Shown: positions 1 through 64,000 of the stretch, in pieces
Layout: each line of letters begins with the position of its first letter
How positions within the stretch are numbered: the stretch's first letter is position 1
Origin: Arthrobacter sp. D5-1
Lineage (GTDB): Bacteria > Actinomycetota > Actinomycetes > Actinomycetales > Micrococcaceae
Length of the DNA stretch: 64,000 nucleotides
Assembly (NCBI RefSeq): GCF_017357425.1
Contig: NZ_CP014571.1
Span: 1 to 64,000 of the forward strand
Reading direction: 5' to 3'
Program-made: the position numbers and the translations under genes
Notes under the pieces: model-generated
The model's input: the letters and a program-made list of their open reading frames with translations, nothing else
Told to the model about the DNA's origin: nothing
Database searches by the model: none

Positions 1-170
1 ATGGTGGGCAGGGCCAGGAGCACGTAGCAGAGGACCACCACGGCATCCATGGCGCGGGGGCGCTCGTAGAAGTAGCGCCGGATGCGGCCCCTGCGGCGCT
101 GGGTGATTTCAGCGAAGGACGCGTCCACCGCAACGGTGGACGCGTCCTTCACCTGTGGAGCTTCAGTCAT
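1..170 (-). CDS. Sensor histidine kinase, N-terminal fragment (runs off window)
   Basis: A minus-strand reading frame starts with ATG at 170 and stays open to the window edge, giving about 56 residues. It opens with a polar leader and then a basic stretch (RRRGRIRRYFYERPRAMD) that enters a hydrophobic helix (VVVLCYVLLALP). That pattern is typical of the N-terminus of actinobacterial membrane histidine kinases such as DesK/NarX-type sensors. It lies 26 bp after the stop of an ABC-2 permease and its ATPase on the same strand, the usual exporter plus two-component arrangement. The kinase assignment is inference from this fragment and context: no H-box or ATPase domain is visible. A 17-bp inverted repeat lies within its first codons. 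Confidence 0.55.
   Translation of the reverse strand, partial: MTEAPQVKDASTVAVDASFAEITQRRRGRIRRYFYERPRAMDAVVVLCYVLLALPT
114..150. repeat. Perfect 17-bp inverted repeat with 3-nt loop
   Basis: Bases 114-130 (GAAGGACGCGTCCACCG) are exactly complementary to 134-150, with CAA between them. The repeat lies inside the coding start of the kinase fragment and encodes the symmetrical peptide DASTVAVDAS. A transcript could fold into a very stable hairpin about 20 nt downstream of the start codon. Confidence 0.85.
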
Positions 171-196
171 GGATTGAGCCTAGACGGCAACCCGCC

Positions 197-1048
197 CTAG
201 ACGTCCCGCTTCTTCAGCAGGAGCATGGCCAGCGCAATCGGTACAACAACCCAGGCACCCAGGACCAGCGCGGCCTGCCACGCTTCCAGCGTTTCAGGAA
301 CATGCTCGACGGCGGTCATCGGGGTGATGGTGCTGGTAGGGAGGTACTTGTTGGCTTCCTTGAAGAAATCACCGGGGATGAGCTGGAAGGCAATCGGCGC
401 AACGAACAGCAGCCCCACCAGGCTCATGATGCCGCCGGCAGAGTTCCGGACGATGGTTCCAAGCGCCATGCCGATGGCTGCTACTGCTGCCACGTAAAGG
501 CTGTTGACCAAGAGGAGCTTGACGGACTGCGAGCTGCCCAGGTCCAGCTTGAGGTCGTAGTTGTCCACGATCGGGAGGGACACCAGGCCGGCAATGTAGA
601 TGGACACGGCCGTCAGCAGGAAGGCGCTGACCATGACCACGATGAGCTTGGCCAGGAACGGTGAAAGCCTCTTGGGGACGGCGGCAAATGTGGAGCGTGC
701 CATGCCGGTGGTGAATTCCGAGCTCATCAGCAGGACACCCAAGGAGCCGAGGATGAGCTGGGCGAATGAGATGCCGGAAGTCGGAATGCTGACGGCCAGG
801 TCCCCACCCTGGGCGGCCATGGCAGCCGCGGCTTCGGGATCGTTGGCAACCTGCTCAGCAAACTGCCCGGTTCCCCAAGCCGAGAGGGCGGCGAAACCCA
901 CCATCACCAAGGCTGTGGATGCCAGGAGGATCAAGGTGGACATCAGCGTGCGGAACTTGATGAATTCCGAGTTCAGCACGCGGTGGAATGCCGGTCCCGG
1001 ACCGACGGAGTTGCGGATGGACTTACGGTCCATAGTGGTGGTGCTCAT
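197..1048 (-). CDS. ABC-2 type transporter permease
   Basis: This 283-residue integral membrane protein has an N-terminal cytosolic tail followed by a helix at about residues 38-60 and further hydrophobic segments, the last near 258-276 (ALVLGAWVVVPIALAMLLL). It ends in the short basic tail KKRDV. This is the fold of single-component ABC-2 permeases of the type encoded beside bacitracin/lantibiotic-like exporter ATPases. The start is ATG at 1048, two bases after the stop of the upstream ATPase gene, so the two are translationally close. The substrate cannot be read from sequence. No defect is seen in this frame. Confidence 0.85.
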   Translation of the reverse strand: MSTTTMDRKSIRNSVGPGPAFHRVLNSEFIKFRTLMSTLILLASTALVMVGFAALSAWGTGQFAEQVANDPEAAAAMAAQGGDLAVSIPTSGISFAQLILGSLGVLLMSSEFTTGMARSTFAAVPKRLSPFLAKLIVVMVSAFLLTAVSIYIAGLVSLPIVDNYDLKLDLGSSQSVKLLLVNSLYVAAVAAIGMALGTIVRNSAGGIMSLVGLLFVAPIAFQLIPGDFFKEANKYLPTSTITPMTAVEHVPETLEAWQAALVLGAWVVVPIALAMLLLKKRDV

Positions 1049-1050
1049 GT

Positions 1051-1993
1051 CTATTTCCCTCCGGCCTGGGCGGGAACCGAAGCCCCGGTGGTGATGTGCG
1101 AGTGGTATTCCACCTCGTCCTTGGTCAGTTCCATGTACGCCTCTTCCAGGCTTGCCTGGAGCGGAGTGAGCTCGTACACCATGACCTGGTTTTCAAGGGC
1201 GGTCCTGGCGATGCCCCGGGGGTCCAGTCCGGACACCTCGAGGAGTTCACGCTCGTGGACTTCCACGGAAACGCCGGTTCCGGCCAGGAGCTGCATGAGG
1301 CGTTCCGGCTGGTCGGTGCGGACACGGGTCCGCGCCTGGCCTTTACCGGTAATGATCTCGGCGATTGGCGCATCGGCAATGATCCTGCCGCGGCCGATCA
1401 CGATCAGGTGGTCTGCCGTCAGTGCCATCTCGCTCATGAGGTGGCTCGAAAGGAAGACTGTGCGGCCCTCGGAGGCCAGGTACTTCACGAGGTTGCGGAC
1501 CCACACCACGCCTTCAGGGTCCAGACCGTTGACGGGCTCGTCCAGGATGATGGTTTGCGGATCACCCAACAGCGCGGCGGCAATGCCGAGGCGCTGGCCC
1601 ATTCCGAGCGAGAATCCCTTGACCTTCTTCTTCGCTACATCGCCCAGTCCGGTCATTTCAATGACTTCGCGGACCCTGCTCTTGGGGATGCTGTGCGTCG
1701 CTGCCATGGCGAGCAGGTGGTTGTAGGCGGTGCGGCTCGTGTGGACTGCCTTGGCGTCCAAGAGTGCCGATTTCGCGGAGCGGTGCTTTGTGCTGGGCGA
1801 ACGGTTCACCGTTCACTGTCACAGAGCCCGACGACGGAGCGTCCAGCCCCATGATCATGCGCATGGTGGTGGACTTGCCGGCACCGTTCGGACCCAGGAA
1901 GCCGGTCACCCGTCCAGCCTGGACAGTGAAACTGACACCGCCGACGGCGGTCTTCTCGCCGTAGACCTTGGTCAGGCCTTTTGCTTCGATCAT
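1051..1993 (-). pseudogene. ABC-2 exporter ATP-binding protein, frameshifted in this sequence
   Basis: The start is ATG at 1993 (MIEAKGLTKVYGEK), preceded by a good GGAGGG ribosome site. The first frame carries the Walker A motif GPNGAGKST and runs to ...HKAPLREIG. The second frame resumes with ALLDAKAVHTSRTAYNHL and holds the signature region (GFSLGMGQRLGIA), Walker B (IILDEPVNGLDPEG) and switch His (SSHLMSE). The join lies near 1764-1769, where a GC dinucleotide appears to be missing. With it restored the protein is about 314 aa, normal for the family. It would energise the permease directly downstream. Whether the indel is genuine or a sequencing error cannot be told here, but several neighbouring genes show similar indels. 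Confidence 0.8.
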
Positions 1994-2140
1994 GGAAGCT
2001 TTCCCTCCTCGGAGCACATGAGTGTGCGGATGAGTTTTGAATGTACTCACCACGCTACTCATGGAGGGAACGAAAATCGCCGGTCTCAGGGATGATTCAG
2101 GGTTCAGTCAGGGTAGTCCTCGCGGATGACCCGCGCCGCT

Positions 2141-3642
2141 TCAGCCGACCGGGAGCGGCGAGTACACGCGCAGCTCGCGCGGTTTCACGGTGAAGGTGGC
2201 AATGCGAACCCCGGGCTTCGGTTCGCCGTCCACCGCCAGGACCAGCGGCTGCCCGATCGCCTCCACGGTGATGGTGGTGGCCTCGGTCAAATGGGTGACT
2301 TTGGAGGCGGCCACCGTGCCGGTCACTACCGCCCACAGCAGCCGTGCACGGGCGAACGGCTCATCCGCTGTGATCATCCGCAGATCGAAAACACCGTCGT
2401 CCAGCACAGGCCGGCGAAGCGGTGCGTGGTCGCTGGGATAGAACCTTCCCCGTCCCATATAGAGGATCCAGAGCTTGTGCTTAACCCCGTCCACGGTAAG
2501 CGTGGTGGGCGAGTTCACTCCGAAGGTGCGCAGCGATGCCACCACGCTGGCCAGCGGCTTACCCATAGCCGGCTGCAGACGTTCCCGGCGACGAACCAGG
2601 TTCGGATACACGCCTACGCTGGCGGTGTTCAACATGGCCAGCTCCGTAGTTTCCGGGGCCTCTGGCAGGCCACGCTGCACCACTACATGCCCCAGGTCAA
2701 CCGCGGCTGCCTGCCCCTTGGTTACCGCCTCGATGGCGTCGTCGATCGAGCTGGTGCCGAGGTCGCGGGCAAAGTGGTTGAGGGTTCCGCCGGGCAGCAC
2801 AAGCAGCGGCAGTGAATATTCGACGGCGGCCGCGGCTGCGGTGCCAACGGTTCCGTCTCCGCCCCACACGCCCAAGGCAACGGTGCCAGGCCGCGTGGCT
2901 GCGGCGTCAATTTCCGCGCGACGTCGTCCCCCTCCGCGATTTCCCGTATATACGCTTTAGGGAATATAACCCTGAGAAGCTCCCCGGTTTCGGGGGAGTA
3001 GGACCCTCCAAGGACGTTGACCGCAATACTCAGCCCCTCGCCGTCGGCGATGGCGGGCGCCTCCGCAGGCGTTCGGCGGGGTGTTGGTTCTGCGGGCTTG
3101 GCAGGCCACCACCTGCGCGTCAGGAGCGCCGCGCCTGCTCCGAGGGCCGAACCGAAAACCACATCGGAAGGCCAATGGGCTCCCGTGTGAACACGGGAAT
3201 AGGCCACACCTGCGGCCAGGGGCGCCAGCACTGCGCCGAGAGCCGGGGAAACCATCCCGGCACCCACTGCGAAAGCTACCGCAGAGGCAGAATGCCCGGA
3301 GGGCATCGAAGAGCTGGTTGGCTGCGGGTTCACGAAGCGAAACAGCGGCAGGTGCTCAGGAAGCGGGCGTCGCCGGGGGAGTAAGCGCTTAAAGATGACG
3401 TTGGTGACGCCCGAAGCAACACCCAAGGCCAACACGCCATGAAGGGCCGCCCTGCGCGGCGTTCCCGGGAACGCGGACATGATTCCCGCAATCCCGAACC
3501 ACAGCTTTCCCTTGGTGGCCGCGGACGAAAGCCTCCTGAAGAAGACATCGTGGTCACCTTGGGGCTGCCTGGAGACAGCCCTGACCAGAAAGTGGTCGAA
3601 TCCTGCAACTCGTCTGGGGGCCTTGCCCACGAAGCCTCGCAT
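2141..3642 (-). pseudogene. PAP2 phosphatase / diacylglycerol kinase-like fusion, frameshifted
   Basis: The N-terminal half is a PAP2 (type 2 phosphatidic acid phosphatase) domain with KRLLPRRRP, the PSGHSASA motif and SRVHTGAHWPSDV, the three classic PAP2 signatures. The C-terminal half is a DAGK/sphingosine-kinase-type catalytic domain with GVWGGDGTVG and the LPGGTLNHFARDL loop. The frame breaks near 2914: one G lost from a GGG run (GCGCGGGAA to GCGCGGAA) would explain it. Restoring that base joins ...GDDVARE to IDAAATRPG and gives about 500 residues, normal for the bifunctional family. ATG 3642 is chosen because it precedes the basic N-terminus MRGFVGKAPRR. The role is lipid phosphate metabolism at the membrane. 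Confidence 0.8.
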
Positions 3643-3718
3643 TACTTCACAGTATCGCCTGCACACCCCCACCGGAGGGCTGCCCATGCCATACGTCTGC
3701 CGTGGCTACGATGAATGG

Positions 3719-4423
3719 ATGATTCGTGTCCTGCTTCCCCGTCAACAGCCCGGGTGGCAATTGGTTGTCCCGGCCGTGCTGCTTCTCTGTGCCTTCATGG
3801 TCCCGGGCATCATGATCCTGGCAGGACAGGGCGAGCCTGCGTTCAATGGCGCTGACACTACGTGGCAGGCCTTCACCTTTACCCTGCAGTCACCCTTCTG
3901 GGACGGTGTGAACGCGGTGCTCAACTGGGCGGGTTACGCCGGGATCCTGGTGTTCCACGTGGTGCTCGCCCTTTCGCTCCTTGTCTGGCAACGCCCCATG
4001 GGGGCAGTTTTTGCCGCGACCTCCGGCATTACCGCTCTGGCCCTCACCCAGCTGGCCAAAGCGGTGGTGGGTCGGGACAGGCCCCAGGGCGCCCAGGTCC
4101 TCACGGATACCGGTTCATACCCCTCAGGGCATGTATCGACCACCACCACGTTCCTTATGGTGCTGGCCATCCTCGTGGGCCGCTGGTGGATGACCTTGCT
4201 GGCGGCCATGGGTGTCATCGCCATGATGGTCAGCCGCACGTACCTCTCGGCACATTGGCTCAGCGACGTCCTTGGCGGCGCCTGCCTTGCGGCCGGCGTC
4301 GTCCTCATTATGTGGTGGCGCTTCAGGGAAATATGCGTCAAAGAGAATGAACTGGCAGATGGCCGGACTATTTGGGCGGCAAAGGCTTCGCGACGCCGGC
4401 AAGCAGGAGAGCGAGCAGAATAG
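3719..4423 (+). CDS. PAP2 superfamily membrane phosphatase
   Basis: A 234-residue protein with about six hydrophobic helices and all three PAP2 motifs: KAVVGRDRP, YPSGHVSTT and SRTYLSAHWLSDVLGG. The His residues in the second and third motifs are the expected catalytic residues. The family removes phosphate from lipid or undecaprenyl pyrophosphate substrates on the outer membrane face. The start is ATG 3719; the longer frame upstream overlaps the opposite-strand PAP2-kinase gene and is unlikely to be used. It is divergent from that paralogous domain, 76 bp away. The 3' end overlaps the converging MFS gene by 56 bp, so the last residues (after about residue 200) are of uncertain value. Confidence 0.8.
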   Translation: MIRVLLPRQQPGWQLVVPAVLLLCAFMVPGIMILAGQGEPAFNGADTTWQAFTFTLQSPFWDGVNAVLNWAGYAGILVFHVVLALSLLVWQRPMGAVFAATSGITALALTQLAKAVVGRDRPQGAQVLTDTGSYPSGHVSTTTTFLMVLAILVGRWWMTLLAAMGVIAMMVSRTYLSAHWLSDVLGGACLAAGVVLIMWWRFREICVKENELADGRTIWAAKASRRRQAGERAE

Positions 4424-5554
4424 GCGCTCCGATGGCCAGCAATGCCAAGTGGATTCCGGTGTGGTCGCCCAAGTAACCCAAGAGAGGTGGACCAGCCAGG
4501 AAGGCGACATAGCCGATGGTGGAAACCACGGAAACCCGTGCAGCGGCATGCTTGGGGTCGTCCGCAGCGGCTGACATGCCCATGGGGAAGGCCAGCGCCG
4601 CACCGATGCCCCACAAAGCCGCACCAACGCCGGCCAGGATGACGTTGCCGGCGAAGACAAACAGCGCCAGGCCCAAGGCCGCTGCCGCCATGCTGGCCCG
4701 CAGGACGCTCACGCGGCCAAACGTGTCGATCGCTTTGCCACCGAAGAACCGCATGATGGTCATCGCCAGGACGAAGAGTGCGAACAGCAGCGCACCCGTG
4801 GATTCCGAAGCACCAAGCCCGTCCACGGCAGCCTTCGCGATCCAGTCGTTGCCCGCGCCTTCGGTCAAGGTGGCACCCAGGACTACGACGCCGATCAGCA
4901 GCGTCCTGCCATCCCGCCAAGCCGAAGGTCCCTTCGCAACCGGACCGCCGTCGTCGTGAACTTCTGCGGCTTCATGCGGAAGGAAGTACTTAGGGACCGT
5001 CAGCGCCAAGGCAACGGCAATGGCTGCGATAACCAGCAAGTGTTGGGGAGACCGACGCCAAGCTGTGAGAGGCCAGCACCAATCAGTGCGCCAAGGAAAG
5101 CACCGCCGGAGAAGGCAGCGTGGAACTGGGGCATGATGGTGCGCTTGAGCCGGTGCTCAACGTCGGCGCCTTCAATGTTCTGGGCAACGTCCCACAAACC
5201 GATGCCGATACCGAAGAAGAACAGGGCAATTGCCGTGGCCGGCACTGAGGCGGCCATCAGGGAGAAAGCAATTCCTGCGCCCGCAGCTCCCGCCACGATG
5301 CCCGCCACACGAACCGTATTCGCCGTGCCGATCCTGCCCACAACCCAGCCGGCCGACGGCAGCGCCAGCAAGGATCCGACGGCGGTGCAGAGCAGCAGGG
5401 TGCCCATCTGGCCGGACGTCAGGCTGAGCGCCTCCGTCACTGCCGGAATGCGTGCAGCCCAGCTGGCAAATACCAACCCGTTCATGCCGAAGATCAGGAA
5501 CGTCGCCACCGCCGCGGCATTGACGTTGGTGCTGCTTCTGGTGTTGGTGGTCAT
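4368..5554 (-). pseudogene. MFS transporter, YbjJ/fucose-permease-like, frameshifted
   Basis: Two frames together make a normal 395-residue, 12-helix major facilitator. The first (5554 to about 5045) begins MTTNTRSSTNVNAAAV and has the pattern FGMNGLVFASWAARIPAVTEAL, typical of the YbjJ-like branch of MFS sugar-permease relatives. The second starts QHLLVIAAIAVALALTVP and runs to LPPK. One C lost from a run of C (plus-strand GGGG at 5044-5047) explains the break. Its start ATGA overlaps the stop of the upstream DeoR gene by 4 bp, so the two are translationally coupled and the regulator probably controls this carrier. Substrate is unknown; a sugar or polyol would fit the DeoR partner. Sequencing error is likely. 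Confidence 0.75.
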
Positions 5555-6318
5555 GCAATCACAACTTCCACGGAGAGTTTATTGAGCCGGGCGAGATCTT
5601 CTGGGGAGGGTTCTTGGTCGGTCACGATCACGTCCACGGCGTCCATGGCTGCGACCAAAGCTACTGCACTGGCATTCCATTTGCTGCCTGCGGAGGCCAC
5701 GATCACGCGCGCTGCGGATTCAAGACCGGCGCGTTTCACGGCCGCATCATCAAGGTCGTGGGCCAGCAGTCCGTCCTTGAGGTTGAGGGCACACGGGGTC
5801 ACGACGGCGGTGTCGAACCTAAGCGAGCGGATGTTGGCTTCGGCCATGGGTCCCCGGAAAGACTGCTCGCCCGGGATCAGGCTGCCGCCGGGAAGGATGA
5901 GCTGAGGCGCCCGGCCGGAATGGGGCCCCGTCATGGCCTCGACGCCGTGGAGGGACATGGGCATCACCGTCAGTTCCCGCTTGCCCAACCGGCGCGCGAT
6001 CTCCGTGGCAGTGGATCCACTGTCCAGCCACACATGCTCGCGGTCGTTGATGAGTCCGTCAACAGCCTCAGCAATGCGCGTCTTGGCTTGGTGGTCTTCC
6101 AATTCACGTTGGCCGTAGCCGGGGTTGTCTCCGCGTGCCAGCAAGCTGCGGGCGCCACCGTGGATGCGTTTCAGCACTCCGTTGGCAGCAAGGATCTCCA
6201 GGTCACGGCGGATCGTGGCGCCCGATGCTCCTGTGGCGTCCACGAGCTCATCCACGGTGGCTTGTTCGCGCGTGCGCAGCAGCTCGCCAATGAGCCGGTG
6301 GCGGTCAGCAGTTCCCAT
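5551..6318 (-). CDS. DeoR/GlpR family transcriptional regulator
   Basis: A 255-residue protein with an N-terminal DeoR winged helix-turn-helix (TVDELVDATGASGATIRRDLEIL, about residues 21-43; then LKRIHGGA). A DeoR sensor domain follows, containing the motif DSGSTATEIARRL (about residues 99-111) that binds a phosphorylated sugar effector in this family. It is the first gene of a two-gene operon with the overlapping MFS carrier. It probably represses that operon through repeats just upstream of its own start and is released by a sugar phosphate. The effector is not identifiable. Confidence 0.88.
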   Translation of the reverse strand: MGTADRHRLIGELLRTREQATVDELVDATGASGATIRRDLEILAANGVLKRIHGGARSLLARGDNPGYGQRELEDHQAKTRIAEAVDGLINDREHVWLDSGSTATEIARRLGKRELTVMPMSLHGVEAMTGPHSGRAPQLILPGGSLIPGEQSFRGPMAEANIRSLRFDTAVVTPCALNLKDGLLAHDLDDAAVKRAGLESAARVIVASAGSKWNASAVALVAAMDAVDVIVTDQEPSPEDLARLNKLSVEVVIA

Positions 6319-6330
6319 GCTTCAACGGTA

Positions 6331-6375
6331 GCAATGATTGCTCACTTAATCACCATTGCTGATCATTTGCTCACT
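6331..6375 (-). promoter_or_regulatory. Putative DeoR autoregulatory operator repeats
   Basis: Upstream of the DeoR start the repeats GATTGCTCAC (6336-6345) and CATTTGCTCAC (6364-6374) recur 28-29 bp apart in an AT-rich stretch. Directly repeated operators near the promoter are common for DeoR proteins. Assignment is by position and repetition only. Confidence 0.4.
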
Positions 6376-6462
6376 GACGCTCTCTCACATCCCATGGCTG
6401 AAAGCGGAACGCTCCTGCAGCAAGTGCAAGAGCGTTCGCATAAAACTGGCGGCAGGTGAGGG

Positions 6463-8140
6463 CTACCGGGCGCGCTCCACGCGCTTCTCATCCCAGACGG
6501 GTTCTTCGGATTCGTAGACCTTTCCATCGGACCCAAAGATCATGAACCGGTCAAAGGACTTGGCGAACCAGCGGTCGTGCGTGACCGCAAGGACGGTGCC
6601 TTCGAAAGAGTCGATGGCACGCTCCAAGGCCTCACCGGAGTGCAGGTCAAGGTTGTCGGTGGGCTCGTCCAGCAACAACAGGGTGGCGCCGGAAAGCTGC
6701 AGAAGCAGAATCTGGAAGCGTGCCTGTTGGCCACCGGACAAGGATTCGTACTTCTGCTCAGACTGGCCAGCCAAGCCTACGAATCCAGGGCGCCGGCCGC
6801 GGCCTCGCGGGCGAGTCCGGAGCGGTGCTCGTCACCACGGTGCAGGATCTCCAGCAAGGTGCGCCCCAGGAGATCCGGACGAAATGTGTCTGTGCAAAGA
6901 ATCCGGGGCGGATGGGGCGCCCAGCTTCACGGTTCCTTCGTGCGGCACTTCCGCAATCACGACGTCGGACACCGGCAGTGCTCACGCTCCGGATCGGTGC
7001 CGCCGGTGGCAAGGAGCCGCAGGAAGTGGCTCTTGCCGGAACCGTTGGAGCGAGCACGCCCACACGGTCACCGAACCAGATCTCCGTGGAGAACGGCTTC
7101 ATGAGTCCGGTCAGTTCGAGCTTCTCAGCTACTACGGCACGCTTGGCCGTTCGCCCACCTTTGAGGCGCATCTGACGTTCTGCTCGATCGGCAAGGCCTC
7201 GGGGGGCCCGGCTTCCAGGAACTTTGCGAGGCGGGTTTGCGCCAGCTTGGTATCGGTTGGCCATGTCGGAGCGGAAAGCGGCCTTGTTCTTGTACATGTT
7301 GACGAGTTCTTTGAGCTTCACGTGCTCCTCGTCCCAGCGTTTGCGGAGTTCCTCGAACCGGGCGTTACGGTCCGCACCGTGCCTCCACGTAGGATCCGAA
7401 ACCGCCGCCATGGATCCACGCCGAGGCACCGTTGATGCCCGGCTCGAGCGTCACGATGCGACCTGCCGCATGTTCAGCAGTTCACGGTCGTGGCTGATGA
7501 ACAGCACGGTCTTCTTGGACTCATTGAGCTTGCCCTCCAGCCAACGCTTGCCGGGCACATCCAAGTAGTTGTCCGGTTCGTCGAGGAGCAGCAGCTCATC
7601 CGGGCCGGCAAACAGGGCTTCGAGCACCAAACGCTTCTGCTCGCCACCCGAGAGCGTCGAGGCGCGGCGGAACTGCGCCTTGTCGAAGGAAATTCCCAAC
7701 GCAGCCATGCACACTTCATCCCAGACGGTCTCTACGTCGTACCCACCGGCATCTCCCCAGTCCACTATGGCCTGGGCGTACTTCATCTGGGTGGGCTCGT
7801 CGTCGTGCTCCATCATGGCCAGCTCGGCGTCCTCAACCGCCTTGGCAGCAGCTGCGAGGCCAGCCTGGGCAGTGGAGACAAGGAGGTCGCGAACTGTTGA
7901 TTCGTCACGGACCTGGCCCACGAACTGCCGCATGATTCCCATGTTGCCCGATCGGCCCACAACACCTTCGTCCGGCGTGAGGTCGCCGGAGATTATCTTG
8001 AACAGCGTCGTCTTGCCGGTTCCGTGGGTCCGATCAGGGCAGTCTTGGTGCCGTCGGGGACCTTGAAGGTCACCCCGTTGAGCAGCTGGGTGCCGTCGGA
8101 GAGGAAGTATTCGATGCCCGGAAACGTCAATATGGGCCAC
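6463..8140 (-). pseudogene. ABC-F family ATPase, multiply frameshifted
   Basis: Pieces in three frames reassemble into an ABC-F protein of about 560 residues with two ABC cassettes. The first cassette has GTGKTTLFKIISGDL, LSGGEQKRLVLEAL and LLLLDEPDNYLD. A linker follows with WDEEHVKLKELVNMYKNKAA. The second cassette has SNGSGKSHFL, LSGGQQARFQILLL and LLLLDEPTDNLDL, then VTHDRWF. Ten or so single-base indels are needed (near 8117, 8026, 7471, 7380, 7245, 7165, 7050, 6990, 6880, 6775). Most are one base lost from a short run, while the encoded residues between breaks remain perfectly family-like. That is unlike an old pseudogene. ABC-F proteins act on the ribosome (translation factors or antibiotic target protection). 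I read this as an intact gene with a bad consensus. Confidence 0.72.
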
Positions 8141-8230
8141 GTTTCAATCCTCCCACGGCACGGCATTAACGCTCGACGGCGACAGTGGGCAATGCTCGAT
8201 GACGGCAGTTGGGCGGGTCGAGCCACCCGG

Positions 8231-9485
8231 CTAGGGCTTCCGCCGGGCAAACTCCGGCGCATGCTCGGGGCGCGGACCGAAGGCGATCATCCGAGCGGGC
8301 AGCTTCCCGAACCCCGGGAAATTCCGCGCAACAAAGAGCAACGGTTTGGGAGGTTTCGGCTGCTTACCGGCCATGACCTGCGCGAACACCACACGATGCA
8401 GCACCCTCTGGAAGGACTGGATCACGACCGTGGGAAGCCAACGCCGCTTCTGGACGGCGGCGAGGTGGCCGTCGTCGAGCGTTTCCCTCAGCAACGGCGC
8501 GGCGAGCACACGCGCGGCTGCCACAGCGTCCTGCACTGCGAGGTTGATGCCCACTCCGCCGGCGGGCGACATCGCATGGGCGGCATCCCCAATCAGCAAC
8601 AACCCAGGCTTGTGCCACCGGGACAGCCTGTTGAGTTTTACGTCCAGGAGGTGGAGGTCGTCCATGGAGGCAATGGTGTCCACACGGTCCGCAAGGTCCG
8701 GTCGCAAACTGGCTATCTTAGAGCGGAAAGCCTCCACGCCTTCAGCCCTCAACTGAGGATCCGAGCCCTTGGCCGCCAAGTACGCTATCTGGTGATAATC
8801 CTTGCGGGTCAGGGTCAGCAGGACCGCTGAACTGCCAAAGCGCGGCGCAATGGAGGCCACCGGTTGGTCCTCGTTTGCGGTTCGCGGGAGCCGGAACCAC
8901 CAGGTATCAAACGGCACTGGAAATTCGCGGGGGACCAGTCCGGCCTTCTTCCGGAGAATCGAGCCGCGGCCATCACAGGCCACCGTCAAAGGAGCCCGTA
9001 GTTCGCCGCTCCCACAACAGAACCAGTCCGCGGATCACGGGTTCCGTACGTCACTCCGACCACAGTGCCCGAAGCGTCAGTCAGCAGGCCCGTCGCCTCC
9101 GTATTCATCAGCAGCGTAAAGGTGGGTTCCTGCCGGGCCGCTTCCACCAGGAAGTTCAGAAATCCCATTGCGGGACCATGGCCACGTAGTTGTAGGGGTC
9201 CTTAAGTCGTTCGAAATCCGCGAGGACCAGGAATCACCGGATCCTGCGGGTAGCCGGAAATTGCCCAGTCTACTTTGGGGGAGGGCCCGAAAGCCCTCAC
9301 CGAGCCCCAGCTCGTCCAAGAGCCGGATCGTCGAGGCGTGCACAGTATCGCCCCTGAAATTCACGCAGGAAATCGGCGTGTTTCTCAAGCACAGTCACCT
9401 TCACGCCGGCGCGGGCAAGCAGCAGTCCCAGCACGATTCCGGCCGGCCCTCCGCCCGCCACCACACACTGGGTTTCTGCTGCCAT
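8231..9485 (-). pseudogene. FAD-dependent aromatic monooxygenase (PHBH fold), frameshifted
   Basis: The reassembled protein is about 418 aa. The N-terminus has the FAD dinucleotide fold VVAGGGPAGIVLGLLLARAGVKVTVLE. Next come the RGDTVHASTIRLLDELGLG segment and the flavin-binding motif LLIGDAAHAMSPAGGVGINLAVQDAV of the p-hydroxybenzoate hydroxylase / UbiH superfamily. Four frame changes are needed (near 9360, 9232, 9163 and 9008), again mostly single bases in short runs. The last 250 residues (8231-8989) are intact. The substrate is unknown; relatives hydroxylate phenolics or polyketides using NAD(P)H. The start is ATG 9485, 14 bp after the stop of the penicillin-binding protein gene that reads in the same direction. 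Confidence 0.72.
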
Positions 9486-9499
9486 GATCAGCCTCCTGT

Positions 9500-11488
9500 T
9501 CAGCCCGCCGCGGTCAGGAACGACTTCAACAACGGCCCGCTGGTGGTGGCACCCAGCCCGCCGTCTTCAACAAAAACTGAGACGGCCAGGTCCCCGTGCG
9601 TCGCCACGATCCAGGCGTGGGTCTTGGGCGGGTTGTCATTGCCGAATTCCGCGGTTCCGGTCTTTGCTCCCACGGGGCCGCCGGGCACCTCGGCCAGGAA
9701 CCCAGCGTGCCCGGACGTGACCACGGCGCGCATCATGTCGGCCAGGGACGCGGCCTCTTCCTTGGTAATCGGCTGGGTGGATGCCGGTGCAGCGCTTGCC
9801 GCAGCGGAAGCGGACGACGTCGGGGCGGAGCCGCCTTCCGTGGGGGCAGGAGTGGCGCCGGGGTCCTGAGCGGCGTCGGCATTCAGCACGAGCTGAGGTG
9901 AAACCGGGGCCCCGTTGGCGACGGAAGCGGCCATAACAGCGGCCGAAAGTGGCGAGAAGAGGACCTTGCCCTGGCCGATCATGGAGGCGGCGTGCTCGGT
10001 TCCTTCTGCAGCCCCGGGCACCGAGCCAAGGAAGGCATCCGCGCCCAGCTTGGGAGCTTCAACGGCCACGCCCAAAGCCTGTGCAGCCGATTCAAGTTGA
10101 CCTTGGCTGACGGTTTCCCGGGCGTTGATGAACGCAGTGTTGCAGGAGTGCGCAAACGCGTCCCTGAGGGCGACCGAGCCCAATGATGTTTCGGGGTAGC
10201 CCTCAGCGTTCTTGAAGGTGCGGCCGTCGACAACCAGCGTTGAGGGGCACTCCACCTTGGAATCCGGGGTGGCACCATTCCGGAACATCGCCAGCGAATC
10301 AACCATCTTGAAGGTGGATCCGGGTGCGTACTGTCCCAGGAGCGCAGTGTTGTAGCCGTTGCTGCCCGGACCGGAGGCCGCGGCAAGAACGGCTCCTGTG
10401 GAGGGCCTGATGGCCACGATGGCGGAAGCCGGTTCGATTCCTGCCAACGTTGCTTCAGCCAACTGCTGAAGCTTCAGGTCCAGGGTGGTCTTGAGAGAAG
10501 TGCCCGGCGCAGGAAGGGACGAGAAGAACACCTTGGTGCCGGGGGTCTCGCCGTCGGTCTTCTCAGCCGGGGTGGCCACCACTTCCACGCCATCCTTGCC
10601 GCGCAACAGGGAGTCGTACTTTTGCTGCAGGCCACCCGTCCCCGTGGTGTCTCCGGTGCGCAGTGCGCCATTGGATTTCTCGATCTGCTCTGCGTTGGCT
10701 TGGCCTACGCTCCCCAACAGGGCTCGGGCAAAGGTGCGTGTGGGTGCCAGCGCCATGGAGTCCAGGATGCTGACGCCCCCGGGTATCGCCTCGATTTTGG
10801 CCTCGGTAATGTCTGCTGTGTACGCACGGAGGACGAGGCCCTCCACGAAAGCCTGTGGCCCGGAGGCAGCAACCTGCTTGGCATACTCTTCGGCATCCAG
10901 GCCGAGCAGCGCCGCCATGGCACGGGCCGATGCGTCGGCCTGCTCAGCAGGAACCTTGGTCTTGTCGATGCCCACCCGGAAAACCGGGCGGTCCTCAACA
11001 ATCGGAGCGTCCCCAGCGCCAAGGATCTGCCCGCGCTGGGCGGCAACGGTCTTGACCGACAACGTCTCGCCCTCGGAGAGTTGCGGCGCCAGCAGGGCCG
11101 GGCTCCACTGAACCGCCCACTTGTCGCCGGACTTCTTCAGCGTGGCATCGGAGGTGTACTCCCATTGTGCCGAGCCAATGTTCCAACTGTAGTTAAGGGG
11201 GAAAGTTGCGGTGTCACCGTCGAGCTTGACGTCGCCGGAAGCAACCGAGGGCTTAGCGCCCAAGCCCTCAAAGACGGCTTTAAGTTCATCGTTGGCCGTG
11301 GCAGAGTCCTTGCCCTCTACGGCGAGCGAGCCGACGTCGAGCGCCGCCAACGAGGACGCGAGCTGCTTGGCTGCTCCCTCAGCGCCGGCGCGGCCATCGT
11401 CACAGGCCGTCAATGAACCAACCATCACGAGCGTTGCGAGACCAAGGACAAGACCCTGCTGCATTTTCAGTTTCCCCATTTGGCACAT
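9500..11488 (-). CDS. Penicillin-binding transpeptidase lipoprotein with MecA-type NTF2 domain
   Basis: A 662-residue exported protein. The lipobox VGSLTAC lies about 28 residues in, so it should be a lipoprotein on the outer membrane face. An NTF2-like MecA_N domain (about residues 30-140) is followed by the PBP dimerisation region and the transpeptidase domain, with catalytic Ser in STFK (about 390), SCN (about 447) and KTG (about 609, KTGTAEF). It crosslinks peptidoglycan. An Ala/Ser/Pro-rich linker (PAPTEGGSAPTSSASAAAS) interrupts the transpeptidase domain. GTG/ATG choices exist; ATG 11488 is taken because of GGGG upstream and a sensible signal peptide. The MecA_N-type N-terminus occurs in low-affinity PBPs, but whether this one confers beta-lactam tolerance cannot be told. 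Confidence 0.88.
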   Translation of the reverse strand: MCQMGKLKMQQGLVLGLATLVMVGSLTACDDGRAGAEGAAKQLASSLAALDVGSLAVEGKDSATANDELKAVFEGLGAKPSVASGDVKLDGDTATFPLNYSWNIGSAQWEYTSDATLKKSGDKWAVQWSPALLAPQLSEGETLSVKTVAAQRGQILGAGDAPIVEDRPVFRVGIDKTKVPAEQADASARAMAALLGLDAEEYAKQVAASGPQAFVEGLVLRAYTADITEAKIEAIPGGVSILDSMALAPTRTFARALLGSVGQANAEQIEKSNGALRTGDTTGTGGLQQKYDSLLRGKDGVEVVATPAEKTDGETPGTKVFFSSLPAPGTSLKTTLDLKLQQLAEATLAGIEPASAIVAIRPSTGAVLAAASGPGSNGYNTALLGQYAPGSTFKMVDSLAMFRNGATPDSKVECPSTLVVDGRTFKNAEGYPETSLGSVALRDAFAHSCNTAFINARETVSQGQLESAAQALGVAVEAPKLGADAFLGSVPGAAEGTEHAASMIGQGKVLFSPLSAAVMAASVANGAPVSPQLVLNADAAQDPGATPAPTEGGSAPTSSASAAASAAPASTQPITKEEAASLADMMRAVVTSGHAGFLAEVPGGPVGAKTGTAEFGNDNPPKTHAWIVATHGDLAVSVFVEDGGLGATTSGPLLKSFLTAAG

Positions 11489-11593
11489 TATGCCCCGTTC
11501 CCCTGACAGTTTCTTGTTGTGCCCGGGAAGCGGACAGCCGCCGCCTGCCAGCCCTGGAAAGAGCGGCAAGCGACGGCTGCCTGGAACATCCAA

Positions 11594-14500
11594 CTACGGA
11601 GCACAGGTGAACTTGGCATCACCCCAGACACCGTGCGCACCGTTGATGGAGCCGGACGGGTCCACCACGAGTTCCACGTACGCCACTCCTGTCAGGTCAA
11701 CAGACACCGATTCCGGAGCGAATCCGGGAGTGTAGGTGCGCGACTGGTACTTGTTCACGCCGTCGGCATTGACCTTGAAGATGATGTTGCCACCGAAGCC
11801 GCTCTCGAGCCCCACCTGCGAGGTAAACGAGGTGCACTTGCCGCCAAGGTAATACGTGATCTTCGAGGCAGCGTGGACCCCAAGACCCTTGGTGAACACG
11901 GGCTGCTGCCCGGTTGCGGGGTCGGTGTAGTTGATGGCCAGCGGCTTGTCCGGGGAGGATGCCGAGTCCTTGTTGGCCACGTTTTTGCCGATCACGCCGT
12001 AACCGTTCAAGGCCTGCACCCACGGGGTTTCGGAGGCGTAAACGGAGCCCACCGGAACAGCCGGCAAGGGCTGTGTGGTCACCTTCCAGTCGAAGAACTT
12101 CACCCGGGTGTCTGTCGGCAACGTGACAGATGCCAGCTCTTTGGTGGGGTTCAAGCGGACGGTATTGGAGAACGCCTGATACTTGTACTGCGTGTACTCC
12201 GGCGAGGGACCGTTGGCGTTGTTGCGACCCTGTTCGGACACTGCCAGGACAGCCCCGTTGAGGACCGACGGCTGCAGCCAGTTGGGGAAGAAGATGGATT
12301 GCTTTTCCACGCTCCCATCGGCGTATTTCAGGGTCAGAGTTGGGCTGGTGCCGTTGCCCACCGCGGCGGATCCGAGGACGGCCAAGTGCGTTCCCTTGCC
12401 CTTGACGGCGATCGTCTGTGCGGACAGCGCCACCGAGTTGGGGACGTCCGGTCCGACGGCGGGCCAGGTGTAGTCGACCTGGGTCGGCTTTCCGGCATCC
12501 ACCGTTACTGTGCTCCCCGGACGGACGCCACCCGCAGGAACCGTCGCGGCCGCCAGCTGCTCGGCAGCGAAGGTGGCCCCGCCGCCGTCGAAGTTTCCGA
12601 GCGCCTTGCCCGCAACGGTGGTGACCGAAACGGTGTTGTACGCGGCGGCAAGCGATCCGTACGCGACGTAGATTTGGTTGCCGCCCGTCACCGTTTGCGT
12701 GCTGGAGTCAGAAGCAGCGTACGACGCCGACACCCGCACGGTCTGTTGGCCCGCCTTGGCGCTGGAGCCGGGTTTGATGACGAACGTTGCCGTGGTTGTC
12801 GCGCCACCTTCGACCTTGGCGGCAGTGGCACCGGAGGAAGAGACCACGGTCCAACCTTCCGGGAGCACCGGCGTCAGGACCACATTGGTCTTGGCCTTGG
12901 TTCCGGTGTTCACGAACGCCGCCGTGACAGTGGTTTCCTGATCCTGGAAGACCTGTTCGCCGGTGGTCACCCGGACCTCAGCGGCACTGTCTTCCTGGCT
13001 CTTGCCGCCCAATGGTCCGGCCTGCTGGAGTTGCACGGTGGCCGACTGGTTGGAGGCAAGTGAGCCCGTCTTTACCCAGATGATGCCGTTGTTGGCTTCA
13101 TCGAAGTACCAGCCTGTGGTTGCTGCAGCATAGGCGGCCTGGGTGGAGTGTTGGGCAAGCTTGGTGCCGCCGATCTTCACATCCTTGGGTGCTGCGCCCG
13201 CGTGGACCTTGAGCTCGTACGGGCGGGCCGCTGCCTTGCCGGTGTAGTCTCCCGTCCGCTCTCCGATGGAGACCTTCACGCTGCTGTTGCCCGTACCCGG
13301 AGCGTCCACGGTGAAGACCTGGCTGGAGGATTTCCCATCCTTGAATTCGCGGGTGACCTTGTCGTCTTCGTAGAGGGTAAACGTGTCCTGGCCCTTGGCG
13401 TAGACATCCAAAGTAATCATGGAATCTTCGGGAACCAAGGATGCATTACGGGCCACGATGCCTTGCGGGATCACCGCTCCTGCACGAACGAAGACCGGAA
13501 GCCTATCCAGCGGCGCGTTGTAGCCGTTGAGGATCTGGCCGCCCTGGTAGAGCTTGCCGGTCCAATAATCCACCCACTGCTGGCCTTCGGGAAGGAAGAT
13601 TCCGTTGCGGACATCGGTCTGGGTAAAGACCGGAGCCACCAGGAAATCGGAGCCGAGCATGAACTGGTTGTTGGCCTCGGCTCCGTAGGACCACTGCTGG
13701 TCAGGGAACTCGAGGGCCATGGAGCGCATCATCGAAACGCCGGTGGTGGAGGATTCCTGGGCCAGCGTGTAGATGAAGGGCATCAACTGCTGGCGGAGCT
13801 GCAGGTACTGGCGGTTGATGGCCGTGGCCTCGTCGCCGTTGAGCCATGGACGCTTGTCCGTAGCGGCCCAGCCGGACATGGAATAGAGCGCGGGGGCAAA
13901 AGCCTTCCACTGAAGGTCACGCACATAGGACTCTGCGGATCCGCCAAAGATGCCGTCAACGTCGCCCGTGGTGAACGCCAGACCCGAGTTGCCGGCGCCG
14001 GTGAGGGCGGAGACCTGCCAGCGGACGGCGTCGAGGTTTCCTGAATGGTCACCCGTCCACTGCATGCCGCAACGCTGGGAGCCGGCCCAGCCCTCAACCA
14101 TCAGCGAGGTGCCGCGGGCGTTGGAGTACTGCTCGATTCCGCCATGCGCAGCTTCGCACCCGGTGAGCGCTTGGCGGTAGCCTTGGCCCACCCAGGCGAC
14201 ATCGAGCTTCCGGAGCCGAACCCCGGCTTCGCCCACTTCGTATTCCTGGTTGGTCAGGGAACGCTGGGTCCACAGGCCAACTTTGAGATCTGTTTCTTCC
14301 TCGATGTTGCTGACGGTTTCCGGGAGCTGCTGGTACTCGCAGCCGTAGCCGTCGTTGACCAGCATCCAGCCGGCGGGCATGTCGTTCTCAACGAACTTCC
14401 GCGCAGTCTTGATGGCGTCCGGGGTGCGCTGCTTGGCGCCGTCGGGATCGCCGTAGCCAGAGGAGGAATAGCCGGGATTGGACCGGTTGTAGCAGTCAGC

Positions 14501-15445
14501 ATCGCCGTATTCCAGAGCGTAGACCGGGGGCATCATCGGCTTTCCGGTCAGCGTGGTGTAGGCACCCAATGACTGCTTGTAGTCGCCCACGAAGTAGTAG
14601 GCGTCAAATCGCCTTTCCTCATGTGTGGTGGTGGGCTGGCCGCCGAAGTTGTAGGAGCCGCGGGCAAAGGTGTCACGCAGGACGCCGTAGCCGTTGGAGG
14701 ACATGTAGTACGGCACGGCGTTGGGGTAACCGTCGTCGTCCCAGTCGAAGTTCTTGGCGATGTTGATCAGGGCGCCGGTGTGCACGGAGCGGCCGTTCTG
14801 CATACCGCCACCGATGAACTGCTCCCCATCCTGCTGGGCAAGGTGCTGGGTGGCGGAGTTGGAGCCGAAGGTGATGGGTGCGGATTCTTCAAGGACCAGT
14901 GAGCCATCAGCCCGGATGACGCGGAGTTGGGTGGTGGCTTTGTTGATCCCGACGCTGATCTTTGCGGTCTTCAGGACCAGCCAATCACCGTCAGTGACAG
15001 CAGGCGTGACGCCTGGGAACTTGTCTTTGCCCACCACGATGTTGGCGGTCCTGGCCGGGTCGCCTTGGTCCGTGTTGGCGGGGTCCGTGAACGTCCCACT
15101 GGGGTCAGCTTCCAAGCGGAAGTTGCCGTCGTCCAGGAACGTGACGCGAATGGCGCCCTTCTCGGTGGAAAGGTCTACGACGTTGCCGGCTTGGGTAAAG
15201 CCCGTCACCGCGCCGAGAGGTACTCCGGCGGCGTCGACTGGTACTTCGGGAGTCACGGATTTGATCGCAGCGGGATCGCCGGGAGCGGCATTGGCAGCAG
15301 TGGCGAAGGACAGTGCGGGAATGGCTCCCGCGAGGAGTAACGATGCGAGGCCGAGTGCAGCGGCCTTCCTGGTTAGCGAACCTTTGGTGGTGCGTCCGGA
15401 GCTGTTGGGGAGAGCTCCGGACAGACCCAAGGAGGGTGCGGACAT
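11594..15445 (-). CDS. Secreted glycoside hydrolase family 31 enzyme with NEW3 and NPCBM modules
   Basis: A 1283-residue multidomain exoenzyme. A long signal peptide ends in ANAAPGD (about residue 54). The GH31 region spans roughly 70-760, with nucleophile Asp in LDVAWVGQGY (about 415) and acid/base Asp in WTGDHSGN (about 466). Then follow a GH31 C-terminal beta domain, a NEW3 (NPCBM-associated) domain at about 860-950, and a C-terminal NPCBM carbohydrate-binding module ending in the Trp-Gly-Asp-Ala region. Family members act on alpha-linked sugars. The GDADCYNRS start of the barrel and WVGQGY resemble the alpha-N-acetylgalactosaminidase-type GH31 branch more than alpha-glucosidases, but this is judgement from memory. 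It is probably a single-gene unit reading toward the PBP gene 105 bp away. Confidence 0.87.
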   Translation of the reverse strand: MSAPSLGLSGALPNSSGRTTKGSLTRKAAALGLASLLLAGAIPALSFATAANAAPGDPAAIKSVTPEVPVDAAGVPLGAVTGFTQAGNVVDLSTEKGAIRVTFLDDGNFRLEADPSGTFTDPANTDQGDPARTANIVVGKDKFPGVTPAVTDGDWLVLKTAKISVGINKATTQLRVIRADGSLVLEESAPITFGSNSATQHLAQQDGEQFIGGGMQNGRSVHTGALINIAKNFDWDDDGYPNAVPYYMSSNGYGVLRDTFARGSYNFGGQPTTTHEERRFDAYYFVGDYKQSLGAYTTLTGKPMMPPVYALEYGDADCYNRSNPGYSSSGYGDPDGAKQRTPDAIKTARKFVENDMPAGWMLVNDGYGCEYQQLPETVSNIEEETDLKVGLWTQRSLTNQEYEVGEAGVRLRKLDVAWVGQGYRQALTGCEAAHGGIEQYSNARGTSLMVEGWAGSQRCGMQWTGDHSGNLDAVRWQVSALTGAGNSGLAFTTGDVDGIFGGSAESYVRDLQWKAFAPALYSMSGWAATDKRPWLNGDEATAINRQYLQLRQQLMPFIYTLAQESSTTGVSMMRSMALEFPDQQWSYGAEANNQFMLGSDFLVAPVFTQTDVRNGIFLPEGQQWVDYWTGKLYQGGQILNGYNAPLDRLPVFVRAGAVIPQGIVARNASLVPEDSMITLDVYAKGQDTFTLYEDDKVTREFKDGKSSSQVFTVDAPGTGNSSVKVSIGERTGDYTGKAAARPYELKVHAGAAPKDVKIGGTKLAQHSTQAAYAAATTGWYFDEANNGIIWVKTGSLASNQSATVQLQQAGPLGGKSQEDSAAEVRVTTGEQVFQDQETTVTAAFVNTGTKAKTNVVLTPVLPEGWTVVSSSGATAAKVEGGATTTATFVIKPGSSAKAGQQTVRVSASYAASDSSTQTVTGGNQIYVAYGSLAAAYNTVSVTTVAGKALGNFDGGGATFAAEQLAAATVPAGGVRPGSTVTVDAGKPTQVDYTWPAVGPDVPNSVALSAQTIAVKGKGTHLAVLGSAAVGNGTSPTLTLKYADGSVEKQSIFFPNWLQPSVLNGAVLAVSEQGRNNANGPSPEYTQYKYQAFSNTVRLNPTKELASVTLPTDTRVKFFDWKVTTQPLPAVPVGSVYASETPWVQALNGYGVIGKNVANKDSASSPDKPLAINYTDPATGQQPVFTKGLGVHAASKITYYLGGKCTSFTSQVGLESGFGGNIIFKVNADGVNKYQSRTYTPGFAPESVSVDLTGVAYVELVVDPSGSINGAHGVWGDAKFTCAP

Positions 15446-15594
15446 GTGGGGCCAACTTTCGACGAGTGACTTTTTGTGATCTAACTCATAGCGAAACGTG
15501 CACTAATCGTCACTGCAAAAAACCCAAAGGTCAACCGTTTCACCAAAATTGCCCACCCAACCAGGTCAGGGAGGGCCCGGCAGAGCGGCGGGAC
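15446..15594 (-). promoter_or_regulatory. Upstream region of the GH31 gene with a -35-like box
   Basis: This 149-bp spacer separates the response-regulator stop from the GH31 start. On the minus strand it contains TTGACC (rc of 15529-15534), a plausible -35, followed by an AT-rich stretch. No clear -10 stands out at a fixed spacing. No convincing terminator for the upstream operon is visible. Confidence 0.3.
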
Positions 15595-16251
15595 TCAGTG
15601 CCCGCGGATGATCCTGCGCTGCGTCGCAACGGCGATGGCAGCCGTGCGGTTATCCACCCCGAGCTTGGAGTAGATGTGCACCAAATGTGTCTTCACAGTG
15701 GCCTCGGAAATGAAGAGTTGCTTGGCCATAGCCCTGTTGCTCATGCCGGTCGCCAGCAGTTCCAGTAATTGGACTTCCCTGCCGCTGAGCGCCGGCGACG
15801 GGTTCCGGATACGCCCCATGAGCCGCGCCGCAACCTCCGGTGCCAGCGCGGTCTGCCCGGCAGCCGCGGACAGGACGGCCTGCCGGATCTGCTCCGGCGG
15901 GGCATCCTTCAGCATGTAACCGCTGGCGCCCGCTTCCACCGCGGACAGGATGTCCGCGTCGGTGTCGTAAGTCGTCAGAATCAGAACGGGAGGCGGGGGA
16001 CTCCCGGCCTCACCCGCCTTGATCTTCTCCGTAGCCGTCACGCCATCCATGCCGCTGCCCATCTGCAGGTCCATGAGCACCAGGTCCACAGGCTCTCCGA
16101 GGGTGTTGAGCTTGCTGAGTTCCACCAGGGCAGCATCACCGTCGGATGCCTCCGCAACAACCGTCACTCCCGGGAAATCCGCCAGCATGGCGCGGAGGCC
16201 GGCCCTGACCACGGGATGGTCGTCCACCAAGAGGATGCGGATGTCACTCAT
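15595..16251 (-). CDS. NarL/LuxR-family response regulator
   Basis: A 218-residue two-domain regulator. The receiver domain (about 1-120) has the acidic pair VDDH at 10-11, the phosphoacceptor Asp61 in LVLMDLQMG, the Thr of ILTTYD and the Lys of MLKDAP. A C-terminal LuxR helix-turn-helix (about 150-212) contains LSGREVQLLELLATGMSNRAMAKQL. The start ATG overlaps the stop of the histidine kinase by 4 bp, so it is coupled to it. It likely controls the divergent ABC exporter genes at 17724-19529 in response to membrane or antimicrobial stress, which is inference from gene order. Confidence 0.92.
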   Translation of the reverse strand: MSDIRILLVDDHPVVRAGLRAMLADFPGVTVVAEASDGDAALVELSKLNTLGEPVDLVLMDLQMGSGMDGVTATEKIKAGEAGSPPPPVLILTTYDTDADILSAVEAGASGYMLKDAPPEQIRQAVLSAAAGQTALAPEVAARLMGRIRNPSPALSGREVQLLELLATGMSNRAMAKQLFISEATVKTHLVHIYSKLGVDNRTAAIAVATQRRIIRGH

Positions 16252-17528
16252 GAAACACCTTCGTCTGCCGGAAGCGGCACCCGAACGGCCACTACAGTCC
16301 CCTCGCCAGGCGCCGACTCAATCTCCAGTCTGCCGTTCAGCGCGGCCAGTCTCTCGCGCAAACTTTGAAGCCCGACGCCGGTGCCGTCGCCACGCACTGT
16401 ACCGGCCGCCGTCGACGGTTCGAAACCTTTGCCGTCGTCGAAAACGTCCAAGGTCACCTCAGCGCCAAGAAAGGACAGAGTCACGACGGCGGCACGTGCG
16501 TGGGCGTGTGCCCACACGTTCGCGAGGGAAGCCTGGGCGGCCCGGAGCAGGGTGGTCTGGTAGGTGTTGGGCAGCTCCACAGGCGTACCCACCAGCTCGA
16601 AGCGGCAGCGCAACGCCGTACCCCGGGCAGCGGCCTCGGTCTCGGTCTTGTCGCAGAGCCGGCGCAGGGTGTCCACCAGGCCGGACTGCTCCAGATCGGG
16701 CGACCGCAGGCCGCGGACAAAACTCCGTGCTTCGGCAAGGTTGGTGGACGCTGTGTCCTGGACAATCCTCAACCGTTCCTTGGCTGCCTGCGGATCCCCG
16801 TCATCAAGGGCTTTCTCCGCGGACCTGCCCATCAGGATGATGCTGGAAAATCCCTGGGCCAGGGTGTCGTGTATTTCGCGGGCCAGCCGTTCACGTTCAG
16901 CAAGCATGCCGGCGTCGTGCTGGGTTTGCGCGAGTTCAGCGCGTGTACGGCGAAGGTCGTCGGCAACAGTGCGCTGGTTCTCGGCTTCCAGGAACAACGC
17001 ACGGTACGCCAGCCCGGTGACCACGGCGAAGCCAGCCCCGAACACCGGCCCCAGAACCATCGCCAGCTGCAGGCCACCGTCAACCGACCCCCGGCTATGG
17101 AACCACAATGCTCCGATCAGCAGGATGGTGCTGAGCGCAATCGCCGGGAGTGCCAGCCGCCGGGGGAGAAGGTGGAGTTGGACGAAGAACAGGGGAAAGG
17201 CTACCCAGGCGAAGTCACCGCTGACCAAAAGGAGCAGCAGCCACAGGATCATCACAGCGCCTAGCCACCACCGCGCATACGGCGTGGGGTTGAAGCGGGA
17301 GGCATCGCTGGCGTAGCGCTTCTCAAGGATTGTGCCAGCCAGATACACCGCGGCCAGTAGTGCCGAGAGTCCCAGACCCGCTGCCATGGCCACGGGTGTT
17401 GGAGGCGACCCGGCAACTCCTACACCTGTCAGCAAACGTACGACGGCCACCAGCAGCAGCACCGCGAAGCCGACGTGCAGGCACACCCGCAGCACGCGGA
17501 GGATGGTGGCGGCGCCGGTGGACTGCAT
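16248..17528 (-). CDS. NarL-type sensor histidine kinase
   Basis: A 426-residue membrane kinase. Four to six hydrophobic helices (residues about 10-180) precede a coiled segment and the HisKA_3 dimerisation motif ERERLAREIHDTLAQGFSSI, with phosphoacceptor His at about 219. A HATPase_c domain follows (DDGKGFEPS, then GVGLQSLRERLA). ATG 17528 is preferred over the longer frame from 17618 because GGGAGGC sits directly before it and the upstream residues are non-helical and basic. It forms a kinase-regulator operon with the next gene and is divergent from an ABC exporter, with 195 bp between the two starts. Confidence 0.9.
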   Translation of the reverse strand: MQSTGAATILRVLRVCLHVGFAVLLLVAVVRLLTGVGVAGSPPTPVAMAAGLGLSALLAAVYLAGTILEKRYASDASRFNPTPYARWWLGAVMILWLLLLLVSGDFAWVAFPLFFVQLHLLPRRLALPAIALSTILLIGALWFHSRGSVDGGLQLAMVLGPVFGAGFAVVTGLAYRALFLEAENQRTVADDLRRTRAELAQTQHDAGMLAERERLAREIHDTLAQGFSSIILMGRSAEKALDDGDPQAAKERLRIVQDTASTNLAEARSFVRGLRSPDLEQSGLVDTLRRLCDKTETEAAARGTALRCRFELVGTPVELPNTYQTTLLRAAQASLANVWAHAHARAAVVTLSFLGAEVTLDVFDDGKGFEPSTAAGTVRGDGTGVGLQSLRERLAALNGRLEIESAPGEGTVVAVRVPLPADEGVS

Positions 17529-17723
17529 GCCTCCCAGCGTATCCCCGGCGATGTGCGAACCGGGCCGGATTCCGTGTCCCCGCGGCTGAATCAACCATTT
17601 GGATGATCGCCCTTTCAACCCCTTGGCGTGAACGAATCCATCCGGTTCCCGATGTCTTCGCGAGGCATCGCGGGAAAGGTTGATTGTGCCGGGACCAAGC
17701 CCGCACCGAACCGAAGGAATCCG

Positions 17724-18803
17724 ATGTTTCTCGCCATCCGCGACATCCGTTTCGCCAAGGGCCGCTTCGCGCTCATGGGCAGCGTGGTCGCGCTGATCAC
17801 CTTACTGCTCGTCATGCTTTCCGGGCTGACGGCAGGCCTGGGTAACCAATCAACGTCGGCCATTGCCGCGCTGCACGTGCAGCAGATCGTCTTCGGCGCT
17901 CCTGCCGGAGGTGAGCCCAAGGCCTCATATACGGAGTCGGAAGTCTCCAGCCAGCAGCTCGAGGCTTGGCGGGAACAGCCGGGCGTTACGTCGGTGCAGG
18001 CACTGGGAATCAGCCAGACGCGGTTCCAGTCACTTGGTGATGGCGGCACACCGAGCGGAACGGCGAACGTCGCAGTTTTCGGCGGCTCTGTGGCTCCCTC
18101 AGCAGTGGAGGACGGAACGGTTGTGATCGGTGAATCCTTGGCAAAGGACCTGTCGCTGCAGGCCGGAAGCCGGGTCCGGGTTGGCGGAAAAGATCTCACC
18201 GTCTCGGCGGTTGTTGAGGACCAGTGGTATTCACACACTGGAGTGGTCTGGACGACGCTGGAAACCTGGAGGTCCGTCGCACACGCGACGCCAGGCACTG
18301 CCACAATCCTGGCGGTAACGCACGACGCCGGAACCTCCTTGGACATCGATGCCGCCAATGCGGCGGCCGGCACAGTGAGCGCGGATCCCGTTGGGTCCTT
18401 CCAGGCGTTGGCCTCATACAAGAGTGAGAACGGATCACTCATGCTGATGCAGGCATTTCTCTATGGGATCTCCGCGCTGGTGATTGTGGCATTCCTGACC
18501 GTCTGGACCGTGCAACGTACCCGCGATATTGCCGTGCTCAAGGCGCTGGGTGCGTCCTCAGGCTACGTGTTGCGGGATGCGTTGGCGCAGGCAGCTTTGG
18601 TACTGCTGGCCGGAGCAGCCGTGGGCGGCTCGTTGGGACTTGCCGGCGGATTGCTCGCGGCCCAGGCCGCGCCGTTCCTCATCACTCCCTTGACCACGCT
18701 GGTACCCATTGCCGGAATCGTCATCCTTGGCCTGGGCGGTGCCGTCCTCGCAGTCCGCAAAGTCACCAAGGTCGATCCATTGCTTGCCCTCGGCGGCAAC
18801 TAA
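17724..18803 (+). CDS. MacB/FtsX-like ABC transporter permease
   Basis: A 359-residue permease with one N-terminal transmembrane helix (residues about 14-36), a large extracytoplasmic MacB_PCD domain (about 40-260) and three C-terminal helices of the FtsX fold (about 267-350), including the coupling segment RDIAVLKALGAS. The start ATG 17724 has a clean GAAGGAA ribosome site 5 nt upstream; an in-frame extension to 17628 lacks one. It is paired with the ATPase 24 bp downstream. These exporters move lipids, lipoproteins or antimicrobial peptides; the direction and substrate cannot be read here. Confidence 0.87.
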   Translation: MFLAIRDIRFAKGRFALMGSVVALITLLLVMLSGLTAGLGNQSTSAIAALHVQQIVFGAPAGGEPKASYTESEVSSQQLEAWREQPGVTSVQALGISQTRFQSLGDGGTPSGTANVAVFGGSVAPSAVEDGTVVIGESLAKDLSLQAGSRVRVGGKDLTVSAVVEDQWYSHTGVVWTTLETWRSVAHATPGTATILAVTHDAGTSLDIDAANAAAGTVSADPVGSFQALASYKSENGSLMLMQAFLYGISALVIVAFLTVWTVQRTRDIAVLKALGASSGYVLRDALAQAALVLLAGAAVGGSLGLAGGLLAAQAAPFLITPLTTLVPIAGIVILGLGGAVLAVRKVTKVDPLLALGGN

Positions 18804-18827
18804 AACATACCCCGAAAGGCATACATC

Positions 18828-19529
18828 GTGACTACAGCATTGAACCTCGTCAACGTCTCCCTCGAATACCCTGATGGCGGCTCAACCCTCAAAGCACTCG
18901 ACGCCGTCAACCTCAGCGTTCGCAGGGGTGAATTTCTCTCCTTGGTAGGTCCTTCAGGATCCGGCAAGTCCTCGCTGCTCGCCGTCGCCGCTACTCTCGT
19001 GACACCCACCGCCGGGCTGGTCGTCATCGATGGGCAGGACGTCTCCGCCCTCAAGGAGGCCGACCGCACGGCGCTTCGCCGGGACAAGGTGGGCATCATC
19101 TTCCAGCAACCAAACCTGCTTCCCTCGCTGACCGCCGTCGAGCAATTGCTGATCCGCGAGCACTTGCGGGGCAATCCGCTGAAAGAAGCCCGCCGCACGG
19201 CCGAGGGGCTGCTGGACGTTGTGGGCCTGTCCACAGCGGCACACAAAAGGCCCCATCAGTTGTCAGGGGGACAGCGTCAGCGGGTGAACATTGCCCGGGC
19301 GCTCATGGGCAACCCAACCGTCCTGCTGGTGGATGAACCAACTGCTGCATTGGATCACGAGCGCAGCGAATCCATCGTCCGGTTGCTGCGGCGGGTGACG
19401 GATGAGTTCTCCACGGCCACTGTCATGGTCACCCACGACACAGAGTTCCTGCCCCTCACCGACGCCGTCGCCACCATGCGCGACGGGCGAATCAGCCCCG
19501 CACTGGTCCCCGCCGCGCAGCCCAAGTAA
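18828..19529 (+). CDS. MacB/LolD-like ABC transporter ATP-binding protein
   Basis: A 233-residue ATPase with Walker A GPSGSGKSS (41-49), Q-loop FQQPNLLPSL, signature LSGGQRQRVNIARAL, Walker B VLLVDEPTAALD and switch His VTHDTEF. Length and motifs match the LolD/MacB branch. It follows its permease by 24 bp and forms the energy module of one exporter. The divergent two-component system is the likely regulator. The gene ends 11 bp before the stop of the converging HxlR gene, without a visible terminator. Confidence 0.92.
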   Translation: MTTALNLVNVSLEYPDGGSTLKALDAVNLSVRRGEFLSLVGPSGSGKSSLLAVAATLVTPTAGLVVIDGQDVSALKEADRTALRRDKVGIIFQQPNLLPSLTAVEQLLIREHLRGNPLKEARRTAEGLLDVVGLSTAAHKRPHQLSGGQRQRVNIARALMGNPTVLLVDEPTAALDHERSESIVRLLRRVTDEFSTATVMVTHDTEFLPLTDAVATMRDGRISPALVPAAQPK

Positions 19530-19540
19530 GTAGCAGTTGA

Positions 19541-19939
19541 TCAGTTGGGTGAACGGAGGAGGGCCTCGTCCTGGGCGTCGTCATAGGCGTCGCGGGCTTC
19601 GAGGATGGTGGGCACATGGGTCTCGGCCCAATGGCGCAACATCGTCAGCGGGGGCAGCAGGGACTCGCCCAAGGCCGTCAGTTCGTAGTCAACCCGAGGC
19701 GGTACCTGCGCGTAGACGGTCCGCGTAATGAGGCCGTCGCGCTCCAAGGCGCGCAGGGTTTGCGTCAAGACCTTTGGAGTCACGACGTTCACCATTTTGC
19801 GCAGTTCCGAAAAACGGACCGGCCCGTCGCCAAGCACTTGAATCACCAATGAGGCCCACTTATCGCCGATGCGCTGGAAAACCACCCGCGACGGACAGTT
19901 GGGATCCAGGACATTGCCGGCCAGGTCTTTAGTATCCAT
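19541..19939 (-). CDS. HxlR-family transcriptional regulator
   Basis: A 132-residue winged-helix protein with the HxlR pattern: a Cys in the N-terminal stretch (NCPSR), the core IGDKWASLVIQVLGDGPVRFSELRKMV, the recognition helix VTPKVLTQTLRALERDGLITRTVY, and PPRVDYELTALGESLLP. HxlR proteins sense electrophiles or redox state, and Cys15 could be the sensor. It is divergent from an NAD(P)-binding reductase 83 bp away and shares with it a spacer that contains a GTATCC/GGATAC palindrome, the usual regulator-target arrangement. Confidence 0.9.
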   Translation of the reverse strand: MDTKDLAGNVLDPNCPSRVVFQRIGDKWASLVIQVLGDGPVRFSELRKMVNVVTPKVLTQTLRALERDGLITRTVYAQVPPRVDYELTALGESLLPPLTMLRHWAETHVPTILEARDAYDDAQDEALLRSPN

Positions 19940-19968
19940 GAGGTAACCCAGTTCCTTTGAAGCTATCA

Positions 19969-20005
19969 GTATCCGGTGGATACCGTTGTGTTATTGCAAG
20001 GATAC
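19969..20005. promoter_or_regulatory. Putative HxlR operator palindrome
   Basis: GTATCC at 19969-19974 and GGATAC at 19978-19983 form a perfect inverted repeat around GGT. A further GGATAC half-site lies at 20000-20005. All lie between the divergent HxlR and reductase genes, and GTATCC-type repeats are typical of HxlR-family operators. Confidence 0.55.
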
Positions 20006-20022
20006 CAACCCCAAGGAGAGCT

Positions 20023-20628
20023 ATGAAAATCGCAGTCTACGGCGCAACGGGCATGGTCGGCAGCCAGATTGTCAATGAGTCCATCACCCGCGGCCATGAG
20101 GTGACAGCCATATCCCGCAAGGGCGCAGAGGTTCCCGGCGCCGCCGCCCAGGCGGCGGATCTGGCTGACGGCCAGGCATTCGCCTCCATCGCAAAAGAGC
20201 ACGACGTCGTCGTACTGGCTACGGGTCCCAGCCGCACCGGCGGCGACCATGGCGAATGGCTCGATGCCATGGCTACCGCCTACAGCAACGCCGAAGGAAC
20301 GCGACTCATGATCGTCGGCGGTGCCGGCACCCTGGAAATCGATGGTGTCCGCCTGCTCGATTCCCCGGACTTCCCGGAGGCCTACAAAGCTGAGGCGACC
20401 ACCGCAGCCAAGGCCCTCGAAGCCGTCAAGCAGACCCCGGAATCCGTTGACTGGACCGTCCTTGCCCCCGCTCCGGTCATTCAGCCGGGCGAACGCACCG
20501 GCGAGTACACCGTGGCCAAGGATTCCCCTGCCGGCAACAGCATCTCTTCACAGGACTACGCCGTAGCCATGCTGGACGAGATCGAAACCCCGGCCCACCG
20601 GCGCGCCCGTTTCACGGCCGCCAACTAA
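20023..20628 (+). CDS. NAD(P)-binding (atypical SDR / NmrA-like) oxidoreductase
   Basis: A 201-residue protein starting MKIAVYGATGMVGSQIV, the glycine-rich dinucleotide motif of atypical short-chain dehydrogenases. VVLATGPSR and VGGAGTLEIDG continue the Rossmann pattern, and WTVLAPAPVIQPGERTG is a late conserved segment of the family. ATG 20023 follows AAGGAGAGCT, a strong ribosome site; the longer frame from 19957 would cross the operator. It is probably controlled by the divergent HxlR regulator and may reduce quinones or another electrophile, as related proteins do. Confidence 0.85.
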   Translation: MKIAVYGATGMVGSQIVNESITRGHEVTAISRKGAEVPGAAAQAADLADGQAFASIAKEHDVVVLATGPSRTGGDHGEWLDAMATAYSNAEGTRLMIVGGAGTLEIDGVRLLDSPDFPEAYKAEATTAAKALEAVKQTPESVDWTVLAPAPVIQPGERTGEYTVAKDSPAGNSISSQDYAVAMLDEIETPAHRRARFTAAN

Positions 20629-20634
20629 CCCAAG

Positions 20635-22080
20635 CTAAAGCCCCAGGCCCAGCCCGGGTACGCGCGCACCAAAGATGTCCTTGAGGGCATGTTTCGCTGC
20701 GTGGTACCCGGGCATTCCTGTCACACCGGGCCCGGGCGGTGTGGACGACGAACACAGATATACACCCGGCATCGGTGTCCTCCACGGCGCGTTTGACACC
20801 ACGGGCCGCTGCACCAAGCCGCGCAGGTCCAGGAGTCCGGCACTGAAGTCGCCCCCAACATAGTTCTCGTTGTACGCAGCCAATTCCGCCGCCGTCGTGG
20901 TTTGTGAAGCGACCACGACGTCCCGGAAACCGGGGGCGTACTTCTCAATCCGCGCCGTCACGGCCTCAGCCATGTCCACCGTGGAATGGGCAGGCACATG
21001 GCAGTATGACCAGAGAACCTGGCGGCCCTCCGGTGCCCGGGTGGGGTCTACTACCGATGGCTGGGACACCAGGACGTACGGCTCGGTGGGATGCTTGCCC
21101 AGATCCACCAGGTTCTCGGATTCGGCCATGGCAAGCCGCGAACCACCCACATGGACGGTTCCTGCCTTCGCCAATCCGGGATCCAGCCAAGGAACGGGTC
21201 CCGACAGAATGAAATCCACTTTGCAGGCCGCATTCCCGAATCGGAATGTTTCAAGTGCACGCCGGTAGCGGTCGGGGACTTCAGTTCCGCCGAGCCTGGC
21301 CAAGGTGGGCGGAGCGACGTCCAGCAGGATGGCCTTCGCGGGCCGGACTTGATCCAGCGAGTCCACGCGTTCACCCACGTGGATTGTCCCGCCGTGGTCC
21401 GTCAGGTCGTCTGCCATGGCCCTCGCGATGGACATCGACCCTCCGACGGGAATGGCCCAGCCTTCCGCGTGGGCCAGCACGCTGAGGAGGAGGCCGGCGC
21501 CGGTGGAACTGAGGGACGGCTGCGAACCGAGGGCGTGCGACATGACTCCCGTCAACAGCGCAGGAGCCGCATCTTCCCGGAAACGGCGGCTCCAGAGTGG
21601 CGTCCCCTGGTCAAGGGTGGCAAGCCCGAACAGGGCGGCCGCCAAGGGGTCCTTCGGCATACGCAACAGCTGGTTGGAGGTAAAGTCCACCACTCCGTTG
21701 ACACGCTCCACCAAAGGCCCCAGAAGCCGTCGGTACGCCGCACCGTCCACGCCCAGTTCCAAGACCGTCCGTTCCAGCGACTGGTACGCCAGCGCCGCGC
21801 CGCCTGTGTCCAGGGGAGTGCCGTGCTGGACTTCCGGAACCCGTAGGTCTATCCGCCGGGAAAGCTCGAAAGCGCGGAAGAACGGTGACGCCAGGGCCAT
21901 GGGATGGACAGCGGAGCAGACATCGTAGAGGTAGCCCGGTTCCAGGAGTTCACTGGTACGCGAGCCACCGCCGATTGCCTCCGCGGCCTCGTAAAGGCGA
22001 ACGTCCAGGCCGGCGCGCGCCATGACCACTGCGGCGGCCAGACCGTTGGGACCGGCTCCGACGACGGCGACATCACCCAT
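20635..22080 (-). CDS. Phytoene-desaturase-like FAD oxidoreductase (PYROXD2-type)
   Basis: A 481-residue flavoprotein with an N-terminal FAD motif VVGAGPNGLAAAVVMARAGLDVRLYEA and the GGGSRTSEL substrate-side loop. The C-terminal flavin contact PGVYLCSSSTPPGPGVTGMPGYHAAKHAL is typical of the PYROXD2/CrtI-like family. No isoprenoid genes are nearby, so a carotenoid role is not supported. It starts 6 bp after the stop of the GT87-like gene and is probably cotranscribed with it. The stop lies 6 bp from that of the converging reductase gene. Confidence 0.85.
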   Translation of the reverse strand: MGDVAVVGAGPNGLAAAVVMARAGLDVRLYEAAEAIGGGSRTSELLEPGYLYDVCSAVHPMALASPFFRAFELSRRIDLRVPEVQHGTPLDTGGAALAYQSLERTVLELGVDGAAYRRLLGPLVERVNGVVDFTSNQLLRMPKDPLAAALFGLATLDQGTPLWSRRFREDAAPALLTGVMSHALGSQPSLSSTGAGLLLSVLAHAEGWAIPVGGSMSIARAMADDLTDHGGTIHVGERVDSLDQVRPAKAILLDVAPPTLARLGGTEVPDRYRRALETFRFGNAACKVDFILSGPVPWLDPGLAKAGTVHVGGSRLAMAESENLVDLGKHPTEPYVLVSQPSVVDPTRAPEGRQVLWSYCHVPAHSTVDMAEAVTARIEKYAPGFRDVVVASQTTTAAELAAYNENYVGGDFSAGLLDLRGLVQRPVVSNAPWRTPMPGVYLCSSSTPPGPGVTGMPGYHAAKHALKDIFGARVPGLGLGL

Positions 22081-22086
22081 GGCCGG

Positions 22087-23583
22087 TTACCTCCGCTCGC
22101 TGGACTGCTGGGATTCGACGGCTCGGTGGGCAGCGCTCCACGGCAACAAGGACCGCGACGGCCGGAAAAGGTCTATCCGGAGCCAATCCGGGGCCCCGTT
22201 AAAGGGCCCTCCATGGGGATCGTCCTCACCGTGGATGCGCAAAGGGTCCTGTGCGGGATCCCAGATATCCATGACCACCCGTGCCATAAGGTAGGCGGTC
22301 ACCGTCATGTGCAGGCCGACTGCCAGCACGTAGTAGGACATATCGATGTTGTGCTGGACGGAGCCGCCACTGGTCGCCTGGCCCAGGTACATCCAAATTG
22401 CAGCCCAATGCAGCCCCTCGGCTGCCTGCCAGATGAGGAAGTCGCGCCAACGCGGCCGGGCCAGAGCCAGGAGCGGGATGAGCCAGATGACAAATTGTGG
22501 TGAGTACACCTTGTTGGTGAGGATGAACGCAGCAACTATGAGGAACACGAGCTGGGCGATCCGGGGGCGCCGCGGCGCACACAACGCCAGGGCCCCAATA
22601 AGTGCACACGCCAGGATGAACAGGTACAGCGCCAGCGAATTGATGGTGGCCGCATTCATTTGCGTCCACTGGACCCGGTCGGCCACCAGGTTGTAAGCAA
22701 ACCACGGAGAGCTGTACCCGGCCGGGCGTTCCTGGGTGAACTCAAAGAAGTAGCGCCAGCCGGAGGGATTCATGGCGGCGATCGGCAGGTTAACTGCGAG
22801 CCACGAAGCCAAGGCGGCACCGGCGGTGACGAAGAAGGCCCGCAGCTTGCCGCTGCGCAGTGCCAGGACCAGTACAGCGCCAAGGATCAGGACGGGGTAA
22901 AGCTTGGTGGCCGTGCCCAGTCCAATGAACACCCCGGCAAGCAACAGTTTGTCCCGTGAGAAGAAGTACATTCCCAGGGCCAGCAGCCCCACGGCCCACA
23001 TATCCCAGTTGATGAAGCCGGCAAGGATGATCCCGGGCGCGACGGCTACCATGGCGGCGTCCCACGGGCGACGCTTGTTGATTCGTGCCGTCAGCAGCAC
23101 GGTGATCATCCAGACGGCCACGATCAATGTCGCGTTGATATCGAAATAGCCCAGGATGCGTTCGCTGCCCACCCCCTGGCCAGGGACCATCAACGCCGTG
23201 ATACCGGCGATGATTCCCATGAGGACGGGGTACTCGAACAGGCTGCCCTGGGTGAAGAAGGGGAAGATGCCATCGCCGAGGCCGCGGTTCTTGAAGAGCT
23301 CGGGGAAGTCGGAGTAGCAGGTGGCGTAGAACTGCCCGGGCGTTTGCCACCCATTAACGCGGCAGTACTCCTTGGCGAGAACTGCCAGTATCGCGGCCAC
23401 TACGGTCAGGACGATGAGGACCCGTTCAACGGTGTACGGCCCGGAGGAGGGCTGTCCCGGAGACGAGTGCTTCCCCAAGGGCCCGCCAATGAGCTCCGTG
23501 AAGTTCCGAAGCAGGGAGTCGCTGCGGCTGGGAACCACAAAGCGGGCACGTTTTTGCTGCCGGTGCGGCTTCGTCTCCTGCAT
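22087..23583 (-). CDS. GT87-like integral membrane glycosyltransferase (DUF2029 type)
   Basis: A 498-residue polytopic protein with about ten hydrophobic helices (residues 53-70 up to about 420). The segment GWQTPGQFYATCYSDFPELF follows the first helix in the usual place for the catalytic loop of polyprenyl-phosphate-mannose dependent GT-C enzymes. The pattern FINWDMWAVGLLALGMYFF and TKLYPVLIL is shared with actinobacterial GT87/DUF2029 proteins. These transfer mannose or arabinose to cell-wall glycans outside the membrane. It heads an apparent operon with the FAD oxidoreductase. Its upstream region was the landing site of the compound transposon (86 bp upstream of the start). Confidence 0.78.
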   Translation of the reverse strand: MQETKPHRQQKRARFVVPSRSDSLLRNFTELIGGPLGKHSSPGQPSSGPYTVERVLIVLTVVAAILAVLAKEYCRVNGWQTPGQFYATCYSDFPELFKNRGLGDGIFPFFTQGSLFEYPVLMGIIAGITALMVPGQGVGSERILGYFDINATLIVAVWMITVLLTARINKRRPWDAAMVAVAPGIILAGFINWDMWAVGLLALGMYFFSRDKLLLAGVFIGLGTATKLYPVLILGAVLVLALRSGKLRAFFVTAGAALASWLAVNLPIAAMNPSGWRYFFEFTQERPAGYSSPWFAYNLVADRVQWTQMNAATINSLALYLFILACALIGALALCAPRRPRIAQLVFLIVAAFILTNKVYSPQFVIWLIPLLALARPRWRDFLIWQAAEGLHWAAIWMYLGQATSGGSVQHNIDMSYYVLAVGLHMTVTAYLMARVVMDIWDPAQDPLRIHGEDDPHGGPFNGAPDWLRIDLFRPSRSLLPWSAAHRAVESQQSSERR

Positions 23584-23669
23584 GGATCGAGCTTACAGTC
23601 ACGCCTTGGCTGCAGCATCACACGCAGCCAACATCATCCCGCACCAGCGCCGTTAAAGCCCCTTAAAAG

Positions 23670-25116
23670 GGCTCTTCGCGGTTGATGGTGAAACAGGTTC
23701 CGTGTCTTGAAATCTGAAGGGCTCGTAGCCCTGCTGTGATGGATGTTCTCTACGCATTCATCAAGAGTCAGGAGCTACGAGCCTTGAACGAGCCTACTTC
23801 GCCGCGCCCCGATGCTGCCACCGCCATTTTCAACCTGCCCGACTACCGGGTCACCGGCACCGAGGTCCTCGCCTTCGGGCAGCGACGGATCCGCGTCGTG
23901 GCCACCGCCGAGGCCGGCTGCCCGTCCTGCGGCGTGATCAGCACCCGCGTGCATTCACGCCGGTCACAACGCCTGCGTGACATCCCTGTCGCCGGCCCGG
24001 TCGAAGTGGTCTGGGCCAAGCGGAGGTTCTTCTGCGATGAGTACCTGTGCCCCCGCCGGACATTCACCGAGGAGACAGCCGAGGTACCGCGCCGGGCACG
24101 GTCCACCCGCCGGCTCCGTGAGGCCCTGGTGGCCGCCGTGATCGGTTCCGGGAGGGCCGCCGCCGAGGCTGCCTCTTCATTCGGTGTCTCGTGGTGGCTT
24201 GTCCAGCGGGCACTGGATTCCGCGGCGCTGACGCTGCCCGATGTCGATGCCCTGGCACCGCGGATGCTCGGCATCGATGAACACCGCTACCGGTCCGTGC
24301 GGTTCTTCCGCGACCCTGCCACGAAGGCCTGGAAACGCTACGAACCCTGGATGACCACCATCGTCGATCTCGACACCGGACAAGTCCTCGGGATCGTTGA
24401 CGGCCGCGACAGCGAGGGGGTAGGAGACTGGCTGTTCGCCCGCCCGCTTCAGTGGCGGCTGGGCGTGCAGGTCGTTGCCATCGACCCCTCGGCGGCGTTC
24501 CGCAAGGCCCTGCGGATGTGGCTTCCACGCACCGCTGTCTCAGTCGACGCGTTCCACCTGGTCAAGCTCGGCAACGACATGCTCACCGAAGTCCGGCAAC
24601 GACTCACCCAGCAGACCCATGGTCGGCGGGGGCGCTCCATCGATCCGGTCTGGGCCAACCGGCGACTGCTCCTGCGCGCCGGGGACACGCTCTCGGATCG
24701 GGCCCGGGACAGGCTCAGCAACGTGTTCGCGACCGACGATGTCACCGGGAAGCTGCAGGCCGCGTGGCTGGTCAAGGAACAGCTCCGGGCCCTGCTGACT
24801 ACCGGCTCTCTTGCCGACGCTGCCGCCGCGAAGGACCGGCTGCAGGTCCTGGTCGAGCGAGCCGCGCAGCCGGAGACGAACCGGCTGTGGCGCACAATCT
24901 GCCGGTGGTGGAAAGAGATCGAAGTCCTCATTGTCACCGGTGCGACAACCGCGAAAGTGGAAGCCAACAACACCGCGATAAAACACATAAAGAGGACGGG
25001 TCGGGGATTCACCAACGCACGCAACTACAAAACCCGTATCCTGTTGCGCAGTGCCGCCAGAACAGCGGCATGAACATCCCTCACGGCAGAACGTTCACCA
25101 CGAACCGTGAAGAGCC
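23670..25116 (+). mobile_element. ISL3-family insertion sequence, left copy
   Basis: 1447 bp. The left terminal repeat begins GGCTCTTCGCGGTTGATGGT and the right end, read inward, begins GGCTCTTCACGGTTCGTGGT; they match at 20 of 23 positions. GGCTCTTC ends are typical of ISL3. One transposase gene fills the element. Confidence 0.9.
23739..25073 (+). CDS. ISL3-family transposase
   Basis: About 444 residues, full length for the family. There is an N-terminal zinc-binding region with Cys62, Cys65 (CPSCG) and Cys100, Cys105 (CDEYLC), then a helix-turn-helix (about 135-165). The DDE catalytic domain has Asp181 (GIDEHRY), Asp250 (AIDPSAAF) and Glu409 (KVEANN); numbering counts the GTG at 23736 as residue 1. 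ATG 23739 is used here; GTG 23736 or TTG 23784 (before NEPTSPRPD) are also possible starts. No frameshift or stop interrupts it, so it should be active and able to mobilise both copies. The gene reads outward from the left terminal repeat. Confidence 0.93.
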   Translation: MDVLYAFIKSQELRALNEPTSPRPDAATAIFNLPDYRVTGTEVLAFGQRRIRVVATAEAGCPSCGVISTRVHSRRSQRLRDIPVAGPVEVVWAKRRFFCDEYLCPRRTFTEETAEVPRRARSTRRLREALVAAVIGSGRAAAEAASSFGVSWWLVQRALDSAALTLPDVDALAPRMLGIDEHRYRSVRFFRDPATKAWKRYEPWMTTIVDLDTGQVLGIVDGRDSEGVGDWLFARPLQWRLGVQVVAIDPSAAFRKALRMWLPRTAVSVDAFHLVKLGNDMLTEVRQRLTQQTHGRRGRSIDPVWANRRLLLRAGDTLSDRARDRLSNVFATDDVTGKLQAAWLVKEQLRALLTTGSLADAAAAKDRLQVLVERAAQPETNRLWRTICRWWKEIEVLIVTGATTAKVEANNTAIKHIKRTGRGFTNARNYKTRILLRSAARTAA

Positions 25117-25492
25117 CACAAACTACGGCCCGGCCGGATTGAATTAGCCGAGTTCATTGCCCTCGCGGGCAACACTGAGGGATTGCCCTGGAAGAGCTTC
25201 ATGGGGCTCGGTGCGAGGAAGGTAGACGCTGGCAACGGGGGCCTGGCGGCAGCTGGGGAGAATACGCTCCTGAAATCCCCCGGACACACCGCTCGGGAGA
25301 ATATCCAGCTTGAAGTGAGAGAAAGCGGTAGCAGGGGCGGCACTTTCCCGCCCTGCTGGGGACAGCCGGTAATGCCCTGTTCCTCTGCTTCGCGCTGCCC
25401 CTCTTCCCGCCGGCTGGAAGTCCTCCGGGAAACTAACAGCCGCGGTCCTGGATTCACACGGAAAGCCCGTCGCAACAACTATTTCTATTGAC
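25117..25492 (+). other. 376-bp cargo between the two IS copies; open frame of unknown origin
   Basis: The segment between the ISs is open in one plus frame from 25111 to the stop at 25489-25491, without a start codon linked to a ribosome site. The translation (…RIELAEFIALAGNTEGLPW…) reads as protein-like for its first half and turns into Arg/Ser/Pro-rich, shadow-like sequence later. I do not recognise it. It may be an internal piece of a gene captured when the compound element formed. An opposite-strand frame (25095-25478) is also open but overlaps the IS end and looks like a shadow. Confidence 0.4.
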
Positions 25493-26939
25493 GGCTCTTC
25501 GCGGTTGATGGTGAAACAGGTTCCGTGTCTTGAAATCTGAAGGGCTCGTAGCCCTGCTGTGATGGATGTTCTCTACGCATTCATCAAGAGTCAGGAGCTA
25601 CGAGCCTTGAACGAGCCTACTTCGCCGCGCCCCGATGCTGCCACCGCCATTTTCAACCTGCCCGACTACCGGGTCACCGGCACCGAGGTCCTCGCCTTCG
25701 GGCAGCGACGGATCCGCGTCGTGGCCACCGCCGAGGCCGGCTGCCCGTCCTGCGGCGTGATCAGCACCCGCGTGCATTCACGCCGGTCACAACGCCTGCG
25801 TGACATCCCTGTCGCCGGCCCGGTCGAAGTGGTCTGGGCCAAGCGGAGGTTCTTCTGCGATGAGTACCTGTGCCCCCGCCGGACATTCACCGAGGAGACA
25901 GCCGAGGTACCGCGCCGGGCACGGTCCACCCGCCGGCTCCGTGAGGCCCTGGTGGCCGCCGTGATCGGTTCCGGGAGGGCCGCCGCCGAGGCTGCCTCTT
26001 CATTCGGTGTCTCGTGGTGGCTTGTCCAGCGGGCACTGGATTCCGCGGCGCTGACGCTGCCCGATGTCGATGCCCTGGCACCGCGGATGCTCGGCATCGA
26101 TGAACACCGCTACCGGTCCGTGCGGTTCTTCCGCGACCCTGCCACGAAGGCCTGGAAACGCTACGAACCCTGGATGACCACCATCGTCGATCTCGACACC
26201 GGACAAGTCCTCGGGATCGTTGACGGCCGCGACAGCGAGGGGGTAGGAGACTGGCTGTTCGCCCGCCCGCTTCAGTGGCGGCTGGGCGTGCAGGTCGTTG
26301 CCATCGACCCCTCGGCGGCGTTCCGCAAGGCCCTGCGGATGTGGCTTCCACGCACCGCTGTCTCAGTCGACGCGTTCCACCTGGTCAAGCTCGGCAACGA
26401 CATGCTCACCGAAGTCCGGCAACGACTCACCCAGCAGACCCATGGTCGGCGGGGGCGCTCCATCGATCCGGTCTGGGCCAACCGGCGACTGCTCCTGCGC
26501 GCCGGGGACACGCTCTCGGATCGGGCCCGGGACAGGCTCAGCAACGTGTTCGCGACCGACGATGTCACCGGGAAGCTGCAGGCCGCGTGGCTGGTCAAGG
26601 AACAGCTCCGGGCCCTGCTGACTACCGGCTCTCTTGCCGACGCTGCCGCCGCGAAGGACCGGCTGCAGGTCCTGGTCGAGCGAGCCGCGCAGCCGGAGAC
26701 GAACCGGCTGTGGCGCACAATCTGCCGGTGGTGGAAAGAGATCGAAGTCCTCATTGTCACCGGTGCGACAACCGCGAAAGTGGAAGCCAACAACACCGCG
26801 ATAAAACACATAAAGAGGACGGGTCGGGGATTCACCAACGCACGCAACTACAAAACCCGTATCCTGTTGCGCAGTGCCGCCAGAACAGCGGCATGAACAT
26901 CCCTCACGGCAGAACGTTCACCACGAACCGTGAAGAGCC
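25493..26939 (+). mobile_element. ISL3-family insertion sequence, right copy
   Basis: 1447 bp, same orientation and the same ends as the left copy. All positions I compared, including the full transposase translation, are identical. Identity implies very recent duplication or ongoing homogenisation by recombination. Confidence 0.9.
25562..26896 (+). CDS. ISL3-family transposase (second identical copy)
   Basis: The encoded protein is identical to that of the left copy, with the same four cysteines, the helix-turn-helix and the D-D-E residues. It is intact. Either copy could supply transposase for the 3.27-kb compound element or for movement of a single IS. Direct-repeat recombination between the two genes would remove 1823 bp and leave one IS. 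Confidence 0.93.
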   Translation: MDVLYAFIKSQELRALNEPTSPRPDAATAIFNLPDYRVTGTEVLAFGQRRIRVVATAEAGCPSCGVISTRVHSRRSQRLRDIPVAGPVEVVWAKRRFFCDEYLCPRRTFTEETAEVPRRARSTRRLREALVAAVIGSGRAAAEAASSFGVSWWLVQRALDSAALTLPDVDALAPRMLGIDEHRYRSVRFFRDPATKAWKRYEPWMTTIVDLDTGQVLGIVDGRDSEGVGDWLFARPLQWRLGVQVVAIDPSAAFRKALRMWLPRTAVSVDAFHLVKLGNDMLTEVRQRLTQQTHGRRGRSIDPVWANRRLLLRAGDTLSDRARDRLSNVFATDDVTGKLQAAWLVKEQLRALLTTGSLADAAAAKDRLQVLVERAAQPETNRLWRTICRWWKEIEVLIVTGATTAKVEANNTAIKHIKRTGRGFTNARNYKTRILLRSAARTAA

Positions 26940-26950
26940 CTTAAAAGGGG

Positions 26951-26978
26951 GGAGCCCACGCGTAGCCGCGTGGGCTCC
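26951..26978. terminator. Strong GC hairpin beside the transposon
   Basis: GGAGCCCACGCG (26951-26962) pairs perfectly with 26967-26978 around TAGC. It lies downstream of the minus-strand small gene at 27035-27175 and could terminate it: on that strand the stem is followed by CCCCCCTTTTAAG. The transposon landed only 3 bp from this hairpin. Confidence 0.6.
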
Positions 26979-27034
26979 TTGAGGTTCAGCATGAAGGTGT
27001 GGCACCTGAACTCCTTAGTGGCGGTTGCAGGGCA

Positions 27035-27175
27035 TCAACGGATGAGTCCCATCTGGTGCAGGACAACGTAGACGTCTTCACGGCGCTGGTCCAGCAGTTG
27101 GCCGTTGAATAGCGTGCGGTCCTTGGGAGCATTGGTGCTCTTGAAGAAGCGCATGTCTTCCGGGCGTTTTCGCAT
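27035..27175 (-). CDS. 46-residue small basic protein, unknown function
   Basis: A short frame with ATG at 27175 is preceded by AAGGAGGTGAACC, an essentially perfect Shine-Dalgarno at good spacing, and ends with TGA at 27035. The product begins MRKRPEDMRFFKS and ends YVVLHQMGLIR. It has no cysteines, no membrane helix and no signal peptide, and is rich in Arg/Lys and Asp/Glu. I do not recognise a family. Reasons to believe it: the ribosome site, the absence of a competing gene, and a hairpin terminator 57 bp after the stop. An overlapping 68-residue frame on the same strand (26986-27192) lacks a ribosome site and has shadow-like composition. Confidence 0.6.
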   Translation of the reverse strand: MRKRPEDMRFFKSTNAPKDRTLFNGQLLDQRREDVYVVLHQMGLIR

Positions 27176-27787
27176 GGTTCACCTCCTTCCAAGGTAAATC
27201 ATCGGAATTTAGGCACAGCAATTAGAGCCTTATGAACTCAAAGAATTCATGGCAAGAAAAGGGCATAAACAGCCGAGGCTAATAAGGGGATAAAAGCGGA
27301 CCGAATCAGGAAAACCCGAATCATCGTGCACAATTGCGCGTGCTTCCAGCAGTCGACCCAACAAGAAGCTGGTTCCGAACTTTGGGGAAACTGCGCACCC
27401 GCGGCATGCTGCGTGGGTCCGCGCCTACAACTGACTACTCAGAAGGCCAACCACAGAGAGTGGCCGACCACGAAACTCCGCCGGCGTCAGGGCCGGTCCG
27501 GATTGTTCAGGAGTGGGTCAGAGAGCAAAAATGGCGTCGATCATCAGCAGAGGCCGGGGTAGCAGTGACGGTCAACTTCCGTCCGCTAGTCAAAGTAATC
27601 ATTTTTCCCAACCTCCTTTTCTGGCTGATAACCAGCCTGCTGTGGCATTGTTCCGGCTGACTGAACCGGAGAATGCGCGCCTGGTTCCCGGCGGGTCGCT
27701 CTGGGAACAAGATATAAGCTACCCCATGAACCGGGGATTTGACCAGCACAAATGGCTAATTCGCCAAAAGTTTTCTAAATTCGTGTT
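27176..27787. other. 612-bp spacer, no gene seen
   Basis: This AT-richer stretch lies between the 46-residue gene and the histidine phosphatase. It presumably holds the promoter of the small gene at its left end. The frames present (27326-27562, 27513-27791 plus; 27507-27749 minus) lack ribosome sites and family resemblance. No repeats or hairpins of note were seen. Confidence 0.5.
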
Positions 27788-28369
27788 CTAGAGGCCCCAA
27801 CGCACAATTGCCGGCGTCCGCTTATCCCACCCGAGAGTGCAGACTTTTGCAGTTCCGAGAATGAAGTGCCGGCCTTCGCGCGCATCCATTTCCAGCCATC
27901 GCGCGGTGAGGATCCTGGAGAAATGCCCGTGTGCCACCACCAGGACATTGTCCATTCCGGATTCCAGGACGCGTCCAATGATCTTGTCTGCCCGGGCGGC
28001 TACTTCGTCCAAGGTTTCACCGTTGGGCACGCCATCGGTCCAGATGAGGTAGTCCGGGTTGTCCTTGCGGATGAGGTCGGAGCTGATGCCTTCGTAGTCG
28101 CCGTAGTTCCATTCGACCGCAAGGGGCTCGTGCACGGCTTCCGGGTAGCCGGCCAGTTCCGCCGTGCGACGGGCACGGCGCAGCGGCGAGGTCAGGACGA
28201 GGTCGAAGTCGATGCCCTCCAGGACCTTGCGGGCCTCCACAGCCTGCTGTTCACCCTCAACAGTGAGGGGAAGGTCCGTCAGGCCGGTGTACTGGCCGCT
28301 CTTGGACCATTCCGTCTCGCCGTGGCGAAGGATCCAAAGTTGCGGACGTGGGGAAGTCGCAGCGTTCAT
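27788..28369 (-). CDS. Histidine phosphatase (phosphoglycerate mutase-like)
   Basis: A 193-residue member of the histidine phosphatase superfamily. The phosphohistidine motif LRHGETEWS holds the nucleophile at about residue 16, LTSPLRRARRTAEL is the conserved Arg segment, YGDYEGISS matches the acidic loop, and VVAHGHFSRIL (late) carries the second catalytic His. Substrate is unknown; small-molecule or sugar phosphates are typical. The start ATG overlaps the CCA-adding enzyme stop by 4 bp, so the two are coupled. Confidence 0.88.
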   Translation of the reverse strand: MNAATSPRPQLWILRHGETEWSKSGQYTGLTDLPLTVEGEQQAVEARKVLEGIDFDLVLTSPLRRARRTAELAGYPEAVHEPLAVEWNYGDYEGISSDLIRKDNPDYLIWTDGVPNGETLDEVAARADKIIGRVLESGMDNVLVVAHGHFSRILTARWLEMDAREGRHFILGTAKVCTLGWDKRTPAIVRWGL

Positions 28370-29835
28370 GAAGGCTCCTCAGTTTCGGTCAAAGGCTCGA
28401 CGACGGCGGACTCGGGTTGCGCTTCCCACCAAGCCAAAAGCTTCTGCTCGGCTTCCTCGGGGGACAGTGGTCCGTGTTCCATGCGTTCTTCGAGAAGGAA
28501 CTTGTAGGCCCTGCCCACCACGGGACCGGGCTTGAGCCCCAGGAGTGCCATGATCTGCGCTCCATCAAGGTCGGGCCGCACAGCCGCCAGCGACTCCTGC
28601 TCCAAGAGCGTCGTGATGCGTTGCTCAAGGTCATCGTAGGCGAAGGACAGGCGGTCGGCCTTGCGCTGGTTACGCGTGGTGACGTCGGAACGCGTGAGGC
28701 GGTGCAGACGCTCCAACAGGGGACCGGCGTCGGTCACGTACCGGCGGACCGCGGAATCGCTCCAGCCCGCGTCGCCGTAGCCGTAGAAGCGCATGTGGAG
28801 TTCCACCAGGCGGGACACTGCTTTGATCGACTCGTTGTCAAAACGCAGTGCCTTCATTCTCTTCGCCGTCAGCTTGGACCCCACAACATCGTGATGACGG
28901 AAGCTGACCGCGCCGCCCGGTTCAAAACGACGCGTCGCCGGCTTGCCGACGTCGTGCATCAGCGCAGCGAACCTCAGCACGAAGTCCGGGCCGGGCACTG
29001 GACCGTCAGGTCCCGTTTCCAAGGCAGCGGCCTGCTCCAGTACCTGCAGGGAGTGCTGGTACACGTCCTTATGGCGGTGGTGTTCGTCGGCTTCGAGCCT
29101 CAGGGCTGACACCTCCGGAAGCACGAACTCTGCGAGCCCTGTGTCCACCAGGAGGTCGATGCCCACACGCGGGTGCGCTCCGTTGATGAGCTTGACCAGC
29201 TCTTCACGGACGCGCTCGGCGGAGATGATCTTGATACGGTCGGCCATTTGTGACATCGCCAGACGGACGTCGTCGTGGACCGACACGCCCAGCTGGGACG
29301 CGAAACGTGCCGCACGCATCATGCGCAGGGGATCGTCGGAGAAGGATGCCTCGGGCGCACCGGGTGTGGCGAGCTCGGAGGCGTGGAGGTCGCGGACACC
29401 GCCGAACGGGTCCACGAGTTCCAGGCTGGGCAACCGCAGTGCCATGGCATTGATGGTGAAGTCGCGCCGCAGCAGGTCATCGGTCAGGGAGTTGCCGAAC
29501 GCCACCACCGGCTTGCGTGAATCGGGGTCGTAAGCCTCCGCGCGGTAGGTGGTGATCTCGATCTGGAAGCCGCTCTTCTTCATTCCGATGGTGCCGAAGG
29601 CGCGTCCGATTTCCCAGAAGTTGTCCGCCCACTTCTTGATGACGGCGATTGTCTGGTCCGGCGTGGCATCGGTGGTGAAGTCAAGGTCCGGGGATGTCCT
29701 CCCCAGGAAGAGGTCGCGCACAGGTCCACCCACCAGGGACAGCTCAAAGCCGGCATCGACAAAGCGCTGCCCGAGGTCGAGCACCACCGGATCGATGGTG
29801 AAGTTAACTGAAGAGCTGTCCAATACGTGCGCCAT
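28366..29835 (-). CDS. cca: CCA tRNA nucleotidyltransferase
   Basis: A 489-residue class II enzyme that adds or repairs the 3' CCA of tRNA from CTP and ATP. The head domain has LVGGPVRDLFLGR (Gly36-Gly37 and Arg40) and the metal-binding DLDFTT (Asp50 and Asp52). RRDFTINAMAL and RMMRAARFASQL are the conserved nucleotide-selection and neck motifs. An HD domain follows (HRHKDVYQHSL, then LMHDVGKPATR at about 290), typical of actinobacterial forms. ATG 29835 lies 148 bp from the divergent Nudix gene, so the spacer holds both promoters. The stop overlaps the next gene. Confidence 0.94.
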   Translation of the reverse strand: MAHVLDSSSVNFTIDPVVLDLGQRFVDAGFELSLVGGPVRDLFLGRTSPDLDFTTDATPDQTIAVIKKWADNFWEIGRAFGTIGMKKSGFQIEITTYRAEAYDPDSRKPVVAFGNSLTDDLLRRDFTINAMALRLPSLELVDPFGGVRDLHASELATPGAPEASFSDDPLRMMRAARFASQLGVSVHDDVRLAMSQMADRIKIISAERVREELVKLINGAHPRVGIDLLVDTGLAEFVLPEVSALRLEADEHHRHKDVYQHSLQVLEQAAALETGPDGPVPGPDFVLRFAALMHDVGKPATRRFEPGGAVSFRHHDVVGSKLTAKRMKALRFDNESIKAVSRLVELHMRFYGYGDAGWSDSAVRRYVTDAGPLLERLHRLTRSDVTTRNQRKADRLSFAYDDLEQRITTLLEQESLAAVRPDLDGAQIMALLGLKPGPVVGRAYKFLLEERMEHGPLSPEEAEQKLLAWWEAQPESAVVEPLTETEEPS

Positions 29836-29983
29836 AGTTCCTTAAGCTTGGCAGATTTTTGCTCGGCATTGGGCCACTGTTCCATGCGAAATCAGGCATG
29901 TGTCCGCGGAGCATCTCCTGCAGTCCATCTTGTGGCCATGTCCCGGTCATCACTCGAGGGCAAGAGTCGTTAGAGTGGACCTC

Positions 29984-30535
29984 ATGGCCAACCCGATCCC
30001 GAGCGCTCCTGGCAGGAGGACAAACGCACCGTTGCCGTCGGCAATCGGCGCGCACGTCGCGCCTGCCCAGCAGCACCCGGTCCAGGCCTCCCTTCCCACT
30101 GTGGAGGAAGTCTCAGCGGGCGGTGTTGTAGTAGACACGTCCGACGGCGAACTCCGGGTTGCGATTATTGCCCGCCTTAATAGGGGTGGCCGGCTGGAGT
30201 GGTGCCTGCCGAAGGGCCACCCTGAAGGCCGCGAGAACAATGAGGAAGCTGCTGTCCGTGAGATTGCCGAGGAAACCGGCATCGAAGGCAGCATCCTGGC
30301 GCCCTTGGGCAGCATCGACTACTGGTTCACTGTGAGCGGCCACCGGGTTCACAAAACAGTGCACCATTTCCTGCTCCGGGCAACGGGTGGCGAACTGACC
30401 ATCGAGAATGATCCCGATCAGGAAGCCGTGGACGCTGCGTGGGTTCCCATCCAGGAACTGGCACGCAAACTGTCCTTCCCTAACGAACGCCGCATCGCCG
30501 ACCTGGCACGGGAAGTGCTGCCGGAACACCTCTGA
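29984..30535 (+). CDS. Nudix hydrolase
   Basis: 183 residues if started at ATG 29984 (MANPIPSAPG). The Nudix box runs from GHPEGRENNEEAAVREIAEE to TGI (residues 78-100), with the catalytic REIAEE. The preceding strand EEVSAGGVVV and the LEWCLPKGH segment are normal. The first 40 residues are Pro/Ala-rich and probably disordered. Orthologues in this locus near MurJ and the CCA enzyme are common in actinobacteria; the substrate may be a nucleoside diphosphate derivative or a capped RNA, unresolved. The next gene, murJ, starts 26 bp downstream, so cotranscription is likely. Confidence 0.9.
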   Translation: MANPIPSAPGRRTNAPLPSAIGAHVAPAQQHPVQASLPTVEEVSAGGVVVDTSDGELRVAIIARLNRGGRLEWCLPKGHPEGRENNEEAAVREIAEETGIEGSILAPLGSIDYWFTVSGHRVHKTVHHFLLRATGGELTIENDPDQEAVDAAWVPIQELARKLSFPNERRIADLAREVLPEHL

Positions 30536-30561
30536 GCCCGGTACGTGGGACGATAAAGGCG

Positions 30562-32574
30562 ATGTCTGAAGCCAAAACCACCCAGTCCGTTCAGTCCGGA
30601 GAAGCCCGTTCCAGCGCCATCATGGCTGCAGGGACGCTGGTTTCCCGGTTCCTTGGCTTCGCCAAAACATGGATGCTGGGCGCAGCACTCGGCCTGGGTT
30701 CCACGGTCAATGACACCTTCATCAACGCCAACAACCTGCCCAACCTGATCTTCCTGTTGGTTGCCGGCGGCGTTTTCAATGCCGTCCTGGTTCCGCAGAT
30801 CATCAAAGCCAGCAAGGCCCCGGACCGCGGCGCGGACTACATCAGCCGCCTCCTGACCCTGGCGGTACTGGTCCTTTTGGCGTTGACGGCGTTGGTCACC
30901 CTCGCGGCGCCGCTGGTCATTGACCTCACCACCCAGGGCTACTCCGAGCAGCAAAAGGCCCTCGCAGTCACGTTCGCGTTCTGGTGCCTGCCTCAGATCT
31001 TCTTCTACGGGCTCTACGCCCTCCTCACCCAGGTGCTGAACGCCCATGGAGCATTCGGGCCCGCAATGTGGGCCCCCATCCTTAATAACCTGGTGGCCAT
31101 TGCCGGCTTGGGCATGTTCATCTGGATCCTTGGCGAGAACGTTTACAACCCCCACACTCTGGACAATTGGGGGCCCACCCAGACGCTCCTGATTGCCGGT
31201 TTCTCTACTTTCGGCGTAGTCGCGCAGACGGCTATCCTGCTCATTCCCGTCTTCCGGTTGCGCCTGGGCCTGCGGCCTCGTTTCGGCTGGCGCGGCGTTG
31301 GACTGGGCCAGGCAGCCAAGCTGAGCGTCTGGACGCTGGCGACGGCCGCCGTCGGGCAGTTGGCCTTCCTTTACGTCATGAGGATCGCCACCATTCCCGG
31401 TGCTGAGCGCCTTCGGTTGGACAATGCAGGCGACAAGGCCGCCGCGGCTGTCCTGCCCGGTAACGCCGTCTTGGAAGTCGCGAGCCAGCTGTATCTGCTG
31501 CCGCACTCGATCATCGCTTTGTCCTTGGCCACCGTCCTCTTTAACCGCATGACACGCGCTTCGCAGGACGGCAACAAAGCCGAACTCCGCGACGCCCTTT
31601 CCCACGGCCTCCGCACTATGGCCGTTGCTACGGTTTTCGGTGCCCTGGCGCTGTTCGCCTTGGCTGGTCCGCTGGGCATGTTCTTCTCCGGTGGCGAGCC
31701 GCAGGACGGTGTCATGCTGGCCCAAACACTCACCATCCTCGCCCTGAGCACCCCGTTCCTCAGCGCGAATTTCATGATGTCCCGCGTCTTCTACGCCAAT
31801 GAGGACGCCCGCACACCCCTGTACGTCCAGCTGTGGCTGGCCGTGATCTACGTGGTGGGCGCGTTCTTCATCCAGTTCCTCCCTGTCGGGCAGATCATTT
31901 ACGCGATCGCCATCCTGTACACGTTGGGCAACATTCTGTCCGTGGTGATCAGCGTGATGTTCCTGCGCCGGATGCTGGGGCACCTCGACGGCCCGCGCAT
32001 CGCCAATTCGTACATCCGCATGGGCTACGCCGGCCTCGGTTCCGCGCTTGCGGGCGCCGGCGCCCTGTGGCTGCTCGGCAGCTACCGTGCCGACGGTTTT
32101 GCGTGGAGCAGCCGCCCGGCCGCCCTGGTGACGGTGGCCGTCGTCGGGCCCGTCATGCTGCTCGCCTACCTGGTCCTGCTCCGCGTCTTCCATGTCACCG
32201 AACTCCGCGACCTCATGCGTCCGCTCATGGGACGCTTCGGACGCGGCGCCCCCGCGCCGGTGACCGGCGCCGTTATGGAACCCACGACGGCGGCACGCGC
32301 CACTGTTTCGGACGATACCGGTTTGATTCCGCGCATCTCGGGAGAGTTCGACGCCGCGTCCTACCGTGCAGGCCCAGCTGTGGAACGCATTGCTCCCCAG
32401 CCCACCCCTGACGTTCCGGACGCCCCCAAAACCTACCTTCCGGAAGAGGACGCCCCGAGCACGGCCCGAGGCAGCAGGTTCCGCCCACAGGTCCCGTTGC
32501 CAGGCCGCCGCACCTACCAAGGCGATGCCGGGCGCAATCCCTACTTCCCAACCCGCGGAAACCACCGGAAGTGA
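30562..32574 (+). CDS. murJ: Lipid II flippase MurJ (MviN)
   Basis: A 670-residue MOP-superfamily flippase with about 14 helices. The N-terminus MAAGTLVSRFLGFAKTWMLGAALG has the first-helix pattern with a conserved Arg, and the family hallmark NNLPNL appears at about residue 54. After the last helix (about residue 545) comes a cytoplasmic tail of about 125 residues rich in Pro, Arg and Thr, as in other actinobacterial MurJ proteins. It moves lipid-linked peptidoglycan precursor across the membrane. In mycobacteria the pseudokinase domain is fused to MviN; here it is apparently encoded by the next gene. Confidence 0.93.
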   Translation: MSEAKTTQSVQSGEARSSAIMAAGTLVSRFLGFAKTWMLGAALGLGSTVNDTFINANNLPNLIFLLVAGGVFNAVLVPQIIKASKAPDRGADYISRLLTLAVLVLLALTALVTLAAPLVIDLTTQGYSEQQKALAVTFAFWCLPQIFFYGLYALLTQVLNAHGAFGPAMWAPILNNLVAIAGLGMFIWILGENVYNPHTLDNWGPTQTLLIAGFSTFGVVAQTAILLIPVFRLRLGLRPRFGWRGVGLGQAAKLSVWTLATAAVGQLAFLYVMRIATIPGAERLRLDNAGDKAAAAVLPGNAVLEVASQLYLLPHSIIALSLATVLFNRMTRASQDGNKAELRDALSHGLRTMAVATVFGALALFALAGPLGMFFSGGEPQDGVMLAQTLTILALSTPFLSANFMMSRVFYANEDARTPLYVQLWLAVIYVVGAFFIQFLPVGQIIYAIAILYTLGNILSVVISVMFLRRMLGHLDGPRIANSYIRMGYAGLGSALAGAGALWLLGSYRADGFAWSSRPAALVTVAVVGPVMLLAYLVLLRVFHVTELRDLMRPLMGRFGRGAPAPVTGAVMEPTTAARATVSDDTGLIPRISGEFDAASYRAGPAVERIAPQPTPDVPDAPKTYLPEEDAPSTARGSRFRPQVPLPGRRTYQGDAGRNPYFPTRGNHRK

Positions 32575-32715
32575 GCCGGTGGCGCCAACGTGGGCGCAGG
32601 GCATCAATCGGCTAGGCTAGAAAATGAATACAGGTAGTTGCAAAAGCGGTTGAACCGGCTCGCCGGGCCGGCCGCGTGCAGGGCCCGCAACTCCCGGACA
32701 GCCTAGGAGGAACAC

Positions 32716-34458
32716 GTGTCCCACCCGATCGACGTCGGATCAGTACTTGGCGGCCGCTACAAGGTCACAGCCAATGTGTTGACCTCGCATGACCAAGATC
32801 AGGTGCTCGACGGCGTGGACCAGGTCCTCAACCGTCCCGTGAGCATCCTTGTCGCCGGCCCCGGAAACGCTGAGCAGGTTGCCCAGAGCGCCCGTGAAGT
32901 CGCCACGGGGGAACGCCCCGGCCATGTCCAGATCCTGGACCTCGGCGTCAGCGACAACACCACCTACCTCATCACCAACCACAGCAGCGCTCCCGATTTG
33001 CTGGACCTGGTGGTCGCGACCAACCCGCCGTACATCGAGCCGTTCTTCACTGAGACGCTCGGAAGCGAGATCTTCGGCCAGCCACGGACCTATGAGCCTG
33101 AGACCTACGACGGCTTGTACGAAGACGACGAACACGACGCCGAGTACATCCAGTACGACGAAAACGGCTACCCGATTCACCGTGAGGGCGATGCCGATCC
33201 TGCTGCCGCTCCCCAGGGCAGCAACGTGCCTCCGAGACCAGCTTCCAGCCCGTCATCATCCAAGAGCGGCATCGCCGGCAAACTGGCTGCTGCCGCCGCC
33301 GGCGCTGGTGCCGCCGGTTTGGCCGCGTGGAAGAACTCGGGATCCAAGAACCACGACGCCGGTGCTGCCGCCGACAGTGGTGCGGTCGCCGGCAATAGTG
33401 CCGCTGACTCCGGCTCCGGTGCCGCTGCTTCAAGCGCTTCTTCATCGGGTGCTGCGGGGTCGGGTGCATCGGCTCAGCCGCCAACGCAGGCCGTGACATC
33501 GCAGCCAACACCTCCTCAGGCTCCGCCGGCAGCCCCGGCGCAACCGCCAACACAGCCGCGAACACAGGCAGTCAATGCCCAGCCGGCACCAACGCGTGAA
33601 CCGGCCGAACCCAAGGTTTCGTTGTGGTCCGAAGAGGACTACGGCTTTGCTGGAGGTGCTGCCGCTGGCGGTGCCGCGGCTGGTACCGCGGCCGCTGCAC
33701 GAGGCACCGCAGACTCCTCTTACGACCGTGCCCCCAGCAGCTTCCCGGCGTCGGCCGCTGTGCAGGAAGACTACGACGACGAGGAAGTGTACGAGGACGA
33801 CGCTCCGGAGAAGGAGCCACGTTCCCTCCGTTGGCTCGTCGGTGGCTTGCTTGCTGCTGTGCTGATCGTGGGACTTGTCCTTGCCGTCACCAACCTGGGC
33901 AGCCTCCTTCCCAGCGGTGCCCCCGCGGCCACGCAGAGCACCTCTGCACCTCAAACCAGCAGCACGCAGCAATCCGAGGAGCCAACTCCTACGGAGACGG
34001 CGCCACCGGCCACACCGCCTGCCATCGAGGGCATTTCCCGTCTCGGTGACTTCCCCTTCGCGGCCACGTACGACAAAGACCTCGCCAGGGCCTTCGACGG
34101 CAACGCGGCAAGCTACTGGTCAGACATGGAATTCGCCACAGCCGACTGGGGTGGACTCGTCACCAACATGCCGCTGGTGATCGAGCTCAAGGAAAAGACC
34201 GAGGTTAAGTCCATCGTGCTGAACCAGTTGGGTGGATCCGGCGGCAGCATCAGCGTTTACACCAACGACCGCCCTGCCATGGACGGAGCCAAGCTGGTAG
34301 GCACCAACAGCTTCACGTCCCCGGAGCTGACCATGCCCTTGGCGGCGCCGACGCAGACCCAGTACGTCATTGTGGACATCAAGGCCTTGCCCAAGCTGGC
34401 TGCACCGAAGACCCGTTTCGGATTCGGCCTGCGTTTGGCAGAGGTCACGGTCCAGTAG
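32716..34458 (+). CDS. Membrane protein with pseudokinase-like N-terminus and discoidin-like C-terminus
   Basis: 580 residues starting at GTG 32716 after AGGAGG. Residues 1-100 resemble the N-lobe of a protein kinase (VLGGRYKVTANV) but no HRD or DFG catalytic motifs follow. An acidic Tyr-rich patch (about 125-155) and a long Ala/Ser/Pro linker (about 160-370) lead to one transmembrane helix (about 372-395). The extracellular end (about 435-580) is a beta-rich galactose-binding/discoidin-like domain (ARAFDGNAASYWSD). It follows murJ by 141 bp. By analogy with mycobacterial MviN-pseudokinase/FhaA control it could regulate peptidoglycan precursor export, which is inference. Confidence 0.75.
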   Translation: MSHPIDVGSVLGGRYKVTANVLTSHDQDQVLDGVDQVLNRPVSILVAGPGNAEQVAQSAREVATGERPGHVQILDLGVSDNTTYLITNHSSAPDLLDLVVATNPPYIEPFFTETLGSEIFGQPRTYEPETYDGLYEDDEHDAEYIQYDENGYPIHREGDADPAAAPQGSNVPPRPASSPSSSKSGIAGKLAAAAAGAGAAGLAAWKNSGSKNHDAGAAADSGAVAGNSAADSGSGAAASSASSSGAAGSGASAQPPTQAVTSQPTPPQAPPAAPAQPPTQPRTQAVNAQPAPTREPAEPKVSLWSEEDYGFAGGAAAGGAAAGTAAAARGTADSSYDRAPSSFPASAAVQEDYDDEEVYEDDAPEKEPRSLRWLVGGLLAAVLIVGLVLAVTNLGSLLPSGAPAATQSTSAPQTSSTQQSEEPTPTETAPPATPPAIEGISRLGDFPFAATYDKDLARAFDGNAASYWSDMEFATADWGGLVTNMPLVIELKEKTEVKSIVLNQLGGSGGSISVYTNDRPAMDGAKLVGTNSFTSPELTMPLAAPTQTQYVIVDIKALPKLAAPKTRFGFGLRLAEVTVQ

Positions 34459-34477
34459 CCCCACCCAACCAAGTAGT

Positions 34478-34518
34478 AGTAGAGGCCGTTGTGACTCGTC
34501 AGAACGGCCTCTACTTTC
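34478..34518 (+). terminator. Rho-independent terminator after the pseudokinase gene
   Basis: AGTAGAGGCCGTT (34478-34490) pairs with AACGGCCTCTACT (34503-34515), followed by TTTC. It ends the murJ-pseudokinase transcript before trxB. Confidence 0.8.
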
Positions 34519-34687
34519 ATCCCTAGTGGCGTCACCGCTTATTATCGGCATGCGCGCAGACGGTACCCTTAACAATGGTGGCTTTCAGGGTCCCCATCCC
34601 CAACGGAATATTTGGGGTGCAACCGGGGTTGAGTCAGGTGGCTGCCCCGAAAGCCGCAGCATCGACTAAGGAAGAGGTTCACGCCAC

Positions 34688-35644
34688 GTGAGCATTGCAG
34701 AAAACAGCGCATCGCAGGTGCGTGACGTCATCATCGTAGGTTCAGGCCCCGCCGGCTACACAGCCGCTGTTTACACCGCCCGTGCCAACATGAAGCCTCT
34801 GCTCATTGCCGGTTCCGTCACCGCTGGTGGCGAACTCATGAACACCACAGACGTGGAAAACTACCCGGGCTTCCCAGACGGCATCATGGGCCCGGACCTT
34901 ATGGAGAACTTCGAAAAGCAGGCCGCGCGTTTCGGTACCGAAATCCAGTTCGAGGACGTCACCGAATTGGACCTCGACGGCGACATCAAGACCGTGACTA
35001 TCGGTACGGGTGAGACCTTCCAGGCGAAGGCCATCATCCTGTCCACCGGTTCGGCCTACCGCGAGCTCGGCTTGGCGAACGAAAAACGCCTCTCAGGCCA
35101 CGGCGTTAGCTGGTGTGCAACCTGCGATGGTTTCTTCTTCAAGGATCAGGACATCGCTGTAATCGGTGGTGGCGACTCGGCCATGGAGGAAGCACTGTTC
35201 CTCACCAAATTCGCAAAGTCTGTCACGGTGGTCCACCGACGCGACACACTCAAGGCTTCGAAGATCATGGGCGATCGCGCTCAGGCCCACGAGAAGATCA
35301 ATTTCGTGTGGAACACCGCGGTGGAGGACGTTCTGGGTGAAGACAAGGTCACTGGTCTGAAACTGAAGAACCTTGTGGATGGCACCGAATCCGAGCTCGC
35401 CGTCACCGGGGTCTTCGTCGCTATCGGCAACGATCCCCGCACGGACCTCATCAAGGGCAAAGTTGATCTGACCCCCGAGGGAACCATCGCCGTGGAAGGC
35501 CGCAGCTCCCGGACCAACATCAAGGGTGTCTTCGCCGCGGGCGACGTCATCGACCCCACCTACCGCCAGGCCATCACGGCTTCGGGCTCCGGTTGTGTAG
35601 CGGCCCTCGATGTTGAGCACTACCTCGCAGACTTGCACTCCTAA
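34688..35644 (+). CDS. trxB: Thioredoxin-disulfide reductase
   Basis: A 318-residue NADPH-dependent flavoenzyme. The FAD motif VGSGPAGYTAAVYTARA lies near residue 17, the redox-active CATC (SWCATCDGFFF) at about 143-146, the NADPH fold VIGGGDSAMEEAL at about 158, and the C-terminal FAD contact GVFAAGDVIDPTYRQAITASGSG. It starts at GTG 34688, preceded by AAGAGG. It is followed after 34 bp by trxA, its substrate. Confidence 0.95.
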   Translation: MSIAENSASQVRDVIIVGSGPAGYTAAVYTARANMKPLLIAGSVTAGGELMNTTDVENYPGFPDGIMGPDLMENFEKQAARFGTEIQFEDVTELDLDGDIKTVTIGTGETFQAKAIILSTGSAYRELGLANEKRLSGHGVSWCATCDGFFFKDQDIAVIGGGDSAMEEALFLTKFAKSVTVVHRRDTLKASKIMGDRAQAHEKINFVWNTAVEDVLGEDKVTGLKLKNLVDGTESELAVTGVFVAIGNDPRTDLIKGKVDLTPEGTIAVEGRSSRTNIKGVFAAGDVIDPTYRQAITASGSGCVAALDVEHYLADLHS

Positions 35645-35678
35645 GCTGCAACCAAGCAACCATACGAAGGGAAAAGTT

Positions 35679-36005
35679 ATGAGCAACGCAAAAGACGTAA
35701 CTGACGCAAGCTTCAGCACTGATGTCCTGGCTTCAGAGAAGCCGGTCATCGTGGACTTCTGGGCAGAGTGGTGTGGCCCTTGCCGCAAGCTCGGTCCCAT
35801 CCTTGACGAGATCTCCGTCGAGTACGGCGACAAAGTTGATGTTGTGAAGCTCAACGTCGACGACAACCCTGCCATCGCGGCCGAGTACGGCATCACGTCC
35901 ATCCCGGCTGTGTACCTGTTCAGTGGGGGAGAAGTGAAGAGCACTGTCATCGGCGCCAAGCCGAAGCAGTTCTTCGAGAAGGAATTCGCGGACGTCCTGT
36001 CCTAG
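35679..36005 (+). CDS. trxA: Thioredoxin
   Basis: A 108-residue thioredoxin with active site WCGPC (Cys32, Cys35) and the cis-proline SIPAV. It starts at ATG 35679 after a GAAGG site. It is reduced by TrxB, encoded just upstream in the same operon. Directly after it comes a terminator and then the 5.4-kb gene-free region. In mycobacteria, corynebacteria and streptomycetes trxA is commonly followed by the amidase-like cwlM and then parB; no such gene is here. Confidence 0.95.
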   Translation: MSNAKDVTDASFSTDVLASEKPVIVDFWAEWCGPCRKLGPILDEISVEYGDKVDVVKLNVDDNPAIAAEYGITSIPAVYLFSGGEVKSTVIGAKPKQFFEKEFADVLS

Positions 36006-36033
36006 GGTCGATTTCTCACCTTAATCCAATAAA

Positions 36034-36079
36034 GCCGGCGGTTGCTGCTCTTCACGGAGCGGGAACCGTCGGTTTTTTT
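36034..36079 (+). terminator. Rho-independent terminator after trxA
   Basis: The stem CCGGCGGTT (35-43 of the 36001 line) pairs with AACCGTCGG (36064-36072, one G-U pair), followed by seven T at 36073-36079. Confidence 0.85.
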
Positions 36080-36800
36080 GTCGTTATTGGGTTATGAACC
36101 ATATGCGTTTACTTTTCCTGGTCCCGTTACCGTAGTGGGCATGTGCTCTACTCGTGGGGCGCTTTTCACTTCTCCCTACCTGGGGTAGGCAAAACTTTGA
36201 CCCTCTCTCACATCCCACGCCCTTGAACCCCACCCTCTCTCACTCACACCCACTCGGGCCGTCGTTCCGCGAGGTAATATGCTGATCCGAAGTGATTAGT
36301 CGGCACTGTGTGATCGGAGACCTTGGAGAACTTCAGTTTCTGAATGCACCATCCTGAAGTGGATGCACCCTTGAACAGAGCCCTATGGATCTTTGACGTG
36401 CGATGCCAGGACCCGGGAATCGGGAATGAAACTAGTAGCCGCAGCTTCGTCCTATTAGGCAAATAGCTCAATATCGCCAGAGGGGTAGGCGTGTGGGATC
36501 GTCCGTTTTCGGCATGATGCTACCCGCAGTACAGGTCACCACAACGCGTGTCGTTCTGCCCCCGCCCGGCCAGGGCAAGCCATCAGCGTGAAGAGCTCAG
36601 AAAGAGGCTCGAAGCAAAGGGGATGCTGATTGCTCCACGGAGTCTTGTCCGGCTATCCCCAGATTCAGTTGAACTGACTACCAGGCCAATTCCTACGCCC
36701 GAGCCTGGCTTCATAACCCAGCGACTGCCGGAACTCCCGGTTCGGAAATACGTTCACTGCAGCACGCTCTTCTCACGGATGCAGAATGTGATCACTCCTT

Positions 36801-36820
36801 GTCGTTTCACGTGAAACGAC
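36801..36820. promoter_or_regulatory. parS: parS site 1
   Basis: Perfect core GTTTCACGTGAAAC (36804-36817), extended to a 20-bp palindrome GTCGTTTCACGTGAAACGAC. ParB-binding centromere site. Confidence 0.92.
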
Positions 36821-36864
36821 GACGGCTAGTCCTCCTCAGCCGCTTAGTCCACTGACTTTGCGCA

Positions 36865-36880
36865 AGTTTCACGTGAAACA
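36865..36880. promoter_or_regulatory. parS: parS site 2
   Basis: AGTTTCACGTGAAACA, perfect 14-bp core, 62 bp centre-to-centre from site 1, the closest pair in the array. Confidence 0.92.
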
Positions 36881-37673
36881 TGCTTCTCTTGGTCGGTTTT
36901 GACCGCCCGCATTGTGCGCCAGCCCGTCGGTTCTGGCACCGGCCGACCAAGCGTGACGGCTGAATAGTGGCGAAAGCCCGCCATTGAGGTGCTCTCGACG
37001 AGCATAAACCGCAGGATCCTCCGGTTACTTTTTGTCAGTTTCGGCGATCCCGGGAGTCCTTGGTCATCGCCCTTGAGCCTTTCTGACAGAAGAACGCGTC
37101 AGGGCAGCTCGTGGGTGGGCGCCTCGCTCTGACGGGCCTACGTCGCTGTTGAGGAGGATTGCGCGGCAAAGCAGGGAGGAAGAATGGGTCCCGCGAGGGA
37201 CATCAGCCGTGCTAGCGCCCAATCGCGCACCCTCACGTCCTCATAGGAAGCACAAAGAGTGGGGTACCTTGCCCTAAACTCAAACGCCATTTGAGAGTGT
37301 TCAGATCGGCGCCGTGGGGACCCTCCCCTGGATATACACAGATGCAATGACTATTGGGGGCCCAGTGGCCACGAAAACATCGAGAACACTCTGAGCAAGG
37401 TGCATCCAGGCCGCCGACGGTTCTGCAATCACCCTATAGATGCATCACGACTTGGGCCATGAAAGGGGCTACCGCGACTATCCGGCAAAGCTAGGGCGCC
37501 GGCCTGCATGATGGGGGAGCGTGCACGCTCAATGAATCAGATCCACGCGGGGACCCTCTGCTCGCCGGTGTCTTTCGACAAACAAGCTCTGGGCCAATGC
37601 ACGTTGAATATGCTGCCGCCAGGTGTCGATGAGGAAGAAGCCCTTGGAGCGAGGAATGCGCGCACTGCGCCAC

Positions 37674-37697
37674 GACGTGTTTCACGTGAAACACGTC
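37674..37697. promoter_or_regulatory. parS: parS site 3, 24-bp palindrome
   Basis: The core TGTTTCACGTGAAACA at 37678-37693 is extended by GACG on the left and CGTC on the right, giving the longest perfect palindrome of the set. Confidence 0.93.
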
Positions 37698-38270
37698 AGC
37701 CCGGCCACGACCATACGTGAAGAAATGCTTTGCCATGATGTAACGGCTTGACCGGCAAATACGCGTTCATCAGCATGCGCAGATGCGTTCTTGGTCTGCG
37801 ACTCTAAACTTGTCGCAGCAGCGGAAGAAGATTCCGCCTCAGTGCTGATCTCGGTTTCCCGGAGGGCTTAGTACTTCAGCACACTCAAACCCGCTATGGA
37901 TCAAATGCAGGTCGGGGCGAGCTGCACTTTCCAGCACTAGTGAACCTGCAATGCAACGATGTCCAGGGTTGTCCGCCACCACCGACTGCGACGCGCCGTT
38001 CGGTACTGACCGACCTCATTAGGAAAGCGCGAAGCCTAGGACGGCCTACGGTCGGGCCTAGGGGCCCCCTAGGGGAATAGACACCATGAATCGAAAGAAC
38101 TGAATGAAGAGACAGGCTGTCTAAAGATGGTCGTCTAACCGACGGCCGGAGGTGTCCTGCGATTGCCGTCGTGCAGGACGCCAGCAGACGTACCAACCAC
38201 TCGAAACATGTCCACCGTCGGGAAATACCAACATGCGGCCGGCAAAGGCAATCAGCCGTCGGCGCCGCAA

Positions 38271-38286
38271 TGTTTCACGTGAAACG
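38271..38286. promoter_or_regulatory. parS: parS site 4
   Basis: TGTTTCACGTGAAACG, perfect core. Confidence 0.92.
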
Positions 38287-38846
38287 CCGCATAGTCCCGG
38301 CCTGAATAACAGTGATCCTCAATGGATCATAAGACGACGTCGTCTCCAGCAGGCTCTGACTCTCACAGGCCCAGAGCTCCTGGGAGCAGTTCTATACCCC
38401 GCTCCGCCACAAGGCGAGCAGCCCCATACCGCTCGATCTTGTGTCTGTGACCGTTGTGCCCCAGCACTGTATAGAGGCGGACGGGTCCAGGGGATTAGGC
38501 CTTTCGGTTCAGCCCACGCCCGCGGCGTCCGCCTACACGTATAGGCACAGTCCCCTGGAGAATACGGGGCACTCAATCACATAAGCCAGCGCGTGGGAGC
38601 ACGCGGAGTGTCGTACTCAAGACATCGGATGAATCTCCGGGAGTCAACGGCCTCCGGTGCGTAGTAGGACGGTCAGCTGGACCGCCCCATTGATCCCAAA
38701 GCTTAGGTGCCATGGCAAACTACGACGGCGTTGGATCCCCGGCTCGTTGATGCTCTTCATGCGCGATCCGGTTCGGCATTCATTGCTAAGCATCAGAGCA
38801 TCAGGACACACGTGCTGAGGTCATGGAGCAGCTTCACCCGGTACAG

Positions 38847-38931
38847 TTGTCCACCGGTGGACGACGCACAGGCGGCAAGTTGTGCACAGCTTTATCCACA
38901 GGCTTATCCACCGCCCATGAGATTATTCACA
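38847..38931 (+). promoter_or_regulatory. DnaA-box cluster A inside the parS region
   Basis: Five same-orientation boxes in 85 bp: TTGTCCACC (38847), TTGTGCACA (38880), TTATCCACA (38892, perfect), TTATCCACC (38904), TTATTCACA (38923). Three successive boxes are exactly 12 bp apart. Confidence 0.75.
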
Positions 38932-39211
38932 AGGCATCATTTCGCCGAACCGTAGTGGGTGGGACCCCGCCAAGGAGGGTCGAGTCTTCTACTTTCTGCC
39001 TACCAGGTAAAAGTGGGCACGCCCCGCGAGTGTACATAGTGAAAATCAATGAATCGAGGGGCCAAACACGGAGAATTACGACTATGGCCGCCGGTGTATA
39101 AGTCCGCCATGGATAGGGCCCTTTTGAAGAAGGAGCACCAAAGAAGGAAGGAGGACTCCTCGGCACTTCAACACACTCTGGGCCTCAAGAGGGGCTGCAG
39201 CTCGGCTCAGG

Positions 39212-39256
39212 TTATCCCCAGACTTATCCACAATGATATCCACCACGATATACACA
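39212..39256 (+). promoter_or_regulatory. DnaA-box cluster B, 12-bp phased
   Basis: TTATCCCCA (39212), TTATCCACA (39224, perfect), ATATCCACC (39236) and ATATACACA (39248) follow each other at exactly 12 bp. The first two are strong and the last two are 7 of 9 matches. Confidence 0.65.
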
Positions 39257-39303
39257 GGTAACTCAAGGTTCCCGACTATGTGTAGACGTGCCAGTCGCCG
39301 TCC

Positions 39304-39319
39304 TGTTTCACGTGAAACA
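39304..39319. promoter_or_regulatory. parS: parS site 5
   Basis: TGTTTCACGTGAAACA, full 16-bp consensus, 48 bp after DnaA-box cluster B. Confidence 0.95.
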
Positions 39320-40535
39320 CGAGTCGTTGATGTTCGGTGGGGGAGCAAGCAACATAGGTCGCCAAGGGCTCACGTCTAGTTCTCAACACTCTCAGCGGAG
39401 TCTTCCCTGAAGAGGACAAGGATGAAAAGAGACGAGTACGCGCCGGCCCGGGCGACATCTGACCAATCCGGTTCACAGCGTCTCATCAGCGCGTTCAGGG
39501 GCTAGGTACATGTACGCGTCCGGGGGGAATACGACCATCCTCTGACATTACGGAAAACCTCCCACCCGAACGTTGCCTGACGGATCCGTACTCCAACTTG
39601 GAGGGTCAATGCTGTAGTGGAGGGGCATAGGCATTAGTCGGGGGACTATTTCCGTCTGCTCGACGGCCACATTGGCGGTACCGGCACAGTGACAGCCCCC
39701 GTCTACGAAGCTAAGGATGGGACCAGCTTCGACAGGCATGCCAGATTCGTCAACACCTGCTGCTGTACGCAGTAATAGCCCGTTGGTGCCTGTTAGCGCC
39801 GGACACACGGGCTCAAGGGCCACAGATGTGAAGTTCCTCGTGACGCTGCGGAGAAACCAGCTGCCCAAGTTCCTGACGGTTAGCCTAAGTTCCAAAGCCC
39901 ATTGACGCCGAGGGAAGCGTGCCTACCTGATACAGCTGCCAAGGACTCACCGGCTCCGCACTGGGAGAGGGCCAGTCTGTTCGAAGACCTCAATGCCTCT
40001 CTCTCATCAGCCCGAGCGGATTTGGTAGAACGCGTAAAGCTGAACACAGCGCCTCAGCCCTGGCAATCCGTTACGCCTGCGATAGGACAGTGGTCGTGGC
40101 AGCACCTCCGGCAACTACTGCCGGCTCGAGCGAGAGCGGGAGAGGCCGCGATGTGCTGTCCTGGAGAGCGACGACGCGGAACCCTAAGGACATGGAGGAG
40201 TCTGCTGCTGGCCTATTAGCCAATGGCCGAGAACCGTCAGGCTTTGGCTAGGAGGCTAGCTAGCTACGCATCAGCTGTTCCGCATTGATGCATTCTTGGT
40301 TGCAGGATCGTCAATTATGGGGACGCAGACTGTTGCACTGCGTACTGCAGAATAGCCTTGCCCCGACCTTCCGGCGATATGGTCGACGGAAGAACCGCAC
40401 CCCGGCGAGAATTGTGGCCATCTAGTCGACTCGCCCTTGAACCGTCGGTTGTGAAAGAAGATCACATATCGTCAATGGTGTTTTGTGTCAGCAAATCCCT
40501 ACCTTTTGCGGTTTTATTGCTGAATCTTAGACTCA

Positions 40536-40555
40536 GCTGTTTCACGTGAAACAGC
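40536..40555. promoter_or_regulatory. parS: parS site 6
   Basis: GCTGTTTCACGTGAAACAGC, 20-bp perfect palindrome containing the full 16-bp consensus. Confidence 0.95.
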
Positions 40556-40749
40556 GCCAGCGATGCGCGTGCCCGGAACCGGCTCAATTCCCCCGCGTAT
40601 GCCAAAGATGCAAACCCTGGTTCTAGACGCTGGATATCCGATATTGCATGAGACTTCACCATCTCCAAGAAACCGCAATGCCAATGCGCCGACCGCCGAA
40701 CCAGTGCTTAGCCGAAGATCGATTGCATGCCACCGAGCTACTAAGAGTG

Positions 40750-40765
40750 TGTTTCACGTGAAACA
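40750..40765. promoter_or_regulatory. parS: parS site 7
   Basis: TGTTTCACGTGAAACA, full consensus, 212 bp from site 6. Confidence 0.95.
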
Positions 40766-41124
40766 GAAGCTTCCGCCGAAAGTTCAGATACGCGTGTGCC
40801 CTCGGCTACTAGAGAAGAGCAGCCTGGGGATCCGCGCAGAACTGGGGTAAGTGTTCATGTGTGGTGAAAATCCGCTGACGGAGGCTTGCTCCACACGGGT
40901 TCCCTACGCAGCATTGGCGCACAACTCCACCGGCATTCGGAAAAGCGCTGCGAATCGTCGACGGCAATCGGACGCGGCGGGCACCGTATGCCATAAGCCG
41001 TCTCCCGCACCCTCTGCCGCCTCCTAAGCCACGGGGAGACCTGCAGAGTGCCAACGTTCGACCCAGCTCCACGCGCACTTCGAACCCCTCAGCCCGGCAA
41101 GGTGCGCACCCAAAAGTCCTTCTC

Positions 41125-41146
41125 GCATGTTTCACGTGAAACATGC
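41125..41146. promoter_or_regulatory. parS: parS site 8
   Basis: Core TGTTTCACGTGAAACA (41128-41143) within a 22-bp palindrome flanked by GCA and TGC; nearest site to parB. Confidence 0.95.
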
Positions 41147-41499
41147 TTCGTCCGTCTCGCTTCACGGTGAGTGTAGGGGAATCTTGAGTGAAGAACGTAT
41201 CCCAGCCACTGACGGTGGGGCGAACGCTCTACGAAGGCGTAAGGTCCGCAAATCCCGGTATCCAGGACCTTGCCGAGCACAGCTTCTACCCACCGACCAA
41301 GAGAGTCCCTTTCGGCCAAATCGACTCATACGGCCCTAGGAATCCGTAGCAAAAGCCATGAGGATGCCACGCGACTGGTTGGTTTATGGTGCTGAATCAA
41401 TCAGTGCCCTCCGCAAGGACTCCCGTAGGAAATACGGAAAGGCCAATCTGGACACACTATGTAGAGCGAAACTGGGAAGGTACGAAAAACTGCGGGATA

Positions 41500-41541
41500 T
41501 CAAAAACCAAAATGGGGCCTACTCGACGAGTAAGCCCCATT
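41500..41541 (-). terminator. Terminator of the parB operon
   Basis: AATGGGGC (41511-41518) pairs with GCCCCATT (41534-41541), with an inner TACTCG/CGAGTA stem. On the minus strand it is followed by TTGGTTTTTG. It lies 18 bp after the parB stop. Confidence 0.88.
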
Positions 41542-41559
41542 CAGTTGGTTCACTACAAT

Positions 41560-42780
41560 TTAGCCTTCGGTGCCGGGGCCAAGCACATCCATGATGCGGT
41601 TGAGATCCTCAACGCTGGCGAACTCAATGCTGACTCGGCCTTTGCGTGCACCCAAAGTAATCTTCACATTGGTGTCCAGGCGGTCCGAGAGTGACGACGC
41701 CAAGTAGTCCAAACGCTCGTGGCGCGCATTGGGTTTCGGGATACTGCTCTTGGCGGGAGCAGTAGGATCTTGATAGAGAGCCACTGCCTCTTCTGTTGCC
41801 CTCACAGACATCCCCTCGGCCACAATCTTCTGAGCCAGGCGTTCCATCGCAGCGGCGTCCGGCAGGGCCAAGAGTGCCCGCGCATGGCCGGCAGACAAAA
41901 CACTCGCTGCTACACGCCGCTGGACCAAGGGCGGGAGCTTCAGCAAACGGAGTGTGTTGGACACCTGCGGCCGAGAGCGACCTATGCGATCTGCAAGCTG
42001 TTCGTGAGTGGTCCCAAAGTCTTCCAAGAGCTGCTGATAGGCAGCAGCCTCTTCCAGAGGGTTCAGCTGGCTGCGGTGGAGGTTTTCCAGCAAAGCGTCG
42101 CGAAGGAGGTCGTCGTCAGTGGTATCGCGGACGATCGCAGGGATGGTTTCGAGCCCTGCGGCCTGTACCGCACGCCAGCGACGCTCACCCATGACCAATT
42201 CATACGGTTCTCCACCCTTTTCGGTTGAAGTACGTACAACAATTGGCTGGAGGACGCCGATTTCGCGAACGGAGTGAACCAGCTCGGCCATGTCATCTTC
42301 ATCGAAGACCGAACGCGGCTGTTTACGGTTCGGATGGATGTCACCGACCGGAATCTCGGCAAAGCGAGCACCAGGAACTTCAACCAGCTCCACGTCCGGT
42401 GTCGAGCGAGTAGTGGACTTGGTTGCGGCCTTTGCCGGCTCCGATTCATCCGTCGTGTGATCAGAGGGCACTGACGCTCGCTTGGGGGCAGGCTTCGATG
42501 CAGATGTCTTGGAGGTGGCGGACTTGGTTGACGCCTTGGAAGCTGCCGCTTTGGGCGCTGGAGCCTTGGCAGCGGCCGGCGTCGCTGCCGACTCCTTTGA
42601 CGACTCCACAGCAGCGGAGTCCTGGATCGGATCTTCTACTGCCGGCTCTTCGGACTTCCGGGCTTCCGGGAAGAACAGATCCACAGGACGGGATGGCGCC
42701 ACGCCGTTTCCCTGGGCCGCGGCCGAGCTAGGAATGAGAGCCCCAAGACCCCTACCGAGGCCCCTTCGCTTTTCGCTCAT
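41560..42780 (-). CDS. parB: Chromosome partitioning protein ParB
   Basis: 406 residues. After [17 protein letters not shown], the motif by which actinobacterial/bacterial ParB contacts ParA, comes an unusually long Ala/Lys/Ser/Pro-rich linker (about residues 20-130). Then follow the ParB N-terminal CTPase domain ([22 protein letters not shown]), the helix-turn-helix that reads parS ([25 protein letters not shown]), and a dimerisation tail. The protein loads at parS, slides as a clamp and recruits ParA/SMC. It is transcribed after parA (67 bp apart) and ends at a terminator facing the parS-rich region. Confidence 0.95.
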
Positions 42781-42847
42781 TGATTCATCCCTCCGATGAA
42801 ATGGCCGAGCACGGAACTGCTCAGGCTGTTGCAGTGTTTCAAGAATT

Positions 42848-43903
42848 CTAGCGTTCAGCGATTTCGGCGGCGGCTTCCATGTAGGAGAGCGCGCCGCTCG
42901 ACGAAGGATCGTAGGTCATGACCGTCTGCTGGTAGCTGGGTGCTTCGGAGATACGCACAGAACGCGGAACCACTGCTCCCAGAACTTGTTCGGGGAAGTG
43001 TTGGCGTACCTCGGATGCGACCTGAGCGGCGAGGTTCGTTCGGCCGTCGTACATGGTCAGGAGGATCGTGGACACCTCCAGGTCAGCATTGAGGTGCTTC
43101 TGGATCATTTCGATGTTCTTGAGAAGCTGGCTCAATCCTTCCAAGGCGTAGTACTCGCACTGGATGGGAATAAGGACTTCACTTGCGGCACAGAAGGCGT
43201 TGACCGTCAGCAGCCCGAGGCTGGGCGGGCAGTCAATAAAGATGAAGTCCAAGCGGCTCTCGCCGTTCTTCTCCCGCTCCTTGGCGTAGACGTCGATGGC
43301 TCGCCGGAGCCTCTGTTCCCGGGCAACCAATGAAACCAGCTCGATTTCAGCACCGGCAAGATGGATGGTGGCGGGTGCGCAGATCAGGTTGGGAATATCT
43401 GGGCAAGGGGCCACAACGTCGTTCAGGGGAAGGTCGTTGATCAGGACGTCGTAGATACTGTCAACGTCGGCGTGGTGCTCAATGCCCAGAGCCGTTGACG
43501 CGTTGCCCTGTGGATCAATATCAATCACCAAGACGTTGAGGCCGGCGGAGGCCAGAGCGGCAGCGATGTTCACGGTGGTGGTCGTCTTACCGACCCCACC
43601 TTTTTGATTGGAAACCGTGAAGATGCGGGTTTTATCCGGCTTTGGCAGTTCCCTGCCCACCAGCCGTTCACGCCGACGGGTCTCGTGTGCCAACTGACGG
43701 GCGATGGGACTCGAGTCATCAATGGAATCCATCACGTTATGCACTCCATCAGATACGGTTTCACGTGAAACAGCGGCATTATCAACCGAATTAGTGCGCA
43801 CGATTGCAGACTGAAGAGACGCAGAGGGTGTAGCCATTGCCCGAGCTGACCCCAACGACATAAACGGGGGGATTCGCTGCGTGGAGGTTTCACTACTGCC
43901 CAC
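42848..43903 (-). CDS. parA: Chromosome partitioning ATPase ParA
   Basis: 351 residues from GTG 43903; ATG 43837 (MATPSAS) is an alternative start. The deviant Walker A is [15 protein letters not shown] (about residues 98-112). The Walker A' [12 protein letters not shown] and Walker [15 protein letters not shown] are intact. A parS site is embedded in the N-terminal coding region and encodes AVSRET. ParA forms the nucleoid-bound ATP gradient that pulls ParB-parS complexes. It lies 87 bp downstream of rsmG in one operon direction. Confidence 0.95.
43757..43772. promoter_or_regulatory. parS: parS site 9, inside parA
   Basis: GGTTTCACGTGAAACA with a perfect 14-bp core (43758-43771), within the variable N-terminal extension of parA. 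Confidence 0.93.
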
Positions 43904-43990
43904 TGGTCACACTCTCACTCTCATTCGGCGCTTGCTGCCGTTCTCTAGCCTAACTGCTCAGCCGCCGACACGCGGGAAACCGAGCGGGTC

Positions 43991-44641
43991 TCAGGCCGTC
44001 TTTCCGGGCTTGTTGACGATAATCCTCACCACAGTGGTGGGTTCCTCCAAAAGCTCCTGTCCACAAACCACAACCGACGTTTCCACGCCGCCAAGTTTGC
44101 GGATGACCTTCTTGGCTTTCTCAATCTCTTCGGCAGCGCTACGACCCTTGATGGCCACAACTTCGCCGCGGCCGTTCAAAAGGGGAATCGTCAGGCCCGC
44201 CAGGTTGCTGAGCGCAGAAACAGCCCTCGCCGTCACAACATCGGCGTCCACCATTCCAACGGCCAGCTCAGCACGCGTCCTCATGATGGTGACGTTGTCC
44301 AGGCCCAGGTCATCTACGACTTCCTGGAGCCAGATGACACGACGCTCAAGCGGCTCAATCAACGTCAGTTCAAGGTCCGGGCGTGCAATTGCCAGGCAAA
44401 GACCCGGCAGGCCTGCACCGGATCCAACGTCGGCGACGTGGCTGTCCATGGCAATTGCAGTTTCGATGACTGCACAGTTCAGTACGTGGCGACTCCACAA
44501 ACGCGGAATCTCACGCGGGCCAATCAGCCCACGCTCAGTTCCGGAGGTGGCGAGGTGTTCCACGTAGCGCTTGGCAAGATCCAAGCGCTCCCCAAAGATC
44601 TTCTCTGCCGCTTCAAGTTCAGCTGCGGTAATTTCAACCAT
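43991..44641 (-). CDS. rsmG: 16S rRNA (guanine527-N7)-methyltransferase
   Basis: 216 residues, class I SAM-dependent methyltransferase. LIGPREIPRLWSRHVLNCAVI and VADVGSGAGLPGLCLAI (SAM motif I) are the GidB/RsmG signatures; RAVSALSNL follows. It methylates G527 of 16S rRNA, and its loss gives low-level streptomycin resistance. It lies 6 bp downstream of khpB and upstream of parA in the conserved order. Confidence 0.95.
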   Translation of the reverse strand: MVEITAAELEAAEKIFGERLDLAKRYVEHLATSGTERGLIGPREIPRLWSRHVLNCAVIETAIAMDSHVADVGSGAGLPGLCLAIARPDLELTLIEPLERRVIWLQEVVDDLGLDNVTIMRTRAELAVGMVDADVVTARAVSALSNLAGLTIPLLNGRGEVVAIKGRSAAEEIEKAKKVIRKLGGVETSVVVCGQELLEEPTTVVRIIVNKPGKTA

Positions 44642-44647
44642 GAGCTG

Positions 44648-45199
44648 CTAGTCAGCCGAAACGACGATGTGGCGGCCGGCGCCTTCGCCTTCAGACTCGG
44701 AAACGAATCCGAGGTCAGCGACGGCGTCGTGGACAATCTTTCGCTCGTAAGCGCTCATCGGCTCAAGGGCCACCGTACCGCCGTCGGCCTTGACCTTGGC
44801 CACGGCGTCTTCAGCGATCTGCTGAAGCACGCCCGCGCGCTCCTTACGGTAGCCGTTGATGTCCAGCACCAGGCGTGAACGGCTTTCGGTAGCGGAAAGG
44901 ACCGAGAGGCGGGCCAGCTCCTGCAGGGCCTCCAGAACCTCGCCGTCACGTCCTACGAGGCTGTCCAATGCGGCCGACTCTTCATCGGCACCAATAGAGA
45001 TGTACGTGCGTCCGTTGCGGACCTCGATGTCGATATCGCCGTCGATATCGGCAATATCCAGAAGTTCCTCGAGGTAGTCGGCGGCAATGTCGCCTTCTTC
45101 TTCAAGACGACTGGCCGTCTTGGACTGCGTCTCTTCCTGGGTCTCGTCCTGGTCTTCAGTCACAGCGGCGATAACTTCTTCAGTGCTCTCGGCAGACAT
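44648..45199 (-). CDS. khpB: KH/R3H RNA-binding protein KhpB (Jag)
   Basis: 183 residues. An acidic N-terminal leader (to about 38) is followed by a KH-like domain (DIDIEVRNGRTYISIG… LVGRDGEVLEALQELARL) and an R3H domain (RLVLDINGYRKERAG … PMSAYERKIVHDAV). The family binds RNA with KhpA and affects cell envelope and division. ATG shares one base with the yidC stop (TAATG), so it is translationally coupled to YidC. Confidence 0.93.
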   Translation of the reverse strand: MSAESTEEVIAAVTEDQDETQEETQSKTASRLEEEGDIAADYLEELLDIADIDGDIDIEVRNGRTYISIGADEESAALDSLVGRDGEVLEALQELARLSVLSATESRSRLVLDINGYRKERAGVLQQIAEDAVAKVKADGGTVALEPMSAYERKIVHDAVADLGFVSESEGEGAGRHIVVSAD

Positions 45200-46176
45200 T
45201 ACTTCTTCTTCCTGTTCTTACGTTGTGGCTGGACGCGCTGTGCCCGGATCTCGGCCGCCGCCGCGGCAGCTGCTTCGGCTTCAGCAGCGGCGTCCGCGGT
45301 CTTCTTGCCACCCAGCAGCGGCGGCAGGCCCTTGGCGGCACGGCGCTCCTCCAGTGCCTTGGCGGCAGGGGAACCCGGGGTAGGCATGCGGCGGATGACG
45401 AAGAACTGCTGGCCCATGGTCCACAGGTTGGTGGTGGTCCAGTAGATGAGGACACCGATGGGGAAGTTGATGCCACCAATACCGAACACGAGCGGCAGGA
45501 TGTAAAGCATCATTTTCTGCTGGCGCATGAACGGGCTGGCCATGGCCTCTTCGGACATGTTCTTGGCCATGATTTGCTTCTGGGTGATGAACTGCGAGGC
45601 CGTCATGGCAATGATCATCACGATGGAGAGAATCCAGACTGCAACCTCGTTGCCACCGGCACCACCGTGAAGCAGCGAAGCAGACAGCGGCGCACCGAAG
45701 ATGCTGGATTCATCGAACTGGACAACCTGGTCGGCGCTCATGGCCCCAATGCCCTTGCCGCTGTTACGGGCTGCGGTGATACCCGACAACACCTGGAACA
45801 GCGCGAAGAAGAACGGCATCTGAATCAGCATCGGCAAACATGCCGAGAACGGGTTGGTGCCGTGCTTCTTGTACAGGGCCATCTGTTCCTGCGCCATTGC
45901 CTGGCGGGACAGCTGATCGGTCTTGCCCTTGTATTTGGTCTGAAGCTTCTTCAGGTCCGGCTGCAGCAGCTGCATGCCGCGCTGCGCTTTGATCTGCTTG
46001 ACGAAGACCGGGATCAGGGCGGCACGGATCACCAACACGAGGCCGATGATGGACAGAGTCCACGTCCAGCCGTTCGCGGCGGGCAGGCCAATGAAGCTCA
46101 GTCCCTCGTGGAAGCCAACCATGATGATTGACACCAGCCACTTGAACGGAAACATGATTGTTTCAAAGAAGTCCAT
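45199..46176 (-). CDS. yidC: Membrane protein insertase YidC
   Basis: 325 residues of the YidC/Oxa1/Alb3 family, Gram-positive type without a large periplasmic domain. Hydrophobic helices are at about 12-30, 40-58, 120-138, 184-205 and 232-250. A conserved Arg in VIRAALIPVFVKQIKAQR (about residue 51) marks the hydrophilic groove. The basic, Ala-rich tail (…QPQRKNRKKK) contacts ribosomes. It works with SecYEG and YidD (upstream, 16 bp). Confidence 0.95.
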   Translation of the reverse strand: MDFFETIMFPFKWLVSIIMVGFHEGLSFIGLPAANGWTWTLSIIGLVLVIRAALIPVFVKQIKAQRGMQLLQPDLKKLQTKYKGKTDQLSRQAMAQEQMALYKKHGTNPFSACLPMLIQMPFFFALFQVLSGITAARNSGKGIGAMSADQVVQFDESSIFGAPLSASLLHGGAGGNEVAVWILSIVMIIAMTASQFITQKQIMAKNMSEEAMASPFMRQQKMMLYILPLVFGIGGINFPIGVLIYWTTTNLWTMGQQFFVIRRMPTPGSPAAKALEERRAAKGLPPLLGGKKTADAAAEAEAAAAAAAEIRAQRVQPQRKNRKKK

Positions 46177-46192
46177 ACGATATCCCTATTCG

Positions 46193-46615
46193 TTAGGCCG
46201 CCGAGCGGCCTTCTTCATCAGCCTGAGCAGCCAGGAACTGGTCCGGATTGTTCAGTACAACAATTGTGGGCGTCCGGCCTTCAGGCCAATGACGATGGCC
46301 GGCGGGGACATGGTCCACTCCACCAGCGTTCCAAGGGTGACATTTGGCGAGCCTTTTGGCTGCGAGCCAGCTGCCCTTCACGGCGCCATGCACCGTTACT
46401 GCTTCCAGCGCGTACGCGGAGCAAGAGGGAAAGAAACGGCACACCTGGCCGTACAGGGGCGAGATGACCTTGCGGTACGTCTTCAGCAAGAGGATAAGAA
46501 TGTTGCGGGGCAGCTCCCAGAGGAACGTGCCGACCGCCGCCGGCAGATTCCTGGGGGGAACCTTGCCGGAGGGGTCGCTTGAGGAAGGAACGACGGCGGT
46601 GCTTATGTCATGCAC
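46193..46615 (-). CDS. yidD: Membrane protein insertion efficiency factor YidD
   Basis: 140 residues. The YidD core is ILLLKTYRKVISPLYGQVCRFFPSCSAYALEAV with its PSCSxYA motif. KGSWLAAKRLAKCHPWNAGGVDHVP follows. GTG 46615 is chosen: it overlaps the rnpA stop by 8 bp and has GGAAGGG upstream; the frame from 46678 would overlap rnpA deeply. An N-terminal extension of about 35 residues and a C-terminal tail exceed the minimal family length (about 80), as in related actinobacteria. Confidence 0.9.
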   Translation of the reverse strand: MHDISTAVVPSSSDPSGKVPPRNLPAAVGTFLWELPRNILILLLKTYRKVISPLYGQVCRFFPSCSAYALEAVTVHGAVKGSWLAAKRLAKCHPWNAGGVDHVPAGHRHWPEGRTPTIVVLNNPDQFLAAQADEEGRSAA

Positions 46616-47018
46616 GCGGTGTCCCTTCCGTTGTGGTGCCGTTGTGTTCAGTCGAAGCGTTGCGTGGAGCTGAGCCACTCAATCGCTTCGTCGTCACTGC
46701 CAGTGCGGCGTTGTAGTCCGAGAGCAGTTGCTCCCAGCTGGCAGATGCAGCTGCGGGCAACGCCCGGACCACCACCGCCAGACCCGTTCCATGCTTGTGC
46801 AAGGAAAGAGCGCCTGCTTCTCTCAGTCTCCTCTTAACGAGGTTCCTGGTCACGGCGTTCCCGACGGCTTTGGAGACAATGAAGCCGATTCGACTCGGCT
46901 CCCCGGCCCCGATAGAGGCCGTATATAACACTAAGTTCCGGCGTCCATTGCGGACGCCGGAACGTACAGTTGTTGAAAAGTCGGTAGACGTCCGCAGACG
47001 GTTAGGGGTGGCTAGCAC
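46608..47018 (-). CDS. rnpA: Ribonuclease P protein component
   Basis: 136 residues starting at GTG 47018 (MLATPNRLRTSTDFS). The RNR motif region is NAVTRNLVKRRLREA, and FIVSKAVGNAV precedes it. It binds the RNase P RNA and is needed for tRNA 5' processing. The C-terminal 25 residues are polar and low-complexity. It lies 41 bp downstream of rpmH in the universal rpmH-rnpA-yidD-yidC order. Confidence 0.95.
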   Translation of the reverse strand: MLATPNRLRTSTDFSTTVRSGVRNGRRNLVLYTASIGAGEPSRIGFIVSKAVGNAVTRNLVKRRLREAGALSLHKHGTGLAVVVRALPAAASASWEQLLSDYNAALAVTTKRLSGSAPRNASTEHNGTTTEGTPRA

Positions 47019-47059
47019 CGTCGAACCCGCAAAAAGACCCTGACCGACAAGTCAGTTAT

Positions 47060-47197
47060 TTACGCCGACAGTTCGACGCGGCCCTTGCCGCGACGGGCAG
47101 CCAGGATGGCGCGGCCGGCACGGGTGCGCATACGAAGGCGGAAGCCGTGCTTCTTGGCCCGACGGCGGTTATTCGGCTGAAAAGTCCGCTTGCTCAC
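47060..47197 (-). CDS. rpmH: 50S ribosomal protein L34
   Basis: 45 residues from GTG 47197. The sequence starts [21 protein letters not shown] and contains [19 protein letters not shown], the L34 signature. It is divergent from dnaA, with the left half of the origin between them. Confidence 0.97.
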
Positions 47198-47394
47198 GTT
47201 AGTTACTCCAGTGGATCAAAGGTGCGCCCACCCGATCAAAAAAGGGGAAGAACTGGCCGACGCTAAGTTTTGTATGTGCCTGCCGCCGTTGCCTTCCGCA
47301 CGGTGAACGTACGGAGTTACAACTGATCTCAAAAGCGGACACAAAGGACTTCACAACGTTAGGGCAAAAAGGCACCCACAGTCAAACCGGGAGC

Positions 47395-47590
47395 CTGCTG
47401 CAGAGCTATCCACAGCTGTGCCCAACCCCCGTTCCCAGCCTGTGGATGAAGTGGCTCACAGGCCGCAATCCGGAACAACAACGGTGTAATTATCCACAGG
47501 CAACTTCCCAGCTATCTTCTAGCGATTTCATCCCCTAGAGTGGCTCAGTAGCCCAATGTCCACCCGCTGTGTATAACTCTGTGGATTATC
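47395..47590. promoter_or_regulatory. DnaA-box cluster upstream of dnaA (origin, left part)
   Basis: Boxes in the rpmH-dnaA spacer (47198-47662): CTATCCACA (47406), TGTGGATGA (47441, minus), TTATCCACA (47490, perfect), and TGTGTATAA (47568) with TGTGGATTA (47580), the last two 12 bp apart on the minus strand. They probably both autoregulate dnaA and contribute to origin function. The rest of the spacer must hold the rpmH and dnaA promoters, not resolvable by eye. Confidence 0.75.
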
Positions 47591-47662
47591 GCCCAGAACA
47601 GCGCCGCCGGAGACACTTCGGCTGCCAGCAACGCCGGCAAGCAAGTATTTAGGAACTGATTG

Positions 47663-49081
47663 ATGACAGTAGACGAAGCCAACCACGCCAACACTGTCGG
47701 AAGTTCCTGGCGCAGGGTGCTGAGCCTCATGGAACAGGACGACCGGGTATCACCCCGTCAGCGCGGTTTCGTCATCCTCGCCCAGGCACAGGGCCTCATA
47801 GGTTCCACACTCTTGGTGGCCGTTCCCAACGAACTCACCCGCGAAGTCCTGCAGACCCAGGTCAAGGATGCCCTGGACGATGCCCTTCGCAGCGTTTTCT
47901 CTGACGACATCCGCTGCGCCATCGACGTCGACACCGATCTGGTGCCGGTCCATGCAGAGCCGGAACCCGTCGTCGAGCTTTCCGCCGTATCCGACTTCGC
48001 CGAGCCGAAGCCCCAGCCCACTCCGCCCAGTACCTCGCATGAGTTCGGCCGCCTGAACCCGAAGTACATCTTCGATACTTTCGTGATCGGTTCCTCGAAC
48101 CGCTTTGCGCACGCGGCCGCCGTCGCTGTCGCCGAAGCGCCGGCCAAGGCGTACAACCCGCTGTTCATCTACGGCGACTCTGGCTTGGGCAAGACCCACC
48201 TGCTGCACGCCATTGGTCATTACGCCCGCCGGCTCTACAGCGGCATCCGGGTCCGCTACGTGAACTCCGAGGAATTCACCAACGACTTCATCAACTCCAT
48301 CCGGGACGACGAAGGCACCAGCTTCAAGACCACGTACCGGAACGTGGATGTGCTGTTGATCGATGACATCCAGTTCCTGGCGGGCAAGGACCGGACGCAG
48401 GAGGAGTTCTTCCACACGTTCAACGCCCTGCACAATGCCAACAAGCAGGTTGTCATCACCTCGGACCAGCCGCCAAAGATGCTCGCCGGCTTCGAGGACC
48501 GCATGACGTCCCGCTTCGAGTGGGGCCTGCTGACCGACATCCAGCCGCCGGAACTCGAAACCCGCATTGCCATCCTCCGCAAGAAGGGCCTCAGCGAAGG
48601 CTTGTCGGCACCGGACGACGCCCTGGAGTACATCGCCTCGAAGATCTCCAGCAACATCCGGGAACTCGAGGGGGCTTTGATCCGCGTCACGGCGTTCGCC
48701 AGCCTCAACCGCCAACCGGTGGATGTAGCCCTGGCTGAGATGGTGCTCAAGGACCTGATCACTGACGACGGCGCCCAGGAGATCACGGCGAAGCAGATCC
48801 TGGACCAGACGGCGGACTACTTCAAGCTCAGCATGGAAGAGCTCTGCAGCAAGTCCCGCACCCGTACGTTGGTGACCGCCCGCCAAATCGCCATGTACCT
48901 GTGCCGTGAACTGACGGACATGTCCCTGCCGAAGATCGGGCAGGAGCTCGGCGGCCGTGACCACACCACCGTCATCCACGCTGATCGCAAGATCCGCGAA
49001 CTGATGGCGGAACGTCGTGTGATCTACAACCAGGTCACTGAGCTCACCAACCGCATCAAACAGCAGCAGCGCGACTCCTGA
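47663..49081 (+). CDS. dnaA: Chromosomal replication initiator DnaA
   Basis: 472 residues from ATG 47663 (TTG three bases upstream is in frame). The N-terminal domain I (about 1-95), a Pro-rich domain II, the AAA+ domain III with Walker A YGDSGLGKTHLLHA and Walker B LLIDDIQFLAGK, and the C-terminal DNA-binding domain with the signature GGRDHTTVIHADRKI (about 430-445) are all present. Domain II is short for an actinobacterium. It binds the boxes on both sides and those in the parS region. Confidence 0.97.
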   Translation: MTVDEANHANTVGSSWRRVLSLMEQDDRVSPRQRGFVILAQAQGLIGSTLLVAVPNELTREVLQTQVKDALDDALRSVFSDDIRCAIDVDTDLVPVHAEPEPVVELSAVSDFAEPKPQPTPPSTSHEFGRLNPKYIFDTFVIGSSNRFAHAAAVAVAEAPAKAYNPLFIYGDSGLGKTHLLHAIGHYARRLYSGIRVRYVNSEEFTNDFINSIRDDEGTSFKTTYRNVDVLLIDDIQFLAGKDRTQEEFFHTFNALHNANKQVVITSDQPPKMLAGFEDRMTSRFEWGLLTDIQPPELETRIAILRKKGLSEGLSAPDDALEYIASKISSNIRELEGALIRVTAFASLNRQPVDVALAEMVLKDLITDDGAQEITAKQILDQTADYFKLSMEELCSKSRTRTLVTARQIAMYLCRELTDMSLPKIGQELGGRDHTTVIHADRKIRELMAERRVIYNQVTELTNRIKQQQRDS

Positions 49082-49654
49082 AATCCACACCGCGGCCGCT
49101 ACTACATACCTTATTAACAGGTGCATGTGGATAAGCCTGTGGATACTTAAGGGGACAAGCTCGGTTAATGGGCTTAAAACCCTTAAGCCGCCTGTGGATC
49201 GTTAAAAACCGGCTTGGGAGTTGTCCCCATCCACACCCTGTTTAAAACCCAGTTAACGCACAATGAGTGAACAGGGCTTAACCGCTGAACGACGCGGCAG
49301 GATCGGGTTATCCACAGTTTCCACAGCAGTTATTAACACTACGAATCCCAAAAAATTGAAATCCCTCAAATAACAATCTCGTTCTGCCACCGTCCCGCCG
49401 CCAGGGGCGGACCACAGACGGACCCCAAAGGCCGCCTGCGGCTGTCCACATACGAAGGGTCCGGCCCGACGGGGATGGGTTAATCGCGGATCTTCCGGCT
49501 AAGCTGTCAGCAGCGCTCCCATCCTTGGGTCTGTTTGTAGTTCGCTGAGTGCGGACCATGCAGGTTCCGGTGCCGGAATGCAGAGATTTAGCGGCTTCCA
49601 CGCAGGAATCCGCAGCTACTACTTGACAGCAGCAATGAAAGGCGGCACCCCTCC
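49082..49654. other. oriC: Replication origin oriC between dnaA and dnaN
   Basis: This 573-bp spacer has boxes TGTGGATAA (49126, perfect, minus), TGTGGATAC (49138), TGTGGATCG (49193), TTGTCCCCA (49221) and TTATCCACA (49308, perfect). An AT-rich stretch (49329-49380, TTATTAACAC… to AACAATCTC) immediately after the last box is the best candidate unwinding element. The first two boxes are 12 bp apart. The dnaA-dnaN spacer is the established origin position in actinobacteria. Confidence 0.85.
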
Positions 49655-50779
49655 GTGAAGTTCAGAGTCGACCGCGACGTCCTGGCAGAAGCCGTTACGT
49701 GGACCGCGCGGTCGTTGTCTCCGCGGCCGCCAGTACCCGTGCTCTCCGGCCTCCTCCTCAAAGCTGAGGCAGGAACGGTCAGCCTCTCGAGCTTTGACTA
49801 CGAGACTTCGGCACGCCTGGAAATTCCGGCAGATATTGCTGTTGAGGGCACCATTTTGGTCTCGGGACGCTTGCTGGCCGATATCTGCCGCAGCCTTCCG
49901 TCAGCTCCCGTGGAAGTCGAAACCGATGGCAGCAAAGTGACTCTCACTTGCCGTCGAAGCAGCTTCCATCTCGCAACCATGCCCGAGGCTGAGTACCCGG
50001 CACTCCCCGCACTTCCCACCATCAGCGGCACGTTGCCCGGCGATGCTTTCGCCCAGGCTGTTTCCCAGGTGATTATTGCGGCCAGCAAGGACGACACCCT
50101 CCCGATCCTGACCGGCGTGCGCATGGAGATCGAGGACGACCTCATCACGCTCCTTGCCACCGACCGTTACCGCCTCGCCATGCGCGAAGTCCCTTGGAAG
50201 CCTGTTACTCCCGGGATTTCCACCAGCGCCTTGGTCAAATCCAAGACCCTGAACGAGGTAGCCAAGACCCTCGGCGGCAGTGGCGATATCAACCTCGCCC
50301 TTGCAGACGACGACAGCCGGCTCATTGGCTTCGAAAGCGGTGGACGCACCACAACGTCACTCCTGGTGGATGGCGACTACCCCAAGATCCGTTCGCTGTT
50401 CCCGGATTCCACACCCATCCACGCCACGGTTCAGACCCAGGAACTGGTTGAAGCCGTTCGGCGTGTTTCCCTGGTAGCCGAGCGGAACACTCCGGTCCGA
50501 CTCGCCTTCACCCAAGGACTCCTGAACCTCGACGCCGGTACCGGCGAGGACGCCCAGGCTTCCGAGGAGCTCGAGGCACAGCTTTCCGGCGAAGACATCA
50601 CCGTGGCCTTCAACCCGCATTACCTCGTTGAAGGTCTGAGCGTTATCGAGACCAAGTACGTTCGCTTCTCCTTCACCACCGCCCCCAAGCCGGCCATGAT
50701 CACGGCCCAGGCAGAGGCGGATGGCGACGACCAGGACGACTACCGCTACCTCGTGATGCCGGTTCGCCTTCCCAACTAA
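49655..50779 (+). CDS. dnaN: DNA polymerase III sliding clamp, beta subunit
   Basis: 374 residues from GTG 49655. Three DNA-clamp domains: MKFRVDRDVLAEAVTWTARSL (I), PGDAFAQAVSQVIIAASKD (II), and a third ending in YRYLVMPVRLPN, the conserved C-terminal P-V-R-L motif. It tethers polymerase III to DNA. No ribosome site is strong (GGCGG). Confidence 0.96.
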   Translation: MKFRVDRDVLAEAVTWTARSLSPRPPVPVLSGLLLKAEAGTVSLSSFDYETSARLEIPADIAVEGTILVSGRLLADICRSLPSAPVEVETDGSKVTLTCRRSSFHLATMPEAEYPALPALPTISGTLPGDAFAQAVSQVIIAASKDDTLPILTGVRMEIEDDLITLLATDRYRLAMREVPWKPVTPGISTSALVKSKTLNEVAKTLGGSGDINLALADDDSRLIGFESGGRTTTSLLVDGDYPKIRSLFPDSTPIHATVQTQELVEAVRRVSLVAERNTPVRLAFTQGLLNLDAGTGEDAQASEELEAQLSGEDITVAFNPHYLVEGLSVIETKYVRFSFTTAPKPAMITAQAEADGDDQDDYRYLVMPVRLPN

Positions 50780-50820
50780 CCGGAACGTACCCGCCACCTT
50801 CGCAGAAAAGAGTTCACACT

Positions 50821-51705
50821 GTGCACATCGGTCTGATCGGCCTCGGCAAAATGGGTTTCAACATGCGCCAGCGCATGCGGAACGGCGGCATCGAGGTCAC
50901 TGGTTTCGACCGCAACCCGGACGTCACTGATGTTGCTTCCGTGGATGAACTCATCGCAGCACTTCCCAGCCCGCGTCTGGTGTGGGTCATGGTGCCTTCA
51001 GGCGCGATCACCGATGCAGTGGTGACCGAACTGGGTGAGAAGCTCAGCCCAGGTGACTTGGTGATCGACGGCGGCAACTCACGTTTCACCGAAGACCAAA
51101 AGCACGCTGCCGCCCTTGCCGAAAAGGGCATCCGTTTTGCCGATTGCGGTGTTTCCGGAGGTGTGTGGGGCCTCGAGAACGGTTACGGCCTGATGGCAGG
51201 AGGCGCCGATGAAGACATCGAGCTCGCCATGCCGGTTTTCGACGCCTTGCGTCCTGAAGGCGAACGTGCCGACAGCTTTGTCCACGTCGGCGGTGTTGGC
51301 GCCGGCCACTACGCAAAAATGGTCCACAACGGGATCGAGTATGGCCTCATGCAGGCCTATGCCGAAGGCTACGAACTGCTGGCAGCCAAGGACATCGTGA
51401 AGGACCTCCCTGGTACTTTCCGGGCTTGGCAAAAGGGAACGGTGGTCCGCTCCTGGCTCCTGGACCTCATGGTCAAGGCGCTGGACGAAGATCCAGGCCT
51501 GGCTTCGATTGACGATTACGTCGAAGATTCCGGCGAGGGCCGCTGGACCGTGGAGGAAGCGATCGCCAATGCAGTGCCGGCGCCGGCCATTACTGCGGCG
51601 CTTTTCGCGAGGTTTGCTTCCCGCGAGGACAATTCACCGGCCATGAAGATGGTTTCTGCCCTGCGTCACCAGTTCGGCGGACACGCCACCCGTCCGGCCA
51701 ACTAG
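50821..51705 (+). CDS. gnd: 6-phosphogluconate dehydrogenase, NAD-type (decarboxylating)
   Basis: 294 residues, the short form. [19 protein letters not shown] is the dinucleotide-binding motif, [19 protein letters not shown] the substrate-binding motif, and [21 protein letters not shown] carries the catalytic Lys-Asn pair. It oxidises 6-phosphogluconate to ribulose 5-phosphate. GTG 50821. Between dnaN and recF it is a conserved actinobacterial insertion with no replication role known. Confidence 0.93.
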
Positions 51706-51728
51706 GCCGCAGGAGTCCTGCAAACGGC

Positions 51729-52922
51729 GTGTACCTCGAACATCTTTCGCTGGCTGATTTCCGCAGCTATGCCCAGGTTGACCTGAAACTTGGCCCTGGC
51801 GTGACTGTCCTTGTGGGATCCAATGGAATCGGCAAGACCAACCTGATGGAAGCCATTGGATATTTGGCGACGCTGAGCTCCCACCGCGTCAGCACGGACG
51901 CGCCTTTGCTCCGTTTCGGTGCGGAACGCGCCATGATCCGCGCCAAGCTGGTCCGCGGGGAACAATCCACGGTTCTCGAACTGGAAATCAACGCCGGGCG
52001 GGCCAACCGGGGCCGTATCAACCGCGGAAACCCGGTGCGGGCCAGGGACATTCTGGGGATCTGCCATACGGTGTTGTTTGCGCCGGAGGACTTGGCTCTG
52101 GTCAAGGGCGATCCCTCGAATCGCCGCCGTTTCCTGGATGAGCTGCTGGTCATCCTCGTGCCACGGCATGCTGCCACGCGAAGCGACTATGACCGCGTCC
52201 TGAAGCAGCGCAACGCCCTGCTGAAATCCGCCCGGACGGGAAAATTCTCGGCGGGTCATGAGGCAACCCTGGATGTTTGGGACCAGCATATGGCCCGGGC
52301 CGGCGCCGAACTGCTCCACGCCCGTCTGGAACTGGTGGAACGTTTGCGGCCCCACCTGAACAGCGCCTATGCGCAGCTGACCGATGGATCCAAAGAGGCG
52401 GGGGCGGTCTACCGCTCAACCATCCAGGGCGTCCTGGACGACGACGGCGGTCCAGCCGACCACGGTACGGAACCTTCGGCGTCGGTTGACGACCTCCGGC
52501 TGCTGTCCGTGGATGAACTCACCGAACGCTACATCCAGGCTTTCGCAGCATCGCGGAAAAAGGAACTGGAACGCGGCATCTCCCTGGTGGGTCCGCACCG
52601 CGATGAACTGGAACTGGTGTTGGGCCAGGCTCCAGCTAAGGGTTATGCGTCCCATGGTGAAACATGGTCCATGTGCTTGTCCCTGCGCCTTGCTTCCTAC
52701 TACGTGATGTTGGATGACGCCCGTACGGGTGGAACCGCTCCGATCCTCATTCTGGACGATGTTTTCGCTGAGCTTGACGTCCAGCGGCGGCGTAAACTGG
52801 CTGCAATAGTGGCCGGTGCCGAGCAAGTGCTGGTGACTGCCGCCGTCGATGCCGATATCCCCGAGGAGCTGGCCGGACGGCGCGTAACCGTTGTTCCGGG
52901 AGGCATCGATGGCGAAGGATAG
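51729..52922 (+). CDS. recF: DNA replication/repair protein RecF
   Basis: 397 residues from GTG 51729. [19 protein letters not shown], Walker [16 protein letters not shown] (about 34-48) and the ABC-like signature and Walker B (WSMCLSLRL…; [12 protein letters not shown]) are the SMC-like RecF motifs. It loads RecA at gaps. It overlaps the next gene (dciA) by 14 bp. Confidence 0.95.
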
Positions 52923-53463
52923 CCGCGACGGTCTTCAACCCGGTCGCGATCCGGATGAGATTGATGCTGCCCAGGCGGCGTTGAACCGAATGCGCGAGGC
53001 CGCGGCTGCACGCGGCGAAGTACGGCAGCGCGCACCCCGGCCAGGGTCTGCCCCCCAGCGCAAGGGAATCCGGGATACCAGGGGTTTTGCGAAATTCCAC
53101 GGCAGCGGCCGGGATCCTTTGGGACTCGGCAATGTGGTGGGCCGCTTGGTGGCTGAGCGCGGATGGACGTCCCCTGTGGCTGTTGGATCCGTAATGGCGG
53201 AGTGGGAGACACTTGTTGGGACGGATATTTCCGCCCACTGCACGCCGGAGAGTTTCACTGACACTACGCTCCACGTTCGCTGCGATTCCACGGCGTGGGC
53301 GACGCAGCTCCGCCTGCTCAGCACGAGCCTCCTGGAGATGTTCCGCAATGAACTGGGTGAAGGAGTGGTGACCAGCATCCAGGTCCTGGGTCCTTCGGCT
53401 CCAAGTTGGCGTAAAGGCGGGCGCAGCGTCAATGGTCGCGGCCCGCGCGATACTTACGGCTAA
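52909..53463 (+). CDS. DUF721 / DciA-like helicase-loader-like protein
   Basis: 184 residues from ATG 52909, overlapping the recF end, with GGAGGC upstream. The C-terminal DUF721 domain (about 70-165) includes [28 protein letters not shown] and [13 protein letters not shown]. The N-terminal 65 residues are basic and low-complexity. Between recF and gyrB this position is standard in actinobacteria; DciA homologues assist loading of the replicative helicase. Confidence 0.88.
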
Positions 53464-55879
<2,416 letters not shown>

Positions 55880-55942
55880 GGCTCCACAAGGGCACCTGAA
55901 TATTCTCGAACTGACATATACCTGAAACGGAAACCTTAGATT

Positions 55943-58612
55943 ATGAGTGACGAAACTCCCGAAGTCCCGGCGGAATCCACTGCCGACGACGTAGTTCTTG
56001 AGGGCGATGTGCTGACAGACCGCGTGGAGCAGGTGGACCTGCAGACAGAGATGCAGCGGTCCTACCTCGACTACGCCATGGCCGTTATCGTCGGCCGCGC
56101 CCTCCCGGACGTCCGCGATGGCCTGAAGCCGGTGCACCGCCGCGTTCTGTACGCAATGTTCGACGGCGGTTACCGCCCCGACCGCTCGTTCAACAAGTGC
56201 GCCCGCGTGGTTGGCGACGTCATGGGTACCTATCACCCGCACGGTGACATGGCGATCTACGATGCCTTGGTGCGCCTGATCCAGGACTGGACCATGCGGT
56301 ACCCGCTGGCACTTGGCCAGGGCAACTTCGGTTCACCGGGCAACGATGGCGCTGCTGCACCGCGGTACACCGAAACCAAGATGGCACAGCTGGCCATGGA
56401 AATGGTCCGGGACATTGACGAGGAAACCGTCGACTTCCAGGACAACTACGACGGCAAGAACCAGGAACCCACCATCCTGCCGGCGCGCTTCCCCAACTTG
56501 CTGGTCAACGGCTCTTCCGGCATCGCCGTCGGCATGGCCACCAACATTCCGCCGCACAACCTGCGAGAGGTTGCCGACGGCGTGCAGTGGGCTCTCGAGA
56601 ACCCCACGGCCACGCGGGAAGAGCTTCTTGAGGCTCTGTTGCTGCGCATCAAGGGCCCCGACTTCCCCACGGGTGCCACCATCCTGGGCCACAAGGGCAT
56701 CGAAGACGCCTACCGTACCGGCCGCGGCTCCATTACGATGCGCGCCGTGGTCAACGTCGAGGAACTCCAGGGCCGTACCTGCCTGGTGGTGACCGAGCTG
56801 CCGTACCAGGCCAACCCGGACAACCTGGCCATCAAGATTGCCGAACTGGTCAAGGACGGCAAGATTTCAGGCATTGCGGACCTCCGCGATGAAACCTCCG
56901 GCCGTACCGGCCAGCGCCTGGTGATCGTGCTCAAGCGCGATGCGGTGGCCAAGGTGGTCCTGAACAACCTTTACAAGCACACGCAGTTGCAGGACAACTT
57001 CTCGGCGAACATGCTGGCAATTGTCGACGGCGTTCCGCGCACCTTGAGCCTTGACGCCTTCATCCGTCACTGGGTTGCGCACCAGATGGACGTCATTGCA
57101 CGCCGCACCCGTTACCGCCTGCGCAAGGCCGAGGAAGAAGCGCACATCCTGCGCGCGCTCCTCAAGGCACTGGACATGCTGGATGAGGTCATTGCCCTCA
57201 TCCGCGCGTCCAACACCACAGAGGCTGCCCGTGAAGGCCTCATGGAGCTCCTCGAGATCGACGAACTCCAGGCCCGCGCCATCCTGGACATGCAGCTCCG
57301 GCGACTGGCCGCCCTGGAACGACAGAAGATCCAGGACCGCCACTCCGAGCTCGAGTCGATGATCGAGGAATACAACTCGATCCTCGCTTCGGAGGAGCGG
57401 CAGCGCCAGATCATCAGCGAAGAACTCGCGGAGATCGTGGCCAAGCATGGCGATGACCGCCGCACACACATCCTGATGGGCTTCGACGGCGACATGTCCA
57501 TGGAGGACTTGATCCCCGAAGAGGAAATGGTTGTCACCATTACGCGCGGCGGCTACGTCAAGCGCACCCGCAGCGACAACTACCGTTCCCAGCAGCGCGG
57601 TGGCAAGGGCATCAAGGGTGCACAACTGCGTGGCGACGACGTCGTGGAACACTTCTTCGTCACCACCACCCACCACTGGCTGCTGTTCTTCACCAACCTG
57701 GGCCGCGTGTACCGTGCCAAGGCCTACGAGCTGGCAGAAGCTGGACGTGACGCCAAGGGCCAGCACGTGGCCAACCTGCTGGCTTTCCAGCCTGATGAGC
57801 ACATCGCCCAGGTCCTTGACCTCCGGGACTACCAGCAGGCCCCCTACTTGGTGCTCGCCACCAAGAACGGCCTGGTTAAGAAGACGAGGCTCGAAGACTA
57901 CGACACCAACCGCACGGCCGGCGTCATCGCCATCAACCTGCGCGACGAGGACGAGCTGGTTTCCGCACAGCTGGTCAGCGAGACCGACGACCTCCTCCTG
58001 GTGTCACGCAAGGGCCAGTCCATCCGCTTCACGGCCACCGATGACGCACTGCGTCCCATGGGCCGCGCTACGTCCGGTGTGACCGGTATGAAGTTCCGTG
58101 AAGACGACGAATTGCTTGCTGCAGACGTCGTCCAGGACGGTTCCTTCGTCTTCATCGTGACCGAGGGCGGCTACGCCAAGCGGACCGCCGTGGACGAATA
58201 CCGCTTGCAGGGCCGTGGCGGCCTGGGCATCAAGGTTGCCAAGCTTGCCGAAGACCGCGGTGACCTTGTGGGTGCCTTGATCGTGCAGGAAGAGGACGAA
58301 GTCCTGGTGGTCATGGAGGGCGGCAAGGTGGTCCGCTCGGCTGTCACCGGCGTGCCGGCCAAGGGCCGTGACACCATGGGTGTCATCTTCGCCAAGCCGG
58401 ACAAGAACGACCGCATTATTGAGGTTGCGCGCAACAGCGAACGCGGCTTGGAAGTCGAAGAGTCAGAAGACGGACTCGACGATGACGTAACGTTGGCTGC
58501 AAACGACGGCGCCCCTGAGGCGACCGTGACGGCCGAAACGGAAAACGACGCAGACCCGGAAACCGAAACGGGCGCGGAGCTGAACGAAGACAACACCGGA
58601 GGTAACGAGTGA
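55943..58612 (+). CDS. gyrA: DNA gyrase subunit A
   Basis: 889 residues. N-terminal breakage-reunion domain with catalytic Tyr142 in [10 protein letters not shown] and the quinolone-determining loop [12 protein letters not shown], where the residue matching E. coli Ser83 is Met103. The C-terminal beta-pinwheel has the gyrase box pattern (QRGGKGIKG, about residue 552). An acidic tail of about 50 residues follows. The stop overlaps the start of the DUF3566 gene (GTGA). Confidence 0.97.
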
Positions 58613-59310
58613 GTAATTCCGACTCATATCCCAAGCCGAGCACAGGTGTCCCCGGCGGACTCCGGCAGCCCTCGGGCAGCGCCCAAGCAGGAACGCCTGC
58701 GCGGCCCCAACAGCGTCCAGGAACTGGGGCTGCTGGAACCGGCGCCGCCGGCGCACGCCCAGCAACTGGCACCAACTCCGCGCAGCGGCCCTCCGGGGCT
58801 CCCGGACAACGGCCGGCCCAGGCAACCCAGCGTCCTGCAGGCGCTCCGGGACAACGTCCGGCACAGCCCGGACAGCGCCCTGCCCAGTCAGGTCAGCGCC
58901 CCGCCCAGGGTGCCCCCGGCTTGGTGAAGCCTGCTCCCAAGGCCAAGGTCCGCCGCGCTCGTTTGCTGGTCAGCAAGGTGGATCCCTGGTCTGTCCTGAA
59001 GATGGCGTTCCTCTTGTCCGTTGCGTTGGGCATCGTCACAGTGGTGGCTGCCATCGTGCTGTGGACTGTGTTGGATCTCACAGGGATCTTCAACCAGGTT
59101 GATAGCCTCCTGGGGACCCTGGCAGGATCCGAAGGAAGCGGTTTTGAACTGAAGAAGATTGCGTCCCTCGGCCAGGTGGCATCCTTCGCCACCATCATTG
59201 CCGTGGTGAACGTGGTCCTGCTGACCGCACTCTCCATGCTTTCCGCAGTGCTGTATAACATTTCCGCAACGTTGGTTGGTGGCGTCGGCGTCACTTTGAC
59301 CGACGACTAA
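58609..59310 (+). CDS. DUF3566 membrane protein
   Basis: 233 residues from GTG 58609. A Pro/Gln/Ala/Gly-rich N-terminal half with repeated GQRPAQ-type units (residues about 20-105) is followed by the DUF3566 region: [37 protein letters not shown] and a second helix near [27 protein letters not shown]. The family sits next to gyrA throughout actinobacteria; its role is unknown, possibly cell-pole or division-linked. The repeats probably are a flexible cytoplasmic tail. Confidence 0.87.
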
Positions 59311-59360
59311 TAAAAACCCGCGGAAATACGCCGAAATTGGCAGAATTTCCGCATGGAAAT

Positions 59361-59419
59361 GCCTCGATTTGAGATCGGGCCGGGATGTGCTGTACAGTCA
59401 TATCTCGGCCCGATGAGGC
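59361..59419 (+). promoter_or_regulatory. Promoter of tRNA-Ile within an inverted repeat
   Basis: TTGAGA (59369-59374) and TACAGT (59393-59398) are 18 bp apart. The box pair is bracketed by ATCGGGCCG (59374-59382) / CGGCCCGAT (59406-59414) and GCCTC (59361-59365) / GAGGC (59415-59419). The transcript would start just before the tRNA. Confidence 0.6.
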
Positions 59420-59423
59420 ATCG

Positions 59424-59497
59424 GGGCGTATAGCTCAGGCGGTTAGAGCGCTTCGCTGATAACGAAGAGGTCCCAGGTTCAAGTCCTGGTACGCCCA
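59424..59497 (+). tRNA. tRNA-Ile (GAT)
   Basis: 74 nt. Acceptor GGGCGTA pairs with TACGCCC, the anticodon arm CTTCG-CTGATAA-CGAAG has anticodon GAT at 59458-59460, and the T arm is CCAGG-TTCAAGT-CCTGG. CCA is not encoded. Confidence 0.95.
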
Positions 59498-59544
59498 CGG
59501 AACCGAAAGAGGTTCAGGTAAAACTGAACCGGAATGAGGTGCTT

Positions 59545-59664
59545 GTGAAGAAGTTGCTGGTAGTTGTAGCAGCGGCAGTCGCAGGTCTCCTGGTCTATAA
59601 AAAGGCACAGGAATCCGAAGCCCGGAAGGATGTCTGGAGCAAGTCAACCGACACGGTGGACTAG
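59545..59664 (+). CDS. DLW-39 family small protein
   Basis: 39 residues from GTG 59545 after GAGGT, ending TAG. The sequence starts MKKLLVVVAAAVAGLLVYKKAQ and ends VWSKSTDTVD; one membrane helix with a short polar tail is the DLW-39 pattern known from actinobacteria, typically between tRNA-Ile and tRNA-Ala as here. Its function is unknown. Confidence 0.88.
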   Translation: MKKLLVVVAAAVAGLLVYKKAQESEARKDVWSKSTDTVD

Positions 59665-59734
59665 CCGAGGAGCCCGGTCTGAGCTGGTAAATACCAGCCT
59701 GGACATGGGGTATGATTGACGGGTTGCTTCTTAT

Positions 59735-59810
59735 GGGGGCATGGCGCAATTGGTAGCGCACCTGCTTTGCAAGCAGGGGGTTCGGGGTTCGAGTCCCCGT
59801 GCCTCCACCA
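59735..59810 (+). tRNA. tRNA-Ala (TGC)
   Basis: GGGGGCA pairs with TGCCTCC; anticodon loop around TTTGCAA gives TGC. T arm CGGGG-TTCGAGT-CCCCG. CCA is encoded (59808-59810). A terminator starts 5 bp downstream. Confidence 0.95.
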
Positions 59811-59814
59811 TAAG

Positions 59815-59850
59815 AAAAGTCCCGGTCAGAAATGACCGGGACTTTTGCTT
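59815..59850 (+). terminator. Terminator after tRNA-Ala
   Basis: AAAAGTCCCGGTCA (59815-59828) and TGACCGGGACTTTT (59833-59846) form a 14-bp stem with a GAAA loop and a T tail. Confidence 0.93.
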
Positions 59851-59997
59851 TTAACTCCGTAACCCCGCCAACACCCAACAAGGCCGGTGCCACCTTGCCG
59901 CGCCCACGCCGCGCGCTTCCACCATTGCTACGCATTTCCGGGCGGCACCAGCGAATGTGCGTGTCATCAACGAATGCCCGCGGCACCAAGGGGGAAC

Positions 59998-61989
59998 TCA
60001 GCCAGCCGGAACCTGCTGCAAGGCTCGCTCAAGGAACGCTGCCAGCTCGCTGTTCCCCAAGACGGGAGTCACCACACCCAGCTCCAGGGTGGGCTGTGTC
60101 TTGGCCCCAGCGGTCTTCAGGGCACCCTGCACTTTGAGCCGTGCTGCGGTTGCGGCCTCTGTATCGCCTCGCTTGTCCGCCTCCAGCATGGTGATGGCCT
60201 CCTCCACTCCTCGTCCGTACTCAGCAGCCGCTGCAACCCACGTAGAGCCGTCCTGTGCGAAACCGGGCTCCGCCATCCGTGGCAGGAGCCCGGGAAGCCG
60301 CTGAAGCAACCCAGCGCGGTCCTTCAACGCCCCCGAGGGTTGCGTGCCGGCGTCGTACTCCGCCCAGAACTGGTCAATATCGTGCCGCAATTCTGGAGCG
60401 GAAGGGGTGAGTTCGTCGTCCTGCCAATCCTGATTCAGGTCCACGAAGGCCCGTACGGCAGCTTGGACCTCAGGATCGGGCCCGGCGAGCAAGGCCAACG
60501 CGGCATTCATGGAATGGGAGGCGTCATAGGCGGGGCCGTTCCAGGAGAGGTCAGCGTAGTTGAAGATGGCGGGCAGGGAGAGATAGGGCTGGATCATTGG
60601 GTTGGTGACGATGCCCTGGATGGACCCGTGCAGATCTGCGTCCCTGCCGATGACGGGTGCCAGGAAGAGATGGTCCTGGGAGAAGTCGTTGACCGGATAG
60701 TTATCCCAGATGACTATGCTGCGGGAGGCGCCGGGTGTCCCGTAGGTCTGGCCCGCTGTCTCAGCTGACTTCCGGGTAATCCGGTGGGAGACGACTTCTT
60801 CACCCGTCCACTGCACCACAATTCCGGGGTTTAGCGCCTGACCGAGTTCGCGCTTGTACGGAGTGCTCGGTGAGCCGTTGTAGAAGGTGGGGACCGTTTC
60901 CAACGGGAGGACCCCGTCCTTGGCTGAGATGAACTTTTCATTCACGTCGTTAAGGAAGGACGCCTGTGCCTTCGCCAGGTTTGCTTGCCCCGCGCCGAAT
61001 TCCCGGAGGTCTTCCGCGCATTGCACTTTTGTGGCGATGTCGTCCAAGGGAATCACGTACGAACGCACTCCCAGCGCATACAGGGATTCAAGCTTCGCCA
61101 CTGCGTCCTCAAGATCGGCCTCGCGCGAATAACAAATGTCGATCCCTGGCGAAAGGGCATAGCTGAAGCGGACGTGATTGGCGGCAGCAGCGTCGATCAG
61201 TTCCTTCAGCTCCTCGAGCTCCTGGTCGGTGTACAGCTCGCGCCACTTGTCGCGCAGCAAAGGATCGTCCTTGGGCGAGTAGATGTAGGTGTTCATCTTC
61301 TGACTGCCCGCAAATTCAATGACATCCAGACGGGCCTGGTGGGACCACGGCGTGCCATAGAAGCCCTCAATAACGCCGCGGGTTTGCATCAGCGGCCAGT
61401 CACTGACCAGGACCGGGGCCACAGAGCCGGCCTTGAGCAACTGCCGGAGGGTCTGCACGGCGTGGAAGACGCCGTCGTTATCACGTCCGGCGAGGACCGC
61501 CGTCGGAACCCCGTCAGGCTGTCCGGTAGCAATGGCATAGCCTTCAGCGCGTCCAAGGGCATCACGAAGGGAGGAGTCGCCGTCCACGCTCAAAGCCTTG
61601 AGTGCCGGACCCATGGCGGACCCGGTGCCAAGGTGGATGGCAGATGATCCGTCGCGGGGGTTGGAAAGCTGCGTCACGACTTCAGCCGTGCCTCCAGCAC
61701 CGGTCACGAGATCCTGCACGGCGGCGGTGGAGGCCTGATCGGTTCCGGCGGGTGCCACCACGTACACATGACCGGTCAACGGAACAGGGTCGCCGGTTGC
61801 GGTCCGGGCATGCTGCGGTACCGGGAAGATGCTCGGAACACCTGTCCCGTTTCCCCCGTTTCCCTGGGTTCCGTCAGGACGTTCACGTGAAACAGCGGCC
61901 CATCCAGCGATAATCAGGGCGGCTGTGAGCACGCCGGCCGCCACCAGCAGCAGGACTGACCGCCGACGCTTGACGGGTGCTTCGCTCAA
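59998..61989 (-). CDS. GH84 family beta-N-acetylglucosaminidase-like protein, membrane-anchored
   Basis: 663 residues with one N-terminal membrane helix (VLLLVAAGVLTAALIIAGWA, about 13-32). An N-terminal GH20b-like domain (about 50-195) is followed by the GH84 barrel (RGVIEGFYGTPWSHQARLDVI, about 200), NTYIYSPKDDP and the adjacent acidic pair in PLDDIATKV (Asp316-Asp317), as in O-GlcNAcase/hyaluronidase-type enzymes. A helical C-terminal region follows. Natural substrate unknown. An imperfect parS-like sequence lies in its first codons. No close partners. Confidence 0.85.
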   Translation of the reverse strand: MSEAPVKRRRSVLLLVAAGVLTAALIIAGWAAVSRERPDGTQGNGGNGTGVPSIFPVPQHARTATGDPVPLTGHVYVVAPAGTDQASTAAVQDLVTGAGGTAEVVTQLSNPRDGSSAIHLGTGSAMGPALKALSVDGDSSLRDALGRAEGYAIATGQPDGVPTAVLAGRDNDGVFHAVQTLRQLLKAGSVAPVLVSDWPLMQTRGVIEGFYGTPWSHQARLDVIEFAGSQKMNTYIYSPKDDPLLRDKWRELYTDQELEELKELIDAAAANHVRFSYALSPGIDICYSREADLEDAVAKLESLYALGVRSYVIPLDDIATKVQCAEDLREFGAGQANLAKAQASFLNDVNEKFISAKDGVLPLETVPTFYNGSPSTPYKRELGQALNPGIVVQWTGEEVVSHRITRKSAETAGQTYGTPGASRSIVIWDNYPVNDFSQDHLFLAPVIGRDADLHGSIQGIVTNPMIQPYLSLPAIFNYADLSWNGPAYDASHSMNAALALLAGPDPEVQAAVRAFVDLNQDWQDDELTPSAPELRHDIDQFWAEYDAGTQPSGALKDRAGLLQRLPGLLPRMAEPGFAQDGSTWVAAAAEYGRGVEEAITMLEADKRGDTEAATAARLKVQGALKTAGAKTQPTLELGVVTPVLGNSELAAFLERALQQVPAG

Positions 61990-62107
61990 TCAAATAACCC
62001 CTTGGGTATGCCGTCACCGGCTGACGGGAATGCTGAGTCAAGACAACCACACTGTTGGAGCATCAGATAGGGGCTGGAACGCTCCCCCACCCCACTAGTG
62101 TTGATCC

Positions 62108-63016
62108 GTGACCTTTCTCATGGCCGCCCTGGGTGTTCTGGGTGTTGCCTCCTCCGGACCGCTCATTGCGGGCACCCTCGGAGCCACCTCAGTGACGGCA
62201 CTGGCTATCGCTTTCTGGCGGAATGCGATCGGTGCGGTGGTGATGGCAGCTCCGGTGGCTGTCCGCGAGCCGAGAGCATTCGGCAGGATCACCCGTCGGG
62301 AATTCGGTTGGTCCACTGTTGCCGCCGTTGCACTGGCGTTCCACTTCGCTTGCTTCATCACCGCCCTTGAACTGACCTCGGTGGCGGCCGCCACTGCCTT
62401 GGTGTGCTTGCAATCCGCGTGGATCGCGGTCTTCCAGTTGTTCCGGGGCACACGGCATCGCTGGCCGGTGCTGGTGGGCCTGGGGATCGCTTTCGGCGGC
62501 GTGGTGGCCATTACCGGGTTCGATATGGGTTCCTCGCCGGAGGCCCTGCTCGGAGACTTGTTGGCGATTGCCGGCGGCGCTCTGGCGGGTCTCTATACAC
62601 TTGCGGGCGGGAAGGCCCGCCAATCCATGGGAACGGGCACCTACACCACGCTCTGCTACGGCATGTGCGCAGCGATCGTGGCGGTGCTGGCACTGTTCAG
62701 CGCCCAGCCACTGACAGGGTTCGACGCCGGCGGCTGGCTTGGCATCATTGCCATCACCGTTTGCGCGCAGCTGGTAGGGCACACGGCGTTCAACCACTTG
62801 CTGGCCACGATGAGTCCGTTGCTGGTGTCCATGATCATCCTGCTGGAGATTCCGGGCGCTGCCATCCTGGCTGCCGTCTTCCTGTCTGAGACCTTGCCGG
62901 CCGGGACCTATGCGGGCTTGGCACTGATCCTGGCTGGCCTGGCCGTGGTTGTTGCCGGGCAGCGGCGGGGCCGCCCAGCAGCAGATCGACGCGAAGCTGA
63001 GTTGGGCACGGACTGA
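62108..63016 (+). CDS. EamA/DMT-family transporter
   Basis: 302 residues from GTG 62108 with about ten helices in two EamA repeats. Helix 1 is FLMAALGVLGVASSGPLIAG, and the second repeat begins near PEALLGDLLAIAGGALAGLYTLAGGKARQ. A Pro/Glu pair near the end (LLEIPGAAILAAVFLSETLPAGTYAGLALIL) is typical. It probably exports a metabolite; substrate unknown. The stop is 38 bp from that of the converging glycosyltransferase gene. Confidence 0.88.
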   Translation: MTFLMAALGVLGVASSGPLIAGTLGATSVTALAIAFWRNAIGAVVMAAPVAVREPRAFGRITRREFGWSTVAAVALAFHFACFITALELTSVAAATALVCLQSAWIAVFQLFRGTRHRWPVLVGLGIAFGGVVAITGFDMGSSPEALLGDLLAIAGGALAGLYTLAGGKARQSMGTGTYTTLCYGMCAAIVAVLALFSAQPLTGFDAGGWLGIIAITVCAQLVGHTAFNHLLATMSPLLVSMIILLEIPGAAILAAVFLSETLPAGTYAGLALILAGLAVVVAGQRRGRPAADRREAELGTD

Positions 63017-63054
63017 GGATCCGCCGTCGGGTGCTTGTCATCGGCGCTGCGCGC

Positions 63055-63933
63055 CTAGACACCACCGCGGCGGGCGCCCTGTGCGGCGTTTGCCGTGTGG
63101 ATGGCCCGGAGGATCTTGGCCGGGAAGTACACCGAGAAGAACACCACCATGGGTGCTTTCAGGGCCATCTTTTTGACGTTGTGGGCCTTGTACGTCCGGT
63201 CGAAGCGCTGCACGTAGTAGCGGTAATCGCGGGGTGAATCCTCCAGCCGGCGGGCAGACATCCCGGACACCATCTGCGGCACGTACTGCACTTTGAGGTC
63301 GTGCTCGAAGAGGTGCAGTGACAGATCAATGTCCTCGTGCATTTCGTCCTTGGGATCCAGGCACGCTTCGTCGCGGATGGTCTCCCAGGCGGTGCGGCGA
63401 AGGGCCATATTGGAGCCAAAGAGGAAATGGTATTGGTGCTTGGCCAAGCGCAACATGAGCTGGCGCATTTTGTCGTCCGCCTTGAGGCCGAAGCGGCGCA
63501 TGGGCATGTCGTAATAGACCACAGGACCCGTGGCCGCAGCGATCGACGGGTCTGTGAACGCCTTTTGGACTTGTTCAACCCAGTCCGGTTCCAGAACGGA
63601 ATCTGCATCGATGCGTCCCACTACCTCGCCCGTGGCGCTGTTCAGGCCATGATTGCGGGTGGGGATCAGGCCCTGGAAGGCTTCCTGGCGCAGGAGAATG
63701 ATGGGGCTTTCCGGGTATTCCTGCTGCATCTGGCGCACGATCCTGGCTGTGCGGTCCGTGGAAAGGTTGTCCACCACAATGATTTCGTCAGCAGGAACGG
63801 ACTGGTAGATGGCCGCGATGAGGCACTGGCGAATGACGCTTTCCTCGTTATACGCCGGGATGACGATGGACACGCCCGGGGGCACCGGACCATCCTGAAG
63901 GGCACCCGCAGAGGGTCTATCGGCTGACATCAC
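63055..63933 (-). CDS. Glycosyltransferase family 2
   Basis: About 292 residues from GTG 63933 (ATG 63930 also possible). The N-terminal GT-A fold has VSIVIPAYNEESVIRQCL and the metal-binding DADS (GRIDADSVLEPDW). DEMHEDIDLSLHLF carries the catalytic acid ED. A hydrophobic C-terminal segment (KAPMVVFFSVYF) may associate with the membrane. Acceptor unknown. It is the last gene; 67 bases after its start close the window. Confidence 0.88.
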   Translation of the reverse strand: MMSADRPSAGALQDGPVPPGVSIVIPAYNEESVIRQCLIAAIYQSVPADEIIVVDNLSTDRTARIVRQMQQEYPESPIILLRQEAFQGLIPTRNHGLNSATGEVVGRIDADSVLEPDWVEQVQKAFTDPSIAAATGPVVYYDMPMRRFGLKADDKMRQLMLRLAKHQYHFLFGSNMALRRTAWETIRDEACLDPKDEMHEDIDLSLHLFEHDLKVQYVPQMVSGMSARRLEDSPRDYRYYVQRFDRTYKAHNVKKMALKAPMVVFFSVYFPAKILRAIHTANAAQGARRGGV

Positions 63934-64000
63934 TCCAAATCTAACACTCGAGGCAGTGCGTCGGACGGAGCCTTGGGTTACAAGCCGGCAAACACTGAAG

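Follow-up and report, generated by a model that had tools for sequence, protein, structure and literature searches.

A gene-free parS island with twin DnaA-box arrays between trxA and parB in Arthrobacter: a putative centromere control region

What could keep 5554 bp of DNA, from the stop codon of trxA to that of parB, free of recognisable genes near the replication origin of Arthrobacter sp. D5-1? The original prediction described gene-free DNA between two terminators, and the analysis of the window (the whole 64-kb stretch of DNA studied, Table 1) bears this out. None of the 61 ORFs of at least 40 aa in the interval has a tblastn match at E<=1e-5 in 47 relatives' loci from 23 genomes, while the flanking genes do match in the same search (trxB and trxA in 34 loci, parA in 30 and parB in 23); thus, no conserved protein emerged that would contradict a gene-free interval. 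A Pfam search with the ten longest ORFs gave nothing at E<=0.01, and Rfam at the gathering threshold returns nothing in the interval, two tRNAs being the sole matches of the whole window. Hairpins were found at both interval ends, where terminators had been proposed. By the same test, a terminator occurs on the trxA side in 49/54 genomes and on the parB side in 41/54, against 2/54 and 5/54, respectively, in interior control windows. When all intervals bearing the arrays described below were compared, 71/77 had no conserved-ORF cover, and the frames in the remaining six (L131, L140-L143 and L150), save one, are array or end stretches common to near relatives. The exception is a 65-aa frame in the L143 interval, which matches L082 and L173 at 57-62%.

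Table 1. Features of the trxA-parB interval and its surroundings (window positions).
Feature	Position	Strand	Basis or remark
trxA	35679..36005	+	left neighbour of interval
Centromere island (gene-free trxA-parB interval)	36006..41559	.	ORF, homology and length comparison
Intrinsic terminator after trxA	36032..36080	+	hairpin -31.4 kcal/mol plus T run
parS 1	36803..36818	.	motif scan, window and genome
parS 2	36865..36880	.	motif scan, window and genome
parS 3	37678..37693	.	motif scan, window and genome
parS 4	38271..38286	.	motif scan, window and genome
Left DnaA-box array	38880..38931	+	TTGTGCACA 38880, TTATCCACA 38892, TTATCCACC 38904 at 12-bp pitch; TTATTCACA 38923
AT-rich, helically phased A-tract segment, probable intrinsic bend	39042..39078	.	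between arrays; periodicity analysis
Right DnaA-box array	39212..39256	+	TTATCCCCA 39212, TTATCCACA 39224, ATATCCACC 39236, ATATACACA 39248; 12-bp pitch
parS 5	39304..39319	.	82 bp past main right-array box
parS 6	40538..40553	.	motif scan, window and genome
parS 7	40750..40765	.	motif scan, window and genome
parS 8	41128..41143	.	motif scan, window and genome
Intrinsic terminator after parB	41505..41549	-	hairpin -26.9 kcal/mol
parB	41560..42780	-	ParB searches
parA	42848..43903	-	holds parS 9 at 43757-43772
Canonical oriC, dnaA-dnaN interval	49082..49654	.	reference point outside island; box layout retained

The non-coding DNA was also said to stand where cwlM sits elsewhere, and a cwlM-like gene is indeed found there in other genera and missing from the genus. 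In Arthrobacter koreensis and Arthrobacter sp. H14, a protein with PG_binding_1 and Amidase_3 domains is encoded between trxA and parB, next to trxA. Matches to it are likewise located in A. gandavensis, as well as in five loci from other genera or families. The 25 genus genomes searched yielded no full-length CwlM-like match (G023 has a partial match of 59 residues), and there is none at E<=1e-8 in the window. Two further suggestions, remnants of lost genes and non-coding RNAs, did not hold up: the window yields no recognisable remnant by that CwlM search, and the interval has neither an Rfam match nor sequence conservation outside short sites.

Of the nine parS sites identified in the window with no more than two mismatches, eight fall in the interval, where they span 4.3 kb, and parA contains the ninth; the chance expectation of matches at up to three mismatches is 0.19. 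The exact 14-bp core GTTTCACGTGAAAC occurs exactly nine times genome-wide, always at 36.8-43.8 kb, that is, within 7 kb at parAB, and two sites with one mismatch are located elsewhere in the genome. The window and genome-wide scans therefore agree with the eight of nine parS reported at the outset, and the clustering of exact palindromes near the origin and parAB is that of a ParABS centromere. Exact parS sites are present in 205/206 genus genomes (5-14 each), the exception being a 63%-complete genome.

Mid-interval, two DnaA-box arrays are located on the same strand, with a 12-bp pitch and about 332 bp apart. The right array is also detected as a period-12 tandem repeat (39225-39256), and the exact 12-bp-pitch doublet TWTCCACN5TWTCCAC occurs at only three places in the 5.12-Mb genome, 38893, 39225 and, in oriC, 49127. 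DnaA boxes thus cluster above chance outside oriC, as in a DnaA-binding control locus, and share one locus with parS, as in a DnaA-bound centromere of the Caulobacter type. Neither the arrays nor the phased A-tract segment had figured in the original prediction, and the interval is more than parS plus filler. With paired DnaA arrays of fixed geometry, it is better read as a likely DnaA/ParB control element than as a passive spacer.

With parB read as the minus strand, twin plus-strand arrays are present in 50/50 genus intervals, 3/3 of g21 and 1/1 of g33. On a scoring matrix made for this analysis, the array pairs of these 54 intervals have a median score of 111 and a minimum of 73 (L125). The opposite strand of the same intervals does not exceed 66.5, and 60 shuffles do not exceed 62.3. 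Scores are lower, 80.6-86.4, in g21, g33 and the Sinomonas record. Since non-clade loci reach up to 82.8 when the whole locus is scanned, at places that seem to fit oriC, the score discriminates only within trxA-parB intervals. Only in L069 is an array accompanied, within 75 bp, by a TTWTCCAC box on the opposite strand.

The distance between the arrays, taken modulo 12, falls on residues 7-10 in 46/54 intervals. Among seven pairs of relatives (one of which, L134/L149, is not very close, with a 4-fold difference of 0.43), it differs by no more than 1 bp in six and by exactly 12 in the seventh, compared with a difference of no more than 1 bp for 1/21 parS-parS distances of 150-700 bp (best partner within 30%). 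As 8/21 of the latter are stable to 1-3 bp, spacing conservation is stronger at the arrays, not unique to them. A parS is located 110-143 bp before the right array in 28 intervals and 79-97 bp after it in 21, which makes 47/54 intervals, two having both; the other seven have no parS at either distance. Where the whole interval was seen in the loci sampled, arrays are confined to intervals with at least six parS.

The segment between the arrays, with an A+T content of about 50-56%, carries phased A-tracts. Over the 50 genus intervals, the mean A-tract power at 10.5 bp is 1.47 in this segment and about 0.2-0.4 outside it, and no peak appears at 8 or 14 bp. The strongest phased window of the whole interval falls between the arrays in 23/54 intervals, compared with 2.1% of 2160 equal-length control segments. 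Between-array phasing is in the top 1% in 37/54 (10% of controls) and in the top 5% in 50/54, the latter count being weak alone because 38% of control segments get there. L071, L053 and the Sinomonas record L166 show little or no phasing.

Then, is the rest of the interval conserved as well? The interval was found in the window genome and 23 relatives of the same genus, and in the end in 50/50 genus genomes, which disposes of the concern that it could be an assembly artefact; in these 50 genomes it measures 3865-9357 bp and contains 6-11 parS. Between the window and its closest relative, L131, 123/123 bases are kept across eight parS and three DnaA boxes, while the whole interval aligns at 59.5%, shuffled segments giving 54-64% with another aligner. 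The filler is unalignable between most species, whereas sites, spacings and terminators persist, and no sequence conservation was found outside the short sites across the genus intervals. After parS and boxes were masked, a motif search returned only weaker 8-mers, such as variants of parS, runs of A, a CTCTCTCA-type repeat and CTGGGGTA. Filler divergence between near relatives is at least equal to that at synonymous (4-fold) sites: in the closest pair it is 0.18 versus 0.14, about 1.3-fold, and the excess is larger in other pairs. Local hypermutation of the filler was considered and set aside, the 4-fold comparison sites being themselves under codon bias. Length and parS content are thus kept across the genus with the filler sequence unconserved, in line with the dedicated non-coding centromere island first proposed, and the interval looks like a case of bacterial DNA retained for its length and freedom from genes, not for its sequence.

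All 50 genus genomes have the twin arrays, one of them weakly, as do two further genera, of which one is probably Sinomonas; none were detected in the remaining Micrococcaceae of the sample. Many Micrococcaceae have ParABS and lack the arrays, so these are not required for partition as such. A 64-row tree of ParA+ParB requires two changes of the array label, both in one 34-row group (SH-aLRT 99). It should be noted that 20 of the 50 genus intervals (L131-L150) were picked for similarity to that of the window, so the genus sample is not a random draw, and that the genomes are related, so the counts are not independent. From 38 other genomes, G014, G037 and G038 were left out. Loci without trxA comprise L060, L064 and L065, excluded from the interval counts, L072, L079 and L080 in the survey of Micrococcaceae loci, and ten in a later 80-locus set, several loci of which are from the same genomes as G-labelled ones. 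Of these ten, L155 and L167 do carry arrays, though classed as non-clade in the conserved-ORF comparison.

Could the island be the origin itself? The box layout of the dnaA-dnaN oriC is common to 12 genus relatives, two array-bearing genomes of other genera and six array-free genera. In this comparison, the 'up500' values of loci starting at the edge of a contig were discarded as an artefact of slicing. A relocated oriC was rejected, because dnaA-dnaN keeps conserved boxes in array-bearing and array-free genera alike. With this oriC intact, the arrays are an additional DnaA locus, about 10 kb away and outside the dnaA-dnaN location of oriC. GC skew at 4-fold sites is dominated by gene strand (C-ending codons), which masks any replication skew switch.

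We propose, with a probability of roughly 0.58, that the interval is a transcription-shielded centromere control region, in which a looped complex of DnaA forms next to ParB and segregation is tied to the state of the initiator. From the sequence we infer that both proteins would occupy their sites: the eight parS over 4.3 kb would load ParB clamps, for whose spreading, and for SMC loading, the non-coding length would offer gene-free DNA. The head-to-tail arrays, at 12-bp pitch and about 332 bp apart around a putative A-tract bend, may nucleate two DnaA oligomers able to meet through looping. In most intervals studied, a parS stands either about 120 bp ahead of the right array or about 80 bp beyond it. 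The most likely role would be to couple initiator state to segregation; bound DnaA may, as is reported for Caulobacter, commit the region around the origin to being moved by ParABS, or it may be sequestered or inactivated beside the freshly replicated centromere. DnaA binding at the arrays could also have a reason unrelated to parS. A bolder version, possible and offered tentatively, is that initiator-gated centromeres form a new class of bacterial chromosome element, in which a two-oligomer DnaA loop on geometry-locked arrays around an intrinsic bend, inside a parS island selected for length and not filler sequence, would switch ParB/SMC assembly or origin segregation on and off by DnaA state. 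Its origin would lie in the Arthrobacter/Sinomonas lineage, with either two separate gains or a single gain followed by loss in the Psychromicrobium group.

Alternatively, the arrays might only set DnaA level or nucleotide state (titration, hydrolysis, reactivation) in the manner of datA/DARS, their centromeric location being incidental to oriC proximity. Such a regulator needs no parS, it agrees with the presence of a further DnaA cluster some 10 kb away from an oriC that is intact, and boxes with a likely bend between them resemble datA and DARS2, given as DnaA boxes plus sites for IHF, a DNA-bending protein, in the section of PMC10380432 used here. However, it does not account for the 47/54 intervals in which a parS stands at either of two fixed distances from the right array, nor for the confinement of arrays to parS-rich intervals, and we consider it rather doubtful. 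The layout of array, AT-rich segment and array also recalls a second or auxiliary bipartite origin, the more so as the only other exact doublet in the genome is at oriC. This reading is unlikely, since the dnaA-dnaN oriC is conserved with and without arrays, and the segment has an A+T content of only about 50-56% and is phased like a bend.

The interval might be a neutral leftover, non-coding DNA that stayed behind when cwlM was lost, which is consistent with the gene being here in A. koreensis, A. gandavensis and Arthrobacter sp. H14 and without a full-length match in 25 genus genomes, and with filler drifting at least as fast as 4-fold sites. Nevertheless, the interval has no CwlM-like match at E<=1e-8, and 3.9-9.4 kb with its sites, spacings and terminators has been retained in 50/50 genomes despite filler that is unalignable between most species, which makes simple persistence very improbable. 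The least probable reading is that non-coding RNAs, or small proteins that evolve fast, are encoded here. Rfam would not cover every small transcript, orphan small ORFs are conceivable, and the frame shared by L143, L082 and L173 fits; against this are the 0/61 conserved ORFs, the 71/77 intervals without ORF cover, and the lack of an Rfam match and of the conservation beyond short sites that marks an ncRNA locus.

How does the proposed control region compare with known systems? The nearest precedents are the datA/DARS loci and the DnaA-bound centromere of Caulobacter crescentus, reportedly the subject of Mera et al. in 2014, and the architecture appears new. Streptomyces has a DnaA-box cluster outside oriC, proposed to limit initiation, for which we know of no parS island or geometry-locked twin array. 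In the sections of PMC6399470 used here, Caulobacter is described as having a single parS locus and some weaker sites, with DnaA boxes located at parS, roughly 8 kb away from the origin. The likeness is that of replication initiator and ParB sites in one locus, here predicted; the present locus differs in being a gene-free multi-kb island with 6-11 parS and in its two same-strand arrays at fixed spacing around a likely A-tract bend. The datA, DARS1 and DARS2 loci of E. coli are likewise DnaA-box clusters outside oriC, with bending sites at datA and DARS2; the section of PMC10380432 used here links them to IHF and Fis and mentions no parS, whereas the bend here is seemingly encoded in phased A-tracts. 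The rctA/parS2 region of Vibrio cholerae chromosome II is similarly an origin-adjacent control locus binding initiator and ParB, but the initiator is RctB, not DnaA, and the parS2 centromere forms part of a small regulatory locus (PMC6399470, same sections). B. subtilis and Myxococcus share the many parS loci, most toward oriC, and no central DnaA array is mentioned for them in those sections (PMC6399470).

Caulobacter and Vibrio are the clearest cases of cis-acting coupling between initiation and segregation in the same sections of PMC6399470. The Arthrobacter locus bears on how bacteria couple replication initiation to chromosome segregation, and provides a natural design in soil actinobacteria: its arrays are discrete and stand at a fixed spacing, a bend is likely, and a related group lacks the arrays. 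It suggests a single DNA element where the starting and the sorting of the chromosome could be coordinated.

The stretch between trxA and parB had been predicted to be gene-free, which is borne out by the search for conserved proteins. In 47 relatives' loci from 23 genomes, tblastn at E<=1e-5 matches none of its 61 ORFs of at least 40 aa, whereas the flanking genes have matches in most of the same loci, and none of the ten longest ORFs matches Pfam at E<=0.01. The suggestion that it could hold non-coding RNAs gained nothing for known families, since Rfam gives no match in the interval at the gathering threshold. Strong intrinsic terminators, as predicted, are located at both ends of the interval. 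By the same test, a terminator follows trxA in 49/54 genomes and parB in 41/54 (50 of the genus, three of the genus g21 and one of the genus g33), vs. 2/54 and 5/54, respectively, in interior control windows. Shortly after trxA lies a 44-bp dispersed repeat of the CCCTCTCTCAC type, with a second copy at C1:1568265-1568308 of the contig; in relatives such as the genome G284, copies are about 32 bp apart. In addition, the window has a second long stretch without any ORF picked by matches to relatives' loci; it may perhaps contain just variable genes, the coverage by relatives being thin there.

Coordinates of the features in the window
Feature	Position	Remark
Second long stretch	23584-27034	
trxA-parB interval	36006-41559	5554 bp, stop codon to stop codon
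Dispersed repeat	36200-36243	44 bp
Left DnaA-box array	38880-38931	12-bp pitch
Right DnaA-box array	39212-39256	12-bp pitch
Ninth parS	43757-43772	within the parA gene, in its 5' part

Eight of the nine parS sites are inside the interval, in agreement with the original prediction, and these nine are the only exact parS cores in the 5.12-Mb genome. Exact cores were found genus-wide in 205/206 genomes, and the one within parA was found again in 23 same-genus loci. The window and all 23 same-genus relatives (of 24, the remaining one ending at a contig edge) have an interval of 4.0-9.4 kb with 6-10 parS. In the enlarged set (these first 24, six family-draw genomes and 20 selected for their similarity), the interval is present in 50/50 genus genomes (3865-9357 bp, median 5796, with 6-11 parS), which argues against the assembly artefact that had been considered. 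The architecture is real and kept in the genus.

All of the first 24 intervals contain, at mid-interval, candidate DnaA boxes of the TTATCCACA type, which form two groups 320-410 bp apart, the array boxes being on a single strand. In the whole genome, exact 12-bp doublets of the array pattern are confined to three places, namely both arrays and oriC. Scored with an ad hoc matrix, the array pair has a median of 111 and a minimum of 73 over the 54 intervals, compared with maxima of 66.5 on the opposite strand and 62.3 in 60 shuffles. Four of the twelve residues of the array distance modulo 12 hold 46/54 intervals, and 47/54 have a parS 110-143 bp ahead of the right array or 79-97 bp past it; note that counts over these genomes are not independent events, because the genomes are related. 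Across seven pairs of relatives, the array distance is stable to 1 bp in six and shifted by exactly 12 bp in the seventh; of the parS-parS distances, matched to the best partner, 1/21 is stable to 1 bp and 8/21 to 3 bp. An AT-rich segment with helically phased A-tracts is situated between the arrays, about 175 bp ahead of the right array; at 10.5 bp, its mean power reaches 1.47 vs. about 0.2-0.4 elsewhere in the 50 genus intervals. The strongest phased window of the interval sits between the arrays in 23/54 cases vs. 2.1% of equal-length control segments, and the between-array segment is in the top 1% for phasing in 37/54 vs. 10% of control segments.

The filler sequence, judged from alignments, is not conserved: in pairs differing at >25% of trxB 4-fold sites, the alignable share of the interval averages no more than 4%. 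The 4-fold sites of the flanking genes differ by 14-43% across seven pairs, and in the three pairs with a full-length alignment, interval differences are 18%, 34%, and 40% vs. 14%, 14%, and 19% at 4-fold sites, a faster change that may perhaps reflect only codon bias on the latter. For five pairs with intervals cut at the sites, the segment scores exceed shuffles (z 1.8 to 89); therefore, the interval DNA is homologous between relatives. Site bases are identical at 123/123 positions (eight parS and three boxes) between the window and its closest relative, L131, while 159/165 are common to the loci L032 and L150, and 143/156 to L147 and L148, where one parS is without counterpart.

Within the trxA-parB interval, the arrays are found in the genus of the window (records named Paenarthrobacter, Pseudarthrobacter and several Arthrobacter), in 3/3 loci of g21, in 1/1 of g33 and in one Sinomonas record, which the tree places among g21. 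No arrays were found in the sampled loci of Rothia, Kocuria, Micrococcus, Glutamicibacter, Psychromicrobium, A. koreensis, A. gandavensis and A. agilis; several sampled array-free Micrococcaceae loci have an interval too short for them. Conserved-ORF cover is absent in 71/77 array-bearing intervals, and in the remaining six the frames correspond to array or end stretches, with the exception of a 65-aa frame in the genus interval L143. In other families, where a few genomes are counted twice, 25 loci have an interval of 750 bp or more; conserved ORFs cover 73-100% of it in 21 of them, of which 20 are without parS. Five further loci have an interval of 67-122 bp. A ParA+ParB tree of 64 rows requires two changes of the array label, both within one 34-row group (SH-aLRT 99), suggesting either a single gain with a later loss or two gains; the tree was made by a quick method, with long branches outside this group and an unsettled order within it. 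Among the group's eight array-free rows, four (L084, L085, L179 and L181) have an interval of 57-475 bp with 1-2 parS each and are possibly natural deletions of the island; other array-free intervals reach 2.8-10.3 kb.

The array-bearing clade and array-free genera alike have an intact canonical oriC between dnaA and dnaN; therefore, the island, at a distance of about 10 kb from oriC, would be one more DnaA locus. At least five DnaA boxes in mixed orientation form another cluster (genus genome G000:C1:4705281-4705706; locus L234, 2781-3206), which lies upstream of a dnaB-like gene, presumably dnaB judging by the protein start; provided that the chromosome is circular, this cluster is separated from the island by about 72 kb, counted across the contig ends.

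The fixed array distance and the likely bend between the arrays suggest one looped complex, while the parS array and the terminators may keep the ParB domain transcription-free. According to PMC10316083, head-to-tail ATP-DnaA oligomers are favoured by same-direction boxes in E. coli, although Thermotoga DnaA forms them despite mixed box directions. PMC10380432 describes DnaA boxes combined with sites for IHF, a bending protein, in oriC, datA and DARS2. We favour a coupling of DnaA state to centromere behaviour, by analogy, because the nearest functional precedent is Caulobacter, in which, as PMC6399470 states, DnaA binds parS and low DnaA can drive partitioning without replication. A datA-like role of the island is the main rival explanation. 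No description of such an element was found in the literature searched by title or abstract start (Arthrobacter, actinobacterial parS, DnaA boxes, trxA/parB intergenic), whose coverage leaves most subscription papers outside, and the accessible part of PMC7022226 does not mention Arthrobacter.

The original prediction also held that cwlM occupies the place between trxA and parB elsewhere, and this was supported. A cwlM-like gene (PG_binding_1 + Amidase_3) is located there in A. koreensis and Arthrobacter sp. H14, with cwlM-like matches at the same place in A. gandavensis and the loci L055, L056, L061, L068 and L076, which belong to other genera or families, vs. non-coding DNA here and a full-length CwlM-like match in 0/25 genus genomes (G000-G024); positive controls gave strong matches in four genomes of other families. 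The loss of the CwlM-like protein in the genus is worth weighing against peptidoglycan regulation.
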